From an uncultured Clostridium sp. (lineage in GTDB: Bacteria; Bacillota; Clostridia; TANB77; CAG-508): 64,000 bases of DNA. The notes beneath the pieces were generated by a model, which saw only the letters and a program-made list of their open reading frames with translations, had not been told where the DNA came from and made no database searches. Positions 1 to 64,000 of this stretch are shown here, one piece after another. A program made the position numbers and the translations under genes. The stretch is from contig CAOKXF010000002.1 of NCBI GenBank assembly GCA_948473335.1, positions 1 through 64,000 of the forward strand, given 5' to 3'. How positions within the stretch are numbered: position 1 is the stretch's first letter; the number at the start of each line of letters is the position of its first letter.

Positions 1-1690
1 TTGTTATTTTTCTTGCTTTTACTGTATATGTTCCTTTTTCAAATGTTATTTCATAATTATCACTTATTGTTGCTGTTAATGTTATATCATATGTTCCTAC
101 TCCTGTTGTTTCATTTACATTTGCTGTATATTGTACATTTGTTATTTCATCATTATTTACTAATGCATTTTCTGGACTTACTGTATATCCTAATTCTGCT
201 CTTGGCTCTCCATATATGCTTTCTGCATCATTTGCTTTTATTGTTATTGCTCTTTTTGTTATTTCATATATTCCTTTTTCAAATGTTATTTCATAATTGT
301 TATTTATTGTTGCTGTTCCTGTTATGTCATATGTTCCTACATTTGATGTTTCTGATGCTTCTGTATCTAATGCTACAGTTATTACATCATTATTTACTAT
401 ACTTCCTTCTGTTACTTGATATGTTAATTCTACTCTTTGATTTCCATATACACTTGTTTTGTCATCTGCTTTTACTGTTATTTTTCTTGCTTTTACTGTA
501 TATGTTCCTTCTACAAAGTCTATTGCATAGTTATTGCTTATTGTTGCTGTTATTCCTATACTATATGTTCCTATACCTGTTGTATTTGTTACTTCTGTTG
601 TATATTGTACATTTTTTATTTCATCATTATTTACTAGTGCATTTTCTGGACTTATTGTATATCCTAATTCTGCTCTTGGTTCTCCATATACACTTTCTGC
701 ATTATTTGCTGTTATTGTTATTGCTCTTTTTGTTATTTCATATATTCCTTTTTCAAATGTTATTTCATAATTATCATTTATTGTTGCTGTTCCTGTTATG
801 TCATATGTTCCTACATTTGTTGTTGATGATGCTTCTGTATTTAATGTTATATTTATTTTATCATTATTTACTATGTTTCCTTCTATTACTTGATATGTTA
901 ATTCTACCCTTTGATCTCCATATATACTTGTTTTGTTGTCTGCTTTTATTGTTATTTTTCTTGCTTTTACTGTATATGTTCCTTTTTCAAATGTTATTTC
1001 ATAGTTGTCACTTATTGTTGCTGTTAATGTTATATCATATGTTCCTACTCCTGTTGTTTCATTTACATTTGCTGTATATTGTACATTTGTTATTTCATCA
1101 TTATTTACTAATGCATTTTCTGGACTTACTGTATATCCTAATTCTGCTCTTTGTTCTCCATATACACTTTCTGCATTATTTGCTGTTATTGTTATTGCTC
1201 TTTTTGTTATTTCATATGTTCCTTTTATAAATGTTATTGCATAGTTGTCACTTATTGTTGCTGTTCCTGTTATATCATATGTTCCTACATTTGCTGTTTC
1301 TGATGCTTGTGTATCTAGTGATACAAATATCATGTCATTGTTTACTATATTTCCTTCTGTTATTTGATATGTTAATTCTTGTTTTGGTTCTCCATATATA
1401 CTTGTTTTATTATCTGCTGTTACTGTTATTATTCTTTTTGTTATTTCATATGTTCCTTTTTCAAATGTTATTTCATAGTTATCACTTATTGTTGCTGTTC
1501 CTGTTATATCATATGTTCCTACATTTGCTGTTTCTGATGCTTCTGTAGTTAATACTACTGTTTCTTTATCTCCATTTACTAAAGCATTTTCTGGTGCTAT
1601 TGTATATGTTAGTTCTTGTTTTGGTTCTCCATACATGCTTGTTTTGTTATCTGCTTTTATTGTTATTGCTCTTTTTGCTATTGTAAATGT
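1..1690 (-). repeat. Higher-order tandem repeat: alternating 80-aa and 78-aa MBG-type units (474-bp dimer period)
   Basis: The motif tgttatttttcttgcttttactgtatatgttcct recurs at 2, 476 and 950 (exact 474-bp spacing); the alternate unit tgttattgctctttttgttatttcatat lies between. Confidence 0.88.
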
Positions 1691-4315
1691 TCCTACTTCT
1701 AAGTTTTCTATTCCTGTATAATTTGTTCCTGCTGATATATCTACTTTTACTTTATATTCTCCTGCATTTATTGGTGCTGTTGTTGTTCCTTCTCCTTCAA
1801 CTCCATTTATTACTGGATAATATTTTATTGTTATATTTCCTAATCCTATTACATTTTCTGCTGCTTCTACTTCTGCTACTTTTTGTGTTCCATCATATAT
1901 TAATCCTTCTGCTGATGGCATTTTTATATCTAATTGATCTTTTGATACTTCTTTTGCTGTTATTTCTAATGTTGCATTCATTTTTGCTGGACTTACTTCT
2001 TTATAATTTACTTGTAAATCTTCACTTAATACAAATGTTGCTTCTGCATTGTATGTTCCTACATTTGTTCCTTTGTTATTTGTGTATGTTGCTGTTATTC
2101 CTGTTGGTAATCCTTCTACTGTTATTTCATGTTCTTGTGCATCATATTTTACTGTACTATTATTAAAGCTTACGTTTGATGGTAATACGTATGCTATTTT
2201 ATTGATTACTAAGTCTGCATTCATTTTTGCTGGACTTACTGTTTGATAATTTGCTTTTAATTCTTCGCTTAATACAAATGTTGCTTCTGCATGATATGTT
2301 CCTGCAATTGTTCCTTTATTATTTGTATATGTTGCTGTTATTCCTGTTGGTAATCCTTCTACTGTTATTTCATGTTCTTTTCCATCATAATCTATTGCAC
2401 TATTATTAAAGCTTACATTTTCTGGTAATATGTATGCTGCTTTTGATACTTCTATTGTTACTTCTATTCCTGTTATGATTTCATAATTTACTGTGTCCTC
2501 TGGTGTATATGTTACACTAAATTTGTTTGTTCCAGCATTTCCTACTGTTGTTTCTGCTGTTATTCCTTCAAATGTAAATCCTTTTGGTAATTTTACACTT
2601 GATAATTTATCACCATATGTTGCTTTTAATCCTGTTGGTACTGTATATGATGGTGTTGCTTTTGTTATTATATATTTTCCATTTATAAAAGTAATTTTAT
2701 AGTTTGTATTTGATGATGTTCCTGTTATTGCATATTCTCCTACTGATGTTGTTCCTTCTTTTGTTAATTTTATTCCTAGAACTTCTACTGTTTCTCCTGG
2801 TGCCATTGTTCCTTCTTTTATTTTGCTTGTTAAAGCTACAAGTGGTTCTCCATATACACTTGTTTTGTTCTCTATTTCTATTGTTATTTCTCTTTGTTTT
2901 ACTTCAACTTCAAAATATGTTTCTTTTCCTTCATATGTTACTATTATAAATTGACTTCCTATATATGTTTTGTCATATCCTCTAGTCATATTTGCTGTTA
3001 AGTCTTTCGTCTGTGTTGTTCCTGAAGCCATAGTTAATAAAACTTTTCCATTTGTTAAATTTAGTTCGTCTCCATATTGATATTCTGTCTTTATTTGTCC
3101 TGTTACAGATATACTAGCTAAAAAGTCATTTACAACATATCTGTAAACTTGCATTTTTCCATTATATTTGAATAATACTTGTTGACTTCCTAATTTATTT
3201 GTTGTTGAAAAGTTTTCAAACATTTCTTTTGTTGGTTCTACATAAGATACTTCTCCTCTTAATCCAGTAACCTTTATTTTGGCTCCTGTTAAATCTAATT
3301 GTTCTCCATATTTATAATCTACTTTTGATGGTGGTGTTAATTCATATATTGGTTCAGTTCCTACTACTGTTACTATTCTTGTTACTGTATTTGATTTGTT
3401 GTTCCCTGAATCTGTATATGTATATGTTAATGTTTGTGGTCCTCTTTTACTTGTATCTAATTTTTCATTAGCATATACTATTCCCTTTCCATCAACATTG
3501 TCTGTCCAACTTGCTCCTGGGTCTTTAAATGTGCTATTTTGTGCCACTTCCATTGTTGCAGCTCCATTTAATGTTAATACTGGCGCTTCTAAATCTGCTA
3601 CTATATATCTCGCCCAACGACCAACAGACACATTGTTTGCACCATCTTTTGTATAGTATTGTAGATACCATGTTCCTTTTTCTTGTGGTGCTTGAAATGT
3701 ATATTCTCTTCCTGGCTTATATATAAATGTAGATCCTGTTGCAAAATCATCAAGATTTAACTCTTTAACCCATTTATATCCTAACCAATATATATCATTT
3801 TCATCTATCATTTCTATTGTGAATGTTCTTCCTTGTGCTATTGTTGATCCTGAACTAGGATAATCTCCATTATGCTTGAATGTTGGCTTTACATTATCTA
3901 CATAATCTGATGGTACATCATTTGCTACCACATAATATGGGACATCAAACCAATATGTAAGGTTCTTTTGATGATCCTTTGCTGCAATACTAAATTCATG
4001 TAATCCTAATTCTGTTGGTGCTGTTGTTTTGAATACATAGTTTGTGTATTCTTCTGATAAGTATTGCTTTACTTTATTACTATTACTATCTATGTTTCTG
4101 TCCCATTGATAATATATAACATCCAATGGTGATTCATCTGTAATAGTAAAAGATATTTCTGATCCTGCCTTTATTCTTCCAGCTTTTGTATTAGCAGTTA
4201 TTTTGGGTGGTGTTGTATCTGTTACTGCTAATGAATATGTTTGAGCTCCTGTTATCATCATAACAACTGCTATTATCATAATAATAACTTTTTGTTTTTT
4301 AATAAACTTAAACAT
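1..4315 (-). CDS. Large secreted/surface protein with Ig-like, DUF5011/Big_3-like, YDG-like and MBG_2-like tandem repeats; 3' end truncated by window edge
   Basis: Open minus frame from ATG at 4315 (RBS AAAGGAGG upstream): MFKFIKKQKVIIMIIAVVMMITGAQTYSLAVTDTTPPKITANTKAGRIKAG..., then repeats such as RAITITANNAESVYGEQRAELGYTVSPENALVNNDEITNVQYTANVNETTGVGTYDITLTATISDNYEITFEKGTYTVKA. No stop before position 1, which explains its absence from the ORF track. Confidence 0.9.
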   Translation of the reverse strand, partial: MFKFIKKQKVIIMIIAVVMMITGAQTYSLAVTDTTPPKITANTKAGRIKAGSEISFTITDESPLDVIYYQWDRNIDSNSNKVKQYLSEEYTNYVFKTTAPTELGLHEFSIAAKDHQKNLTYWFDVPYYVVANDVPSDYVDNVKPTFKHNGDYPSSGSTIAQGRTFTIEMIDENDIYWLGYKWVKELNLDDFATGSTFIYKPGREYTFQAPQEKGTWYLQYYTKDGANNVSVGRWARYIVADLEAPVLTLNGAATMEVAQNSTFKDPGASWTDNVDGKGIVYANEKLDTSKRGPQTLTYTYTDSGNNKSNTVTRIVTVVGTEPIYELTPPSKVDYKYGEQLDLTGAKIKVTGLRGEVSYVEPTKEMFENFSTTNKLGSQQVLFKYNGKMQVYRYVVNDFLASISVTGQIKTEYQYGDELNLTNGKVLLTMASGTTQTKDLTANMTRGYDKTYIGSQFIIVTYEGKETYFEVEVKQREITIEIENKTSVYGEPLVALTSKIKEGTMAPGETVEVLGIKLTKEGTTSVGEYAITGTSSNTNYKITFINGKYIITKATPSYTVPTGLKATYGDKLSSVKLPKGFTFEGITAETTVGNAGTNKFSVTYTPEDTVNYEIITGIEVTIEVSKAAYILPENVSFNNSAIDYDGKEHEITVEGLPTGITATYTNNKGTIAGTYHAEATFVLSEELKANYQTVSPAKMNADLVINKIAYVLPSNVSFNNSTVKYDAQEHEITVEGLPTGITATYTNNKGTNVGTYNAEATFVLSEDLQVNYKEVSPAKMNATLEITAKEVSKDQLDIKMPSAEGLIYDGTQKVAEVEAAENVIGLGNITIKYYPVINGVEGEGTTTAPINAGEYKVKVDISAGTNYTGIENLEVGTFTIAKRAITIKADNKTSMYGEPKQELTYTIAPENALVNGDKETVVLTTEASETANVGTYDITGTATISDNYEITFEKGTYEITKRIITVTADNKTSIYGEPKQELTYQITEGNIVNNDMIFVSLDTQASETANVGTYDITGTATISDNYAITFIKGTYEITKRAITITANNAESVYGEQRAELGYTVSPENALVNNDEITNVQYTANVNETTGVGTYDITLTATISDNYEITFEKGTYTVKARKITIKADNKTSIYGDQRVELTYQVIEGNIVNNDKINITLNTEASSTTNVGTYDITGTATINDNYEITFEKGIYEITKRAITITANNAESVYGEPRAELGYTISPENALVNNDEIKNVQYTTEVTNTTGIGTYSIGITATISNNYAIDFVEGTYTVKARKITVKADDKTSVYGNQRVELTYQVTEGSIVNNDVITVALDTEASETSNVGTYDITGTATINNNYEITFEKGIYEITKRAITIKANDAESIYGEPRAELGYTVSPENALVNNDEITNVQYTANVNETTGVGTYDITLTATISDNYEITFEKGTYTVKARKIT

Positions 4316-4606
4316 TTCTTTTCCTCCTTTATCTTTTTGATACTTTTACTTTTATAAATTAGTTTATTTCAAACCATTATTATCATTATATAACATTTTT
4401 TTCCAAAAATCAATATATTTATTACTTTTTATTACAATTTTATGTCAATTTCTTTACTTTTATATTACACATTATCCATTTATATAGCTCCATTGTTGTA
4501 CTTTATTGTTTGTTTACATAATTCTATTGTTTGCTTTGTAGCTTTTCCGTTTTAAAATTATTTTTATCAGTATAAACTATATAAACATTTTTAAAATAAC
4601 ACAAAA

Positions 4607-4637
4607 CTGAGGGGCATTCCATAGGAACACCCCTCAG
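4607..4637. terminator. Rho-independent terminator hairpin downstream of the 4660-6909 gene
   Basis: ctgaggggcattcc-ata-ggaacacccctcag, followed in the minus direction by TTTTGTGTTATTTT. Confidence 0.8.
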
Positions 4638-4659
4638 AAACAATCTTGCTTCTATCGCT

Positions 4660-6909
4660 TTATATATCAAGAGATTTCGCTTCGCTTTCACTTGCGTCCT
4701 CTCGTTGTTGTGTAATGGAGTATATTACTTCCACAGCTACATCTGGATTTTGCTGTACCACATCTCCTGGTTTATCTCCATCTAACTCTGAAAAATTTGT
4801 AGATTCAGCAATAGCTACATTATTATCTTCCTCAGAACCTCCAGGATTGCTTGGCGTAACACTATCAGGCTCATCATCTTCCTCAGAACCTCCAGGATTG
4901 CTTGGCGTAACACTATCAGGCTCATCATCTTCCTCATCGTTATCTGGATTGTCTTTATCACCTTCATCTGGATTATCATCTCCATCTTCATCGTCGTCAT
5001 CTGGATTTTCTTTGTCACCTTCATCTGGATTATCATTTTTGTCCTTTTCTATTATCAATGTTGCTGTCATTGATGAAGGTGTATTCCAGTTTGATGAATC
5101 TGCTACGCTGAAAACCGCTGTAATCGTGTAACTTCCCACCTCTGTTACCCCATTTCCAATATAAGAAACTGAGACACCTGCAGGTAAGCTTCCACTTATT
5201 TCAAGGCTATATGGCCTTGAATTGTAGGTTACGGTTTTCCCTGATAATGTTACTCCTGACATATCAGGAGTTGCCTTGAGTATCGTCAGAGTTGCTGTTA
5301 ATGATGATGGACTTACTGATGAGTAATTTTTGCTGAGTTCTTCACTCAGTCCAAAATTGGCTGTTGCAGTACTTTCACCTGCATTAGTCCTTGCATTATT
5401 TGCAAGGTTTACAGTTATACCATTTGGTATTCCTGTAGGTGTTATTGTGTGTTGCTGCCCATCATATGTGACAGTTGCACTATTAAAAGCTACCCCTGAT
5501 ATTGTAAATACAGCTTTATTGATAGTCAATATAGCTGTCATGTCAGGTATGGGCTGATGTTTATCATCACCATTGAAATGTGCTGTTACAGTGTATGTTC
5601 CTGCATTTACTTTACCATTTCCAGTATAGGTCACCGAAACTCCTGTGGGAAGTTTCCCACTAATGAAAATGCTGTGCTCACTTCCATCATAGGTAAATGT
5701 TTCACCCTTGAAAATCACTCCTGACATATCATAACTGGGTTTTTCTGTTGGATTAGGCTCTTCCCCTTTTATTGTAATTGTTGCTGATAATGTCGATGGA
5801 CTGATTGATGAATAGTTTTTGTTCAAAACCTCACTCAATCCAAAAGTTACTGTCGCCTTATTTGAACCTACTTCTGTTCTCGTATTGTCTACATAGCTTG
5901 CAGTTACACCATTTGGTATTCCTGTAGCTGTAATGGAATGTTGTTTTCCATCATACGTAAATGTTTTAGATTCAAACTTCACTCCTGACAACTGATATAC
6001 AGCCTTATTGATAGTCAATTTTGCTGTCATGTCAGGTATCGCCTGATGTTTATCATCACCATGGAAATGTGCTGTTACAGTGTATGTCCCTGCATCTACT
6101 TTACCATTTCCAGTATATGACACTGAAACTCCTTTAGGTAATTCCCCACTAATGAAAATATTATGCGCATTACCATCATATGTGAATGTTGCAGATGCAA
6201 ATTTCACACTTGACATATCATATTCTTTTTTCGGTTCAGGTGTCGGAGTAGGTTTACCAGGCCTTTCAGTTGGTTCAGGCGACTCTTCTGGCTTTGCACT
6301 AGGTTTACTAGGCTTATTCGTAGGTTCAGCTGTGGGTGCCTGCGTTGCACTAGGCTTATTCGTAGGCTCAGCTGTGGGTGCCTGTGTTGCACTAGGCTTT
6401 TTGGTTGGATTTGGTGACTCTGTTGCAGTAGGTTCATTTGTTTCCTCAGGATTTGTTTCACTGGATTCAATTGAACCCTCAGTTTCCTCTTTTGATTCGC
6501 TCGAATCAATATTTTCAGAACTTCCTCCTGACCCATCTACAACATATACATGCCGCTTTAGAGTTTGATTCTCAAAACGGTATCTTATTTCGTATTCACC
6601 AACTTTGTCCGTGTCTACTGAACCTTCTACAGTTACCTTTGCCTCCTTTTCCTCATTTCTGTTGCCATTACTATCGCGGACTTCATATCCAGGCTCGATG
6701 TACTCTTCGCCCAGTTCAAGCTCCATTTCGGTATCTCCCAACAGATGCAGGAAGTATTCCTGCTTTGTTGCCTCGTCGTCTCCGCAACCATGGCTGCAAC
6801 GAATCAGGAGCAATATAATAGCTATTACTATAGCTATTATTATTGTTCTGTTCCGCAGTTTTTTCCGCTGTTCCTGCTTGTTGTTGGTGCTGTTCACATT
6901 GTTTGACAT
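4660..6909 (-). CDS. Membrane-anchored surface protein: TM, DUF5011-like Ig domain, Pro/Thr stalk, YDG-like repeats, acidic C-terminal repeats
   Basis: ORF of 749 aa; N-terminal TM (TIIIAIVIAIILLLI); ELGEEYIEPGYEVRDSNGNRNEE...GEYEIRYRFEN; PTAEPTNKPSATQA repeats; repeated TFTYDGxxHxIxxxGxxPxGVxxxY modules. Confidence 0.85.
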   Translation of the reverse strand: MSNNVNSTNNKQEQRKKLRNRTIIIAIVIAIILLLIRCSHGCGDDEATKQEYFLHLLGDTEMELELGEEYIEPGYEVRDSNGNRNEEKEAKVTVEGSVDTDKVGEYEIRYRFENQTLKRHVYVVDGSGGSSENIDSSESKEETEGSIESSETNPEETNEPTATESPNPTKKPSATQAPTAEPTNKPSATQAPTAEPTNKPSKPSAKPEESPEPTERPGKPTPTPEPKKEYDMSSVKFASATFTYDGNAHNIFISGELPKGVSVSYTGNGKVDAGTYTVTAHFHGDDKHQAIPDMTAKLTINKAVYQLSGVKFESKTFTYDGKQHSITATGIPNGVTASYVDNTRTEVGSNKATVTFGLSEVLNKNYSSISPSTLSATITIKGEEPNPTEKPSYDMSGVIFKGETFTYDGSEHSIFISGKLPTGVSVTYTGNGKVNAGTYTVTAHFNGDDKHQPIPDMTAILTINKAVFTISGVAFNSATVTYDGQQHTITPTGIPNGITVNLANNARTNAGESTATANFGLSEELSKNYSSVSPSSLTATLTILKATPDMSGVTLSGKTVTYNSRPYSLEISGSLPAGVSVSYIGNGVTEVGSYTITAVFSVADSSNWNTPSSMTATLIIEKDKNDNPDEGDKENPDDDDEDGDDNPDEGDKDNPDNDEEDDEPDSVTPSNPGGSEEDDEPDSVTPSNPGGSEEDNNVAIAESTNFSELDGDKPGDVVQQNPDVAVEVIYSITQQREDASESEAKSLDI
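4831..4932 (-). repeat. 51-bp tandem duplication encoding SEEDDEPDSVTPSNPGG (17 aa)
   Basis: ctcagaacctccaggattgcttggcgtaacactatcaggctcatcatcttc occurs at 4831 and again at 4882. Confidence 0.9.
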
Positions 6910-7119
6910 AGTTTTTTTCCTCCATTTTTTTATTTTTTTGTCAATGTTCAGTGCATTATTAGATTGTTTTTTGTTCGTAGCAGAAAGACCTTACTACGAT
7001 ATCTATATAAATGGCGCACTCCCACGCCTGTATAATTATTATAAGACATTTCAACAAAAAAGTCAAATTTTGTTAACATTTTTTGTAAACTTTTAGTAAA
7101 TTTAGTTGAATTCTAATCT

Positions 7120-7161
7120 AAAATACTATCATAATGCTTTATAACATTATGATAGTATTTT
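7120..7161. terminator. Hairpin downstream of the SBP operon
   Basis: 17-bp perfect arms aaaatactatcataatg / cattatgatagtatttt with an 8-nt loop. Confidence 0.7.
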
Positions 7162-7162
7162 A

Positions 7163-8185
7163 TTATTTGCTACATTCTTCTGCATATTTATTATTGATAA
7201 TTTTATTATAAGGTGCTTTTTTATCTAACTCTCCTGCCTCTGTCATTATCAATTGTAATTTATCAAATGCTTCTTCTTTTAATATTGGGTTTTGTTTCCA
7301 AGCATCTATATTTTTATATTTTTCTACTGATGTCTCTAAAGACTCTAATGTTGTGTTTGGGAAAAATTCTTGTATTTTTTCTGCAATTTCTTTTGATGTA
7401 TGTTCTTGTGTCCATTGCTCTCCTTTATATATTGCTTTTGTAAATTTTCTTATTATTTCTTCATTATTAGCTATATAACTTTTCTTTGCACAATATGCTG
7501 TGTATGGAACCTCTCCTGCTGCTTCTCCAACTGATGCTACTACATATCCTTTTCCTGCATCTTGTGTCATGGAAGCAGTTGGTTCAAATAATGTAACATA
7601 ATCAGCATTTCCTCCTGTAAATGCTCCTGCCATTAAATCAAATTTTATACTATCATCTAATACTAAATCTGTTTGAGGATTTATTCCATTTTGCTTTAAT
7701 ACATATTCTAATGTCATGTATGGTACTCCACCTTTTCTTCCTGGTATAACTGTTTTTCCTTCTAAGTCCTTCCAAGAAAAATTATCTGTTTGGTTTCTAC
7801 TTACTAAAAATGAACCATCTTTTTGTGTTAATTGTGCAAATACTTCTATATAATCTTCTTTTCCTTCATTATATACATATATTGCTGCTTCTGGTCCGCA
7901 TAACCCTATATCACTTTGTCCTGCTAAAATTGCAGTCATTACTTTGTCTGCTCCTTGACCTGTTGTGATTTCTATCTTTAATCCTTCTTCTTCAAAAAAT
8001 CCATTTGATATTGCGACATACTGTGGTGCGTAAAATACTGATCTCGTTACTTCATTCAGTTGAATTATTTTTATATTGCTATTTTCATTTTTCTCTGATG
8101 TTGTAACTTTTACTATTAATATTGTTGTTGCTACTATTATTAATAGTATTATTGTCATTATAATCATTTTTGTTTTTTTACTCAT
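7163..8185 (-). CDS. ABC transporter substrate-binding protein, NitT/TauT/SsuA (NMT1-like) family
   Basis: YAPQYVAISNGFFEEEGLKIEITTGQGADKVMTAILAGQSDIGLCGPE; adjacent permease and ATPase genes. Confidence 0.88.
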   Translation of the reverse strand: MSKKTKMIIMTIILLIIVATTILIVKVTTSEKNENSNIKIIQLNEVTRSVFYAPQYVAISNGFFEEEGLKIEITTGQGADKVMTAILAGQSDIGLCGPEAAIYVYNEGKEDYIEVFAQLTQKDGSFLVSRNQTDNFSWKDLEGKTVIPGRKGGVPYMTLEYVLKQNGINPQTDLVLDDSIKFDLMAGAFTGGNADYVTLFEPTASMTQDAGKGYVVASVGEAAGEVPYTAYCAKKSYIANNEEIIRKFTKAIYKGEQWTQEHTSKEIAEKIQEFFPNTTLESLETSVEKYKNIDAWKQNPILKEEAFDKLQLIMTEAGELDKKAPYNKIINNKYAEECSK

Positions 8186-8215
8186 TTGCTCCTCCTTTTT
8201 ATTCTAGAATTACTT

Positions 8216-9034
8216 CTAGAATTTATTTTCATTAACATTTATTCTTTTTTCTATAAAAACTATACTTTGGTACATTAAGGCTGCAACAATTGCAAGGATA
8301 ATTACACTTGTCATTACTAAATCTAATTGGAATACTTGACCTCCATATACTATCAAATATCCTAATCCTCCTTTTGATACTAGAAATTCTCCTGATATTA
8401 CTCCTACTAATGATAATCCAATATTTACTTTTAATGTATTGAAGAATGTTGGTATATTTGATGGTATTACTATTTTTGTTAATATTTGTGATTTATTTGC
8501 ATTGAATGTTTTTGCCATTTTTATTTTTTCATTATCTGTATGAATAAATCCATTTAATATTTCTAATATTGTTACTATTAGCGATATTGATAATGCCATT
8601 ACAATTATTGCTGGCATTCCTGCTCCTACCCATATTATTATTACTGGTCCTAATGCAATTTTGGGTAAACTATTTAATACTACTAAAAATGGTTCTGATA
8701 CTTTTGATATAAATGGCGACCACCATAATATTATTGCTATTATTCCTCCTAATAATGTTCCTAATAAAAATCCTATTATTGTTTCAGTACAAGTTATCAT
8801 AAGATGTTCTAATAAGTTATTTGATGATAAATTTAAAAACGTTTTTAATATTCGTGATGGCTGACTTGCTATAAAACTATCTATCTTTCCTATTTGTGCT
8901 AATATTTCCCATATTGCTATTAATGCTATTACTATTGATATTTGTGTTGCTAATATTTCTATCTTTTTTAATTTTACTTTTTTTAGATATTTTTTTCTTT
9001 CTTCTGAAACTTGTTGCTTTCTATTGTTTTTCAT
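8216..9034 (-). CDS. ABC transporter permease, SsuC/TauC-like
   Basis: 272 aa membrane protein with PKIALGPVIIIWVGAGMPAIIVMALSISLIVTILE, typical binding-protein-dependent permease; overlaps the ATPase gene by 14 nt. Confidence 0.88.
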   Translation of the reverse strand: MKNNRKQQVSEERKKYLKKVKLKKIEILATQISIVIALIAIWEILAQIGKIDSFIASQPSRILKTFLNLSSNNLLEHLMITCTETIIGFLLGTLLGGIIAIILWWSPFISKVSEPFLVVLNSLPKIALGPVIIIWVGAGMPAIIVMALSISLIVTILEILNGFIHTDNEKIKMAKTFNANKSQILTKIVIPSNIPTFFNTLKVNIGLSLVGVISGEFLVSKGGLGYLIVYGGQVFQLDLVMTSVIILAIVAALMYQSIVFIEKRINVNENKF

Positions 9035-9771
9035 CTTGCTCTAACTCCTTCCACATTAAATTAAAATATTTACTAAATTTGGGGTTCTCTCTACAGTTCA
9101 ATGGTGTTCTATTTTCTGTTTCAAAATCTATTTTGTGTATTTGTTTTACTGTTGCTGGTCTTGCTGATAATACTATTATTCTATCTGACATGCTTATTGC
9201 TTCTGATATATCATGTGTTACCATTATTGCTGTTATATTTTCGTTTTTTAATATTCTATATATATCATCTGTTACTATTAATCTTGTTTGATAATCTAAT
9301 GCTGAAAATGCTTCGTCTAATAATAATATTTTTGGTCGTATTGCAAGCGTTCTTATTAATGCTACTCTTTGCCTCATTCCTCCTGATAATTGCATTGGAT
9401 ATTTGTCTTTGAATTCATATAGTCCATATTTTTTTAGTAACTCTTCTACATATTTCTTATTTTCTTTTGTATTTATTTTTTGAATCTCTAGTCCTAGTAA
9501 TACATTATTATAAATAGTTCTCCATTCTAATAAATTGTCTTTTTGCAGCATATATCCTATTTTTCCTTCTATGTATATTTCTCCAGATGTTTTGCTTTCT
9601 AATTCTGCTATTATTGATAATAATGTTGATTTTCCACATCCACTTGGACCGTATTATACTTATAAATTCTCCTTCTTCTATGTCAAAGTTGATTTCCTTT
9701 AACGCTTCTATTTCTCCATTTTCTGCTTGATATTTTTTGTATATATTCTTTACTTCTAATATTTTTTTCAT
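9021..9771 (-). pseudogene. ABC transporter ATP-binding protein (SsuB/TauB-like), frameshifted within Walker A
   Basis: ORFs 9508-9771 and 9021-9551 are two pieces of one gene. Removing the g at 9651 gives ...[55 protein letters not shown]...LSGGMRQRVALIRTLAIRPKILLLDEAFSALD, 249 aa in one frame. Confidence 0.9.
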
Positions 9772-9907
9772 TTTTTATATCATTCCTTTCTCAAATATAC
9801 ATTTGAATAAATAATTGTTTTATTTATTTTTATGTTTCCAATGATTATCTATTATATTTTATGTATATAAATGTCTTTTTGTTATTATTTTGTTTTTATA
9901 CTCACTT

Positions 9908-9946
9908 AAAAAGCAATTCATACTCTTATGAGCTGAATTGCTTTTT
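9908..9946. terminator. Rho-independent terminator downstream of the 9970-11928 gene
   Basis: aaaaagcaattca / tgaattgcttttt, 13-bp perfect stem. Confidence 0.75.
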
Positions 9947-9969
9947 CATAAATAAAATTTTATTCTTTT

Positions 9970-11928
9970 TTAATATTGTATATTTAAAAATGCTTGTATA
10001 TCTAAATTTTCAATTCCTTCTAATGAAGATATTTGAACTGTATATACTTCTTTATCACTTACTGGTGTACATATAAATGTTTCTTTATATTTTTCATCAT
10101 AGTATTCATATGATAATTCTATATAATAAAATGTTCTTCCATTTACTTGTATCGTTTTCTCTTCTGATTTTTCTATATTTTTATAGTATCCACTGTTTTC
10201 AAATGTTTCTACATATGAATCTACCATTGAAGTTAAATATGTGTCTTTATTTGAATAAAAACTTGATACTCCAACTAGTGTGTCTCCCTTACTAAAATTT
10301 TTTGATGTATCTGATGAATATTCTGCTTTATATCCTACAGGTATATTAAATGTTATTGTTTTTTCTTCACTATATGTTTTTATTTGATTTTCACTTGTTG
10401 TTTTGTTTGTGCTACTATTATTGCTACTACTATTACTATTGTTATTAGTTATGTTATTTTTTGTAGTACTATCTAATACATTTTCTAAACTATTTCCTGT
10501 AAATAGTTTTACATATTTTTCTACTAGTTCATATAATTTGCTTCTTTGTAATTTGTTATATGCTTCTTCCATTTCTTGTTCTGTTAAGTTTTCTGTTTCT
10601 ATTGCATCTACTGTATCCATTTCATCTATATCTGTTCCTGTTTCATAGCTACTTTCCAATTTTATTCTTATTTTTCCTACTTGTTGTATTTTTATTTCTA
10701 TATCTGTTTTTGCTGTGTTTTCATTTACTTTTTCTTGTTTTATTGTTCCACTCATAAGTGTCATTCCACTTTGTAATATTTTGAATTTGTATCCTTCTTG
10801 TGTTTTTGTTATTTGTACCTCTGCTACTACTCCATCCGCACTTACATTAATATCAACTCTTACTAAGTCTTGAGAAATTCCTTTTTTATATAATTTTATA
10901 GCAAATTGTGTATCTTCAACTTCTATGTCTTCTAATTCTTCTTTTATTGCTTCTAATTCGTCTTTTATCTGATCCTCATCTATAAAACATTTTGTAAATT
11001 CTTTATTTTCTTTTAAGTTGTCTACTATTGTGCTTATTTCTTTTACTAGCTGTTCTCCTGTCATTTTTAATGTATATTCATCTACACTTACTTCTTTTGA
11101 GTCTATGTCTATCTTTTCTTTGTCCTTACTACAATATTCATCTTTTATTGCTTTTGATAGTTCTTTACTTATTATTGTTAGTGCTTTTGATTGTGTCATT
11201 TCTTCTGCTAATGTTATTTTGTCTGTTTCAAATGCTTCTCTTAGTGCTTGGAATGCTTCTGTATTTGTCATTTCTACTTTTAATACTTTGTTAAAAAATT
11301 GTTCTAATTGCATATATACATTTTCTTTTTTTGCATCTATTAGCATATTCATTTTTATTAAGTCTTCTTTTTCATATGTTGAGTCTATTTTGTATAGTAA
11401 TTGTTGTTGTTCTTTATCCATTTGTATTTCTAAACCAATTTCTGTTTTATTGATTAAATCTAATATGTCATCTATGTATTCTTCTCCTGCATATTCTTTT
11501 ATTTCATCTTCTAATTCTACATTTAGTCCTAATTTTACTTTTGCTTTCATTTTTGTTATTTCTTCTGATGTCTCTGTTAATGATTTTATTCCGTCTTTTA
11601 ATGCTTCTTGATATATTGTTTTTGTGTCTTTATATATTTCAAAGTAATAATATGCACCTAATCCTACAACTACTAAGATTAATATTAATAAACTTATCAA
11701 TATTCCCTTCTTACTTTTCTTTTTTGTTGGTGCTTCTTGTACTGGTTTAAATGTTTCATATTTTTTTGTTTCTTCTTTTTCTTTCTCTGGTACTTTTTCC
11801 TCTTGTTTGTTTTCTTGTATTGTTGGCTCTTGTGTTGTTTTGTTTTCTTGTTGATTTATTTCTACTTTTTCTGTTGGTTTTGTTTCTTCTAGTTCTTCTT
11901 GCTCTTTGTCTTTGTTTTCTTCATCCAT
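9970..11928 (-). CDS. Hypothetical protein: acidic Glu/Lys-rich N-terminus, single TM, large extracellular region with Asn/Ser linker
   Basis: 652 aa ORF; KKKSKKGILISLLILILVVVGLGAYYYF TM; NNITNNNSNSSSNNSSTNKTT linker. Confidence 0.75.
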   Translation of the reverse strand: MDEENKDKEQEELEETKPTEKVEINQQENKTTQEPTIQENKQEEKVPEKEKEETKKYETFKPVQEAPTKKKSKKGILISLLILILVVVGLGAYYYFEIYKDTKTIYQEALKDGIKSLTETSEEITKMKAKVKLGLNVELEDEIKEYAGEEYIDDILDLINKTEIGLEIQMDKEQQQLLYKIDSTYEKEDLIKMNMLIDAKKENVYMQLEQFFNKVLKVEMTNTEAFQALREAFETDKITLAEEMTQSKALTIISKELSKAIKDEYCSKDKEKIDIDSKEVSVDEYTLKMTGEQLVKEISTIVDNLKENKEFTKCFIDEDQIKDELEAIKEELEDIEVEDTQFAIKLYKKGISQDLVRVDINVSADGVVAEVQITKTQEGYKFKILQSGMTLMSGTIKQEKVNENTAKTDIEIKIQQVGKIRIKLESSYETGTDIDEMDTVDAIETENLTEQEMEEAYNKLQRSKLYELVEKYVKLFTGNSLENVLDSTTKNNITNNNSNSSSNNSSTNKTTSENQIKTYSEEKTITFNIPVGYKAEYSSDTSKNFSKGDTLVGVSSFYSNKDTYLTSMVDSYVETFENSGYYKNIEKSEEKTIQVNGRTFYYIELSYEYYDEKYKETFICTPVSDKEVYTVQISSLEGIENLDIQAFLNIQY

Positions 11929-12086
11929 CCCGTTATCTCCCCCTTATTTTCTTATTAAGCAGTTCTTTGCTGTTTACATTTATATCTGTAACTGACTTTT
12001 TCATTTATAATATATTTATGTATATATTATATATTAAGTTCATATAAAATTTCAATACTTTTTCATTTTTATTTCAACATATTAAT

Positions 12087-14642
12087 TTATTCTGTTCTTA
12101 ATGCTTCTACTGGGTCTTTTTTACTTGCCATTCTTGATGGTATTAGTCCTGCAATCATTGTCAATATTACACTTATTGCTACTAATATTAATCCCCCTAC
12201 TATTGGTAGTTGACTTAAATTGCTTACATCTGCAACATTTTTTATTATTATATTTATTGGTATATTTAATAGTATTGTTATTCCTATTCCTAATATTCCA
12301 GCTATTAATCCTACTATTAATGTTTCTGCATTAAATACTCTTGTTACATCTTTTTTTGATGCTCCTATTGCTCTTAATATTCCTATTTCTTTTGTTCTTT
12401 CTAATACTGATATATATGTTATTATTCCTATCATTATACTTGATACTATTAATGATATTGATACAAATGCTATTAATACATAACTTATTATATCTACTAT
12501 TACTGTTACTGAACTCATTAACATTCCTACTAAGTCATTATAGTTTATTACATTGCTTTCATTTCCTGCTTCTCTTTGCTTTTGATTATATTCTGATATT
12601 ATTCTTGCTATATCATCTTTTGCTTCGAAATTTTTTGCATATAAGTATATTCCTGATGGCTTATCTATTTCTACTGAACCTAAATCTTTTAATACACTTT
12701 CATATGTTGATTCTGATTGTTCTTTATATTTTGATACTAGCTCTGCTAGTTGTTCTGCTGGTAATGTCTGTAAATATATTTTTTGTTCTTGTGTTAAATC
12801 TTCTATACTAAATTCTTCATTGCTGAATTCTAATCCTGTTATGACATTTACATTTTGATTTTCTTTTTGTTGTTTTACTATTTCTGTTTCATTTATTTTG
12901 TTTATTACATATTCTTCTAGTTCGTTTGTGTATAGTATACCTCCTAATGAATTTGTTGTTACTGTTGCTTCTTCACTTGGTCTTATTATTCCTACTACTT
13001 TGATTTCTTCTGCTTCTTCTATTTTTTGTTTTAGATATTCTTCATCTTCTCTTCTGTCTATCCACATGTTATTTATCTTTTCATAATAATCTGTATTTAA
13101 TAGTAATTTATATGTTAATCCTACTATCTCATCATATTCATATGTTTTTTGATTTGTTTCTACTGGTTCTCCTTTTACTACTTTATCATACATTTCCTCA
13201 AGTTCTTTTTGGTCTTTTATTCCTAATGCATATAATACATAATCACTTATTTTATTGTCTTTGTCTACTACTATGACTACTTCATTATATTTTTCTGGCA
13301 TTTTTCCTTTTACTACTTCATACATCTTTTCATTTAGTTCTTTGCTGTCTAACATTTCATTCCATACATCACTACTCATTACATTCATCGTACTATTATT
13401 CATGTATCCCATTCCTAGTGTTTCTAATATTGTATTTGGGTTTACTTGGACGATTTCTTTTGTTGTGTCTGGTTTATATAGTTGTAAGTCTAAATCGTAT
13501 TGGTATCCTATTGCCGTGGTATAATTTTTGATTTCACTTTCTTCACTTTCTATGTATTTTTTGAATAGTTCTAAATTGTTTGTTTGAATTTTACTACTCA
13601 TTATTGATAATGTGTCTTCTATCATATCATCTGAATATATTTTGTCTTTACTCCTGTTTTCTTCCTCTTTTTCCTCTGTTGTTCTTTCTGTCATCATTGA
13701 TGTAAGGTCTATTGTCTCTGCTTCTACTGTTATTGGATATGATGTTAATGTTTCTTCTTGTATCCTATCTATATAGTTTTGTACTCCATGTGATATTGAT
13801 AGTATTAATGCTATTCCTATTATTCCTATTGAACCTGCAAATGCTGTTAGTATTGTTCTTCCTTTTTTTGTCATGAGGTTGTTTAGACTTAATGCTAGCG
13901 CTGTGAAAAATGACATATTCGTTTTCTTGTTATTTTCTTTTTTTTCTGTTTTTTCTTTTACTTCTTCATATGGATTTGTATCTCCCAATATATGCCCATC
14001 TTTTAGTTGTATTATTCTTGTAGAGTATTGTTCTGCTAATTCACTGTTATGTGTTACCATTATTACTAATCTGTCTTTTGCTACTTCTTTTAATAATTCC
14101 ATTATTTGTGTACTTGTTTCTGAATCTAATGCTCCTGTTGGTTCATCTGCTAATAAAATGTCTGGGTTGTTTACTAATGCTCTTGCTATCGCTACTCTTT
14201 GCATTTGCCCACCTGATAATTGGTTTGGTTTTTTGCTTATATGGTTTCCTAATCCTACTTTTTGTAATGCTTCTTTTGCTCTCTTTTTCCTTTCTGTTTT
14301 TCCTACCCCTGATAGGGTTAATGCTAATTCTACATTTGATAATATTGTTTGGTGTGGTATTAAATTATAACTTTGGAATACAAATCCTATACTATGGTTC
14401 CTATATGTGTCCCAATCCCTATCTTTATACTTTTTTGTGCTTTTTCCATTTATTATTAAGTCTCCTGTTGTATAATTGTCTAATCCTCCTATTATATTTA
14501 ATAATGTAGTTTTTCCACTTCCTGATGGTCCTAATATTGATACAAATTCGTTCTCTCTAAAATTTATATTTACTTCTTCTAATGCCGTTTGTTTGTATTC
14601 TTGCATTTCATAAATTTTTGTTATCTTTTCTAATTTTAACAT
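12087..14642 (-). CDS. ABC transporter, fused ATPase-FtsX-type permease (MacB-like)
   Basis: GPSGSGKTTLLNIIGG, LSGGQMQRVAIARALVNNPDILLADEPTGALD; C-terminal FtsX-like ISVLERTKEIGILRAIGASKKDVTRVFNAE. Confidence 0.93.
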   Translation of the reverse strand: MLKLEKITKIYEMQEYKQTALEEVNINFRENEFVSILGPSGSGKTTLLNIIGGLDNYTTGDLIINGKSTKKYKDRDWDTYRNHSIGFVFQSYNLIPHQTILSNVELALTLSGVGKTERKKRAKEALQKVGLGNHISKKPNQLSGGQMQRVAIARALVNNPDILLADEPTGALDSETSTQIMELLKEVAKDRLVIMVTHNSELAEQYSTRIIQLKDGHILGDTNPYEEVKEKTEKKENNKKTNMSFFTALALSLNNLMTKKGRTILTAFAGSIGIIGIALILSISHGVQNYIDRIQEETLTSYPITVEAETIDLTSMMTERTTEEKEEENRSKDKIYSDDMIEDTLSIMSSKIQTNNLELFKKYIESEESEIKNYTTAIGYQYDLDLQLYKPDTTKEIVQVNPNTILETLGMGYMNNSTMNVMSSDVWNEMLDSKELNEKMYEVVKGKMPEKYNEVVIVVDKDNKISDYVLYALGIKDQKELEEMYDKVVKGEPVETNQKTYEYDEIVGLTYKLLLNTDYYEKINNMWIDRREDEEYLKQKIEEAEEIKVVGIIRPSEEATVTTNSLGGILYTNELEEYVINKINETEIVKQQKENQNVNVITGLEFSNEEFSIEDLTQEQKIYLQTLPAEQLAELVSKYKEQSESTYESVLKDLGSVEIDKPSGIYLYAKNFEAKDDIARIISEYNQKQREAGNESNVINYNDLVGMLMSSVTVIVDIISYVLIAFVSISLIVSSIMIGIITYISVLERTKEIGILRAIGASKKDVTRVFNAETLIVGLIAGILGIGITILLNIPINIIIKNVADVSNLSQLPIVGGLILVAISVILTMIAGLIPSRMASKKDPVEALRTE

Positions 14643-14730
14643 TAACTTTCTCCTCTTTTCTTTTGTTCCTTATTTTATCACTTTTTGTTTTTCTTTTTCA
14701 ACTTTTTCATGAAAAATTTACATTTCTGTT

Positions 14731-15924
14731 TTAATAGTCAAATTCATCATCTTCTTCTCCCATATCTCTCAGTATTCTATTATAAACCTCAGAACTCCAC
14801 ATTGTCTCTCCTATATCATTTGCTAATATATCTCTTGATTTTCTTCTATTTGGTTTTACTTTTTCTCTTTTTGATATTATATAGTTCATCTTTATTCTTA
14901 ATTTTATAAATTTCTTTATAGTTGCAAATTCTTCATCTGTAAATACTTCTGATATTGACAAATCATCTACCATTGCTAAATCTATATTGTCTCCAATTTC
15001 TTGTGCTAATTTGTTCAATTTGTTAAAATCCTTTCTTTCGAATAATCCTGAATTTATATATTTTGTTTTTTCTCTTTCTATTATTCCATATTGTTTGTTT
15101 GCTTCTTCTATATCTTCTAACAATAGTTCTTCATACTTTACTTTTTTTGCTGAATTTTCTCTTTCAAATGGATTTACTAGTTCTTCTTTTCCTTCACTAA
15201 TATCTCTCATTAGTGTTAACATTTTTAGTCTATATTCTGATATTATTAATTCTTCTATTAATTCATCTCCTAATTGATATGTGAATTCTTCTTTTTGGTC
15301 ACTTATTGTTTGAATATATTTTCTATAACTTTTTATTCTTTTATTATTAACTTCTTTGCCTGTTTTTCCTTCAAAATCTAATTTCATATTGTTGTTTTGC
15401 TTTTTTAGTTCACTTAACCAAAATAAATTATTTACTAACTGAATTTTTTCTATATATACTCCCTCAAATTCTCCATACATTGTTTGCAAATTGAGTACAT
15501 GCATTGTATTTTCTATACTCATCGGTTCTGTTTCATCTTTTTGTGCCACAATCTCTTGCTGATTTATAACTTTTTCAAGTTTTTCACATATTTCATAATA
15601 ATCTTCAATTATTCCATTTATTAATTTTCCTTTTGCACTTTTTTGAATTTTATTTAAATCCATTGATGATAGACTTTGCCCTATTATTCTTAACTCTCTT
15701 TTTTTGGCTTGTATTTTCCCATTTATACTTTCTGCAATTTGTTCTGCTCTTTTGGAATCTGCAAAACTTACATCTTCTTTCTCTTCTTGTTCATTATTTT
15801 CTTCTGTTTCATTCTCATCTTCAACTGGTTCTGTACATGCTTCATAAATTCTTTCAAAAATTCCCTTTTGGTTTGGGTCAACTGGTTCTGTACATAAATC
15901 TACTATTTTTTTAAATAATCCCAT
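14731..15924 (-). CDS. Hypothetical protein with duplicated N-terminal motif
   Basis: 397 aa; GLFKKIVDLCTEPVDPNQK followed by GIFERIYEACTEPVEDENE; helical remainder. Confidence 0.7.
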   Translation of the reverse strand: MGLFKKIVDLCTEPVDPNQKGIFERIYEACTEPVEDENETEENNEQEEKEDVSFADSKRAEQIAESINGKIQAKKRELRIIGQSLSSMDLNKIQKSAKGKLINGIIEDYYEICEKLEKVINQQEIVAQKDETEPMSIENTMHVLNLQTMYGEFEGVYIEKIQLVNNLFWLSELKKQNNNMKLDFEGKTGKEVNNKRIKSYRKYIQTISDQKEEFTYQLGDELIEELIISEYRLKMLTLMRDISEGKEELVNPFERENSAKKVKYEELLLEDIEEANKQYGIIEREKTKYINSGLFERKDFNKLNKLAQEIGDNIDLAMVDDLSISEVFTDEEFATIKKFIKLRIKMNYIISKREKVKPNRRKSRDILANDIGETMWSSEVYNRILRDMGEEDDEFDY

Positions 15925-16164
15925 TTTTATCTCCTTTTATTATATAGTGGCTTTGCCACTTAGAAAATTTATTATCATTTTTCGTATTCTTAGGCTACTA
16001 GAGTGCGAAATCGTGATTACATTTTTTACCACTATATTTTATCATAATTATGTGAACTAATCAAGTGTTATTTAACTTTTTATTGTATATGAAACAATAT
16101 AAAACTTTTTAGTTCTTCAACACAAACTTAAAATTACATCTTTCTTATATTCATTTACTAATAT

Positions 16165-16200
16165 AGGGACATCCATTTTCTATAGAAAATAGATGTCCCT
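16165..16200. terminator. Hairpin downstream of the SBP-OmpA fusion gene
   Basis: agggacatccattttcta / tagaaaatagatgtccct, one mismatch, no loop spacer. Confidence 0.65.
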
Positions 16201-16248
16201 CTTGAATACTATGAAATATTACTTATACCTATTATTGCCTGTAAAACA

Positions 16249-17973
16249 CTATGCTACTTCGGCTTCTGTTTCACCCTGATAGAATGATATCCTACAGTTT
16301 CTGTTCATTTTGCGCCCTTCTGCAGTTTCATTACTTGCAATAGGCTTATCTCCACCATTTGCAACAATTATGATTCGCTCTTCCTCTATTCCATGAGCGA
16401 CCAAATATTCTTTCGCATGTTGGGCACGTAATCTTGACAATTCATAATCAAATTCTGTACTGACATTTCCAGGAGTTAATGACACATTTCCCTCAATTTT
16501 GATTACCATCCTGTTCAGTATTTTTGCATTTTTTACAAATTCGTCAAGCATTGCTTCGTCTTCTGCCTCATATCCTGGCAAAAACTCTGCAGAATTGGCT
16601 TCAAAAAGCAAATTAGCAGTTTGTGAAACTAATGCTTCTCGGTCAATGATGTTTTCTTTTGCGACAACACCTTTTTCTTCGATAGCATTTTCTTTGTTTT
16701 CCCATTTGTCTGATAAACTTTTTATATATCTGTCATCAAACAAATTGTCTGCATTTTCTGCATTAGTCGCAAATCCCATTTGATTCCAAATTTTACAGAA
16801 GTCTTTGTAAATTCCAGAAGCTATTTCGAATGCTTCTATATTCTTTCTGTATCCTAACTGTTTGGAATCATTTAGCATTCCTTTTATTGTTGCATCATCA
16901 TATGATGAGAAGTCTGGTATTGATTCTCTTATGATTTCATATGAATTATTCATATTTACATCATTATTGATATCATTTACTACCGTTATACAACCATCTA
17001 TGATTTTCTCAACTATCTCAGAATTTTCTTCTGCGAACTCTTTATCTACAACTAATGCATCAATTATGAGATATTCCGCATCTTTGCTGGAAAATAGCAA
17101 GTGACTTTCTTCACTTCGTAATGCAGAAGCTAAGTCCCATGTTGCAACTGCTTCTATCTCTCCATGTACAAATGCATCAACTGCTTCTTGTGTGGAACTG
17201 TATAGCTCAAAGTTCTGTATTGCTGTCTTGACATCCATGCCACTTTGTACATTGTATAACCAAAGTAACATCGCTTCTGACACTGAATTCTTTGCCATTC
17301 CTATTTTAGCATCCTGTAATGATGAAATGGAATTATAGTCTAAGTTCGCTACTATCCCATCTCCGCCAGTAGATGTATCTGTGATATAAGGAATTACTGC
17401 TTCTTTATTTGTGTCTTTTAATTCCTCACAGACCAATGGCATCTTATTTACTGTCAGAAAGAAAAAATCTATTTCTCCATTCTTGAATGCTTCTATGATG
17501 ACATCATCATCGTCTTCGATATCTATGGATACATTGATACCATTTTGATAATAGTATGACCCGACTTCTGTTTCAAGTCCTCCATTTGCTATTATGGCCG
17601 CTGTATATCCAGCAAAGCTATTACATGCTCCTCTGGCAATTACTGGAGAATTCTCCTGTTTTGTTTCTGCATTTTCTTCGCTTTCATTTTTCTCATCTTC
17701 ACTTCCTGATAAAAATGAATATACATCTTCGCTTACAGGATTTTCTCTATCGCCTTCGTTTGTTACTCTTGAACCTTCTTCTGCCTGATTTTCTTGACTG
17801 TCGCCTCCAAATATTTCTTCAATATTCAGTGCTTCTAAAACTCCAGTTTCCTGCAGTTTGTCTTTTATTTCAGGTATGTGCTTGTTTACAAACAGCACAG
17901 ATGCTAATAATGCTAATACCAATCCTAAGGCAACTGGTTTCTTGAGTCTCCGTTTCTGTTTCTTTTCGTTCAT
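16249..17973 (-). CDS. Fusion of a periplasmic-type substrate-binding domain (NMT1-like) with a C-terminal OmpA/MotB-like domain
   Basis: TM anchor near N-terminus; SBP-like ...YYQNGINVSIDIEDDDDVIIEAFKNGEIDFFFLT...; OmpA-like IEGNVSLTPGNVSTEFDYELSRLRAQHAKEYLVAHGIEEERIIIVANGGDKPIASNETAEGRKMNRNCRISF. Confidence 0.8.
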   Translation of the reverse strand: MNEKKQKRRLKKPVALGLVLALLASVLFVNKHIPEIKDKLQETGVLEALNIEEIFGGDSQENQAEEGSRVTNEGDRENPVSEDVYSFLSGSEDEKNESEENAETKQENSPVIARGACNSFAGYTAAIIANGGLETEVGSYYYQNGINVSIDIEDDDDVIIEAFKNGEIDFFFLTVNKMPLVCEELKDTNKEAVIPYITDTSTGGDGIVANLDYNSISSLQDAKIGMAKNSVSEAMLLWLYNVQSGMDVKTAIQNFELYSSTQEAVDAFVHGEIEAVATWDLASALRSEESHLLFSSKDAEYLIIDALVVDKEFAEENSEIVEKIIDGCITVVNDINNDVNMNNSYEIIRESIPDFSSYDDATIKGMLNDSKQLGYRKNIEAFEIASGIYKDFCKIWNQMGFATNAENADNLFDDRYIKSLSDKWENKENAIEEKGVVAKENIIDREALVSQTANLLFEANSAEFLPGYEAEDEAMLDEFVKNAKILNRMVIKIEGNVSLTPGNVSTEFDYELSRLRAQHAKEYLVAHGIEEERIIIVANGGDKPIASNETAEGRKMNRNCRISFYQGETEAEVA

Positions 17974-18034
17974 TTTTTGTCCTTTCTTTTCTGAATCCGT
18001 TGTTTTTTGCTACTCTTAATCTGTTCATGATTAT

Positions 18035-18136
18035 TTAATTTGGACCATTTGAATAATTTCCTAACAGATTTTTCATAATTTGTACTTCATTTCTTCGCTG
18101 TCTTTTGAAACTTAAGAACCGTTGTATTTTTTCCAT
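18035..18136 (-). CDS. Putative small ORF (33 aa) upstream of the SBP-OmpA gene
   Basis: AAGGAG RBS then ATG: MEKIQRFLSFKRQRRNEVQIMKNLLGNYSNGPN*. Too short for the supplied track. Confidence 0.45.
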   Translation of the reverse strand: MEKIQRFLSFKRQRRNEVQIMKNLLGNYSNGPN

Positions 18137-18267
18137 AATACTCCTTTCTTGATTGCATAATATCCTAAGTAGAATATTATTTGTGTTATGTTATCTTACT
18201 TATTATACTTTAATTTTATGATTATGTCAACAAATAGAAGAATATGGGGGAAGTATTAATTTATTAT

Positions 18268-18334
18268 TACAAAAAAAGCAGCTTGTTCACTAATGGGCGC
18301 ATATCCGCGCCCATTAGTAAATAAGTTGATTTTT
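18268..18334. terminator. Long-stem hairpin (family 2) downstream of the P-type ATPase
   Basis: aaaaagcagcttgttcactaatgggcgc / gcgcccattagtaaataagttgattttt; poly-T tract in minus direction. Confidence 0.8.
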
Positions 18335-20199
18335 CAAGTGTTACAGCTTTTTGATTCCATATTTTTTACTCTTAACATTCTCAATGCATTTAATATAGCT
18401 ATTATAGAAACTCCAACATCTGCAAAGACTGCTGCCCACATTGTTGCAATTCCAATTGCACTTAATATTAATACTCCTATTTTTACAACTAGTGCAAATA
18501 TTATATTTTGTTTTACTATATTCATCGTTTTTTTAGATATTTTAATTGCTGTTACTATCTTTGATGGTTCATCTGTCATTATAACTATATCTGCTGCTTC
18601 AATTGCTGCGTCAGAACCTAATCCTCCCATTGCAATTCCTATATCTGAAACTGCTAGAACTGGTGCATCATTTATTCCATCTCCTACAAATACAAGTTTA
18701 CCTTTTTCTGTCTTTTCTTCTATTAATTCTTCTACTTTTTTTACTTTTCCATCTGGTAATAGCTCTGTAAATACTTGTGTCATTTCTAATTCTTTTGCTA
18801 CATTTTCTCCTACTATTTTCTTATCTCCTGTTAGCATTACTATCTCTTTTACATTGTTCTTTTTTAAATCTTTAACTGCATTTTTTGAATCTTTTTTTAT
18901 TTTATCTGATATTACTATATATCCTACAAATTCTTTGTTTATTGCTACATATAGTATTGTTCCAATTTCTTTACATTCTGTATACTTTATTTTATTTTCT
19001 TCCATAATTTTATTGTTGCCAACTATGACTTCTTGATTTTCTACTTTTGCTATTATTCCTAATCCTGATATTTCTTCTGTTTCTGATATTAATTTAGAAT
19101 CAATTGCTTTATTATATGCTTTTTTTAATGATATTGATATTGGATGATTTGAATAACTTTCTGCATATGCTGCATATTTTATTAGTTCGTCTTCTGTTAT
19201 CCTTTTTGCTTCTATTTTTTGTACTTCAAATATTCCTTGTGTCAATGTCCCTGTTTTATCAAATACTACTATTTCTGTTTTTGATAATGCTTCTAAATAA
19301 TTACTTCCTTTTACTAATATTCCTAGTTTTGATGCTCCTCCTATTCCTCCAAAAAATCCTAATGGTATTGATATTACTAATGCACATGGACATGATACAA
19401 CCAGAAATGTTAATGCTCTATATAACCATTCGATAAAACTTGCTTTTTGTAATATTAGTGGTGGTACTATTGCTAATATTACTGCTATTATTACTACTAT
19501 TGGTGTATAGTATTTCGCAAATTTACTTATGAAGTTTTCTGATTTTGATTTCTTACTACTTGCATTTTCTACTAAATCTAGTATTTTACTTACAGTTGAT
19601 TCTTCAAATTCTTTTGTTACTTTTATTGTTATTAATCCACTTTGATTAATACATCCACTTAACACTTCATCTTTTTCTTTGACTTCTCTTGGTAATGATT
19701 CTCCAGTTAATGATGATGTGTCTATCATTGAATTTCCTTCTATTATTATTCCATCTAATGGTATTTTTTCTCCCGGCTTTACTATAATTATTTCTCCCAA
19801 TTTTATTTCATCTGGGTCTACTTTTTCTATATTTTCTCCTCGTTTTACATTTGCATAGTCTGGTCTTATATCCATTAAATTTGATATTGATTTTCTTGAT
19901 TTGTTTACTGCATAACTTTGGAATAATTCTCCTACTTGATAAAACAACATTACTGCTACTGCTTCTGGAAATTCTCCTATTCCAAATGCTCCTATTGTTG
20001 CTATTGTCATTAAAAAGTTTTCATCAAATATTTTTCCTCTTGATATGTTTCTTATCGCTTTCCATACTATTTCTAATCCTACTATTGTATAACTTAGTAT
20101 GAATATTCCTTTGTTTATCCATTCATTTTTGAATGATATTAATAATGCTATTATATATAGTATTAAGGATATTAATATTTGTATCGTTTTCTTTTTCAT
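18334..20199 (-). CDS. Heavy-metal translocating P-type ATPase (Cd/Zn/Pb-type, P1B)
   Basis: SCPCALVISIPLGFFGG, DKTGTLTQG, VGDGINDAPVLAVSDIGIAMG; no N-terminal HMA domain; adjacent CadC-like regulator. Confidence 0.92.
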   Translation of the reverse strand: MKKKTIQILISLILYIIALLISFKNEWINKGIFILSYTIVGLEIVWKAIRNISRGKIFDENFLMTIATIGAFGIGEFPEAVAVMLFYQVGELFQSYAVNKSRKSISNLMDIRPDYANVKRGENIEKVDPDEIKLGEIIIVKPGEKIPLDGIIIEGNSMIDTSSLTGESLPREVKEKDEVLSGCINQSGLITIKVTKEFEESTVSKILDLVENASSKKSKSENFISKFAKYYTPIVVIIAVILAIVPPLILQKASFIEWLYRALTFLVVSCPCALVISIPLGFFGGIGGASKLGILVKGSNYLEALSKTEIVVFDKTGTLTQGIFEVQKIEAKRITEDELIKYAAYAESYSNHPISISLKKAYNKAIDSKLISETEEISGLGIIAKVENQEVIVGNNKIMEENKIKYTECKEIGTILYVAINKEFVGYIVISDKIKKDSKNAVKDLKKNNVKEIVMLTGDKKIVGENVAKELEMTQVFTELLPDGKVKKVEELIEEKTEKGKLVFVGDGINDAPVLAVSDIGIAMGGLGSDAAIEAADIVIMTDEPSKIVTAIKISKKTMNIVKQNIIFALVVKIGVLILSAIGIATMWAAVFADVGVSIIAILNALRMLRVKNMESKSCNT

Positions 20200-20209
20200 T
20201 TGTTTCCTC

Positions 20210-20431
20210 CTAATTTTCTTCTAATCTTGCATCTGGCTCTTCCTTTTTTATTACTTTTTTTACTTTTTCTATTATCTCTTCTCTTTTTTCTTCTTCACAT
20301 TCAAATATTAATTTTTCTGTCATAAAACTTAGTGTGGCATTTTCTATTCCTGCTATTTTTTGTATTTCTCTTTCTAATTTTGCTGCACAGTTTGCACAGT
20401 CTATACCTTTTATTTTTAATTTATTTTTCAT
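20210..20431 (-). CDS. Stand-alone heavy-metal-associated (HMA) domain protein
   Basis: 73 aa: KIKGIDCANCAAKLEREIQKIAGIENATLSFMTEKLIFEC (CxxC metal site). Confidence 0.88.
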   Translation of the reverse strand: MKNKLKIKGIDCANCAAKLEREIQKIAGIENATLSFMTEKLIFECEEEKREEIIEKVKKVIKKEEPDARLEEN

Positions 20432-20450
20432 TTTCTTTCTTCCTTTCTTT

Positions 20451-20816
20451 TTAATTGTTTTTATGTTCTATATGTTCAATTCCTAATTCAAATAATCCTT
20501 TTACATGGTCATCATCTATTGAATAATATACTTCTTTTCCTTCTCTTCTACATTTTACTATACTCATTCTTCTTAATGTTCCTAATTGATGTGATATTGA
20601 TGATTTACTCATTCCTAATACATTTGCTATATCGCATACACACATTTCGTTTTGGTCTAATGTAAATAGTATTTTTGCTCTTGTTGTATCTCCCAATATT
20701 TTGAAAAATTCTGCTAATTTATTGAATATATCGTCTTCTGGCATATTTTTTAGTGTGGCTTTTACTTTTTCTTCATGTATTATATTACAGTCACATATAA
20801 ATTCGTTCTTTGACAT
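20451..20816 (-). CDS. ArsR/SmtB-family metal-responsive repressor, CadC-like
   Basis: 121 aa; N-terminal CDC, EMCVCDIANVLGMSKSSISHQL recognition region, and D-x-H-x10-H-x2-H in the C-terminal helix (DDHVKGLFELGIEHIEH). Confidence 0.9.
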   Translation of the reverse strand: MSKNEFICDCNIIHEEKVKATLKNMPEDDIFNKLAEFFKILGDTTRAKILFTLDQNEMCVCDIANVLGMSKSSISHQLGTLRRMSIVKCRREGKEVYYSIDDDHVKGLFELGIEHIEHKNN

Positions 20817-20846
20817 TTATACCTCCTTTATTTTTTACTAAATAAA

Positions 20847-20910
20847 ACAATTGAATATGTATTCAACTATATCTGCTTATATTATAGTTGAATGTACATT
20901 CAATTGTCAA
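20847..20910 (-). promoter_or_regulatory. Promoter with two palindromic ArsR/CadC-type operators
   Basis: TTGACA (20905-20910, minus) -N18- TATAAT (20881-20886). Perfect 16-bp palindrome TTGAATGTACATTCAA (20888-20903) lies between them; second palindrome TTGAATATGTATTCAA (20851-20866) lies downstream. Confidence 0.82.
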
Positions 20911-21070
20911 TACTTTTTATATAATTTTTATATTCTTGACTTCATTTAAATTATTATCTTTTATAAATAGAAAACGTAGACATTCACGAAAGTAAAGCCT
21001 TCGGTTTTTACTATATGAAAAAAATAGCATAGTACCTATGTTACAGATACTATACTTTTTTATAAATATT

Positions 21071-21430
21071 TTATTTTCTTTTTATTGCTACTAATAATTC
21101 ACTTGTTTGCACTTCAAGTACATTGCCTTTATAGGCATAACTTTCTCCTGTCTTATATACAGTATATCCTAAGTTTTTTAGTCTTTGCATTATTAGATGT
21201 TCTACTCCACCTAAGTCTTCCATACTTAAATTTTCTTTTACTATCATCTCAAAAAAAGTAATTACTATTTTTTCTTCGTCATCATAAATCTTCTGATCTA
21301 TTATATTATTTAATTCTATTAAGGTCATTCTTTTTCCCTCTTTTTTACTAATATTTTTCATTACTCTCTTTTGTTTATTTTTAAATATTATATCATCTAC
21401 TTTTTTCAATGTCAATGTCCTAAATTTCAT
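21071..21430 (-). CDS. Hypothetical protein (119 aa)
   Basis: Minus ORF; likely start at an internal Met (MTLIELNNIIDQKIYDDEEKIVITFFE) preceded by AAAGAGGG. Confidence 0.55.
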   Translation of the reverse strand: MKFRTLTLKKVDDIIFKNKQKRVMKNISKKEGKRMTLIELNNIIDQKIYDDEEKIVITFFEMIVKENLSMEDLGGVEHLIMQRLKNLGYTVYKTGESYAYKGNVLEVQTSELLVAIKRK

Positions 21431-21496
21431 TTTTAGAATATGAAAAATCGAATATTTTTATAAAATATGGACATTCTAAAAAAAAGGAGATTTAAA

Positions 21497-21778
21497 TTGG
21501 AAACAATAGTAAATTTATATAGTAAAAGAGAAGGAGAATTGAATAAGTTTTTAAGTAGCTTTTTTAATACAGAAATGGAAATTCCATATGCATTGACTTG
21601 GCAAAAAAAGTATTATAATCCTGTTGATGTTACTGACATTGTTGGGGTTTATGTTGATAATCGTGATAATTATTCTATCAGTTTGTGGGTATGCTTAGAT
21701 TATAATGTTTATATAAATGTTTCTGAAAAAAATGCAGATGCTCTTATAAAATATATTTATGAAAGATATCCATCATAA
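21497..21778 (+). CDS. Hypothetical protein; TTG start preferred over ATG 21467
   Basis: AAAAGGAGA RBS at about 21482-21490, 6 nt before TTG 21497; LETIVNLYSKREGELNKFLSSFF... Confidence 0.6.
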   Translation: METIVNLYSKREGELNKFLSSFFNTEMEIPYALTWQKKYYNPVDVTDIVGVYVDNRDNYSISLWVCLDYNVYINVSEKNADALIKYIYERYPS

Positions 21779-21783
21779 TATCA

Positions 21784-21898
21784 AAAACAACTTATTTACT
21801 AATAGTCTTCAGATATACACTTATTAGTAAACAAGTTGTTTTTTATACTTTAGGAAAGTCATCATAGTATGATGGTTTTCTGTAGAGGATAATTATGG
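21784..21898. repeat. Family-2 hairpin plus conserved tail
   Basis: aaaaacaacttatttactaatagt ... acttattagtaaacaagttgttttt, then atactttaggaaagtcatcatagtatgatggttttctgtagaggataattatgg. Confidence 0.8.
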
Positions 21899-21903
21899 TC
21901 TTT

Positions 21904-22455
21904 CTAATCATTATTTTCTGTTTTTTCATTTTCCTCTTTTTCAGTATGTTCATCACTTTCAATATTATCGTCTGTTGAATCAGATGGTTTTTCTATTATT
22001 TCTACCTCTTTGGCTTCTTCAATGATTTGTTCTGCTCCACAATGAACGCAGAACTTTGCGTCTTTTTCAATTTCTGCAAAGCATTTTATACATTGTTTTT
22101 TGTCTTTTAATAATCTTATTTCATTTAAGCAATTTTCTATTTCTGCTGAAAGTACATCTATTCTTGTTATTTCTTCTTCTAAATCCTTTTGTATATTTAT
22201 CTCTTCCTTTAATGTGTGTTTTTCATATATTTTTTTTCCTATTTCTTGATATAAATCATTGATTTTTGATTTACTTTCATTCATTTTCATTTTTAATTTT
22301 GCTTCTTTTGTTAGTTTATTGGTTTTCTCACTTACCCCTTTATATGTTTCAGTTGCTTTTTTACTTAGTTTGTTAAAAAAATCCATTTCTCTTTTCATTC
22401 CTTTCTTTTTAGGCATATTTTTGAATAAATTATTTTTATGCTCTATGAAAATCAT
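21904..22455 (-). CDS. Zinc-ribbon protein with coiled-coil region
   Basis: CIKCFAEIEKDAKFCVHCGAEQI zinc ribbon; true start probably an internal Met (MKREMDFFNKLSKKATETYKG). Confidence 0.7.
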   Translation of the reverse strand: MIFIEHKNNLFKNMPKKKGMKREMDFFNKLSKKATETYKGVSEKTNKLTKEAKLKMKMNESKSKINDLYQEIGKKIYEKHTLKEEINIQKDLEEEITRIDVLSAEIENCLNEIRLLKDKKQCIKCFAEIEKDAKFCVHCGAEQIIEEAKEVEIIEKPSDSTDDNIESDEHTEKEENEKTENND

Positions 22456-22571
22456 CCTGGTATGATGTCTTTCTATTGCCTTCTCTAATACTATTATTAC
22501 TATTACATTATTATAATTAAAATATTAAAAATTATTCTAAATAACTATCATGAACTTTTATTATATTGATT

Positions 22572-23555
22572 CTATTCTTCTTTTTTCTCTCTTGTCATCA
22601 ATATTTTTAATGCTTCATCTGGTTTTATTTCTCTATTTAATACTTTGTATACCGTTTCTACTATTGGCATTTCTACTTTGTGGATTTTTCCTAATTTATA
22701 TGCAACTTCTATATTGTCTATACTTTCTATTGTCATTCCCACTTGCTGTTTTGTTTCTTCTAATGTATATCCTTGTGCTATTAATCTTCCTGCTTTTCTA
22801 TTTCTACTATGTTCACTTAAGCACGTTACTATTAAATCTCCTAGTCCACTTAATCCATAAAATGTTTCTTGTTCTCCTCCTAATTGTACTCCTAATCTGC
22901 TTATTTCTACTAATCCTCTTGTTATTAGTGCTGCAAATGAATTGTCTCCTAGTCCTAATCCTGAAGCGACTCCTGCACAAAATGCTATTATATTTTTTAA
23001 AGCTCCTCCTAATTCGACTCCTTTTACATCGTTTGATGTATATATTCTCATTTTTTCACACATAAATGTGTCTTGTATTAGTTTTTGTACTTCTCTATCT
23101 TTTGATGCAATTACTAATACTGTTGTCATTAAAAATGCTACTTCTTCCGCATGGCTTGGTCCTGATAGTATTCCTATTTTTGTATCTGGCATTTCTTGTT
23201 CGAATATTTCATCTAATGTTGATAGTGTTTCACTTTCAAATCCTTTTGAACATATTATTATTGGTTGATTTGTTACATATTGTTTATATTCATTTAATGT
23301 ACTTCTTGTAAATTTTGATGGTGTTACATGTAATATAAAGTCTGTTCCTTCTATTGCTTCTTTATATGATGTTGTACATTTTACATTTTCTGGTATTACA
23401 GCATCTGGTAAAAATTTGCACTTTTTTTCATTATTTATCATATCTGCTTCTTCTTGCATAAATGACCATATTTTTATTTTATTTCCTAAACTTGCTAGGT
23501 GTATTGCAAGTGCTACTCCCCAGCTTCCACTTCCTATTATTCCTATATTTTTCAT
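22572..23555 (-). CDS. gpsA: Glycerol-3-phosphate dehydrogenase [NAD(P)+]
   Basis: IGIIGSGSWGVALAIHLASLGNKIKIWSF; GALKNIIAFCAGVASGLGLGDNSFAALITRGLVEI; followed by plsY. Confidence 0.96.
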   Translation of the reverse strand: MKNIGIIGSGSWGVALAIHLASLGNKIKIWSFMQEEADMINNEKKCKFLPDAVIPENVKCTTSYKEAIEGTDFILHVTPSKFTRSTLNEYKQYVTNQPIIICSKGFESETLSTLDEIFEQEMPDTKIGILSGPSHAEEVAFLMTTVLVIASKDREVQKLIQDTFMCEKMRIYTSNDVKGVELGGALKNIIAFCAGVASGLGLGDNSFAALITRGLVEISRLGVQLGGEQETFYGLSGLGDLIVTCLSEHSRNRKAGRLIAQGYTLEETKQQVGMTIESIDNIEVAYKLGKIHKVEMPIVETVYKVLNREIKPDEALKILMTREKKEE

Positions 23556-23617
23556 TGCCTTTTTCCTTGTTATATATTTAGGTTTTTTTGAAGGTTATAC
23601 CTATAAACCCTTTTTTA

Positions 23618-23727
23618 ATTGTATAGGAAAAATCGAAGATTTTTACATATACAAAAAGGTTAAGTTTCCTTAGTTTGTGCATATTTGCGAAGCAAAATGC
23701 ATATGTGACGAAGTCACTTTTCTTATT
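23618..23727. repeat. Family-1 triple mini-hairpin element, copy A
   Basis: ATTGTATAGGAAAAATCGAAGATTTTTACATATAC...TTTGTGCATATTTGCGAAGCAAAATGCATATGTGACGAAGTCACTTTTCTTATT; near-identical reverse-complement copy at 61716-61824. Confidence 0.9.
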
Positions 23728-23738
23728 ATTTCAGAATA

Positions 23739-24371
23739 TTAACTTTTTTTAAAACTTATTTTGTTTTCTTTTCCTTCTAACATTCTTTTTATATTTGTTC
23801 TGTGATTAAATGCTACAATTAATGCTAATAATACACTAAATACAAAATATCCTGTTCCCTCTGATACTGTAAAATTTGTATCAATGAATAACACTAATAT
23901 TGGATATAATATTGCTGCTCCTACAGATCCTAATGATACCATTCTTGTTAATGCAATTAACACTAATGCAAATACTAAACATATTAATCCTATTTTCCAG
24001 TTTATCATTAATAATACACCTAATGATGTTGCTACTCCCTTTCCTCCTTTAAATTGGAAAAATACTGGAAATGTGTGTCCTATAACTACTAATAATGCTG
24101 CTAGTTGTACTAGTAATGCCCTATCTAAGTCTTGCCATATTGCTCCTATTATTATTGCTACTACTATCGCTACGATTCCTTTTAATATATCACTTACTAG
24201 TGTTATTAATGCTGCTTCTTTTCCTACAGAACGTAGCATGTTCGTTGTTCCAGCATTTCCACTTCCTTTTTCTCTTACATCAAATCCTGCCATTCTTTTA
24301 CTTATTATTATTGAAAAGTTTATGCTTCCTATTAAATATGCTATTAATGCTACTATTATATATGCTACCAT
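23739..24371 (-). CDS. plsY: Glycerol-3-phosphate acyltransferase PlsY
   Basis: AYLIGSINFSIIISKRMAGFDVREKGSGNAGTTNMLRSVGK; FKGGKGVATSLG. Confidence 0.95.
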   Translation of the reverse strand: MVAYIIVALIAYLIGSINFSIIISKRMAGFDVREKGSGNAGTTNMLRSVGKEAALITLVSDILKGIVAIVVAIIIGAIWQDLDRALLVQLAALLVVIGHTFPVFFQFKGGKGVATSLGVLLMINWKIGLICLVFALVLIALTRMVSLGSVGAAILYPILVLFIDTNFTVSEGTGYFVFSVLLALIVAFNHRTNIKRMLEGKENKISFKKS

Positions 24372-24417
24372 TTTGCCCTCCTTTTATTTTAAATATTTTA
24401 TTCTTGTTTTTTATAAA

Positions 24418-25752
24418 CTATATTTCAAATTCTTTTTCCCCTTTTTCTCTTGCTATTATTCTTATTGGTGTTCCTTCTAGTCCGAATTCTTTTCTTATTT
24501 GATTTATTAAATATCTTTCGTATGAGAAATGAAATAATTCTTTGTTATTCACAAATATTACAAATGTTGGTGGCTTTGTAGATACTTGGGTTCCATAGAG
24601 TATTTTTAGTCTTTTTCCTTTATCTGTTGGTGGCTGAACTATTGCTATTGCTTCGTTTATTACTTGATTTAATACAGATGTTGATATTCTCATTGCATTT
24701 TGTTCTGCTACATGATTTATTAGTTCAAATAGTTTGTCTACTCTTTGTCCAGTCTTTGCTGATATAAATAATATTGGTGCATATGATAAATATGCTAATT
24801 TATTATATATTTCTTTTTTGTATTTTTCTAATGTTCCTGTTTCTTTTTCATATTCATCCCATTTATTTACTACTATTATTACACCCTTTCCTGCTTCATG
24901 TGCTTCTCCTGCTATTTTTGCATCTTGGTCTGTTACTCCTTCTAATGCATCAATTAACATTAAGCATACATCTGCTCTTTCTATTGCTAATAATGTTCGC
25001 ATTATACTAAATTTTTCTATTGATTCTGTTACTTTGCTTTTTTTTCTTATTCCTGCTGTGTCTATAAATATATAATTCCCCTTATCATTGCTAAATTCAG
25101 AGTCTATAGCATCTCTTGTTGTTCCTGCTATATCGCTTACTATGTTTCTATTGTCTCCTAATATTTTGTTGATTAATGATGACTTTCCTACATTTGGTTT
25201 TCCTATTACTGCTACTTTTATTGGTTCATCTTCGCCTTCTATCTCTTCTTTTTCTGGAAAATGTTCATATATTGCATCTAATACATCTCCTATTCCTGTT
25301 GCATTTGTTGATGATATTAGATATGGTTCCCCTATTCCTAAATTGTAAAATTCATATGAATCTTCTTTTGCTTTTTGATAGTTGTCTGCTTTATTGCATA
25401 CTAATACTATTGGTTTTTTTGATTTTTTTAACATCAATGATATTTCTTCGTCTGCTGCTGTTATTCCTTGTCTTATATCTGTTAAAAATATTATTACATC
25501 TGCCATTTCTATTGCTATTTGTGCTTGTTCCCTCATTTGTGATATTATTATATCCTCTGATTTCGGTTCTATTCCTGCTGTGTCTATTACTGTGAATTCT
25601 CTTCCTCTCCAATTTGTTTTTGCATATATTCTATCTCTTGTTACTCCTGGAGTATCTTCTACAATTGATATTCTTGTTCCTACTATATAGTTGAAAAATG
25701 TTGATTTTCCTACATTCGGCTTTCCTATTATCGCTACTATTGGTTCTGACAT
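24418..25752 (-). CDS. der: Ribosome biogenesis GTPase Der (EngA)
   Basis: Two GTPase domains: GKPNVGKSTFFNYIVG and GKPNVGKSSLINKILG; DTAGI motifs; C-terminal KH-like region. Confidence 0.97.
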   Translation of the reverse strand: MSEPIVAIIGKPNVGKSTFFNYIVGTRISIVEDTPGVTRDRIYAKTNWRGREFTVIDTAGIEPKSEDIIISQMREQAQIAIEMADVIIFLTDIRQGITAADEEISLMLKKSKKPIVLVCNKADNYQKAKEDSYEFYNLGIGEPYLISSTNATGIGDVLDAIYEHFPEKEEIEGEDEPIKVAVIGKPNVGKSSLINKILGDNRNIVSDIAGTTRDAIDSEFSNDKGNYIFIDTAGIRKKSKVTESIEKFSIMRTLLAIERADVCLMLIDALEGVTDQDAKIAGEAHEAGKGVIIVVNKWDEYEKETGTLEKYKKEIYNKLAYLSYAPILFISAKTGQRVDKLFELINHVAEQNAMRISTSVLNQVINEAIAIVQPPTDKGKRLKILYGTQVSTKPPTFVIFVNNKELFHFSYERYLINQIRKEFGLEGTPIRIIAREKGEKEFEI

Positions 25753-25766
25753 TTCTTTTCTCCTTG

Positions 25767-26711
25767 TTAATCTATTTTGAATAAATCTCCTAATGGTCTT
25801 GATTCATTTAGTCTTCTTATTGTTTCTGCAAATAGTGGCGCCATTGATACCACTTTTATTTTGTCTATTTTCTTTTCCTCTGGTAATGGTATTGTATCTG
25901 TTATTATTAATTCTTTTATTGGTGATTCTTGTATTCTTTGTATTGCATTTGCTGATAATACTCCATGTGTACATCCTGCATATATTTCTTTTGCTCCTTC
26001 TCTATATAATATATTTGCTGTTTCTATCAATGACCCTGCTGTGTCTACTTCATCATCAAATATTATTGCTTCTTTTCCTTTTACTGTTCCTATTACATTT
26101 GTTGCTATAGCTCTATCATCATTTCCTTCTCTTCTTTTGTCGATTAATGCTATTGGACATCCAAAGTATTCTGAATATTTATATGCTTTTTTTGAACTTC
26201 CTGCATCTGTTGCTACTATTACCATGTCTTGTAAGTTTTTCTTTTTGAAATAGTCTTGTAATATTCCTTGTGCTGTTAGTCTATCACAATTTATATTAAA
26301 ATATGCCTGTATTGACGGATTATGTAAGTCACAGCTTATTACTCTTGTTGCCCCTGCTGCTTCTAATAGTTGCGCCATTAGTTTTGCTGTTACTGGTACT
26401 CGTGGTTGGTCTTTCTTGTCTGATCTTGAATATATGTAATACGGTAATACTACATTTATATTTTTTGCTGATGCTCTTTTTAATGCATCTATTGCTATTA
26501 GTAATTCCATTACTCTTTCATTTACTGGTGGTTGTGTTGTTTGTACTATATATACATCTTGCTCTCTTACTGTTTCTCCTATTTGTATAAATGTGTTGTC
26601 ATTTTTGAATTTTTGTGTGTTTATTTTTCCCATTTTTACATTTAAATGTTTGCATATTTCTTCTGTGAATGGCTCTGCACTTTGGCAGGCAAAAATTTTA
26701 ATATTCTCCAT
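25767..26711 (-). CDS. prs: Ribose-phosphate pyrophosphokinase
   Basis: IFACQSAEPFTEEICKHL..., VLPYYIYSRSDKKDQPRVPVTAKLMAQLLEAAGATRVISCDLH; DDEVDTAGSL. Confidence 0.94.
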   Translation of the reverse strand: MENIKIFACQSAEPFTEEICKHLNVKMGKINTQKFKNDNTFIQIGETVREQDVYIVQTTQPPVNERVMELLIAIDALKRASAKNINVVLPYYIYSRSDKKDQPRVPVTAKLMAQLLEAAGATRVISCDLHNPSIQAYFNINCDRLTAQGILQDYFKKKNLQDMVIVATDAGSSKKAYKYSEYFGCPIALIDKRREGNDDRAIATNVIGTVKGKEAIIFDDEVDTAGSLIETANILYREGAKEIYAGCTHGVLSANAIQRIQESPIKELIITDTIPLPEEKKIDKIKVVSMAPLFAETIRRLNESRPLGDLFKID

Positions 26712-26814
26712 ACTTTACCTCTTTTCTTTTTTCTTTTTTGCTTCGTGCTACTATTTCGATATTATTCTATAATATGTTCTTATATTTTGCAATATTTTTT
26801 CTCTAACTTTTTAA

Positions 26815-26847
26815 AGTCGGGCAAGCTAAAAAACAGCTTGCCCGACT
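26815..26847. terminator. GC-rich terminator downstream of the 26858-27436 gene
   Basis: agtcgggcaagct / agcttgcccgact, 13-bp perfect stem. Confidence 0.8.
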
Positions 26848-26857
26848 GTAGAACAAT

Positions 26858-27436
26858 TCAACAATCCAAGATGTCTTCATATACATTAGGGAAACGACTT
26901 ATAAAATCCTCATAATCAATCTTTTTCACCATTATGAAATATCTTATCATACCTTTGTAAAACTTGTACCATTCTTTATTTAAGTATAATCTATATTTCA
27001 TAAATGCGTTCATCAACTTATCACATGTTTCCCTGAATCCATCGTTATCGTTGATATTTTCTCCTTTCACTAGTTCTATTATTTCTTGTGCCTTTTCGTC
27101 ATTCCTCAAATTATTGTATGCAAAATATTTTTCTATTGCTGGAACATACTTGCATATAGCTTTAGGGGCTTCTGGTGCCTTTTGGTATTTTCCTGTTTCA
27201 AAATCTAAAGCCTTACCATTACTTATCAAATACACTCTATCGTTGAATTCAACAATATCGTTGTTTATTTTGTAATAGTAACCTGCTTGTTTGAAATATG
27301 GAAAATTACCAACATTTAAAGCTTCGAACTGCTCTTTGGACATTTTGGACCATTTCCAATATCTGGGATTATATATTTTGTATCCCTCATCTGTTTCCAT
27401 GACCCATCCAATAATTGTGTTGATTACATTCTTCAT
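26858..27436 (-). CDS. Hypothetical protein
   Basis: Preferred start MKNVINTIIGWVMETDEGYKIYNPRYWKWSKMSKEQ with AGGGAG RBS; less AT-biased codon usage than neighbours. Confidence 0.7.
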   Translation of the reverse strand: MKNVINTIIGWVMETDEGYKIYNPRYWKWSKMSKEQFEALNVGNFPYFKQAGYYYKINNDIVEFNDRVYLISNGKALDFETGKYQKAPEAPKAICKYVPAIEKYFAYNNLRNDEKAQEIIELVKGENINDNDGFRETCDKLMNAFMKYRLYLNKEWYKFYKGMIRYFIMVKKIDYEDFISRFPNVYEDILDC

Positions 27437-27585
27437 GTCATTCTCCCTTTCTCTTGTTCTACTTATCACAGTTTATGTTACATACTTTTATTATATCATA
27501 TTTTATGTAAATTCACAAATATCTTTCATTCTAACCTTTTTATTCTAACTTATGATAACTAGAATCTAAGACAGATTTAAGAGAA

Positions 27586-27626
27586 TTAACCTTTTGTATA
27601 TGTAAAATCTTCGAATTTTCCTATAC
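27586..27626. repeat. Family-1 element, partial copy C
   Basis: ttaaccttttgtatatgtaaaatcttcgaattttcctatac matches the reverse complement of the first ~45 bp of copy A. Confidence 0.75.
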
Positions 27627-27716
27627 TCTAAAAAATAAGAATAAAATTTTAAAAAAATGTTCCATTTTTAAGATTTATTTAATATAATAAAAATATCAAA
27701 AAGGAGATGTTGATTT

Positions 27717-28700
27717 ATGAAAAATTACAAATTAGCGATAGTCGGAGCTACTGGATTAGTAGGAAGAACTATATTAAAAGTTCTAGAAGAAAAAAACTTA
27801 CCTAATTTTGAATATACAATGTTCTGTTCTGAAAGATCTGCTGGTCAAGAGTTAACTTTATTAGGTAAAAAATACATTGCAAAAGAATTGACTCATTCAT
27901 CTTTTGATGAAAAATTTGATTTTGCAATTTTCTCTGCTGGTGGAGATGTTTCAAAAGAATTTGCTCCTATTGCAGCTTCTAAAGGATGTGTTGTTATAGA
28001 TAATAGCAATGCTTTTAGAATGGATACTAATGTTCCTTTAGTAGTTCCAGAAGTTAATCCAGAAAAAATTGCAGAAAACCATGGTATTATAGCAAATCCT
28101 AATTGTTCTACTATTCAAGCAGTAGTCCCTTTAAAACCATTACATGATGCTTACAAAATAAAAAGAATTGTTTATTCTACATATCAGGCAGTTTCAGGTG
28201 CTGGCGTAAAAGGTATTACAGATTTAGAAAATGGCTCAAAAGGACTAGAACCTATAAAATTTCCTCATCCTATATATAATAACTGCTTACCTCATATAGA
28301 TGTATTTTTGGATGATGGATATTCAAAAGAAGAACATAAAATGATTAATGAAACTAGAAAAATTCTTGATTGCCCAGATTTAAAAATAACAGCTACTACT
28401 GTTAGAGTCCCTGTTAAAAATTGTCATAGTGAGTCTATAAATATTGAATTTGAAAATGAATTTGATTTACAAGATGTCTTCAAATTATTACAAACTTCTC
28501 CTGGTATTGTTCTTGTAGATGATGTGTCTAATAATCAATATCCTTTAGCTACCGATGCTGATGGTCATGATGAAGTTTTTGTTGGAAGAATTAGACGTGA
28601 TTATAGTGTGCCAAATGGTCTAAATATTTGGGTTGTTGCTGATAACCTTAGAAAAGGTGCTGCTAGTAATGCTATTCAAATAATGGAAAAAATGATTTAA
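27717..28700 (+). CDS. asd: Aspartate-semialdehyde dehydrogenase
   Basis: AIVGATGLVGRTILKVLEEKN; VVPEVNPEKIAENHGIIANPNCSTIQAVVPLKPLHD; QAVSGAG. Confidence 0.96.
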   Translation: MKNYKLAIVGATGLVGRTILKVLEEKNLPNFEYTMFCSERSAGQELTLLGKKYIAKELTHSSFDEKFDFAIFSAGGDVSKEFAPIAASKGCVVIDNSNAFRMDTNVPLVVPEVNPEKIAENHGIIANPNCSTIQAVVPLKPLHDAYKIKRIVYSTYQAVSGAGVKGITDLENGSKGLEPIKFPHPIYNNCLPHIDVFLDDGYSKEEHKMINETRKILDCPDLKITATTVRVPVKNCHSESINIEFENEFDLQDVFKLLQTSPGIVLVDDVSNNQYPLATDADGHDEVFVGRIRRDYSVPNGLNIWVVADNLRKGAASNAIQIMEKMI

Positions 28701-28721
28701 TTTTTATAAATATGTACAATT

Positions 28722-28768
28722 AAATCTGAAAATGATATAATGCAAACATAATTATCGTTTTCAGATTT
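28722..28768 (+). promoter_or_regulatory. Hairpin in the asd-dapA intergenic region
   Basis: aaatctgaaaatgata / tatcgttttcagattt, 16-nt arms with one G.U-compatible mismatch. Confidence 0.55.
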
Positions 28769-28806
28769 GAATTTGATATTCTATATTGAAAGGATTTGAA
28801 TGCCTT

Positions 28807-29694
28807 ATGAAAAAAAATATTTTTACAGGTTGTGGAACTGCAATTGCCACACCGTTTGATGAAAATGGAGTTAATTTTAAAGAATTGCAAAGATTAATTG
28901 AATTTCAAATATCAGAAGGAGTAGATGCTTTAGTTGTTTGTGGTACTACTGGTGAGGCTTCAACTATGAGTTTTAAAGAGAAATGTGATACTATTCAATG
29001 TGCTGTTCATAATGCTAATGGTAGAATTCCTATTATTGCTGGTACTGGAGGAAATAATACTCAGGAGGTTATCAAAATGTCTAAATCTGCTGAGGAACTT
29101 GGCGTTGATGCATTACTCATTGTAACACCTTACTATAATAAGACTACTCAAGCTGGTTTAGTTGCACACTATAATGCTGTTGCGAGTAGTGTTTCTTTAC
29201 CTATTATTTTATATAGCGTTCCTTCAAGAACTGGTGTGAATATTACTCCTGAGACTTGTTTGGAATTGTCTAAAATAGATAATATTGTTGCTATTAAAGA
29301 AGCTAGTGGCAATTTGTCTCAAGTTGCTGATATTGCTCATCTTTGTGGTGATAATCTTGATATTTATTCTGGTAATGATGACCAGATTTTACCTATATTA
29401 TCTCTTGGTGGAAAAGGTGTTATTTCAGTTTTATCAAATATTTATCCTAAACTTACTCATAATATTGTTGCTGACTTTTTAAATGGTAACTTTGAAAAAG
29501 CTAAATCATTACAACTTCATGCTTTACCTTTAATCCATGCTTTGTTTTCAGAAGTTAACCCTATTCCTGTTAAAGCTGGTCTTAATATGATTGGTTTTGA
29601 TTTTGGAATTCCTCGTCTTCCTCTTGTTGAAATGACTGAAAGTAAAAAGGATATTTTGAAGCAAGAAATTGCTAGACTGAAAGATATTTATTAA
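28807..29694 (+). CDS. dapA: 4-hydroxy-tetrahydrodipicolinate synthase
   Basis: GCGTAIATPFDENGVNFKELQRLIEFQISEGVDALVVCGTTGEASTMS; YYNKTTQAGL; YSVPSRTGVN; start at MKKNIF (28807). Confidence 0.96.
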   Translation: MKKNIFTGCGTAIATPFDENGVNFKELQRLIEFQISEGVDALVVCGTTGEASTMSFKEKCDTIQCAVHNANGRIPIIAGTGGNNTQEVIKMSKSAEELGVDALLIVTPYYNKTTQAGLVAHYNAVASSVSLPIILYSVPSRTGVNITPETCLELSKIDNIVAIKEASGNLSQVADIAHLCGDNLDIYSGNDDQILPILSLGGKGVISVLSNIYPKLTHNIVADFLNGNFEKAKSLQLHALPLIHALFSEVNPIPVKAGLNMIGFDFGIPRLPLVEMTESKKDILKQEIARLKDIY

Positions 29695-29805
29695 TGTAAG
29701 ATGAATTTTATGTAGATTTTCATTTTTGCTAATATTAATGTTAACTATAATACATATTATATTAAAAACAGCAAAACTAGAATCGACGATGTAAAAAATA
29801 TATTT

Positions 29806-29935
29806 TATAAAAAAACAGCTTGTTTGCTAATGGGCGCATATCTGCGCCCATTAGCAAACAAGCTGTTTTTTTATACTTTAGGAAAATCATCATAGTATGA
29901 CGGCTTTCTGTAGAGGATAATTATGACGAAATCTT
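29806..29935. repeat. Family-2 hairpin (33-bp perfect stem) plus conserved tail, between convergent genes
   Basis: Arms 29806-29838 and 29843-29875 are perfectly complementary (core AAAAACAGCTTGTTTGCTAATGGGCGCA); tail tactttaggaaaatcatcatagtatgacggctttctgtagaggataattatga. Confidence 0.9.
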
Positions 29936-30027
29936 GATTACGGTTTTTTATCATTATGAAAGTTATCATATAATATGCTAACTTTTCGAAGTTTGCATTT
30001 TACACAAACTTTCTGATATACTCTAAG

Positions 30028-30618
30028 TTAAAAATCTTCTCCATCTGATTCTGGCTTTGGCTCATACATTTCTGTATTTTTTGCCACATTTGCGTTTGTA
30101 TCTATTTTATCTTCGAATTCTTTAACTTCAAAATTTTCTTCTGTAAATCTCTCATTATTCTTTTTCTTTATTTGATTTATTATTTTTTCTGTCTTTTCAT
30201 TATTGTCTTGAACATTTTTATTTATAAATCCATTGACTTTCTCAATTAAATCTGGAACATAATCTAATAGTCTGTCTACATATGATGTATGTTCGATTGG
30301 TATTAATTTTACATTTCCATTTTGTACTACTAAAAATGCTACTGGATTAATTGTTGCACCTGCACCAGCTCCTCCTCCAAATGGTAGTTTGTATTGTATT
30401 TCTTCTTCTTTTTCTTTTTTTGAATATATATTCATTGTTTCTCCATTAAATTCACTTCCTCCTGCTGCAAATCCAAATGATACTTTTGAAATTGGTATGA
30501 TTATTAATCCTTCTAATGTTTCTATTGGCTCTCCTATTATTGTGTTGACATCTATCATTTCTCTTATACTACTCATTGCTGTAAGCATAAGTCCTTCTAT
30601 TGGATGACTCTCTTTCAT
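30028..30618 (-). CDS. gerW: GerW/YtfJ family sporulation-associated protein
   Basis: LEGLIIIPISKVSFGFAAGGSEF...LPFGGGAGAGATINPVAFLVVQNGNVKLIPIEH. Confidence 0.9.
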   Translation of the reverse strand: MKESHPIEGLMLTAMSSIREMIDVNTIIGEPIETLEGLIIIPISKVSFGFAAGGSEFNGETMNIYSKKEKEEEIQYKLPFGGGAGAGATINPVAFLVVQNGNVKLIPIEHTSYVDRLLDYVPDLIEKVNGFINKNVQDNNEKTEKIINQIKKKNNERFTEENFEVKEFEDKIDTNANVAKNTEMYEPKPESDGEDF

Positions 30619-31189
30619 TTTTCTTCCTTCTTTCTTTTAAAATATTCTTGTATATATAATGCATTAAATCTATTGTAAATATGCAATTAAGTTTTAAATT
30701 TATTAAGTTTTTTTGTATATATATTGGTTGTATTTCGAATTTGTCTTTTACTGTTATTTTATCTTTTAGTAATATCCCTATTATACTTGATATTATTCCT
30801 ACTGATATTGCTGTTATAGCTGCATCTTCTGTTCCTATTTCTATATGCATTTCTAATTCTTTTATTTCTATTTGTAATTCTTTTATTGCTTTTGCTATTC
30901 CTTTTGTTTTTTTATTATTCTTTAAAAATTGCATATCTATTTTCTTTATTATTTTGATCTCTCGAATGTCTCTTATTCTATCTTTTTTTACTTTTAATTT
31001 TATTATTTTCCATTTATTGAATATTGCTAATGACACTATTATTTTATATTTCTTATCTATTATGTTATTTTTTTCTCTTAATGTTGATATGTCTAGGTCT
31101 TTTATTTCTATTTCTATTTTTGAATTGTATATTCCTAATGCCGTTATAACTATTATTGCAAGTACTATTGTGGTTATAATAAAAAACAA
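30569..31189 (-). CDS. DUF2953-type protein (YtfI-like) upstream of gerW
   Basis: 206 aa, N-terminal TM; position directly upstream of ytfJ/gerW as in other Firmicutes; overlaps it by 50 nt. Confidence 0.72.
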   Translation of the reverse strand: MFFIITTIVLAIIVITALGIYNSKIEIEIKDLDISTLREKNNIIDKKYKIIVSLAIFNKWKIIKLKVKKDRIRDIREIKIIKKIDMQFLKNNKKTKGIAKAIKELQIEIKELEMHIEIGTEDAAITAISVGIISSIIGILLKDKITVKDKFEIQPIYIQKNLINLKLNCIFTIDLMHYIYKNILKERRKKNERESSNRRTYAYSNE

Positions 31190-31252
31190 TACTATCGCCT
31201 CCTATTTAGAAGCTTTAGTATTATTTTTCCCATTTTTTTCTATCTTATTCTT

Positions 31253-32014
31253 TTATTTATTATTACTTCTTTTGGTTTTTTCTACAACTATTTCGCCAAA
31301 TACATCTTCCTGCTCAGTTGTTACTTTATTTCTTCTTGATAATTCTAATAACCCTGAAAAAGCTGTTACTACTTCTTGCTTGTTCCTTTTCTTTATTGAA
31401 AATAGCTTATTGAATACAAATTTTCGTGATTTTGCTAGTTCCTTGAACATTTCTTTTACTTTCTCTGCAACTGTATATGTGTCTGTAATTGCTATTTTTT
31501 CTATGTTCTTTGCATTTTCATTTATTTTTTCTTTATTTCTTCTTATTAATTCTTCGTATATTTTAGATATTGTTGTTGCATTATAATCATTCTCGATTTT
31601 TTGTTTTGGTAATTCTATTTGTTCTGTTGATTTGAATATTCTCTTCGAATATTGTTCGTAATTTTCTTTTAATTTTTTGATTATTTCTTTGTACTTTTTA
31701 TATTCTATTATTCTTCTTATTAATTCTTCTTCTGTTAGTTCTTCTTCTTCTTCCACTTGTTTTGGCAATAAACTTTTTGATTTTAAGTATAGTAAAGTAG
31801 ATGCCATTACTAGAAATTCACTTGTTACATCTAAATTCATTTGTTCCATTTGTTTTATATATAACATATATTGGTCTGCTATTTCTCTTATTTTTATGTC
31901 ATATATATTCATTTTGTTTTTGTCTATTAAATGGCATAATAAATCTAATGGTCCTTCAAAATTTTCCGTTTTTATTGCATACTGATTAGTTTCTAGTGAT
32001 AATATGTTTTTCAT
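31253..32014 (-). CDS. scpA: Segregation and condensation protein A
   Basis: FEGPLDLLCHLIDKNKMNIYDIKIREIADQYMLYI...SEFLVMASTLLYLKSKSLLP. Confidence 0.95.
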   Translation of the reverse strand: MKNILSLETNQYAIKTENFEGPLDLLCHLIDKNKMNIYDIKIREIADQYMLYIKQMEQMNLDVTSEFLVMASTLLYLKSKSLLPKQVEEEEELTEEELIRRIIEYKKYKEIIKKLKENYEQYSKRIFKSTEQIELPKQKIENDYNATTISKIYEELIRRNKEKINENAKNIEKIAITDTYTVAEKVKEMFKELAKSRKFVFNKLFSIKKRNKQEVVTAFSGLLELSRRNKVTTEQEDVFGEIVVEKTKRSNNK

Positions 32015-32443
32015 TTATTCTCCTTCTTCTACTTTATATCCCTTTTTATACAAATATGTTTTTATTTCTTCGTCGTCCATTTGTGTTGCTTTTTTGTTTT
32101 TTATTTTTTCTATAGATTGTTTTTCATACTCTTCTAATTCTTCTCTATTTTTTGATATATATTCTTCTATTATTTTTCTGTCTATTCCTTTTTGGTATAG
32201 TTTGTATTCTATCTCTTTTATAGACATAGTTTTTAATAGCATATATTCATGTACCTGTTTTTCTGTGTAACTGTAGTCATCTATATATCCTGCTTCTTTT
32301 AAATATTCTATTATGTCTTCTAACATCTCGTCTTCAATTTCTTTTTTGAATTTAATTCTTACTTCATTTTCTGTTCTTTTCTTAAAAGTTATATACTTGA
32401 ATACTCTTGTTTTTTGTTTATCAAATTCTTCTACTGTATACAT
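32015..32443 (-). CDS. recX: Regulatory protein RecX
   Basis: 142 aa helical RecX-like repeats (YITFKKRTENEVRIKFKKEIEDEMLEDIIEYLKEAGYIDD); immediately downstream of recA. Confidence 0.85.
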   Translation of the reverse strand: MYTVEEFDKQKTRVFKYITFKKRTENEVRIKFKKEIEDEMLEDIIEYLKEAGYIDDYSYTEKQVHEYMLLKTMSIKEIEYKLYQKGIDRKIIEEYISKNREELEEYEKQSIEKIKNKKATQMDDEEIKTYLYKKGYKVEEGE

Positions 32444-32478
32444 TTCTTCCTTCCTTTTATTGGTACTTCTTAGAGATA

Positions 32479-33531
32479 TTATTCTTCTATTTCTTCTTCG
32501 TCATTTTCTGGTAATTCTTCTCCTAAACTTTGTTCAAATGCTTTTGCAAAGTTGTCTCTTACCTTTTGCTCTACTTCTTGTAATACCTTTGGATTTTCTA
32601 TTAAATAACGTTTTACATTTTCTCTTCCTTGTCCTATTCTTTCTCCATTATAGCTAAACCATGATCCACTTTTTTCTATTATGTCTAAATTTACTGCCAT
32701 ATCTAATATATTTCCTTCTTTGGATATTCCTTTTCCATATACTACATCAAATTCTGCTTCTCTGAATGGTGGAGCTACTTTGTTTTTTATTACTTTTACT
32801 TTTACTCTATTTCCTGTTACTTCTCCATCTTGTTTGATATTTTCGACCTTTCTTATATCCATTCTTACTGATGCATAGAATTTTAATGCTCGTCCTCCTG
32901 TTGTTGTTTCTGGGTTTCCAAACATTACTCCTATTTTTTCTCTTAATTGATTTATGAATATTAATACTGTTTTTGATTTGTTTATTGCTCCTGCTAATTT
33001 TCTTAGTGCTTGTGACATTAGTCTTGCTTGTAATCCCATATGTGAGTCTCCCATATCTCCATCTATTTCTGCTTTTGGTACTAATGCTGCTACTGAGTCT
33101 ACTACTATTACATCTAATGCTCCACTTCTTACTAATGCTTCTGTTATTTCTAATGCTTGTTCTCCTGTATCTGGTTGTGATACTATTAAATTATCTATAT
33201 CTACTCCTAGTTTTTTTGCATATACTGGGTCTAGCGCATGTTCTGCATCTATAAATGCCGCTTCTCCTCCCATTTTTTGTGCTTCTGCTACTACATGTAA
33301 TGCTAATGTTGTTTTTCCTGATGATTCTGGTCCAAATACTTCTATTATTCTTCCTCTTGGTACTCCTCCTATTCCTAATGCTATGTCTAAACTTAATGCC
33401 CCTGTTGGTATTGCCTCTACCTCCATTGCTTTGAATTCTCCTAATTTCATTACTGAACCTTTTCCAAATTGTTTTTCTATTTGGCTCATTGCTACTTCTA
33501 GTGCTTTTCTCTTTTCTGTATTCTCTTCCAT
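32479..33531 (-). CDS. recA: Recombinase RecA
   Basis: [54 protein letters not shown]. Confidence 0.98.
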
Positions 33532-33710
33532 ATTTTTTCCTCCTAATTAAACTTTTGTTCGATATATACATTATATACCAAATTTTTGTTTTGTCAATAT
33601 ATTTTTTTGTTTTTTTACTTTTTCTTTTGTATTTTTACTTTTTGACATTTCTTCTCTTTCAAAACATTTTTATTTTACCATATATAATTTTAAAAAACAA
33701 GAATAAAATT

Positions 33711-33751
33711 TTCTTAGGAAACTCCCTATTTATTAGCGACTTTCCTAAGAA
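33711..33751. terminator. Hairpin downstream of the OppA-like gene
   Basis: ttcttaggaaa ... tttcctaagaa. Confidence 0.6.
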
Positions 33752-33772
33752 TATACAAAAGAATATTATCTA

Positions 33773-35353
33773 CTATTTTTTACTCCATGTACTTATATTA
33801 TAAAATGTATTAAACCAATTTGCTGTCATACTTCCTGCTAAATTTTTACTTGTTGCTACTATACTATAATTATTATATAAACTTATATATGGTACATCTT
33901 CTTTATATATTTCGTATAATCGTTTGTATTTTTCTTTTAAGAGCTGTTTATCTGTTATATTTTGAACATCGTTTATTATATTTCTTACTTCTTCGTTATA
34001 ATAATTTGATATATTACCATCTCCAAAATATTTTGATAAATTTATATTTGGTGCTACATATGAACCACATAATATCATATCATAGTTTTTACTATTGATG
34101 TAATTTTCATATTGGCTATCTGATGCGTATATTATTGTTATTCTTATTCCTACTGTTTCTAATTGCTGTTTTATTACTTCTGCTACACTAACTCTTTGCG
34201 TATTCTCTTTATTTACTACTAATCTAAAATTTAGTTTTCTTGTATAATAATTGATATATTTCTGCCAATTGTTATATTCATACTTCCATCCATTGTCTTG
34301 TAATATTTGATAAAATTTTTCTACATTATAAGTATTCTCATCTTTTGATTCGTATACCCAGTTTCTATAGTCTAATGGAAAATCTGATTTGTAATATTTT
34401 GAATTGTATATATTCTCTATTATTGCTTCTTTATCAATTGCATACATTATGGCTTGTCTTACTTCTTTGTTTTGTAATACTGCATTTTCTAAATTTATTG
34501 CTAAATAATCATATTCTCTTCCTGGTGATTCTATTTTGTTATATCCTATTGTTCCTATATAATCTTCTATATTTATATTATTTGTGCTTATATAATCTAT
34601 TTTTCCTAATTTAAAGTCATTATATATTTCTCCTACTGTTCCATATAAATTTATGTTTATTGTTTCTATTGCACTTTCTTTTTTTTCTTTGTTCCACCAA
34701 TTTTCATTTTTTTCTAATAATATATTGTTTGATGTTATATTACTTATTTTATATGGTCCTGTTCCGATTGCTTGTTTTACTTTGTCAGAATTTACAAAGT
34801 CTTCTTCTCCACAAAATGTTTTACTCATTATTGGAAATGTTAAATTGTATTCGAAAAATGGAGTTTCTTGATTTAGTGTTATTTTTAATGTATAGTTATC
34901 TACTGCTTCTACTTGTGATATATTTTGTAAATTGGGAGTATATACTGAATTTATTTCTTTTAATTTTTGTACTGTATATAATACATCATATGCTGTTAGA
35001 TTCTCTCCTGTTTGCCAATTTACGTTTTGTTTTATTTTTACTACATATGTATTGCTACTTGTTTTTGCCCATTCTTCTGCTAAACATGCTTCTATTTCGT
35101 ATTGTGGATTTATTGTTACTAATGGTTCATATATTATCTTTGATATATCTTGGACATATTTATTTCTGCTTAATAATGGATTTATTGTGTCATATTCCGC
35201 TATCCCTAGTTTTAGCTCTTGTTTTACTTTTTCTACTTCTACTTTTTCTTCTGGTTGTTCTTGTGTATTTTCTGTTTTGTTTATTTGAAATATTGCAAAT
35301 ATTACTATTATTATGACAAATATAAAAAATATGTACTTTATTCCATTTTTCAT
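33773..35353 (-). CDS. Peptide/oligopeptide ABC transporter substrate-binding protein (SBP family 5)
   Basis: KQELKLGIAEYDTINPLLSRNKYVQDISKIIYEPLVTINPQYEIEACLAEEWAKTSSNTYVVKIKQNVNWQTGENLTAYDVLYT. Confidence 0.9.
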   Translation of the reverse strand: MKNGIKYIFFIFVIIIVIFAIFQINKTENTQEQPEEKVEVEKVKQELKLGIAEYDTINPLLSRNKYVQDISKIIYEPLVTINPQYEIEACLAEEWAKTSSNTYVVKIKQNVNWQTGENLTAYDVLYTVQKLKEINSVYTPNLQNISQVEAVDNYTLKITLNQETPFFEYNLTFPIMSKTFCGEEDFVNSDKVKQAIGTGPYKISNITSNNILLEKNENWWNKEKKESAIETININLYGTVGEIYNDFKLGKIDYISTNNINIEDYIGTIGYNKIESPGREYDYLAINLENAVLQNKEVRQAIMYAIDKEAIIENIYNSKYYKSDFPLDYRNWVYESKDENTYNVEKFYQILQDNGWKYEYNNWQKYINYYTRKLNFRLVVNKENTQRVSVAEVIKQQLETVGIRITIIYASDSQYENYINSKNYDMILCGSYVAPNINLSKYFGDGNISNYYNEEVRNIINDVQNITDKQLLKEKYKRLYEIYKEDVPYISLYNNYSIVATSKNLAGSMTANWFNTFYNISTWSKK

Positions 35354-35528
35354 TTGTTATTTTCCTTTCTAATCTTCAATCTTTTACTTTTAATAACTGC
35401 TATTTTCTAATTACTTTTTCTATCATATATTAATTTTTTGCACTAGTCAATATATGTATTTTAATTTCTATTATTTGATTGTAGTTTTGTCAAACATATG
35501 TCACACTTTCTTAGAGTATAAAAAACAG

Positions 35529-35570
35529 CTTTTTTGCAAATAGTGTAAATTTACACCATTTGCAAAAAAG
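35529..35570. terminator. Hairpin downstream of spoVT
   Basis: cttttttgcaaatagtgtaaa / tttacaccatttgcaaaaaag, 21-nt arms, one mismatch. Confidence 0.65.
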
Positions 35571-35617
35571 TTTAATTTTAATAGAAATCCATTTATCTTC
35601 TTTTCTTATTCTAAAAA

Positions 35618-36172
35618 CTATATTTCCATCTGACTTCCTAAAAATGTTGCTGCTGATTGTGCTACCTTTTTCTCTACATCATTCATTTTTATATTTGTAT
35701 CTTTTGACAATAATATTACTGTTCCTATTGTGTCTCCATTTGATATTATTGGATATACTACTTGTGAATTATATTTTCTTTCGCTTTTGTCATTTTTTGT
35801 TATTGGCATTGCTATGTCACTATTTTCTTTACTTGTATATATTTCTTTGTCTTCCATTAATTGCTCTAATTCATTACTTATATTTTGTTCTAAATATTCC
35901 TTTTTTGCTCCTCCTGATACTGCTATTATTGTGTCCTTATCTGTTATACAAGCTATGTGTCCAGTTGTTTTTGATAATGTTTCAGCATATTCTGTGGCAA
36001 ATTCTGATAGTTCTCCTATTGGTGAATATTTCTTTAATATTATTTGCCCTTCTCTATCTGTAAATATTTCAAGTGGATCTCCTTCTCTTACTCTTAATGT
36101 TTTTCTTATTTCTTTTGGAATTACAACCCTACCTAAATCATCTATTCTTCTTACAACTCCTGTTGCTTTCAA
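35618..36172 (-). CDS. spoVT: Stage V sporulation protein T (AbrB-type N-terminus + GAF-like C-terminus)
   Basis: MKATGVVRRIDDLGRVVIPKEIRKTLRVREGDPLEIFTDREGQIILKKYSPIGEL. Confidence 0.95.
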   Translation of the reverse strand: MKATGVVRRIDDLGRVVIPKEIRKTLRVREGDPLEIFTDREGQIILKKYSPIGELSEFATEYAETLSKTTGHIACITDKDTIIAVSGGAKKEYLEQNISNELEQLMEDKEIYTSKENSDIAMPITKNDKSERKYNSQVVYPIISNGDTIGTVILLSKDTNIKMNDVEKKVAQSAATFLGSQMEI

Positions 36173-36327
36173 TCTTTTTCCCTCCTTTTATTGTCATGTT
36201 TGTTTTTATTATGTCAATTATGGGAAATTTTATTCATTTTTTTTTATTGTATAAGAAAAACTACGAAAGTTTATATTGTTAAAGTAAAGTAACCTTACTT
36301 CTTTTAATTGTAATTCTTTTTCTTTCA

Positions 36328-36711
36328 TTAAAATATATTTTCTAAACTTAATTGATATTTATCTTTTATATGTTTTAATACAAATATGTTAGTCTCTATC
36401 TTATCTAATGCTAAATTATATTCTCCTGTTTCTATATAACTTATCATTGATGTTAAGTTCGTTTCTACTTTTTCTAATTCATTGTGTTCTATATAATATG
36501 CTAATATTGAATTTTTTTCTTTCCACTTTTCTTTTATCTCTATTAACTTATGTTTTAAATCTTCTTCTGTTTGTTGTGTTTTTAATGCTGCATTTATTTT
36601 TTCTAAATCGCTTATTATTTCGTCTGTCGATTTTTTTGTATAATTTTGCATTACTATATCTAAACTAATTATTATAGCTACTATTATTATGCAAATCCAA
36701 ATCTCCCTCAT
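36328..36711 (-). CDS. DUF4363 family protein
   Basis: 127 aa, N-terminal TM, paired with a DUF421 gene. Confidence 0.7.
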   Translation of the reverse strand: MREIWICIIIVAIIISLDIVMQNYTKKSTDEIISDLEKINAALKTQQTEEDLKHKLIEIKEKWKEKNSILAYYIEHNELEKVETNLTSMISYIETGEYNLALDKIETNIFVLKHIKDKYQLSLENIF

Positions 36712-36741
36712 TACTTTACACCTGCTCTCTCAATTATATTG

Positions 36742-37512
36742 TTATAAACTTTTCTTTTCCTTTTTTTGGCAAAATATATCTCCTTTTCCATCTATTGTTA
36801 CTATTAATGCTTCTTTTGGTTCCATTTTAAATTTTTCTACTTGCTTTTTTAACCATTCGTAGTTTTTTCCTATAGCTTTTAAATTTTCGTTCATTACTAT
36901 TCCATCTACTACTAAATCATATGGTATCCCTTCATATTCTGGCATTATTCCAAAATCTTGTGGTATTGTATTTCTTTTATCTGGTTTTTGTATGACTGTT
37001 ACTTGTCCACTTGTCTCTAGTATTGCATATTCTACATCTGATAAATTTATGACATTTGCTGCTCTTATTCGTTCTTGTAATTCGTTTACTGTAAATCTTT
37101 CCTTTTTTAATGCTTTTTCATTTATCTTTCCTCTATATACTAATATTGCAGGTTTTCCACATATTATTTTTCTTGCTGTTGTACTTTTTAAATTTATTAC
37201 TGATATTGTTAGATGCATTACTAGTAGTCCTAATATTGGTACTATTCCATTTGTTATTGGTATTCCTGGTTCTGTCATTGGTACTGACGCTAAGTCTGCT
37301 ATTAATATTGATATTGCTAATTCAAATGGTTGCATTTGTCCTATTTCTCTTTTTCCCATTATTCTCATTACTATTAATACTATTATGTATAATATTATTG
37401 CTCTAAAAAATGTTATTAGCATTTTTTTCCTCCTTTTTGTGTCTGGTATTCGTCTTTGCTTATTTTGTTTTTTGATATGTATATTTTTTACATTTGAAAT
37501 TATAATATTCAT
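36742..37512 (-). CDS. DUF421 (YetF-like) membrane protein
   Basis: IVLIVMRIMGKREIGQMQPFELAISILIADLASVPMTEPGIPITNGIVPILGLLVMHL. Confidence 0.9.
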   Translation of the reverse strand: MNIIISNVKNIHIKKQNKQRRIPDTKRRKKMLITFFRAIILYIIVLIVMRIMGKREIGQMQPFELAISILIADLASVPMTEPGIPITNGIVPILGLLVMHLTISVINLKSTTARKIICGKPAILVYRGKINEKALKKERFTVNELQERIRAANVINLSDVEYAILETSGQVTVIQKPDKRNTIPQDFGIMPEYEGIPYDLVVDGIVMNENLKAIGKNYEWLKKQVEKFKMEPKEALIVTIDGKGDIFCQKKEKKSL

Positions 37513-37616
37513 TTTTTGAATAAATATTTTTTTATTGCTAATAATATTTTTGTAACCTTATATTTAATTTTCGTATAATAATTTTTTTAATATGTATTAA
37601 AAAGGAGGTTAGGGTT

Positions 37617-37988
37617 ATGTCAAATACACAAAGTAATACTAGTAGTGGTGCAAGTACTGTTTGGCAAATTGTTGGTAGATTAGTAGCTGCTGCTATAGTT
37701 TTAGCAATTACTGCTTTCTTTACACCTGGTTTTTCTATTAATAATATTTGGGCTCTTGCTATCGCTGCTATAGTTTTAACTATTATTGATTATCTTATCG
37801 TTAAGTTTACAGGTTTACATGCTAGTCCTTTTGGTAAGGGATTCGTAGGCTTTGCTCTTGCAGCTGTGACTTTATATGTTACTCAATTCTTTGTAGCTGG
37901 TTATTCTATTTCTTGGATGGCTGCTATAATTGGTGCTTTAATCTATGGTGTTATAGACTATTTTATTCCTGGTAATCAAGAAATGTAA
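37617..37988 (+). CDS. Phage-holin-family / YvlD-like 4-TM membrane protein
   Basis: 123 aa; GRLVAAAIVLAITAFFTPGFSINNIWALAIAAIVLTIIDYLIVKFTG...; AAGGAGG RBS. Confidence 0.75.
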   Translation: MSNTQSNTSSGASTVWQIVGRLVAAAIVLAITAFFTPGFSINNIWALAIAAIVLTIIDYLIVKFTGLHASPFGKGFVGFALAAVTLYVTQFFVAGYSISWMAAIIGALIYGVIDYFIPGNQEM

Positions 37989-38029
37989 TCATAGATTTTA
38001 TTAAGTTGATTATATAAATAATTAAATAC

Positions 38030-38075
38030 GAAGATAAGATTTTTTACACATAACATGCTAAAAAATCTTATCTTC
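38030..38075. terminator. Bidirectional terminator between convergent genes
   Basis: gaagataagatttttt / aaaaaatcttatcttc, 16-bp perfect arms. Confidence 0.8.
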
Positions 38076-38082
38076 TCATATT

Positions 38083-39030
38083 TTATTTTTCATTTTTTTC
38101 TTTTTCTCCATTATATTCATTTACTAAATATAATGGTCTATTTTTTGTTTCTACAAATATTCTTCCTAAATATTCTCCTATTATTCCAAATAACATTATT
38201 TGTATCCCTGAGAAGAATAGTATTAGTAATATTATTGCTTGAAATGCTTGTATTGCCATATGTACTACAAAACATTTTATTATTACATATATGAAATATA
38301 CTACTAACATTATAAATGTTGGTATACTTATATATGTTGCTAATCTTAATGGCGATGTTGTAAATGATGTTATTCCATCAATTGCTAAGTCTATTAGTTT
38401 TAAGTAATTCCATTTTGTTTTTCCTGCTACTCTTGGTTCTCTATCATATAATACTTCCTTTTTCTTATATCCTATCCAACTAAACATGGATTTTGTACAT
38501 CTTTGTGACTCTCTTAATTTTCTAAGTGCATTTACACATCTTCTATCTAATAATCTGAAATCTCCTGTGTCTCTTTGTATTTCCATTCCTGCTATTTTTT
38601 GTAGTATTTTATAGTACATTTTTGATGTGAATTTTTTTACAAATGTTTCTCCTTTTCTTGTTTTTCTTCTTGCATATACATCATCGTATCCTTCTTCCCA
38701 ATGCTTTATTAATTCTGGAATTAGCTCTGGTGGGTCTTGTAAGTCTGCATCCATAAATATTACTGCATCTCCTGTAGCATAGTCTAATCCTGCTATCATT
38801 GCTGTTTCTTTTCCAAAGTTTCTTGATAAGTCTACATATGAGATTCTATTGTCTTGCTTTCTTTGTTCTTTTATTATTTCTAACGTTTTGTCTTTGCTCC
38901 CATCATTAATAAGTAATATTTCAAATTCATAGTTTTGTATTTCTCTCGTTATTTTGTTTAATCTTTCAAATAGAAATGATAGGGATTCTTCTTCATTATA
39001 TGCTGGTATTATTATTGATATTTTTTTCAT
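38083..39030 (-). CDS. GT2 family polyprenyl-phosphate glycosyltransferase (GtrB-like, two C-terminal TMs)
   Basis: SIIIPAYNEEESLSFLFERL; DADLQDPPELIPELIKHWEEGYDDVYARRKTR; C-terminal TMs. Confidence 0.93.
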   Translation of the reverse strand: MKKISIIIPAYNEEESLSFLFERLNKITREIQNYEFEILLINDGSKDKTLEIIKEQRKQDNRISYVDLSRNFGKETAMIAGLDYATGDAVIFMDADLQDPPELIPELIKHWEEGYDDVYARRKTRKGETFVKKFTSKMYYKILQKIAGMEIQRDTGDFRLLDRRCVNALRKLRESQRCTKSMFSWIGYKKKEVLYDREPRVAGKTKWNYLKLIDLAIDGITSFTTSPLRLATYISIPTFIMLVVYFIYVIIKCFVVHMAIQAFQAIILLILFFSGIQIMLFGIIGEYLGRIFVETKNRPLYLVNEYNGEKEKNEK

Positions 39031-39071
39031 ATTTTATTATGTCCTTTCTTATTACAAAATCTCAATATTTT

Positions 39072-39401
39072 CTATATTGAGATTACTATTGCTCCTAGTA
39101 TTATTAATATTACTCCTATTTTCTTTTTGTTTGTTATTTTTTCTTTTAAAATTTTGTAGCTTATTACCATTGTCCATATATACGTTATTGCTGTTAATGG
39201 CAATACTGTTGAATAGTCTAAGTACTTTAATACATATATATTTAATAAAGCTGCTGTTACATATATAATTCCTCCTATATATATGCTTTTGTCTTTTAAC
39301 ATATTTATGATACTACCTTTTGATGAAGCTTTTTTTAAAAATAATGATGCAAATGCTCCTGCAAATGTCATTATTAATATTATTATATAATATATTATCA
39401 T
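39072..39401 (-). CDS. Small EamA/DMT-type 4-TM transporter subunit (pair member 1)
   Basis: 109 aa; PLTAITYIWTMVISYKILKEKITNKKKIGVILIILGAIVI. Confidence 0.8.
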   Translation of the reverse strand: MIIYYIIILIMTFAGAFASLFLKKASSKGSIINMLKDKSIYIGGIIYVTAALLNIYVLKYLDYSTVLPLTAITYIWTMVISYKILKEKITNKKKIGVILIILGAIVISI

Positions 39402-39742
39402 TCTTCATCACCACCACCTATCATAAATACTCCTACAGTTATTATTATTATTCCTATAACCTTTACTAATGTTATATTTTCATTTAATACTAATACTCCT
39501 AATATAATAGTTAATATATAATTTAGACTTAGCATTGGCTGTAAAACTGATAATTTTCCAAATTTATATGCAAATATCATAACTAATGCTCCTAATCCAT
39601 ACAATGCAAATCCTATTAATAAATATATTATATTATCATTTAATGTAGCTAGCTTCCAAAACATTTGCCCTGTACAAGCACATATTGATGATATAATCAT
39701 TAATATTATTCCTTTTTTATTCTTTTTTAGTGATTCAATCAT
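39398..39742 (-). CDS. Small EamA/DMT-type 4-TM transporter subunit (pair member 2)
   Basis: 114 aa; PMLSLNYILTIILGVLVLNENITLVKVIGIIIITVGVFMI; overlaps its partner by 4 nt. Confidence 0.8.
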   Translation of the reverse strand: MIESLKKNKKGIILMIISSICACTGQMFWKLATLNDNIIYLLIGFALYGLGALVMIFAYKFGKLSVLQPMLSLNYILTIILGVLVLNENITLVKVIGIIIITVGVFMIGGGDEE

Positions 39743-39770
39743 TTTATTTCCTCTTTTTATTTCTTCTTTT

Positions 39771-42029
39771 CTAATTTCTTTTTAACATCTTTTTAGCTGT
39801 TTTTACAAATGCTCTCCATATTGGGTATTTCCATAATTTTTCTTTCAGTAATTCGAATTTATAATTATAGTTACTATTTGTATATATACTTCCATACACT
39901 GCTTTTTGATAGAGCTCTGATTCATATATTATTTTTCCAGTATCATTTATTAAATTTATACATATTAATTCTTTTAGCATATCTATGGAATTTGATAAGG
40001 TTTTTGCATTTTCAATTTTTTTTATGTTGGGGTTTTTAATCGTATCAGTGAATATTTGAGTCATTTCTTTTGCCATATTATTTAATGTGAATTTTTCTAA
40101 TATTCTATTTCTACAGTTGTTTTTGTAATATTCTATATTTTGTATTATTTCTTCTATTGCTTTAATATATAAATCTATTTCTGTATTTGTATATTCAAAA
40201 TTATGTATATCTGTTTCTTTTTGTAAACATTTTACAATTTTCCCTACTTGTTCATTTATTAGTTCTGCTTGTCCTCCAACATCGCTTGATATTACTGGTA
40301 CTCCCATTGATAATGATTCATATGACGTTAATGCTAATCCTTCTTTTATTGAACAGTTTATCGTCATATCACTTATTGCATAGATTTCTTCTGGTTTTCC
40401 AATATTTCCTAAAAATCTTACACTTTCTTCTAATTTTGCTGACTGTGCTTCACTTTTTAGTTTTTGCAATAAATTTCCATCCCCTACTATTAAGAATAAT
40501 ACATCTTTTCTCTTTTCTTGCATTTTTTTAATTATTTCTAATAATAAAAATGGTCTCTTTTGCTCTGTTATTCTACATATATAACTTATTATCGTATTCT
40601 TATTTGTCTCCAAGTTATATTTTTTTAGTATTTCTTCTTTATTATATTTTTGTGGATTAAATTTTTCTTCATCTACTCCTATGTATACTGTTTGTATTTC
40701 TTTTTCATCTTTATTAAAATATTCTTTTAGTACTTTTTCTGTTCCTTTGTTACATACTAATGTTTTATCTATTACACTGGCATATGTTGCTGCATCTCTT
40801 GCATATCCACCATTTCTATAATACCATTCTTCCATATGTACATAATCTAATATTGGTATTTCTGGATTTTTGGCTTTTAGATATGGTAATATTGTGTATC
40901 CATATGTGCTATTTGTATTTAATATTAAATTTATTTGTTCCTTCTTTATTATATAGTTTACAAAACTTAACCAATTTTTTTGGTCTAAAAATGTTGTTAA
41001 GTCATATACTTTTGCATTTTTTTCAAATTCTTGTCTTAATGTATTTATATTACTTTCTGTTGTTATTATTACTATATTGAATCTTTTCTTGTCTAATCTT
41101 TTTACCAATTCTAAATTAAATCTGTCTGCTCCTCCTGTTATCATCCATGGTACTATTATTAGTAAATTTATTTTGTCACTTTTTTTCTTTTCTGGTATTA
41201 CTATTCTTTCTTGTACATCTGGTATTTTATCATAATTATAGTCTTGTTTTGGATATTGTATCGCTTCTACCTTTTTTGTTATTGTTTTTGCTGTATTGTT
41301 TATTATTTCTAATGATTTCTCTCTATTTTCTTTTGATTTTGCTAATTCTCCTTGTTCTTTTCTTCTATACCATTGTCCATAATAACTCATATGTACTGGG
41401 TATTTTCCTTTTGCTATTAGTTTTAACCAAAAATTCCAGTCCTCATTTACTGCTTTTTCTTTTAATTCATATCCATTTACTTCATTAAATGCTGTTTTTC
41501 TTATTATTGCTGCTGAAACTAAGTCATTTGTTTTTTTCATTTTTTCTGAGTCAAACCACATATTCCAAGTATATGTGTCACTATCGAATCCCAGAGAATC
41601 AGAATATGCCCAACTTGCTTCTTTGTTTGTTTCTAGGGTCCAATATCCACATTCTAAATATGTTTTTTCAATTAAATCATCTGAATCTAAAAACATAAGA
41701 TATTTTGTGTATATTGAAGCTTTAGCAGCTCCATAGTCTCGTGTAGCTGCTAATCCTTCATTTTCCTTATGAAATATTTTTATTCTATTGTCTAATTTTT
41801 CTATCTCTTCTAGTTTTTTTAAACTTTTTTCTTCTTTTGAACCATCATCTATTATTAATAATTCAAAATATGGATATGTTTGGTTTAATATGCAATTTAC
41901 TGTTTGCTCTATATATTTTTCATCATTATAAAAAGGGACTATTACTGATATTTGTGCTTCTTTTGGTTCATATTCCTCTATTTCTAATTTTTTCCCTGGT
42001 TCTAATTTAAAATCAAAATATTGTTTCAT
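39771..42029 (-). CDS. Bifunctional glycosyltransferase: GT2 + GT4
   Basis: N-terminal ISVIVPFYNDEKYIEQTVNCIL...DSDD; C-terminal GT4 SIKEGLALTSYESLSMGVPVISSDVGGQAELI. Confidence 0.92.
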   Translation of the reverse strand: MKQYFDFKLEPGKKLEIEEYEPKEAQISVIVPFYNDEKYIEQTVNCILNQTYPYFELLIIDDGSKEEKSLKKLEEIEKLDNRIKIFHKENEGLAATRDYGAAKASIYTKYLMFLDSDDLIEKTYLECGYWTLETNKEASWAYSDSLGFDSDTYTWNMWFDSEKMKKTNDLVSAAIIRKTAFNEVNGYELKEKAVNEDWNFWLKLIAKGKYPVHMSYYGQWYRRKEQGELAKSKENREKSLEIINNTAKTITKKVEAIQYPKQDYNYDKIPDVQERIVIPEKKKSDKINLLIIVPWMITGGADRFNLELVKRLDKKRFNIVIITTESNINTLRQEFEKNAKVYDLTTFLDQKNWLSFVNYIIKKEQINLILNTNSTYGYTILPYLKAKNPEIPILDYVHMEEWYYRNGGYARDAATYASVIDKTLVCNKGTEKVLKEYFNKDEKEIQTVYIGVDEEKFNPQKYNKEEILKKYNLETNKNTIISYICRITEQKRPFLLLEIIKKMQEKRKDVLFLIVGDGNLLQKLKSEAQSAKLEESVRFLGNIGKPEEIYAISDMTINCSIKEGLALTSYESLSMGVPVISSDVGGQAELINEQVGKIVKCLQKETDIHNFEYTNTEIDLYIKAIEEIIQNIEYYKNNCRNRILEKFTLNNMAKEMTQIFTDTIKNPNIKKIENAKTLSNSIDMLKELICINLINDTGKIIYESELYQKAVYGSIYTNSNYNYKFELLKEKLWKYPIWRAFVKTAKKMLKRN

Positions 42030-42090
42030 TTTTTACCATCCATCTTTTTTTATCTTTTTAATATTTCTTTTTTGCTCTCTAATGTAATAT

Positions 42091-45000
42091 CTATGATATT
42101 TTTAAGATTTCTTTTATTCTTCTTTTTATTGTAGTTCTATCAAATAGTATATAATATATTAATCGTACAAATTTATTCCTCTCATTTAAGTCTACAATTG
42201 GATTATAATTTAATTCTCCCATTCGATTTGCTTCTGCATTTGTTGTACTTTTTAGTAAATCTTCTAATATGCATTGATTTTTGCTATTTAAGTCTTCTTG
42301 CATATCATCTATCATTTTACGTTTTTTTCCTGTTCTTATATCATCTTCAAATTCTATTGCGCTTAATGGTTGTTTGTCTATTCTTTTTGCTGAATTGAAA
42401 TATGCCATTATTGGTAGTGTTATATAGTAATCTTGATAATATAATATGTCCATATCTTCTTTAAATGTTTCTACTATATCTTTTACAAATTCTATTGCTG
42501 CTTGTTGCATTGTTTGCACTACATATTCTACTTGATATGTATTCTCATATTTTTCAAATACTGGCTTTACTTCTTGTCCACTTACATCATATGCTATACA
42601 TGATGGTGCTAATTTTGAGAATAATAATTCATATGCATTTCCTGTTGCTGTTGGTTTTGCTGGAAAAAATGTTTTTAATTTAAAATTTCCCATTTCTGCA
42701 TATTCTATTGCATCATCTCTATTTATATTTAAGAAATATGTATCTACACTCTTTTGGCATAATTCTGTTAGGTAAAATTCTGGCCTTCCACTATACCCTA
42801 CATCAAATACAGCTGGTCTCTCTCCTAATACTTTGTTGAAATATTCTTTTAGTTTTTCTCTACTCTTTTTATGTTCTTCTTCATTATAGAAATTGTCTAC
42901 TACTATTTTTATATATCTGTTGAATTCTTCTATATTTTTAAAGTTCTTTGTGTATTCTATTTTTTGTTTTTCACACATTTCTTTTAATTTTGTTTCATCT
43001 ACTTTTATTATTCTTGATATATATTTTAATACTCCTTTTGGTGTGTGTTTTTCTATTTCTATTATTTCTGATAATTTGTAAAAGTCTAATTTGCTTACTA
43101 TCATTATTGGTATTAGTGCTTTTCTTGAAACATACATATATTCTTCTTGTGGCATATTTTTATATAATTGTTTCATTATTTTATATGTTTCCATTATTAA
43201 GTATCCATCTCTTGCCATAAATGAAATTTTGTCATAATTTTCTTGCATATTGTCTATTAACCACTTTGTTACACCAAATGCATACATTCCTAATGCATAA
43301 TATCCTATTAAGTATGGATCTGCATTGAAATCTGATTCTTCATTAAATGCTCTAAATGGATTGTCAAAATATTTATTTGCTACCATTGCTATCATTGTTC
43401 TTATTCCTAAAAATCTTTGTGATTCTTTATTGTCTTGCCAGAATGGTAAACTTTTTAAAAGCATTTGTGTTAAATTGTTTGTTCTTATATTATGTTTCAT
43501 GATATCTGTTGTTTTTGGTATGTGTATTGATTTCATTCCTAACGTTTTTGGTCTTTTATAGTCTGTGTCCTTATTATCCCCTATATGTATTATTTCATTT
43601 GGTTTTATTTCTAAATTCTCTATTACATATTTATGTAAGTCTCCTGTCCATTTTGTTTTCTTTATCGTTGATGATAAATATAGTTTTTCTATTTGTGTGT
43701 ATCCATTTCCTTTTAGTATTTGTACTATTGTTTCTTCTGGTAGATACATATCTGATGTACATACTACTTTTTTTCCTATATCTAATGCTAATTTATATAA
43801 TTCATATACTGTATTCCTACGTTTGCAAAATCTTATTTCGTATTCTTTTTCTTTTTCTTTTAATATATTTAATATTTTTATGTCTATTTCATATAATCTT
43901 TTTATTGTTTCATATATTGCATCTAATGTTATTTCTTGAACTTCTGGATTTTTTTTGTATTGTTCTTCTCTTGCTATATTCTCTGATATTACTCTTATTT
44001 TTGAAAAACTAATTCCTGCTTTGTTGTTGCTTATTTTTCTGTATTCTCTATCTAATAGTCTAAATAAATCTATTGGCTCTAAAAATGGTCTTACAACTAA
44101 AGTATCAAATATGTCAAAGCTTACATATTTTACTTCTTTATCTATTATTGCTTTTTTTACTTTTTCTAGTTCATTATTCCATTTTGTTTCTACTGATGAA
44201 AATAGATTTGCATTTTCTACTTCTTTTGTATTTTTGTAGAATTTATCCATTTCCTTGTTTAATTCCTGCTTTTCACTTGCAGTCAGCTTTCTTGCTTCTT
44301 TTATATATGTTCTATGTTGCATACTATATAGGTTCTTCCATTTTAAGAATTGTTCCTTATATTTTTCGTATATATTTACTTCTTTTAGGAAATCTTCTAT
44401 AAATGTAAAAGATGTAATTAAATCAGATATATTACTTTTTACTTTATTATAATTTATGTCTTTTATTGATGTTGATGTTACTTCATGTTGGCAATAAAAT
44501 ATACTATCATTTTGTGTTTTTGTTATCTTATTTGAATAGTAGAATAATACTGTTGAAAATGCAAAATCTTCTGTCATTATTAATCTTTTATTTATCTTTT
44601 TATAATGCTTTTCTGCTTGTCTCCATATTTTCATTGAATATATTTTATTCCATACTGTATGCCATGAAAAATTTAGCCCTTCTTGTCTGAAGTATTCATC
44701 TATTCCTTGTTTTCCATTTAATTCTTTAAAATTCATATTAAATAAATTATATTCTATCTTTTTTCCACTATCATATTCTAATATTGTATTTCCCATAACT
44801 ATGTCAGAATTATTTTCTTCTGCATTGTTCATTAATGTTCTATAAAAGTCTATAGATGTATAATCATCTGCATCTAAAAATGCAATATAATCACCAGTTG
44901 CTACTGATGCTCCTGTTAATCTTGCTTGAAATAGTCCTTTATTTACATCATGTTTTACATATTTTACTCTTATATCTTTTTCTTGATATGTTTTCATGAT

Positions 45001-45162
45001 TTCATCACTATTTCCTTTTGATCCATCATTTACTACTATTATTTCTACATTTTTATATGTCTGTTCTATCACACAGTCTAAACTTCTTTTTAAATATTTC
45101 TCATTATTATAATTTGGTATAATAATTGATAGCTTTTTTTCCATTTTTTTACATCCTTTCAT
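42091..45162 (-). CDS. Fusion protein: GT2 glycosyltransferase + HAD-like (COG5610-type) + C-terminal region
   Basis: LSIIIPNYNNEKYLKRSLDCVIEQTYKNVEIIVVNDGS; VKYVSFDIFDTLVVRPFLEPIDLFRLL; IHIGDNKDTDYKRPKTLGMKSIHIPKT. Confidence 0.88.
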   Translation of the reverse strand: MKGCKKMEKKLSIIIPNYNNEKYLKRSLDCVIEQTYKNVEIIVVNDGSKGNSDEIMKTYQEKDIRVKYVKHDVNKGLFQARLTGASVATGDYIAFLDADDYTSIDFYRTLMNNAEENNSDIVMGNTILEYDSGKKIEYNLFNMNFKELNGKQGIDEYFRQEGLNFSWHTVWNKIYSMKIWRQAEKHYKKINKRLIMTEDFAFSTVLFYYSNKITKTQNDSIFYCQHEVTSTSIKDINYNKVKSNISDLITSFTFIEDFLKEVNIYEKYKEQFLKWKNLYSMQHRTYIKEARKLTASEKQELNKEMDKFYKNTKEVENANLFSSVETKWNNELEKVKKAIIDKEVKYVSFDIFDTLVVRPFLEPIDLFRLLDREYRKISNNKAGISFSKIRVISENIAREEQYKKNPEVQEITLDAIYETIKRLYEIDIKILNILKEKEKEYEIRFCKRRNTVYELYKLALDIGKKVVCTSDMYLPEETIVQILKGNGYTQIEKLYLSSTIKKTKWTGDLHKYVIENLEIKPNEIIHIGDNKDTDYKRPKTLGMKSIHIPKTTDIMKHNIRTNNLTQMLLKSLPFWQDNKESQRFLGIRTMIAMVANKYFDNPFRAFNEESDFNADPYLIGYYALGMYAFGVTKWLIDNMQENYDKISFMARDGYLIMETYKIMKQLYKNMPQEEYMYVSRKALIPIMIVSKLDFYKLSEIIEIEKHTPKGVLKYISRIIKVDETKLKEMCEKQKIEYTKNFKNIEEFNRYIKIVVDNFYNEEEHKKSREKLKEYFNKVLGERPAVFDVGYSGRPEFYLTELCQKSVDTYFLNINRDDAIEYAEMGNFKLKTFFPAKPTATGNAYELLFSKLAPSCIAYDVSGQEVKPVFEKYENTYQVEYVVQTMQQAAIEFVKDIVETFKEDMDILYYQDYYITLPIMAYFNSAKRIDKQPLSAIEFEDDIRTGKKRKMIDDMQEDLNSKNQCILEDLLKSTTNAEANRMGELNYNPIVDLNERNKFVRLIYYILFDRTTIKRRIKEILKIS

Positions 45163-45217
45163 TTTTGTCTTTTTCTTTAATAATTAATCTGATTTTAGAG
45201 TATTACCAGTTTAGCTA

Positions 45218-45991
45218 CTATAGCTCTTCTGCAAATTTTTTCTGTAGTTTATTAAATAATAAATATCCTATTATGCATATGATTATACTTATTCCTAATA
45301 CTATCATTAATGACTGTATATTTGGCATTTGTTTATAATAAAATATATCTCTAAATGCTTGTATTATATATGTCATTGGATTATATTGTAATATCCATTT
45401 GAAATCTTCTGGTATTGATGTTAGTGAATATACTATTGGTGTTGCATAAAATAGTAATTGTAAAAGTACTGTTATAAAATGTTGTAAATCTCTAAAAAAT
45501 ACTGTTATACTTGATACTATAAATGATATACCTATTAATAGAACATATTCTACTAATACTATTAGTGGATAGAATATTACGTATTTTGTTATTCCTAATC
45601 CATATCCTAATACAAATGCTAATATTATTACTGTAGATATTATAAAATTAATCATTTCACTTGTGACTACTGATATTGATAATACTTCTCTAGGAAAATA
45701 TACTTTTCTTATTATGTTTCCATTTTCTATCATTGTAAATGCTGACCTCGATATTGCTGATGAAAAGAATGTCCATGGTATTAATCCACAACAAATAAAC
45801 ACTGTATAATTTGTTTCACTACTTTTTGTTATTAATGGAAAAACTAATGCGTATACTGCTATTTGTAGTAATGGATTTAAAAATGACCATAATATTCCTA
45901 GTACCGAATTTTTATATTTCCCTCTTACATCTTTTTTTACACTGGTTTTTAATAACTCTCTATATTCATATAAATTTTTAAATATGTTCAT
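45218..45991 (-). CDS. ABC-2 type polysaccharide/teichoic acid export permease (Wzm/TagG-like)
   Basis: YRELLKTSVKKDVRGKYKNSVLGILWSFLNPLLQIAVYALVFPLI. Confidence 0.93.
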   Translation of the reverse strand: MNIFKNLYEYRELLKTSVKKDVRGKYKNSVLGILWSFLNPLLQIAVYALVFPLITKSSETNYTVFICCGLIPWTFFSSAISRSAFTMIENGNIIRKVYFPREVLSISVVTSEMINFIISTVIILAFVLGYGLGITKYVIFYPLIVLVEYVLLIGISFIVSSITVFFRDLQHFITVLLQLLFYATPIVYSLTSIPEDFKWILQYNPMTYIIQAFRDIFYYKQMPNIQSLMIVLGISIIICIIGYLLFNKLQKKFAEEL

Positions 45992-46018
45992 TTATTTTTT
46001 CCTTTCTTTTAAGATGTG

Positions 46019-46768
46019 TTATGTTGTTTCTTTTAAGTATTCTTCTATAACCTCTTTTGGTTCTCCATCTATTTTTATTTCTCCATTGTGTAACCAAATT
46101 GCCCTATTACATAATTCTTTTACTGAGTCTAAACTATGTGTTACAAATACCATTGTTTTTCCTTCTTCTCTTAATTCTTTCATTTTGTTTAAACATTTTT
46201 CTTGAAAATGTTGATCTCCTACTGATAAAATCTCATCTACTAACAGTATTTCTGCATCTACATTTATTGCTACTGAAAATGCTAAACGCATAAACATTCC
46301 AGAAGAATATGTTCTTACTGGATTATCTATATATTCTCCTAATTCAGAAAATTCTATTATTTGTTCTAATCTTTTATCTATTTCTTTTTTTGTTAATCCA
46401 AATATTGATGCATTGAAATATATGTTTTCTCTTCCTGAAAAGTCCATATGAAATCCTGCTCCTAATTCTAGCAATGATGTTAATTTTCCATATGTTTCTA
46501 GCTGTCCTTTATTTGGATATATTATTTTTGTCATTAATTTTAATAGTGTTGATTTTCCACTTCCATTTACTCCTATTAATGCTACTGCTTCTCCTTCTCT
46601 TATTTCTAGATTTATATTTTTCAATACTTCTCTTTTTTCTTTATTGTTTCTATTCCAAAATAATATTTTTTCTTTTAGGCTGTTTGCTTTGTCTAAATAT
46701 ACATCAAATGTTTTATATACATTTTTTACACTTATTTTTATTGTATTATTCTCTTGCATTTGTTCCAC
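46019..46768 (-). CDS. Polysaccharide export ABC ATPase (Wzt/TagH/KpsT-like)
   Basis: GVNGSGKSTLLKLMTKIIYPNKGQLETYGKLTSLLELGAGFHMDFSGRENIYFNASIFGLTKKEI. Confidence 0.94.
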   Translation of the reverse strand: MEQMQENNTIKISVKNVYKTFDVYLDKANSLKEKILFWNRNNKEKREVLKNINLEIREGEAVALIGVNGSGKSTLLKLMTKIIYPNKGQLETYGKLTSLLELGAGFHMDFSGRENIYFNASIFGLTKKEIDKRLEQIIEFSELGEYIDNPVRTYSSGMFMRLAFSVAINVDAEILLVDEILSVGDQHFQEKCLNKMKELREEGKTMVFVTHSLDSVKELCNRAIWLHNGEIKIDGEPKEVIEEYLKETT

Positions 46769-46869
46769 CTTTCTTTTTGCTTTTTGGATATCTTGTCCTT
46801 TGCTCTATTATTATTTAAAAATATTTCCTGCAAATATATGGTTTATTCTATAATAGCTTTTTTAAAAAA

Positions 46870-47754
46870 TCAAGACTTTTTGTAATTATTGGATTTTATT
46901 TTTCCAGGTATATATAAACATAATATTAGCATTTTATTAAATACTTCTCTAACTTCTTTTATTTGTATCTTTTTGTTTGTTAATACTGAAAATAATATAT
47001 AATGTTTTATTACATATAGTCTCTTTCTTAGAGTTACTCCATTCATATTTCTTTGCAATATTTCTTTGAAATATTCATAATATCCATATGGATTTTCTTT
47101 AAATACTTTCTTTATGTTTTTAGTATATCCATCTTTCTTATATTCGCAAAACATTATTGGTGTATTATAACATACTATTTTATATTTTAAATCCATTTTA
47201 TGATGCATTCTTGCTTCTGTAACAAATTTCTCATTTTGTTCTAATTCATAGCTATAATTCTTTCGTATATTTGAAAAATATACTAATGCCTTTTCTCCAT
47301 CTTCTCCTTCTGAAAAGTATAAATTAAACATAGTTGTTTCTTTATTTTTAAAATCATTTCCCATGTTATTCCCATTTGTATCATATTTTAAGAAACACAT
47401 TGCATATATGTCTTTTCTATTTTTATTCTCTTCAAATGCTTTTTCTATATTAACAAATGCATCTTCTGTAAAGTAGTCATCTGAGTCACATTCTACAATA
47501 AGATCACCTGTTGATTCTAAAACTAAATTATTGATAGCTTTCATTTTTCCACTATTTTTTTGATAAAAATATTTTATTTCTATTTTGTTATCCTTTTTAA
47601 ACTTTTCTATTTGCTCTTTTGTGTTATCTTTAGATTCATCATCCATTATCAGCCACTCTACTTCTATTTTTTTACTTTGCTTTATAATACTTTTATATAA
47701 ATTTTCTAATAAAGTTGCTCTATTATATGTTGGTGTTAATACTGATATTTTCAT
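46870..47754 (-). CDS. GT2 family glycosyltransferase
   Basis: KISVLTPTYNRATLLENLYKSIIKQSKKIEVEWLIMDDESKDNTKE; start likely the second Met (47754). Confidence 0.9.
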   Translation of the reverse strand: MKISVLTPTYNRATLLENLYKSIIKQSKKIEVEWLIMDDESKDNTKEQIEKFKKDNKIEIKYFYQKNSGKMKAINNLVLESTGDLIVECDSDDYFTEDAFVNIEKAFEENKNRKDIYAMCFLKYDTNGNNMGNDFKNKETTMFNLYFSEGEDGEKALVYFSNIRKNYSYELEQNEKFVTEARMHHKMDLKYKIVCYNTPIMFCEYKKDGYTKNIKKVFKENPYGYYEYFKEILQRNMNGVTLRKRLYVIKHYILFSVLTNKKIQIKEVREVFNKMLILCLYIPGKIKSNNYKKS

Positions 47755-49414
47755 TTTTATCCTCATTTTTCTTTTTATTTATTAATTCTGCAGTGTATAT
47801 TATAGGTATAATTGTTCCAGAAATATATACAGGTAAGTAATACATAAAATAATTTGCTGGCGCTGTTAAAAATACAATTCCTGCATTTCCTATTAATGTT
47901 ACAAATATTCCTAAATATATCCAATCTTTTTTTACTAAACTAATTATGGCACATACTATAACTAGTATTATTTGTATTAATGGATTCCAAAATATCATTC
48001 CTATTGCTTTGTTATGTTCATGAGTAATTGGGTTTTCTCCAATTAATAATGTTTCTACATTTACTTTTAAATCTTTGTTTATTGCTTTTGTATATTTATA
48101 ATTATTTAAAAATTTTTCTACTGTATCTCCTGACGAATAATTAGGATTTCCATAATACTCTACTAAGTGTCCTATTGAAGTTCCAGAATATGTATCATAC
48201 ATTGTACATGTAGATAAAAATGTCTTCATCCTAGCTTCTAAGAATATTCCTAAATTATTTGCGACTAATTCTATGTAACTTTTCTTAAATTCTGATAAAT
48301 GCTTTTGAAAATCTTCTCTAATTAGACTATCACTTTCCCAAAAAGATGGTATTTCTAAGAATGATGGGTGCTTTTTTAATTCTTCTATACTTAAAACTTT
48401 GTCAATATCTTCTAAATTTTTTTCTAGATTTTTCCCTTTTATATCTTTCTGTAACATTTCTGATAAAGGATTTATATATATTGTTAATCCATATCTGTCT
48501 TCTTCAAATGGCACCCAGTCTGCTGCTAATTTTAACATTGTTTTATATGCAAATAGAATAACTACATTTATTATTAATAATGTTATTACTCCTATTATAT
48601 TTATTTTTGTATCTTTTACTTTATATACAAAAAGCATTAATATAGGTGCTAATATGATAAATAGAATACCTTCACTTCTCCATAATATTAACAGTGCTAT
48701 CAGTATATATAACTTTATTAATTTTAATATTGTTAGTTTGTTGTTTTCTATTTTGTCAAATATTAAAATTGTAAAAAAGAGTAACATGATATATGAATAC
48801 ATTTGTAATCTTAATGGATATAAGTTATTTATTAAAATTGCTGGAGTTATCATAAATATAAAAAATACTATATTTATTAATTTTTTGTGATATCTCATGC
48901 TTATTTTTGTATATATATATGAAACTATTGCACTAATGATTATTGCTTGTATTATTACTATTCCTACAGGATATGGTATTATCATTAGTGGTAATGCCAT
49001 ATAAATTACTGTAATAAATGACTGCCATATATTTATTTCTGTATTAAGAGCTGATTCCATTATAAAAAATTCGTCATATGCCCAATGACCTGGCCAAATA
49101 ATCAATAAAAATACTGCCATAATTGTTGCATATATTATAAAACTTATTAACCATTTTTGATAAAATTTATCTTTATGATATATTCTATCTATAAACTTTA
49201 TTATGAAAATAAATATCATAAATATGGCTAATGCAAAAATACATTCTATTCCTATATGCATTTTTCTGTTTTTTGCTAATTCCATATTAAATATTTTAGG
49301 TTGTATGTATATATTTGATATTATTATTGCTAATATTGTTAAAATAGTTGATATTCCTAATATTATTATTGTTTTTTTATTTTCTTTTATTATTTCTTTC
49401 CAATTAATGTTCAT
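47723..49414 (-). CDS. Multi-TM membrane protein, DUF6020-like / possible GT-C-type glycosyltransferase
   Basis: 563 aa with about a dozen hydrophobic segments; LLIIWPGHWAYDEFFIMESA; overlaps GT2 gene. Confidence 0.68.
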   Translation of the reverse strand: MNINWKEIIKENKKTIIILGISTILTILAIIISNIYIQPKIFNMELAKNRKMHIGIECIFALAIFMIFIFIIKFIDRIYHKDKFYQKWLISFIIYATIMAVFLLIIWPGHWAYDEFFIMESALNTEINIWQSFITVIYMALPLMIIPYPVGIVIIQAIIISAIVSYIYTKISMRYHKKLINIVFFIFMITPAILINNLYPLRLQMYSYIMLLFFTILIFDKIENNKLTILKLIKLYILIALLILWRSEGILFIILAPILMLFVYKVKDTKINIIGVITLLIINVVILFAYKTMLKLAADWVPFEEDRYGLTIYINPLSEMLQKDIKGKNLEKNLEDIDKVLSIEELKKHPSFLEIPSFWESDSLIREDFQKHLSEFKKSYIELVANNLGIFLEARMKTFLSTCTMYDTYSGTSIGHLVEYYGNPNYSSGDTVEKFLNNYKYTKAINKDLKVNVETLLIGENPITHEHNKAIGMIFWNPLIQIILVIVCAIISLVKKDWIYLGIFVTLIGNAGIVFLTAPANYFMYYLPVYISGTIIPIIYTAELINKKKNEDKNENISINTNI

Positions 49415-49467
49415 TGGTGTTTCCTCTTTTCTTTTGATTTAACTATTTATAAGTATTATATTTGTTT

Positions 49468-50184
49468 TTAACTATTGATAAATATTTCTAATTCTTCTGG
49501 TGTACCTAAACATTTAACTTCTTCATATGGTATAGTTATAATTCTTACATCTTTATTTTCTTTTATTAACTGATTATACATAGGAGCTATATATCTTTCT
49601 CCTTTTTCAAGATTTTCTCCTTTTGAATAATAATCTTCATAAACTCTTATATATTCTTTTGCTGTTTTAAAATAATATGCACCTACAGTTGCATTATCAG
49701 ATATTTTAACTTTTTCTCTTACATCAACTGCTTTACCATTTTCATCTAATTTTACAAAACTCCAATGTTCTCCTGGTGCATTAAAACAAGGTATACATCC
49801 ATCTCCTTGTATATCACTTCTTTTAAAATATTCAGGATTTATATATGTGTCTATATTATATACCATTACTTCATCTTCTAAATTACATTTATCTATGGCT
49901 ATTTTTGCTGTTTCTGCTTGTCCTGATGTTAAATGGTCTAAGTTTATTATTTCATAGTTCTTTATATTCATTTTATTGCATTTTTCTTTTATAAATTCTT
50001 CTGCATTATCTTCTTTTCTTACTATAAATATATATTTGGAATTTTCTTTAAAACTATCTAGACTTTCTATAGACCATTCAAATAAAGTCTTTTCTTTTGC
50101 CTCTATCATAAATTTGGGTACATTATATCCTGCTTTTCTGAATCTACTTCCTAATCCTGCCATTGTTATTATATTACAAAACAT
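49468..50184 (-). CDS. NTP-transferase-family sugar nucleotidyltransferase
   Basis: NIITMAGLGSRFRKAGYNVPKFMIEAKEKTLFEWSIESL (nucleotidyltransferase signature). Confidence 0.88.
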   Translation of the reverse strand: MFCNIITMAGLGSRFRKAGYNVPKFMIEAKEKTLFEWSIESLDSFKENSKYIFIVRKEDNAEEFIKEKCNKMNIKNYEIINLDHLTSGQAETAKIAIDKCNLEDEVMVYNIDTYINPEYFKRSDIQGDGCIPCFNAPGEHWSFVKLDENGKAVDVREKVKISDNATVGAYYFKTAKEYIRVYEDYYSKGENLEKGERYIAPMYNQLIKENKDVRIITIPYEEVKCLGTPEELEIFINS

Positions 50185-50186
50185 TT

Positions 50187-50588
50187 TTATTCTCCCTTCA
50201 CTCTATCTTTATTACATATTTCGTTTAATTGTTCTACTGTATTATTTAACAATTCTTTTGGTCTTATTGCTCTATCATCAACATAAAAACCATTTTCTCC
50301 TGGCCAAGGTTTTCCATACATTATTTCATCATATGGTATCTCCCATTTTTCTAACCATTTCATGATTATTTTTGCAGTATTTGCGTTTATTAATCCTAAA
50401 TTTCCATCATATGTTTTCATATTTCTTGAAGTGTATATCAAGATATTAAATCCTTGCTCTTTTAATTCTTTCATTTTATTTACTATTTCTGGAAATGGTA
50501 CTAAATCTTCATATTTTTCTTCTTTTCCTTTTATTGGGCAAATTGTTCCATCTAAATCAAATATATATGTTCCAAATTTATTTATCAT
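50187..50588 (-). CDS. HAD-superfamily phosphatase, capsule-biosynthesis type
   Basis: YIFDLDGTICPIKGKEEKYEDLVPFPEIVNKMKELKEQGFNILIYTSRNMKTYDGNLGLINANTAKIIMKWLEKWEIPYDEI. Confidence 0.88.
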   Translation of the reverse strand: MINKFGTYIFDLDGTICPIKGKEEKYEDLVPFPEIVNKMKELKEQGFNILIYTSRNMKTYDGNLGLINANTAKIIMKWLEKWEIPYDEIMYGKPWPGENGFYVDDRAIRPKELLNNTVEQLNEICNKDRVKGE

Positions 50589-52044
50589 TTTTTAACTCCT
50601 CCAATATTCTAATCGAATTTAATAAAAATCCTAATACTTTTCTTCTATTATCTATGTGTAATGGTAACATTGATAAGAATAATGATAACTCAAATATTCT
50701 AACTATTTTGTAATTGTATCCTTGTTCTTCTAATTTTTGTTTAAATATTTCTACGAATTTAGATGTATCTCTTTTTTCAAATCTTAATTCTAGGGATAAA
50801 TCATTATCTATAACAACATCTACCATATCATAATTAAAAAAGTCATAATCTCCACATATAGAATGTGAAAGCTTTGCTAAGTCATAATATGGATCCATCC
50901 ATAATTCTTCTTCTTTTGTAGCTCCTTTGACATCTATAAACTTTAAAAGTTCTATATCTTTATAGTAAAGCATATTTGAAAAGCATAAATCCCCATGTCC
51001 TATTACTTCTACACAATCAAATTTGTATTTTGAAGTCACTTCCCTATAAATTTTCATATACTCTTCAATAACTTGATTTAATGATTTATATTTAGTATTT
51101 AATTTCACTATTTCCTCTACTTTTTTATATTCCTTCATTTCTTTCAGTTGCTGAAATCTACTTGCAACTTTTACTTCATACAATTCTTTCATGTTTTCAT
51201 AATATCTATTAGGTTCTACTTTCCTTTTTGAACGGTTTGTAATAAAAAACATTATTTTATCTATTAATTGTTTAAAATCTTCTAATGATATTGCCTCATG
51301 TACCCACTGTAATGCCACATCAGGTGCTTTTATCCTCTCCATACTATATGATGCACCTTCTATTGTTTCTACATAATTATATGGTACAACAAACCAACTT
51401 TTCATACTTTCTGGTAAAAGATAAAAATAGTCATGTTCTGCTTTCATTTTCTTTTTATTTGTAGAACTTTTTGTGACTATATATTCATCACTTTGTACAG
51501 AATTAAAATATCTAGCTTCAAATCCTCCTGAAAAAAATTTCAAAAAGTCTGTATATACTGATATATTTTTTAAACATTTATTTGTTCCTATCTCCTTTAT
51601 AGTTGCATATTTATCTGTTATACTTTTTGGTTCTTTTAGATTTTCATTTAATAAAAAATTCTTATATTGTTCAAATGTGTTAAATACTATCATTGTTGGA
51701 TTTTCTTTGTCTACCACCATTGGTTCATTTACATATTGGCATTTATCTAATAGTATTTTAAATCCTTCTTTATCTGTAATAACACTTGATGAAAAATAGT
51801 TTATATATATATTTCTTTCATCATCATACTCTAATAAATTTATTAATTTTCTAACATCTTTGTCTGTTGTTATTTGTATAAATTCTATTTCAATTCCTAT
51901 GTCTAATAAATTTTTTTGTACTATTGTTTTTAATCTTTTTCTTTTGTATATTATATCTCCATAACTATTTAATGCAACTATCTTATTTATTGAAGAATTT
52001 ATTTCATTTCTATTGTCATAGATAAAAAATAGTTTATCGTTCAT
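50578..52044 (-). CDS. Phosphotransferase (APH/choline-kinase-like fold) with N-terminal extension
   Basis: VIGHGDLCFSNMLYYKDIELLKFIDVKGATKEEELWMDPYYDLAKLSHSICGDYDFFNYD (HGDLxxxN and D-x-x-DLAK-like motifs). Confidence 0.78.
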   Translation of the reverse strand: MNDKLFFIYDNRNEINSSINKIVALNSYGDIIYKRKRLKTIVQKNLLDIGIEIEFIQITTDKDVRKLINLLEYDDERNIYINYFSSSVITDKEGFKILLDKCQYVNEPMVVDKENPTMIVFNTFEQYKNFLLNENLKEPKSITDKYATIKEIGTNKCLKNISVYTDFLKFFSGGFEARYFNSVQSDEYIVTKSSTNKKKMKAEHDYFYLLPESMKSWFVVPYNYVETIEGASYSMERIKAPDVALQWVHEAISLEDFKQLIDKIMFFITNRSKRKVEPNRYYENMKELYEVKVASRFQQLKEMKEYKKVEEIVKLNTKYKSLNQVIEEYMKIYREVTSKYKFDCVEVIGHGDLCFSNMLYYKDIELLKFIDVKGATKEEELWMDPYYDLAKLSHSICGDYDFFNYDMVDVVIDNDLSLELRFEKRDTSKFVEIFKQKLEEQGYNYKIVRIFELSLFLSMLPLHIDNRRKVLGFLLNSIRILEELKNDK

Positions 52045-52915
52045 TTTTTTCTCCTTTTTTTATAAATTTTAATGCCATTAATATTACTGCAAATATTGCT
52101 ACCATAATAAATATATTCAAATAGAACACATTTGTATATGTAGTGTTAAAAAGCATAAATGCTCCATCTATATAGTTTGTAAATATTTTTAATCCAAATT
52201 CCATATTAAATAATAATTGTAATGTTAGATATGCTAGTAGATATTCAAAAATCCATATTACTATTGATAAAATTATTAGTGTTGTCCCCCTATATGATAA
52301 CATATTTTTTGCTCTTTTATATACTTTTTTTGTTTCTTCTATTCCTTCTAAATAAATCTTACTTCTTTTACTTACTCCCTTTTCTAATACTAATGTATTA
52401 AAATATTTGTAAGTATTTTCAAATGATGTATATATTAATATTGAAAATATTATAAATGCTATTAATACTATATTTATTGTTGAAAATATATTAAATCCTG
52501 TGGACACTGTTACTAAAATTAGTAATATTAGTGAGTCAAAAAATCTGTCTAACCATATTAATGATAATCCTGCTGAAAAACTCTTTAACTTTTCGCCATA
52601 ACATATCATTTTGTAAAATTCTCCTAGTTTGAATGGTATTATATTGTTTACTAAAGTAGTTTTTATGTATAGTTTTACAAATTTTTTTAATGGCATTTTT
52701 TCTTCAACAAGCAATATATATATTCTAAACATTCGTATTATATGAATAATCAAAAATACCACTAATATTGCTAGTATTATTAATACTTTTTCTACTGTTA
52801 CTCCTCTTATTACTTTTGCTATTTCTACTTCTATTGATAATTTGTATATTATATAAACTATCGAACATACTGAAACTATTTCTATAATTCTTTTTAAATA
52901 TTTCACTTGTTTCAC
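52034..52915 (-). CDS. Lysylphosphatidylglycerol synthase TM-region / UPF0104-type membrane protein
   Basis: PLKKFVKLYIKTTLVNNIIPFKLGEFYKMICYGEKLKSFSAGLSLIWLDRFFDSLILLILV. Confidence 0.8.
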   Translation of the reverse strand: MKQVKYLKRIIEIVSVCSIVYIIYKLSIEVEIAKVIRGVTVEKVLIILAILVVFLIIHIIRMFRIYILLVEEKMPLKKFVKLYIKTTLVNNIIPFKLGEFYKMICYGEKLKSFSAGLSLIWLDRFFDSLILLILVTVSTGFNIFSTINIVLIAFIIFSILIYTSFENTYKYFNTLVLEKGVSKRSKIYLEGIEETKKVYKRAKNMLSYRGTTLIILSIVIWIFEYLLAYLTLQLLFNMEFGLKIFTNYIDGAFMLFNTTYTNVFYLNIFIMVAIFAVILMALKFIKKGEKNER

Positions 52916-52921
52916 TCTTTT

Positions 52922-53722
52922 CTATCTATTGCTTTTTATTATATCTGACTCATAATTTTCTATTTGTTTTTCCCTGTGTTCTTTATTCATAAATCTTTTG
53001 TGTGAAATAATATAACTTCCAAGTAATTTTAACACTTTTGTCGCTTGTTTGAACATTTTTACATTTGATACTTGATCTTCTTCTTTCCATGTTATTGGGA
53101 AGAAATATACATTTTGCTTATAATAGTTTATAGCAAATATCATACAATAATTAAATACTAGATTATCTGGAAATTTTTTATAGTATTTACTTTGTAATGA
53201 TTTTACTTTATACATATTTAAGCCAGAACCCAAATCATATACTCTTTTTCCTATTCCTATTGAAAATAGCATATTATATACTTTATTTCCAAATGTTCTA
53301 AATTTAGAATATCCTGGTAATTTAGAACATTTCATAAATCTTGCCCCTAATAAACTATCATATTTTTGGTAAGTTTTATTTTCTAAAAGTGGTAATAAAT
53401 CTGATATTTCACTTTGATCATCTCCATGCATTACTACTACATAGTCATATCCATTGTTTTCTGCATATTGAAATGCTACTTTATGAGATCCTCCTAATCC
53501 ATAATTATCTTTATTTCTTAATAATGTTACTTTACTCTTAAATTCATTTTCTTTTATATATTCTTTTACTACTTCTTCTCCATTATCAGTGCTTCTATTA
53601 TTTACTATTATTATCTCTGTAATATATTTTTGTACTTCCTCGTTTCTTAATTGATTTAATACTCTTATTATTTGTTTTTCACAATTATACATAGGTATAA
53701 ATAATAATATTTTCTCATCCAT
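52922..53722 (-). CDS. GT2 family glycosyltransferase
   Basis: LLFIPMYNCEKQIIRVLNQL; YDYVVVMHGDDQSEISDLLPLL. Confidence 0.9.
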   Translation of the reverse strand: MDEKILLFIPMYNCEKQIIRVLNQLRNEEVQKYITEIIIVNNRSTDNGEEVVKEYIKENEFKSKVTLLRNKDNYGLGGSHKVAFQYAENNGYDYVVVMHGDDQSEISDLLPLLENKTYQKYDSLLGARFMKCSKLPGYSKFRTFGNKVYNMLFSIGIGKRVYDLGSGLNMYKVKSLQSKYYKKFPDNLVFNYCMIFAINYYKQNVYFFPITWKEEDQVSNVKMFKQATKVLKLLGSYIISHKRFMNKEHREKQIENYESDIIKSNR

Positions 53723-53754
53723 TTGAATTTCCTCTTTCTTAATTCTTTTCTATT

Positions 53755-54903
53755 TCACTTGTCTATATCTAATAATTTAATAATTTCCTCAATTATTTCA
53801 TTATTATCATATTTTTCTATATTTTCTATATATTTAACATTACTTTTACTTTCTAATAATTCTTTTAATCCTTCATATATTCCTTGTTCAGTATTCTTAA
53901 ATATTTTACTTGCTTGATATCCTTGTATTGTTTCTTTTGCTGATGTATCTGTTATTAATATTCTCTTTCCTAATATTTGTGCTTCTAATAATACCATTGG
54001 ATATCCTTCATAATTTGATAATAATGCAAAATAGCTTGCTCGCTTTATATATGGATATGGATTTTCTCTTGCTCCTAATAATTTTATTGTTTCTTGGCAG
54101 TGCTCTTCTTGTATTATTCCTTCTAACTTTTCTCTTTCTGGTCCTTCTCCTATTACATATATGTTGTGCATTATTCCTTCTTTTATTAATTTAGAATGTA
54201 CTCTTATTAATCTATCTATTCCTTTCTGTTGTACTAATCTTGCTACTGTTACTATATTTGTTTCTCCTTCTTTTAACTCTTTTGCTTGTCCTTCTTGTGA
54301 TTTTTCTATTATTTTTTTGCTATCGATATAATTATATATTACAATTTTTTCAGATTTATTTTTATATTGTTTTGTAAATTTTTCCAAATTATCTCTGCTT
54401 ACAAATATTAGTTTCTTAAATTTTTTATATATTTTCTCATCTAATATTTTCTTTATGTTTGCTTTTATTCCTCTTCCATATACTTTTGATATATCATTAT
54501 GTATCCATGCTATTTTTTTATCTTTTTCTTTTCCTTCCGCAAATATTCTTGTTATTGGTCCTTCTAAAAATGCTACTTCTACATCATATTGATTTTTTAT
54601 ATATTTTTTATATATTCTACCTTTAGTAATTAAAATCTTTATTGGTATAATAACCTTTTTTTGTATATTTGTCAATTCTTTGTATTGTTTGTCATATATA
54701 CTTTCTAGTTTTACTTTATCATTTAATTGTTTTTCTAATTCTCCTTTTGCATATATTGTAAATATTGTAATTTCACATTCTTTTTCCTCACATATTTTAT
54801 TTGCTATATCTACTAGTACTCTTTCTGCTCCTCCTAACGTTAGACCTGTTATTCCAAATACTATTTTCTTCATCTTGGAGTTTTCCTTTCCGTTTTTATA
54901 CAC
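53755..54903 (-). CDS. GT4 family glycosyltransferase
   Basis: GITGLTLGGAERVLVDIANKI; ALLSNYEGYPMVLLEAQILGKRILITDTSAKETI. Confidence 0.93.
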   Translation of the reverse strand: MYKNGKENSKMKKIVFGITGLTLGGAERVLVDIANKICEEKECEITIFTIYAKGELEKQLNDKVKLESIYDKQYKELTNIQKKVIIPIKILITKGRIYKKYIKNQYDVEVAFLEGPITRIFAEGKEKDKKIAWIHNDISKVYGRGIKANIKKILDEKIYKKFKKLIFVSRDNLEKFTKQYKNKSEKIVIYNYIDSKKIIEKSQEGQAKELKEGETNIVTVARLVQQKGIDRLIRVHSKLIKEGIMHNIYVIGEGPEREKLEGIIQEEHCQETIKLLGARENPYPYIKRASYFALLSNYEGYPMVLLEAQILGKRILITDTSAKETIQGYQASKIFKNTEQGIYEGLKELLESKSNVKYIENIEKYDNNEIIEEIIKLLDIDK

Positions 54904-55016
54904 TCTAATTTATTTTTGCGTGCTCATTATATCATATGGTATTTTAAAAAACAATGCTTTTTTGAACTTGCTTTTTTGAAGCTAATTCATTATTTGCATT
55001 GTTTTTAATATATTTT

Positions 55017-55958
55017 TTATTTGTTTAGTTTTCTTATTTCTTCTTCTTTTAACCCTGTTACTTTTGCTATTTGTTCTATTGGCATATTTATTTTTATAAG
55101 TTCTTTTGCTATTTCTTTTTGTTTTTTCTTTTCGCCTGTTTTTATTCCTTCTTTTTTACCCTCTTTTTTACCCTCTTTTTTACCTTCTTCTTTACCTTCC
55201 TTTTTACCTTCTTCTATTCCTTTTTTTATGCCTTCCTCTCTTCCTTCTTCCATTGCTTGCTCTTTATATACTTCTTGATCCATTAAAAATAATGTTCTTG
55301 AAAGTACCATATATTGAAAATCTGGGTCATCACTTAAATCTGCTAGTTCTTCTCTTGCTTGATCTAAAAATCTATTATCTGACATTTTCTCATTTACCTC
55401 CTTATTATCTGGATCTTCTATAAATTTAAGCCATAATGCAAGTTCATCTTTTAGTATTTCATCATTTTTTATTTTTGGGATTTCTAATATGTGCATTTCT
55501 ATATCTTCTGTTATTATCTTTGTATTATATTCTTGCTCTCTTAAATTCCATATAGTATGATATTTTTCTATCTCTTCTAACTCTTTTACATTATAGTCTA
55601 CTATTAATATTGATATCGTTGGTTTTAGCTTATCATACTGTTCTCCTTTTCCTACTTTGTTCTGATACATTGATGCCCAATAGAATAACATTCTTTTTTC
55701 CATATATTTGTGTAGAGATACTTGAAGTTCTATATTACATTCTTCTCCATCATTAAATTTTGCCCTTATATCTAATCTTCCTATTTTTGAATCTTTTCTA
55801 TTTCCTAACATCCTCTTATTTACATCTATGTCTATGTTATATATTTCTTTTTGTAATATCAAAGATAACAAATGTTGCGTTATTGCACTATTCTTTTGTC
55901 TTCCAAATAATTCTTGAAATACTATATCGTCTTTTAAATTTAACAATTTATTTTCCAA
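55017..55958 (-). CDS. Rpn family / PD-(D/E)XK nuclease-transposase-like protein with charged C-terminal repeats
   Basis: LLNLKDDIVFQELFGRQKNSAITQHLLSLIL...RKDSKIGRLDIRAKFNDGEECNIELQVSLHKYMEKRMLFYWASMYQNKV; AGGAGGTG RBS suggests a TTG start at 55958 rather than ATG 56021. Confidence 0.85.
   Translation of the reverse strand: MENKLLNLKDDIVFQELFGRQKNSAITQHLLSLILQKEIYNIDIDVNKRMLGNRKDSKIGRLDIRAKFNDGEECNIELQVSLHKYMEKRMLFYWASMYQNKVGKGEQYDKLKPTISILIVDYNVKELEEIEKYHTIWNLREQEYNTKIITEDIEMHILEIPKIKNDEILKDELALWLKFIEDPDNKEVNEKMSDNRFLDQAREELADLSDDPDFQYMVLSRTLFLMDQEVYKEQAMEEGREEGIKKGIEEGKKEGKEEGKKEGKKEGKKEGIKTGEKKKQKEIAKELIKINMPIEQIAKVTGLKEEEIRKLNK
55140..55260 (-). repeat. Low-complexity coding repeat (KKEGKEEGKKEG...)
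   Basis: Repeated accctctttttt/ttaccttc units encode GIEEGKKEGKEEGKKEGKKEGKKEG. Confidence 0.85.
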
Positions 55959-56201
55959 TCCTAGTTTCTCACCTCCTGTCGTACATTTTTTTGCAAATTT
56001 TGATTCTTTTTCGATTTTCACTTTTGCTTAAAAAGTACGTGCAAAAGATTGATTTAATTTTCTTGAAATAAATTTTTTTGAATTTTTGAATTAAAATTGC
56101 ATTTGTATTTTATTATCTTATTTTCTTTTTGTCAAGTGCTTTTTGCAATTTTATGTAACTTTGTTTTGATAAATTCTCATAGTGTTTTCTATATAATGAA
56201 A

Positions 56202-56235
56202 ATAGGATTGACAATTCTCATTATCAACCCTATTT
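56202..56235. terminator. Hairpin downstream of thrS
   Basis: aataggattga / tcaaccctatt, one mismatch. Confidence 0.6.
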
Positions 56236-56270
56236 AAAAAATTTTATGCTCTCTTTCTATTATTAAAAAT

Positions 56271-58181
56271 TTATATCTTATAACTTTTAACTTCTTCTTG
56301 TATTTTTTCAGTAAATTTATCTATACTCATTGTTCCAATATCTCCATCTTTTCTTGAGCGAACTCCTATACTTTGATTTTCTACTTCTTTGTCTCCTACT
56401 ACTAACATATATGGAACCTTTTCAAGTTGTGCTTCACGTATTTTATATCCTATTTTCTCATTTCTTTCATCTATTTCTATTCTTAATCCTACTTTTTCAA
56501 GTTCTTCTTTTAATTTATTTGTATATTCTAGATGTTTTTCTGATATTGGTAATATTTTTGCTTGTACTGGTGCAAGCCATACTGGAAATGCTCCTGCAAA
56601 ATGTTCTGTTATTATTCCTATAAATCTTTCTATACTTCCAAATATTACTCTATGTAGCATTACTGGTCTATGTTTTTCTCCATCTTCTCCTATATATGTT
56701 AAATCAAATCTCTCTGGCATTTGGAAGTCTAATTGTATAGTTCCACATTGCCAATCTCTTCCTAAACAGTCTTTTATGTGGAAGTCTATCTTAGGTCCAT
56801 AAAATGCGCCATCACCTTCATTTAGTACATATTCTTTTCCTAAATCTTTTAGTACTTTTGCTAATGCTCCTTCTGCTGTTTCCCATAATTCATCTGATCC
56901 CATTGAATCTTCTGGTCTTGTCGATAATTCTATTGTATATTCAAATCCAAATTTACTATATACTTGGTCTACTAAGTTTATTACTCCTTGTATTTCTTGT
57001 TCTATTTGTTCTGGTAAACAGAATATGTGTGCATCATCTTGTGTAAAACATCTTACTCTAAATAATCCGTTTAATTCTCCTGATTTTTCATGTCTATGGA
57101 CTAATCCTAATTCTCCTGCTCTTATTGGTAATTCTTTATATGAATGCATTTTGCTCTTATATACTATCATTCCACCTGGACAGTTCATTGGTTTTATTCC
57201 AAAATCCACATCATCTATTTTTGTTGTATACATATTCTCTTTATAATGGTCCCAATGTCCTGAACGATGCCATAATTCTTCATTTAATATTATTGGGGTT
57301 TTTATTTCCACATATCCATTTTCTTTATGTATTTTTCTCCAATAATCTTCTAATATGTTTCTTAATACCATTCCTTTTGGTAAGAAAAATGGAAAACCTG
57401 GTCCTTCTGGCGCTATCATAAATAGTTCTAATTCTTTTCCTAATTTTTTATGGTCTCTCTTTTTTGCTTCTTCCAATAGTTGTATATATTCTTCTAATTG
57501 GCTTGCTTTAGGATATGATATTCCATATATTCTTTGTAGCATTTTATTGTTTTCATTTCCTCTCCAATATGCTCCTGATGATGTTAATAGCTTTATTGCT
57601 TTTACTTTACCTGTACTCATTAGATGTGGTCCTGCACATAAATCTGTGAATTCTCCTTGCTTATAGAATGATATTTCTTCACCTTCTGGTAATTCTTCTA
57701 TTAGTTCTACTTTATATGGTTCTTCTTTTTCTTGCATGAATTTTATTGCTTCTTCTTTAGACAATGTAAATTTTTCTATTTCTAAATCTTCTTTTATTAT
57801 TTTTTTCATTTCTTCTTCTATTTTTGCTCTATCTTCATCTGTAAATGTTTTCTCTGTATCAAAATCATAGTAAAATCCATTTTCTATTGATGGTCCTATT
57901 GTTAATTTTACATTTGGAAATATTCTTTTTATTGCTTGTGCCATTATATGTGACGTTGTATGCCAATATGCCTTTTTTCCTTCAATTGAACTTTCAAATG
58001 TATGTATGTTTAATTTACAGTCTTTCATTACCTCATATCTTAAATCTCTTATTTCTCCATCTACTTCTCCACATGTTGCTACTCTTGCTAACCCTTCACT
58101 TATTTTTTTTGCTATTTCTATTATACTGCTTCCCTTTTCTACTTCTAATACTGCTCCATCCTTTAATGTTACTTTTATCAT
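56271..58181 (-). CDS. thrS: Threonine-tRNA ligase
   Basis: TGS domain; AYWHTTSHIMAQAIKRIFPNVKLTIGPSIENGFYYDFD; MNCPGGMIVYKSKMHSYKELPIRAGELGLVHRHEKSGELNGLFRVRCFTQDDAHIFC. Confidence 0.98.
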   Translation of the reverse strand: MIKVTLKDGAVLEVEKGSSIIEIAKKISEGLARVATCGEVDGEIRDLRYEVMKDCKLNIHTFESSIEGKKAYWHTTSHIMAQAIKRIFPNVKLTIGPSIENGFYYDFDTEKTFTDEDRAKIEEEMKKIIKEDLEIEKFTLSKEEAIKFMQEKEEPYKVELIEELPEGEEISFYKQGEFTDLCAGPHLMSTGKVKAIKLLTSSGAYWRGNENNKMLQRIYGISYPKASQLEEYIQLLEEAKKRDHKKLGKELELFMIAPEGPGFPFFLPKGMVLRNILEDYWRKIHKENGYVEIKTPIILNEELWHRSGHWDHYKENMYTTKIDDVDFGIKPMNCPGGMIVYKSKMHSYKELPIRAGELGLVHRHEKSGELNGLFRVRCFTQDDAHIFCLPEQIEQEIQGVINLVDQVYSKFGFEYTIELSTRPEDSMGSDELWETAEGALAKVLKDLGKEYVLNEGDGAFYGPKIDFHIKDCLGRDWQCGTIQLDFQMPERFDLTYIGEDGEKHRPVMLHRVIFGSIERFIGIITEHFAGAFPVWLAPVQAKILPISEKHLEYTNKLKEELEKVGLRIEIDERNEKIGYKIREAQLEKVPYMLVVGDKEVENQSIGVRSRKDGDIGTMSIDKFTEKIQEEVKSYKI

Positions 58182-58204
58182 TATTCATTCCTCCTTTTTT
58201 GTTT

Positions 58205-58450
58205 TGATAAATACAAAAACACTCCTACAGATATTTTCGTATTTATACCTATAGGAGTGCTATTTTATTTGATATTTTTTAGCACGGTTCCATCCTAATT
58301 TTTTCCTTAATTTAGATTATAACGTATCTTTACGTCTAGCTTGTTTTCACTAGAAACTTTAAGAGATAGTTTTTCAAATATGTTTTCTTAGAATAATTCT
58401 CAGCTACTATTATTCCTCTCTTTTAGTAACCTTTATTTTACTTTTTCTCT
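58205..58450 (-). ncRNA. T-box leader of thrS
   Basis: Minus strand T-box AGGATGGAACCGTGCT (58281-58296); antiterminator pairing AGGA/TCCT and GTGCT/AGCAC; competing terminator cactccta/taggagtg (58220-58259) before thrS. 5' limit approximate. Confidence 0.9.
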
Positions 58451-58525
58451 TATTTGTCTTTATTATATTATTTTCTTACATTCTTAGTTTACTACTTTTT
58501 TTCTTTTATGTCAAGATTATTTCTC

Positions 58526-59791
58526 TTATTTCATTTCTGCTTCTATGTTTAATAATCTATTATATTTAGCAACTCTGTCTGTTCTACATGGTGCTCCTGT
58601 TTTTATTTGTCCTGAATTTACTGCTACTGATAAATCTGCTATTGTTCTATCTTCTGTTTCTCCTGATCTGTGAGATATTATCGTTTTGTATCCATTTTTG
58701 TGTGCTATATCTATGCAGTCTAATGTTTCTGTTAATGTTCCTATTTGATTTGGCTTTATTAATATTGCATTTGCTACCTTTTCCGCTATTCCTCTTTGTA
58801 ATCTATATGAATTTGTTACAAATAAGTCATCTCCTACAAGCTGTACTTTATCTCCTAGTTCTTGTGTTAATTTTTTCCAAGTTTCCCAGTCTTCTTCTGC
58901 TAGTCCATCTTCTATTGATGCTATTGGATATTTTTCTGTTAATTCTATTAAATAGTTTACCATTTCTTCTTTTGTTTTATATTCCTTTGTTTTCCAAAAA
59001 TAATATCCATCTTTTCCTATCTTTTTTGCCTCTTCATACATTTCTGTACTTGCTACATCTAATCCTATTACTATGTCTTTTTTTGGTTCGTATCCTGCTC
59101 TTACTACTGCTTCTAATATTAGCTCTATTGCTTGTTCTTCATTTTCTAAATTAGGTGCAAATCCACCTTCATCTCCTACTGCTACTGAATATCCTTTTTC
59201 TTTTAATACCTTTTTTAAGTTGTGATATACTTCTACTCCTGTTTGTAATCTTTCTTTAAATGTTTTTTCTCCTACTGGCATTATCATAAATTCTTGTATA
59301 CTTAGATTATTGTCTGAATGTTTTCCTCCATTTAATATATTCATCATTGGTATTGGTAATTGATGTGCATTTACTCCTCCTATATAATTATATAGACTTA
59401 GTCCTAGTGAATCTGCTGCTGCTTTTGCTACTGCTAGAGATACTCCTAATGTTGCATTTGCACCTATCTTAGATTTGTTCTCTGTGCCATCTATATTTAA
59501 TAATAGTTGGTCTATTTCTCTTTGATTATATACATTCATTCCCCTTATCTTTTTTGCTATTTTTTCATTTACATTGTTTACTGCTTTCTTGACTCCTTTT
59601 CCTAAATATCTATCCATTTCTTCATCTCTTAATTCTATTGCTTCAAAACTTCCCGTCGATGCTCCTGATGGTACTATTGCTCTTCCATAAAATCCTCCTT
59701 CTGTTATTACTTCTACTTGTACTGTTGGATTTCCTCTCGAGTCTAGTACTTCTAATGCTCTTATATCTTCTATTCCTAAGTAATCTCTCAT
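58526..59791 (-). CDS. eno: Enolase
   Basis: [70 protein letters not shown]. Confidence 0.98.
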
Positions 59792-59923
59792 TTTTTTAAT
59801 ACCTCCTTGAGACTTTTTAGAAAATGTTACTCTCTTTGCATTTTCTTTTCCTCTTTTGGTATTTTATCCCTTTTTTTGTTTTCTTATACTTTTAATTTGT
59901 TATTTGGAAAAAGTAATTGAGTA

Positions 59924-61552
59924 TTATGCTATTTTGTTTCTTAATTCTTTTGCATATTGAATTGTTGTATCGTTTATTTCTCCTGATGATATTCTTGCTA
60001 TTTCTTTTATTACTTCATCTTCTTTTAATAATTCTATATTTGTATTTGTTCTTTCTCCTATTACTCTTTTACTAATAAAATAATTATAATCAGCTTTTGC
60101 AGCTATATTTGCTAAATGTGATATACATAATACTTGATGTTTTTTTCCTATCAAGCTTAATTTTTCTGCTACTGCTTTTCCTGCTTTTCCACTTATTCCT
60201 GTATCTATTTCATCAAAAACTAATACTGGCATATCATCTGTATCTGCTAGGACTTTTTTTATTGCTAACATTATTCTTGACATTTCTCCTCCTGACGCTA
60301 TTTTTGTTAATGGTTTTTCATCTTCTCCTAAATTTGTTATTATATAAAATTCTACTTGATTTTTTCCATTTTCATTATATTCATTTTCATTATATTCTAC
60401 ATGCATATTTATTTTTGCATTTTTCATTTCTAAGTCTTCTAATATTTCATTTATATTGTGATTTAATTTGTCTGCATTTTCTACTCTTAATTTATTCATC
60501 TTTATTGCTATTTCTGTCATTTCCCTTTCTTGTTGCTTGATTTTCTCTTTCGTTTTTTTATTATATTCTTCTATATTTTCTAATTTCTGTATTTCCTCTG
60601 ATATTTCTTCTTTGTATTTTATTATTTCTTCTATGTTATTTCCATATTTCCTTTTTAAATTATATATTTTGTTTAGTCTTTCTTCTATCTCATTTCTTTC
60701 TTCTTCATCAAAATTTACATCTTCTTTATAATTACATATGTCTCTTGATAATTCTTGTAATTCATAATATATATTTTTTAAGTCATTATTAAAGTTTTGG
60801 TATTTCTCATCTATCATTTCTATTTTTTCTAATGCTCTTACTGCATAACTTATTGTATCTATTGTTCTTTCTCCTATTGCTTCATCTACTGTATTGAGAC
60901 TTTCTACTATTTTCTCTGAATTTAACATTTTTTTTCTTTTCTCTTCTAGCTTTATTTCTTCTCCTTCTTTTAGTTTTGCTTCTTCTATCTCCGTTAATTG
61001 ATATTTTAGTAAATCTAATCTTCTTTGTTTTTCTTTTTCATCTCCATAGTTCTCTTTTAATTCTTTTTTTAGTTCATGGTATCTTATGTATTTTTCCTTG
61101 TATTCTTCTTTTATTTGTTTTATTTCTGTTCCTATAAAGTCATCTAAATATTTTATATGTATTCTGCTATCTAATATATTTTGGTTGTCATTTTGCCCAT
61201 GTATTTCTATATAGCTTTTCATGTATGTTTTTAATTCTGCTACTGTTACTAATCTTCCATTTATTTTGCACATATTCCTTCCATTGGCGTATATTTCCCT
61301 TGATACTATTATGTTGCCATCTATTGAATTCTTGTCTTCTGGTACATATAGGCATAATTCCACAAATGAATTTTCTTCTCCCTTCCTTATCATTTCTTTT
61401 GAAAATCTTCCTCCTGATATTATATCTAATGAGCCTATTATTAATGATTTTCCTGCTCCTGTTTCTCCTGTTAAAACATTTAGTCCTTTATTTAAGTTTA
61501 TTTCTATATCATCTATTATTCCAATATTTTTTATGTGTATATTTGTTATCAT
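59924..61552 (-). CDS. recN: DNA repair protein RecN
   Basis: LTGETGAGKSLIIGSLDIISGGR; IASGGEMSRIMLAIKKVLADTDDMPVLVFDEIDTGISGKAGKAVAEKL. Confidence 0.96.
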   Translation of the reverse strand: MITNIHIKNIGIIDDIEINLNKGLNVLTGETGAGKSLIIGSLDIISGGRFSKEMIRKGEENSFVELCLYVPEDKNSIDGNIIVSREIYANGRNMCKINGRLVTVAELKTYMKSYIEIHGQNDNQNILDSRIHIKYLDDFIGTEIKQIKEEYKEKYIRYHELKKELKENYGDEKEKQRRLDLLKYQLTEIEEAKLKEGEEIKLEEKRKKMLNSEKIVESLNTVDEAIGERTIDTISYAVRALEKIEMIDEKYQNFNNDLKNIYYELQELSRDICNYKEDVNFDEEERNEIEERLNKIYNLKRKYGNNIEEIIKYKEEISEEIQKLENIEEYNKKTKEKIKQQEREMTEIAIKMNKLRVENADKLNHNINEILEDLEMKNAKINMHVEYNENEYNENGKNQVEFYIITNLGEDEKPLTKIASGGEMSRIMLAIKKVLADTDDMPVLVFDEIDTGISGKAGKAVAEKLSLIGKKHQVLCISHLANIAAKADYNYFISKRVIGERTNTNIELLKEDEVIKEIARISSGEINDTTIQYAKELRNKIA

Positions 61553-61715
61553 CTTTTACCTCCATCTTTAACTTTATTGCTGTTAACGAATTTTTATTCT
61601 CTGAATTTCTGTTTGTATTTTATTACCAAAATTTTGTTTTGTCAATACTTTTTTTATTTTTTATAAAAATTTTATATTACAAAGTAAAACTTTTACAATA
61701 TCAATGAATTCATGG

Positions 61716-61824
61716 AATAAGAAAAGTGACTTCGTCACATGTGCATTTTGTTTCGCAAATATGCACAAATTAAGGAAACTTAAACTTTTTTATACGTAAA
61801 AATCTTCGATTTTTCCTATACAAT
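61716..61824. repeat. Family-1 triple mini-hairpin element, copy B (inverted relative to copy A)
   Basis: Reverse complement aligns to 23618-23727 with about 5 substitutions and one 1-nt indel. Confidence 0.9.
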
Positions 61825-61826
61825 AG

Positions 61827-61877
61827 AAAAACTAATCAATTTTTCTCAATTTTACTTGAGTTTTTTGATTAGTTTTT
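61827..61877. terminator. Terminator downstream of greA
   Basis: aaaaactaatcaa ... ttgattagttttt. Confidence 0.75.
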
Positions 61878-61882
61878 TAAGT

Positions 61883-62359
61883 TTATTTATGAATTGATAA
61901 TATATTATATTGAATTATTCCCTCTGGTGCTTCTACTTCTACAGTTGCTCCTTTTTTTGCTCCTATTAGTGCTTTTCCTAAAGGTGATTCGTTTGATATT
62001 TTGTTTTCTAATAAATTAACTTCTGTTGATCCCACTATTGTGTATTCTACTTCTTCTTTGAATTCTACATCAAATACTTTTACTTTATTTCCTATTTGTA
62101 CTGTTTTTGTATCTATATCTTTTTCATCTATTATTTTTGCATGTCTTAATTTACTTTCTAATTCAGCTATTTTCGTTTCATTTTCTGTTTGTGCTGTTTT
62201 TGCTTCATCATATTCTGAATTTTCTGATAAGTCTCCAAATCCTAATGCTGTCTTTATTCTTTCTGCTATTTCAGCTCTCTTTTCTGTTCTTAAATGTTCT
62301 AACTCCTTTTCTAAGTTGTTATAACCTTCTTGTGTTAATATTACTTCTTTCTCTTCCAT
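61883..62359 (-). CDS. greA: Transcription elongation factor GreA
   Basis: [55 protein letters not shown]. Confidence 0.97.
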
Positions 62360-62466
62360 TGTTTTTACCTCTTTCTCGTGAATTTATTGTATATATTAAT
62401 TGATTTATTCATTTTTGTCAAGTGTTTTTAAAGATAAATTTCCCACTCATTTTTCATAAAATGGGA

Positions 62467-62500
62467 TGTGCATCGAAATCTTCGATTTCGTAAATGCACA
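62467..62500. terminator. Nested hairpin downstream of groEL
   Basis: tgtgcat-cgaaatc-ttc-gatttcg-taa-atgcaca. Confidence 0.65.
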
Positions 62501-62550
62501 CCTTTCTTACTTATCTATACTTTTCATTTATTTTTCTTTATTGTTTTATT

Positions 62551-64000
<1,450 letters not shown>

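Follow-up and report, generated by a model that had tools for sequence, protein, structure and literature searches.

The window, by which we mean the whole 64,000-nucleotide stretch of DNA analysed, carries a short structured repeat, copy A, between gpsA and plsY; the Pfam assignments of the interval agree with the location given in the preliminary description. Three hairpins are found in copy A exactly where that description had placed them, at 23628-23644 (AAAAATC-GAA-GATTTTT), 23678-23701 (bearing GCGAAGC) and 23705-23717 (GTGAC-GAA-GTCAC). Its claim that C-GAA-G closes every stem holds for the short form of the element in this genome; family-wide, however, the short P1 and P3 mostly have C-GNA-G and the long P4 has C-TTT-G. 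Likewise, GCGAAGC is present in the middle loop of copy A, as had been claimed, but copy B (Table 1) reads GCGAAAC. The insertion point of copy A lies after position 23619, and the foot of P1 takes in the final target base. The internal guide pairs with the right end at two places (23657-23659 with 23722-23724, and 23662-23665 with 23716-23719), and in the short form the final two bases of P4 compete with this pairing. When folded as single-stranded DNA the copy A stretch gave z = -5.2, with 0 of 200 shuffles equally good, and with RNA parameters z = -3.6. The gpsA-plsY interval is uninterrupted and lacks the element in three other genomes (G224, G227 and G166), and in a fourth, G079, apparently the same interval holds an independent copy.

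Table 1. Copies of the element in the window and the parts of copy A
Feature	Position	Strand	Remarks
Copy A, short form, 107 nt	23620..23726	+	TGTATAGG...TTTTCTTAT; ends set by the empty-site boundary rule
Target side of copy A, T-run TTTTTTAAT	23611..23619	+	TAAT here, not the usual TTAT
P1 hairpin, left end	23619..23654	+	TTGTATA-GG-AAAAATC / GAA / GATTTTT-ACA-TATACAA
Internal guide AAGGTTAAGT	23656..23665	+	
P3 hairpin with GCGAAGC (C-GAA-G triloop)	23677..23703	+	
P4 hairpin, short form GTGAC-GAA-GTCAC	23705..23717	+	
Right end ACTTTTCTTAT, element-encoded, guide-paired	23716..23726	+	element ends after TTAT
Copy B, short form	61717..61822	-	downstream of greA and of the greA terminator hairpin; before a recN-like gene
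Degraded member, left-end hairpin and guide region	27565..27635	-	E=0.0016
Weak, degraded member	62405..62511	+	E=2.8e-5

It can be seen from Table 1 that the second, reverse-complement copy reported about 38 kb away is indeed present; the match to copy A spans 61716-61831 at ~93% identity. The preliminary description had allowed that the two loci might derive from one segmental duplication, or that they might be the only two copies. The flanks of copies A and B are unrelated, and so they did not arise by segmental duplication, and further copies are dispersed over the genome. The 1.7-Mb draft genome to which the window belongs has at least ten strong copies plus many degraded ones: BLAST returned 28 matches, eight near-full and about twenty partial, and a covariance model made from twelve copies returned 39 at E<=1. 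One head-to-tail tandem lies downstream of tRNA-Met and its terminator. Head-to-tail tandems were also seen at L288 (4845-5135), L300, G238:C96 and G172:C11, often at contig ends, from which it follows that copy numbers in draft genomes are underestimated.

Other repeats were encountered in the window. A second small family (TTTTTTAT-ACTTTAGGAAARTCATCATAGTATGAYGGYTTTCTGTAGAGGATAATTATG...ACGGTTTTTTAT) occurs at 21839-21897, 22432-22490 and 29867-29925, and again in the left flank of locus L068, where a copy of the main element has inserted at the right end of the second-family repeat. This second family likewise begins directly after a terminator T-run and was possibly moved by the same machinery as the main element. 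One of its members lies directly behind a perfect 33-bp inverted repeat with a 4-nt spacer (29806-29875, ends TTTTTTTAT), an unusually long terminator-like hairpin. At 1-2443 one or more genes contain a sequence of 234-240 bp, corresponding to some 79 aa, about seven times in tandem, and the product is probably a repetitive surface protein.

The covariance-model search of this genome and its relatives that had been proposed earlier returned tens of copies in many genomes. Of the 292 genomes searched in the order, 101 gave matches, and 97 of these belong to one family of uncultured Clostridia; 28 of 45 genera are represented. Among 388 genomes of the class, the element was found in none of those outside the order. 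In full scans of ten genomes at E<=0.01, the highest numbers were 41 (G172), 28 (G267) and 22 (G238), and the four control genomes gave zero matches. Public records containing the element are mostly from uncultured Clostridia, several being titled as animal gut. Searches of phages, plasmids and viral contigs gave no match, and no Rfam family scored above its gathering threshold. Ten of the copies in G267 are 95-100% identical and lie at unrelated sites, which is recent spread. At least five species have in common an orthologous copy next to ribosomal-protein genes (L033, L110, L117, L172, L181 and L183); its P1 has been remade through compensatory changes (TTTTATAGC/GCTATAAAA), and it is a candidate for domestication. 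A left hairpin TTGTATAGG...CCTATACAA with a different right part is shared by L053, L035, L230 (~1870-2030, minus strand) and G036; this last genome, from another family of the order, has 16 matches to the left hairpin alone, lying between a T-run and an A-run where read.

Flank searches identified many orthologous sites without the element, as well as G228, in which an internally deleted remnant keeps both ends (L204). In the cleanest empty and filled pairs, the insertion is exactly after TTAT within a pre-existing TTTTTTAT; two such pairs read CTGTTTTTTAT[element]CATAACATAC against CTGTTTTTTATCATAACATAC, and CCGTTTTTTAT[element]TATATATT against CCGTTTTTTATTATATATATT. From 129 non-redundant copies we derived the target consensus TTT(T/C)TTAT and the element terminus TTTTCTTAT. 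TTAT is present at both sides of 102 of the 129 copies, as would be expected if a DDE transposase moved a MITE into TTAT targets and duplicated these 4 bp. When the left flank departs from TTAT, however, the right side is never the same (0 of 16 copies), nor is the left side when the right departs (0 of 14), and because the deviations are never shared, TTAT is not a duplication: the left tetranucleotide is part of the target, and the element itself supplies the right one. In addition, the base at -5, outside the supposed duplication, is C at the right in 127 of 129 copies and T, C, G or A at the left, and there are no terminal inverted repeats. The DDE reading is thus largely refuted and we give it hardly any credence; the label MITE-like, used in the preliminary description, does not apply in its strict sense, as terminal inverted repeats and target duplication are both absent. 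We conclude that the element inserts 3' of TTAT in a T-run and brings its own right end, TTTTCTTAT, along.

Nearly all copies (125 of 129) are intergenic, and a terminator-like hairpin adjoins 54 of 129, as opposed to 35 of 220 comparable intergenic T-run sites (p = 1.3e-7). The T-runs of intrinsic terminators are therefore a favoured insertion target. The earlier statement that the structure is not a terminator stands for the element itself, but terminators are far from irrelevant to where it is found. A fixed host feature, such as a bidirectional terminator or attenuator recurring between genes, would be in keeping with the intergenic positions, with the terminator-like appearance of P4 plus TTTTCTTAT and with the orthologous ribosomal-protein-gene copy common to several species. 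Against this, orthologous sites are empty, insertions lie beside terminators that were already there, near-identical copies occupy unrelated sites, copies occur in tandem and some genomes have none. As the main account this reading is refuted, and we consider it most improbable, though single copies could be domesticated. The element is non-coding, dispersed, mobile and non-autonomous. Mobility, which had been suggested from repetition and structure, is borne out by the genome-wide copies, the near-identical copies at unrelated sites, the head-to-tail tandems and the many empty sites, and that we are dealing with a mobile non-coding family is practically certain.

The element is about 105 nt in its short form and 150-160 nt in its long form, and full-length copies fold into P1, P3, P4 and a long-range helix between the guide and the right end. 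Long copies have a conserved apical sequence in P1, TTTTATCTTGACC, which the short copies of this genome lack, leaving the C-GAA-G loop. RNAalifold, given 28 diverse copies, returned unprompted a helix in which AAGG-TT-AAGT, located behind P1, is paired with right-end ACTTTTCTT and which encloses P3 and P4. In this helix 98.5% of cells are paired, against at most 70% in slid controls, and there are 26 two-sided changes against 8.9 in shuffled data, a number that 0 of 500 shuffles reached; kinship among copies can inflate such shuffle tests. All four guide bases are paired in 109 of 127 copies, whereas the shuffled mean was 40 and the maximum 54 in 1000 shuffles. Among the 127 copies six guide words occur, each with a complementary right end: AATT with AATT, AGGC with GCCT, AAGT with ACTT, AAGC with GCTT, AGGT with ACCT and AAAC with GTTT. 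At L282, a change of GG to AA in the guide is accompanied by C to T at the right end. The slid controls and the six distinct word pairs make chance an unlikely explanation, and we are highly confident that the pairing is real. It would place both ends side by side, next to P1, P3 and P4.

Folding of single sequences favours a local P2 hairpin (AAGG/CCTT), but this lacks covariation and gives way to the guide helix. The left T-run can pair with guide AAGG in 90% of cells, again with no covariation. C-GNA-G triloops belong to a class of stable DNA mini-hairpins, and hairpins with such loops number 130 of 306 in the elements against 13 of 1708 in the flanks. The tips of P3 and P4 look exchangeable: at L266, L270, L284, L329 and others they are replaced by wholly different sequence (for example CCGAGCGAAGCGAG, or GTTTTGC...CAAAGACT...GCAAAAC) with guide and right end kept. 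Overall, the covariation supports the earlier suggestion of a folded single-stranded DNA or RNA substrate.

If the substrate were RNA, a folded transcript would be mobile or functional, either by retro-insertion after terminators in the manner of group IIC introns or as a regulatory RNA repeat. The strong covariation of several helices, the conserved P1 apical sequence of long copies, the G-U wobble retained in 27 of 28 copies in the guide helix and the preference for terminators would all suit an RNA. However, no reverse transcriptase was found in the element-bearing genomes G267, G172, G059, G079, G217 and G162, the copies are mainly antisense to genes, Rfam families gave no match, and the GNA triloops and the fold z-score suit DNA at least equally. 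An RNA-level element is, in our estimation, improbable. Group IIC introns insert 3' of T-run intrinsic terminators, and the element resembles them in this respect and in its RNA-like fold; it differs in being far shorter (107-160 nt), in having no intron domains and in that reverse transcriptase is absent from several copy-rich genomes.

The closest parallels are with the IS200/IS605 family, particularly IS608, and its non-autonomous, PATE-like derivatives. IS608 inserts precisely 3' of TTAC, which is retained in the left flank and with which its guide AAAG pairs; guides situated 5' of hairpins recognise the cleavage sites, as well as the target, by pairing (PMC5934647). The element likewise inserts 3' of a tetranucleotide that is kept at the left with no target duplication, and has hairpins near its ends and a guide 5' of hairpins that pairs with a cleavage site 3' of them; its guide is (A/C)AAGG and its target TTAT, as opposed to AAAG and TTAC. 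Unlike these insertion sequences, it has neither tnpA nor tnpB, a single guide and hairpin unit and not one per end, an additional left-boundary hairpin (P1), a guide helix of seven pairs and not four bases, a preference for terminator T-runs, and no correlation with Y1 genes.

The element has no protein-coding capacity, and no cognate Y1 transposase for it was found. Across the 292 genomes the presence of the element is independent of that of Pfam Y1_Tnp (73/28 vs 137/54, odds ratio 1.03, p=1), and Y1 was undetected in copy-rich G267, G238 and G162, these being draft assemblies in which absence is weak evidence. A search for an autonomous copy with an open reading frame between left and right ends gave chance pairs only. 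RAYT-like and IS200-like genes, which had been named as things to look for, are present. As drivers, the IS200-like genes L029, L210 and L211 were rejected as their ends differ from those of the element, and so was the RAYT L030, which is flanked by GGGACGTTCC palindromes with no element nearby. Also set aside was L230, a broken piece of a Y1 gene next to a related left end; the element neighbouring it is of another subtype. L030 (G000:C2:166266-166604) and its flanking palindromes, GTGTGTCAGAAGGAACGTCCC-ACTGACCCA, probably constitute a REP-type system of their own within this genome. REPs are palindromes of 20-40 bp with GTAG or CGTC tags. The element resembles REP/BIME sequences with RAYT (TnpA_REP) in being made of dispersed intergenic palindromes, which are thought to move as single-stranded DNA, but it comprises four helices, targets TTAT and is without a cognate RAYT; it is not a tagged palindrome of 20-40 bp, nor does it cluster round a RAYT gene. 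The REP-like character and RAYT link of the preliminary description were accordingly not upheld, since the RAYT-like gene is flanked by a different palindrome, the element lacks REP/RAYT features and Y1 genes do not track it.

The right-end half of the element, with its guide, branched hairpin and cleavage site in that order, is as in IS608, and for this reason we take single-strand cut-and-paste as the likeliest mechanism. The active form would be a folded single-stranded DNA, on which an enzyme acting in trans would cut 3' of the TTAT at each end, the cleavage site there being paired with the guide. The ends would be joined into a circle with the junction TTTTCTTAT/TGTATAGG, and the circle would be inserted 3' of another TTAT lying in an exposed T-run. 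In the left half, P1 would place the target side alongside that same guide. The tandem junctions, which also read TTTTCTTAT/TGTATAGG, are compatible with a circle. Copies antisense to the surrounding genes outnumber sense copies by 58 to 30 (p=0.004), which, taking gene strand as a proxy only, is the opposite of what a lagging-strand target on the coding strand predicts, unless there is selection against sense insertions. Draft assemblies lose multi-copy genes, and hence the negative results for Y1 and for an autonomous copy, with the antisense lean, lower the probability of single-strand transposition but do not remove it; by analogy with IS608, we put movement of the IS200/IS605 kind, in trans, at about an even chance. 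Since no enzyme of that family could be assigned to it, we do not file the element as an IS200/IS605 member despite its like workings. Tentatively, the element might instead be a minimal mobile element of a new kind, a protein-free folded strand that uses one guide for its own end and for the new target and is served by a non-Y1 enzyme, either of the host or an unrecognised nuclease-ligase.

The main rival to the single-strand model is a site-specific recombinase. On this view a recombinase of the tyrosine or serine type, perhaps one of the host's own that acts on the folded strand, would recombine the TTAT core of a circle with the TTAT of a T-run. The identical core on both sides with no duplication, the circle-type junctions in tandem copies and the absence of tracking by Y1 would be accounted for. 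Recombinases usually require protein-binding arms in the target, yet the target side here conserves only the T-run, and recombination leaves the guide-paired right end with its compensatory changes unexplained. We therefore consider it unlikely. Comparable recombination has been suggested for the Bacillus cereus bcr repeats with a TTTAT motif (PMC6542083, PMC3446304). These repeats, bcr1-bcr3, are non-coding, interspersed, mobile and partly transcribed repeats of 100-400 bp, with tens of copies per genome and TTTAT at the site; they are given as known only from the B. cereus group, and their mechanism is described only as possibly recombination-like (PMC6542083, PMC3446304). The element and bcr1 are alike in size, in copy number, in being non-coding and in TTTAT; the distribution of the element differs, being essentially one family of Clostridia.

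In our literature searches we met with no earlier account of a family of this kind from these gut Clostridia. The six guide words, each with its complementary right end, display directly in nature the co-evolution of guide and cleavage site, and the copies are a natural mutant set for testing how base-pairing-guided insertion is specified. The element also connects the unexplained TTTAT-associated repeats of Firmicutes, such as bcr1, with a mechanism open to experiment. Should Y1 enzymes play no part, some other kind of enzyme must mobilise it, and the non-Y1 reading, if true, would represent an independent invention of base-pairing-guided transposition.
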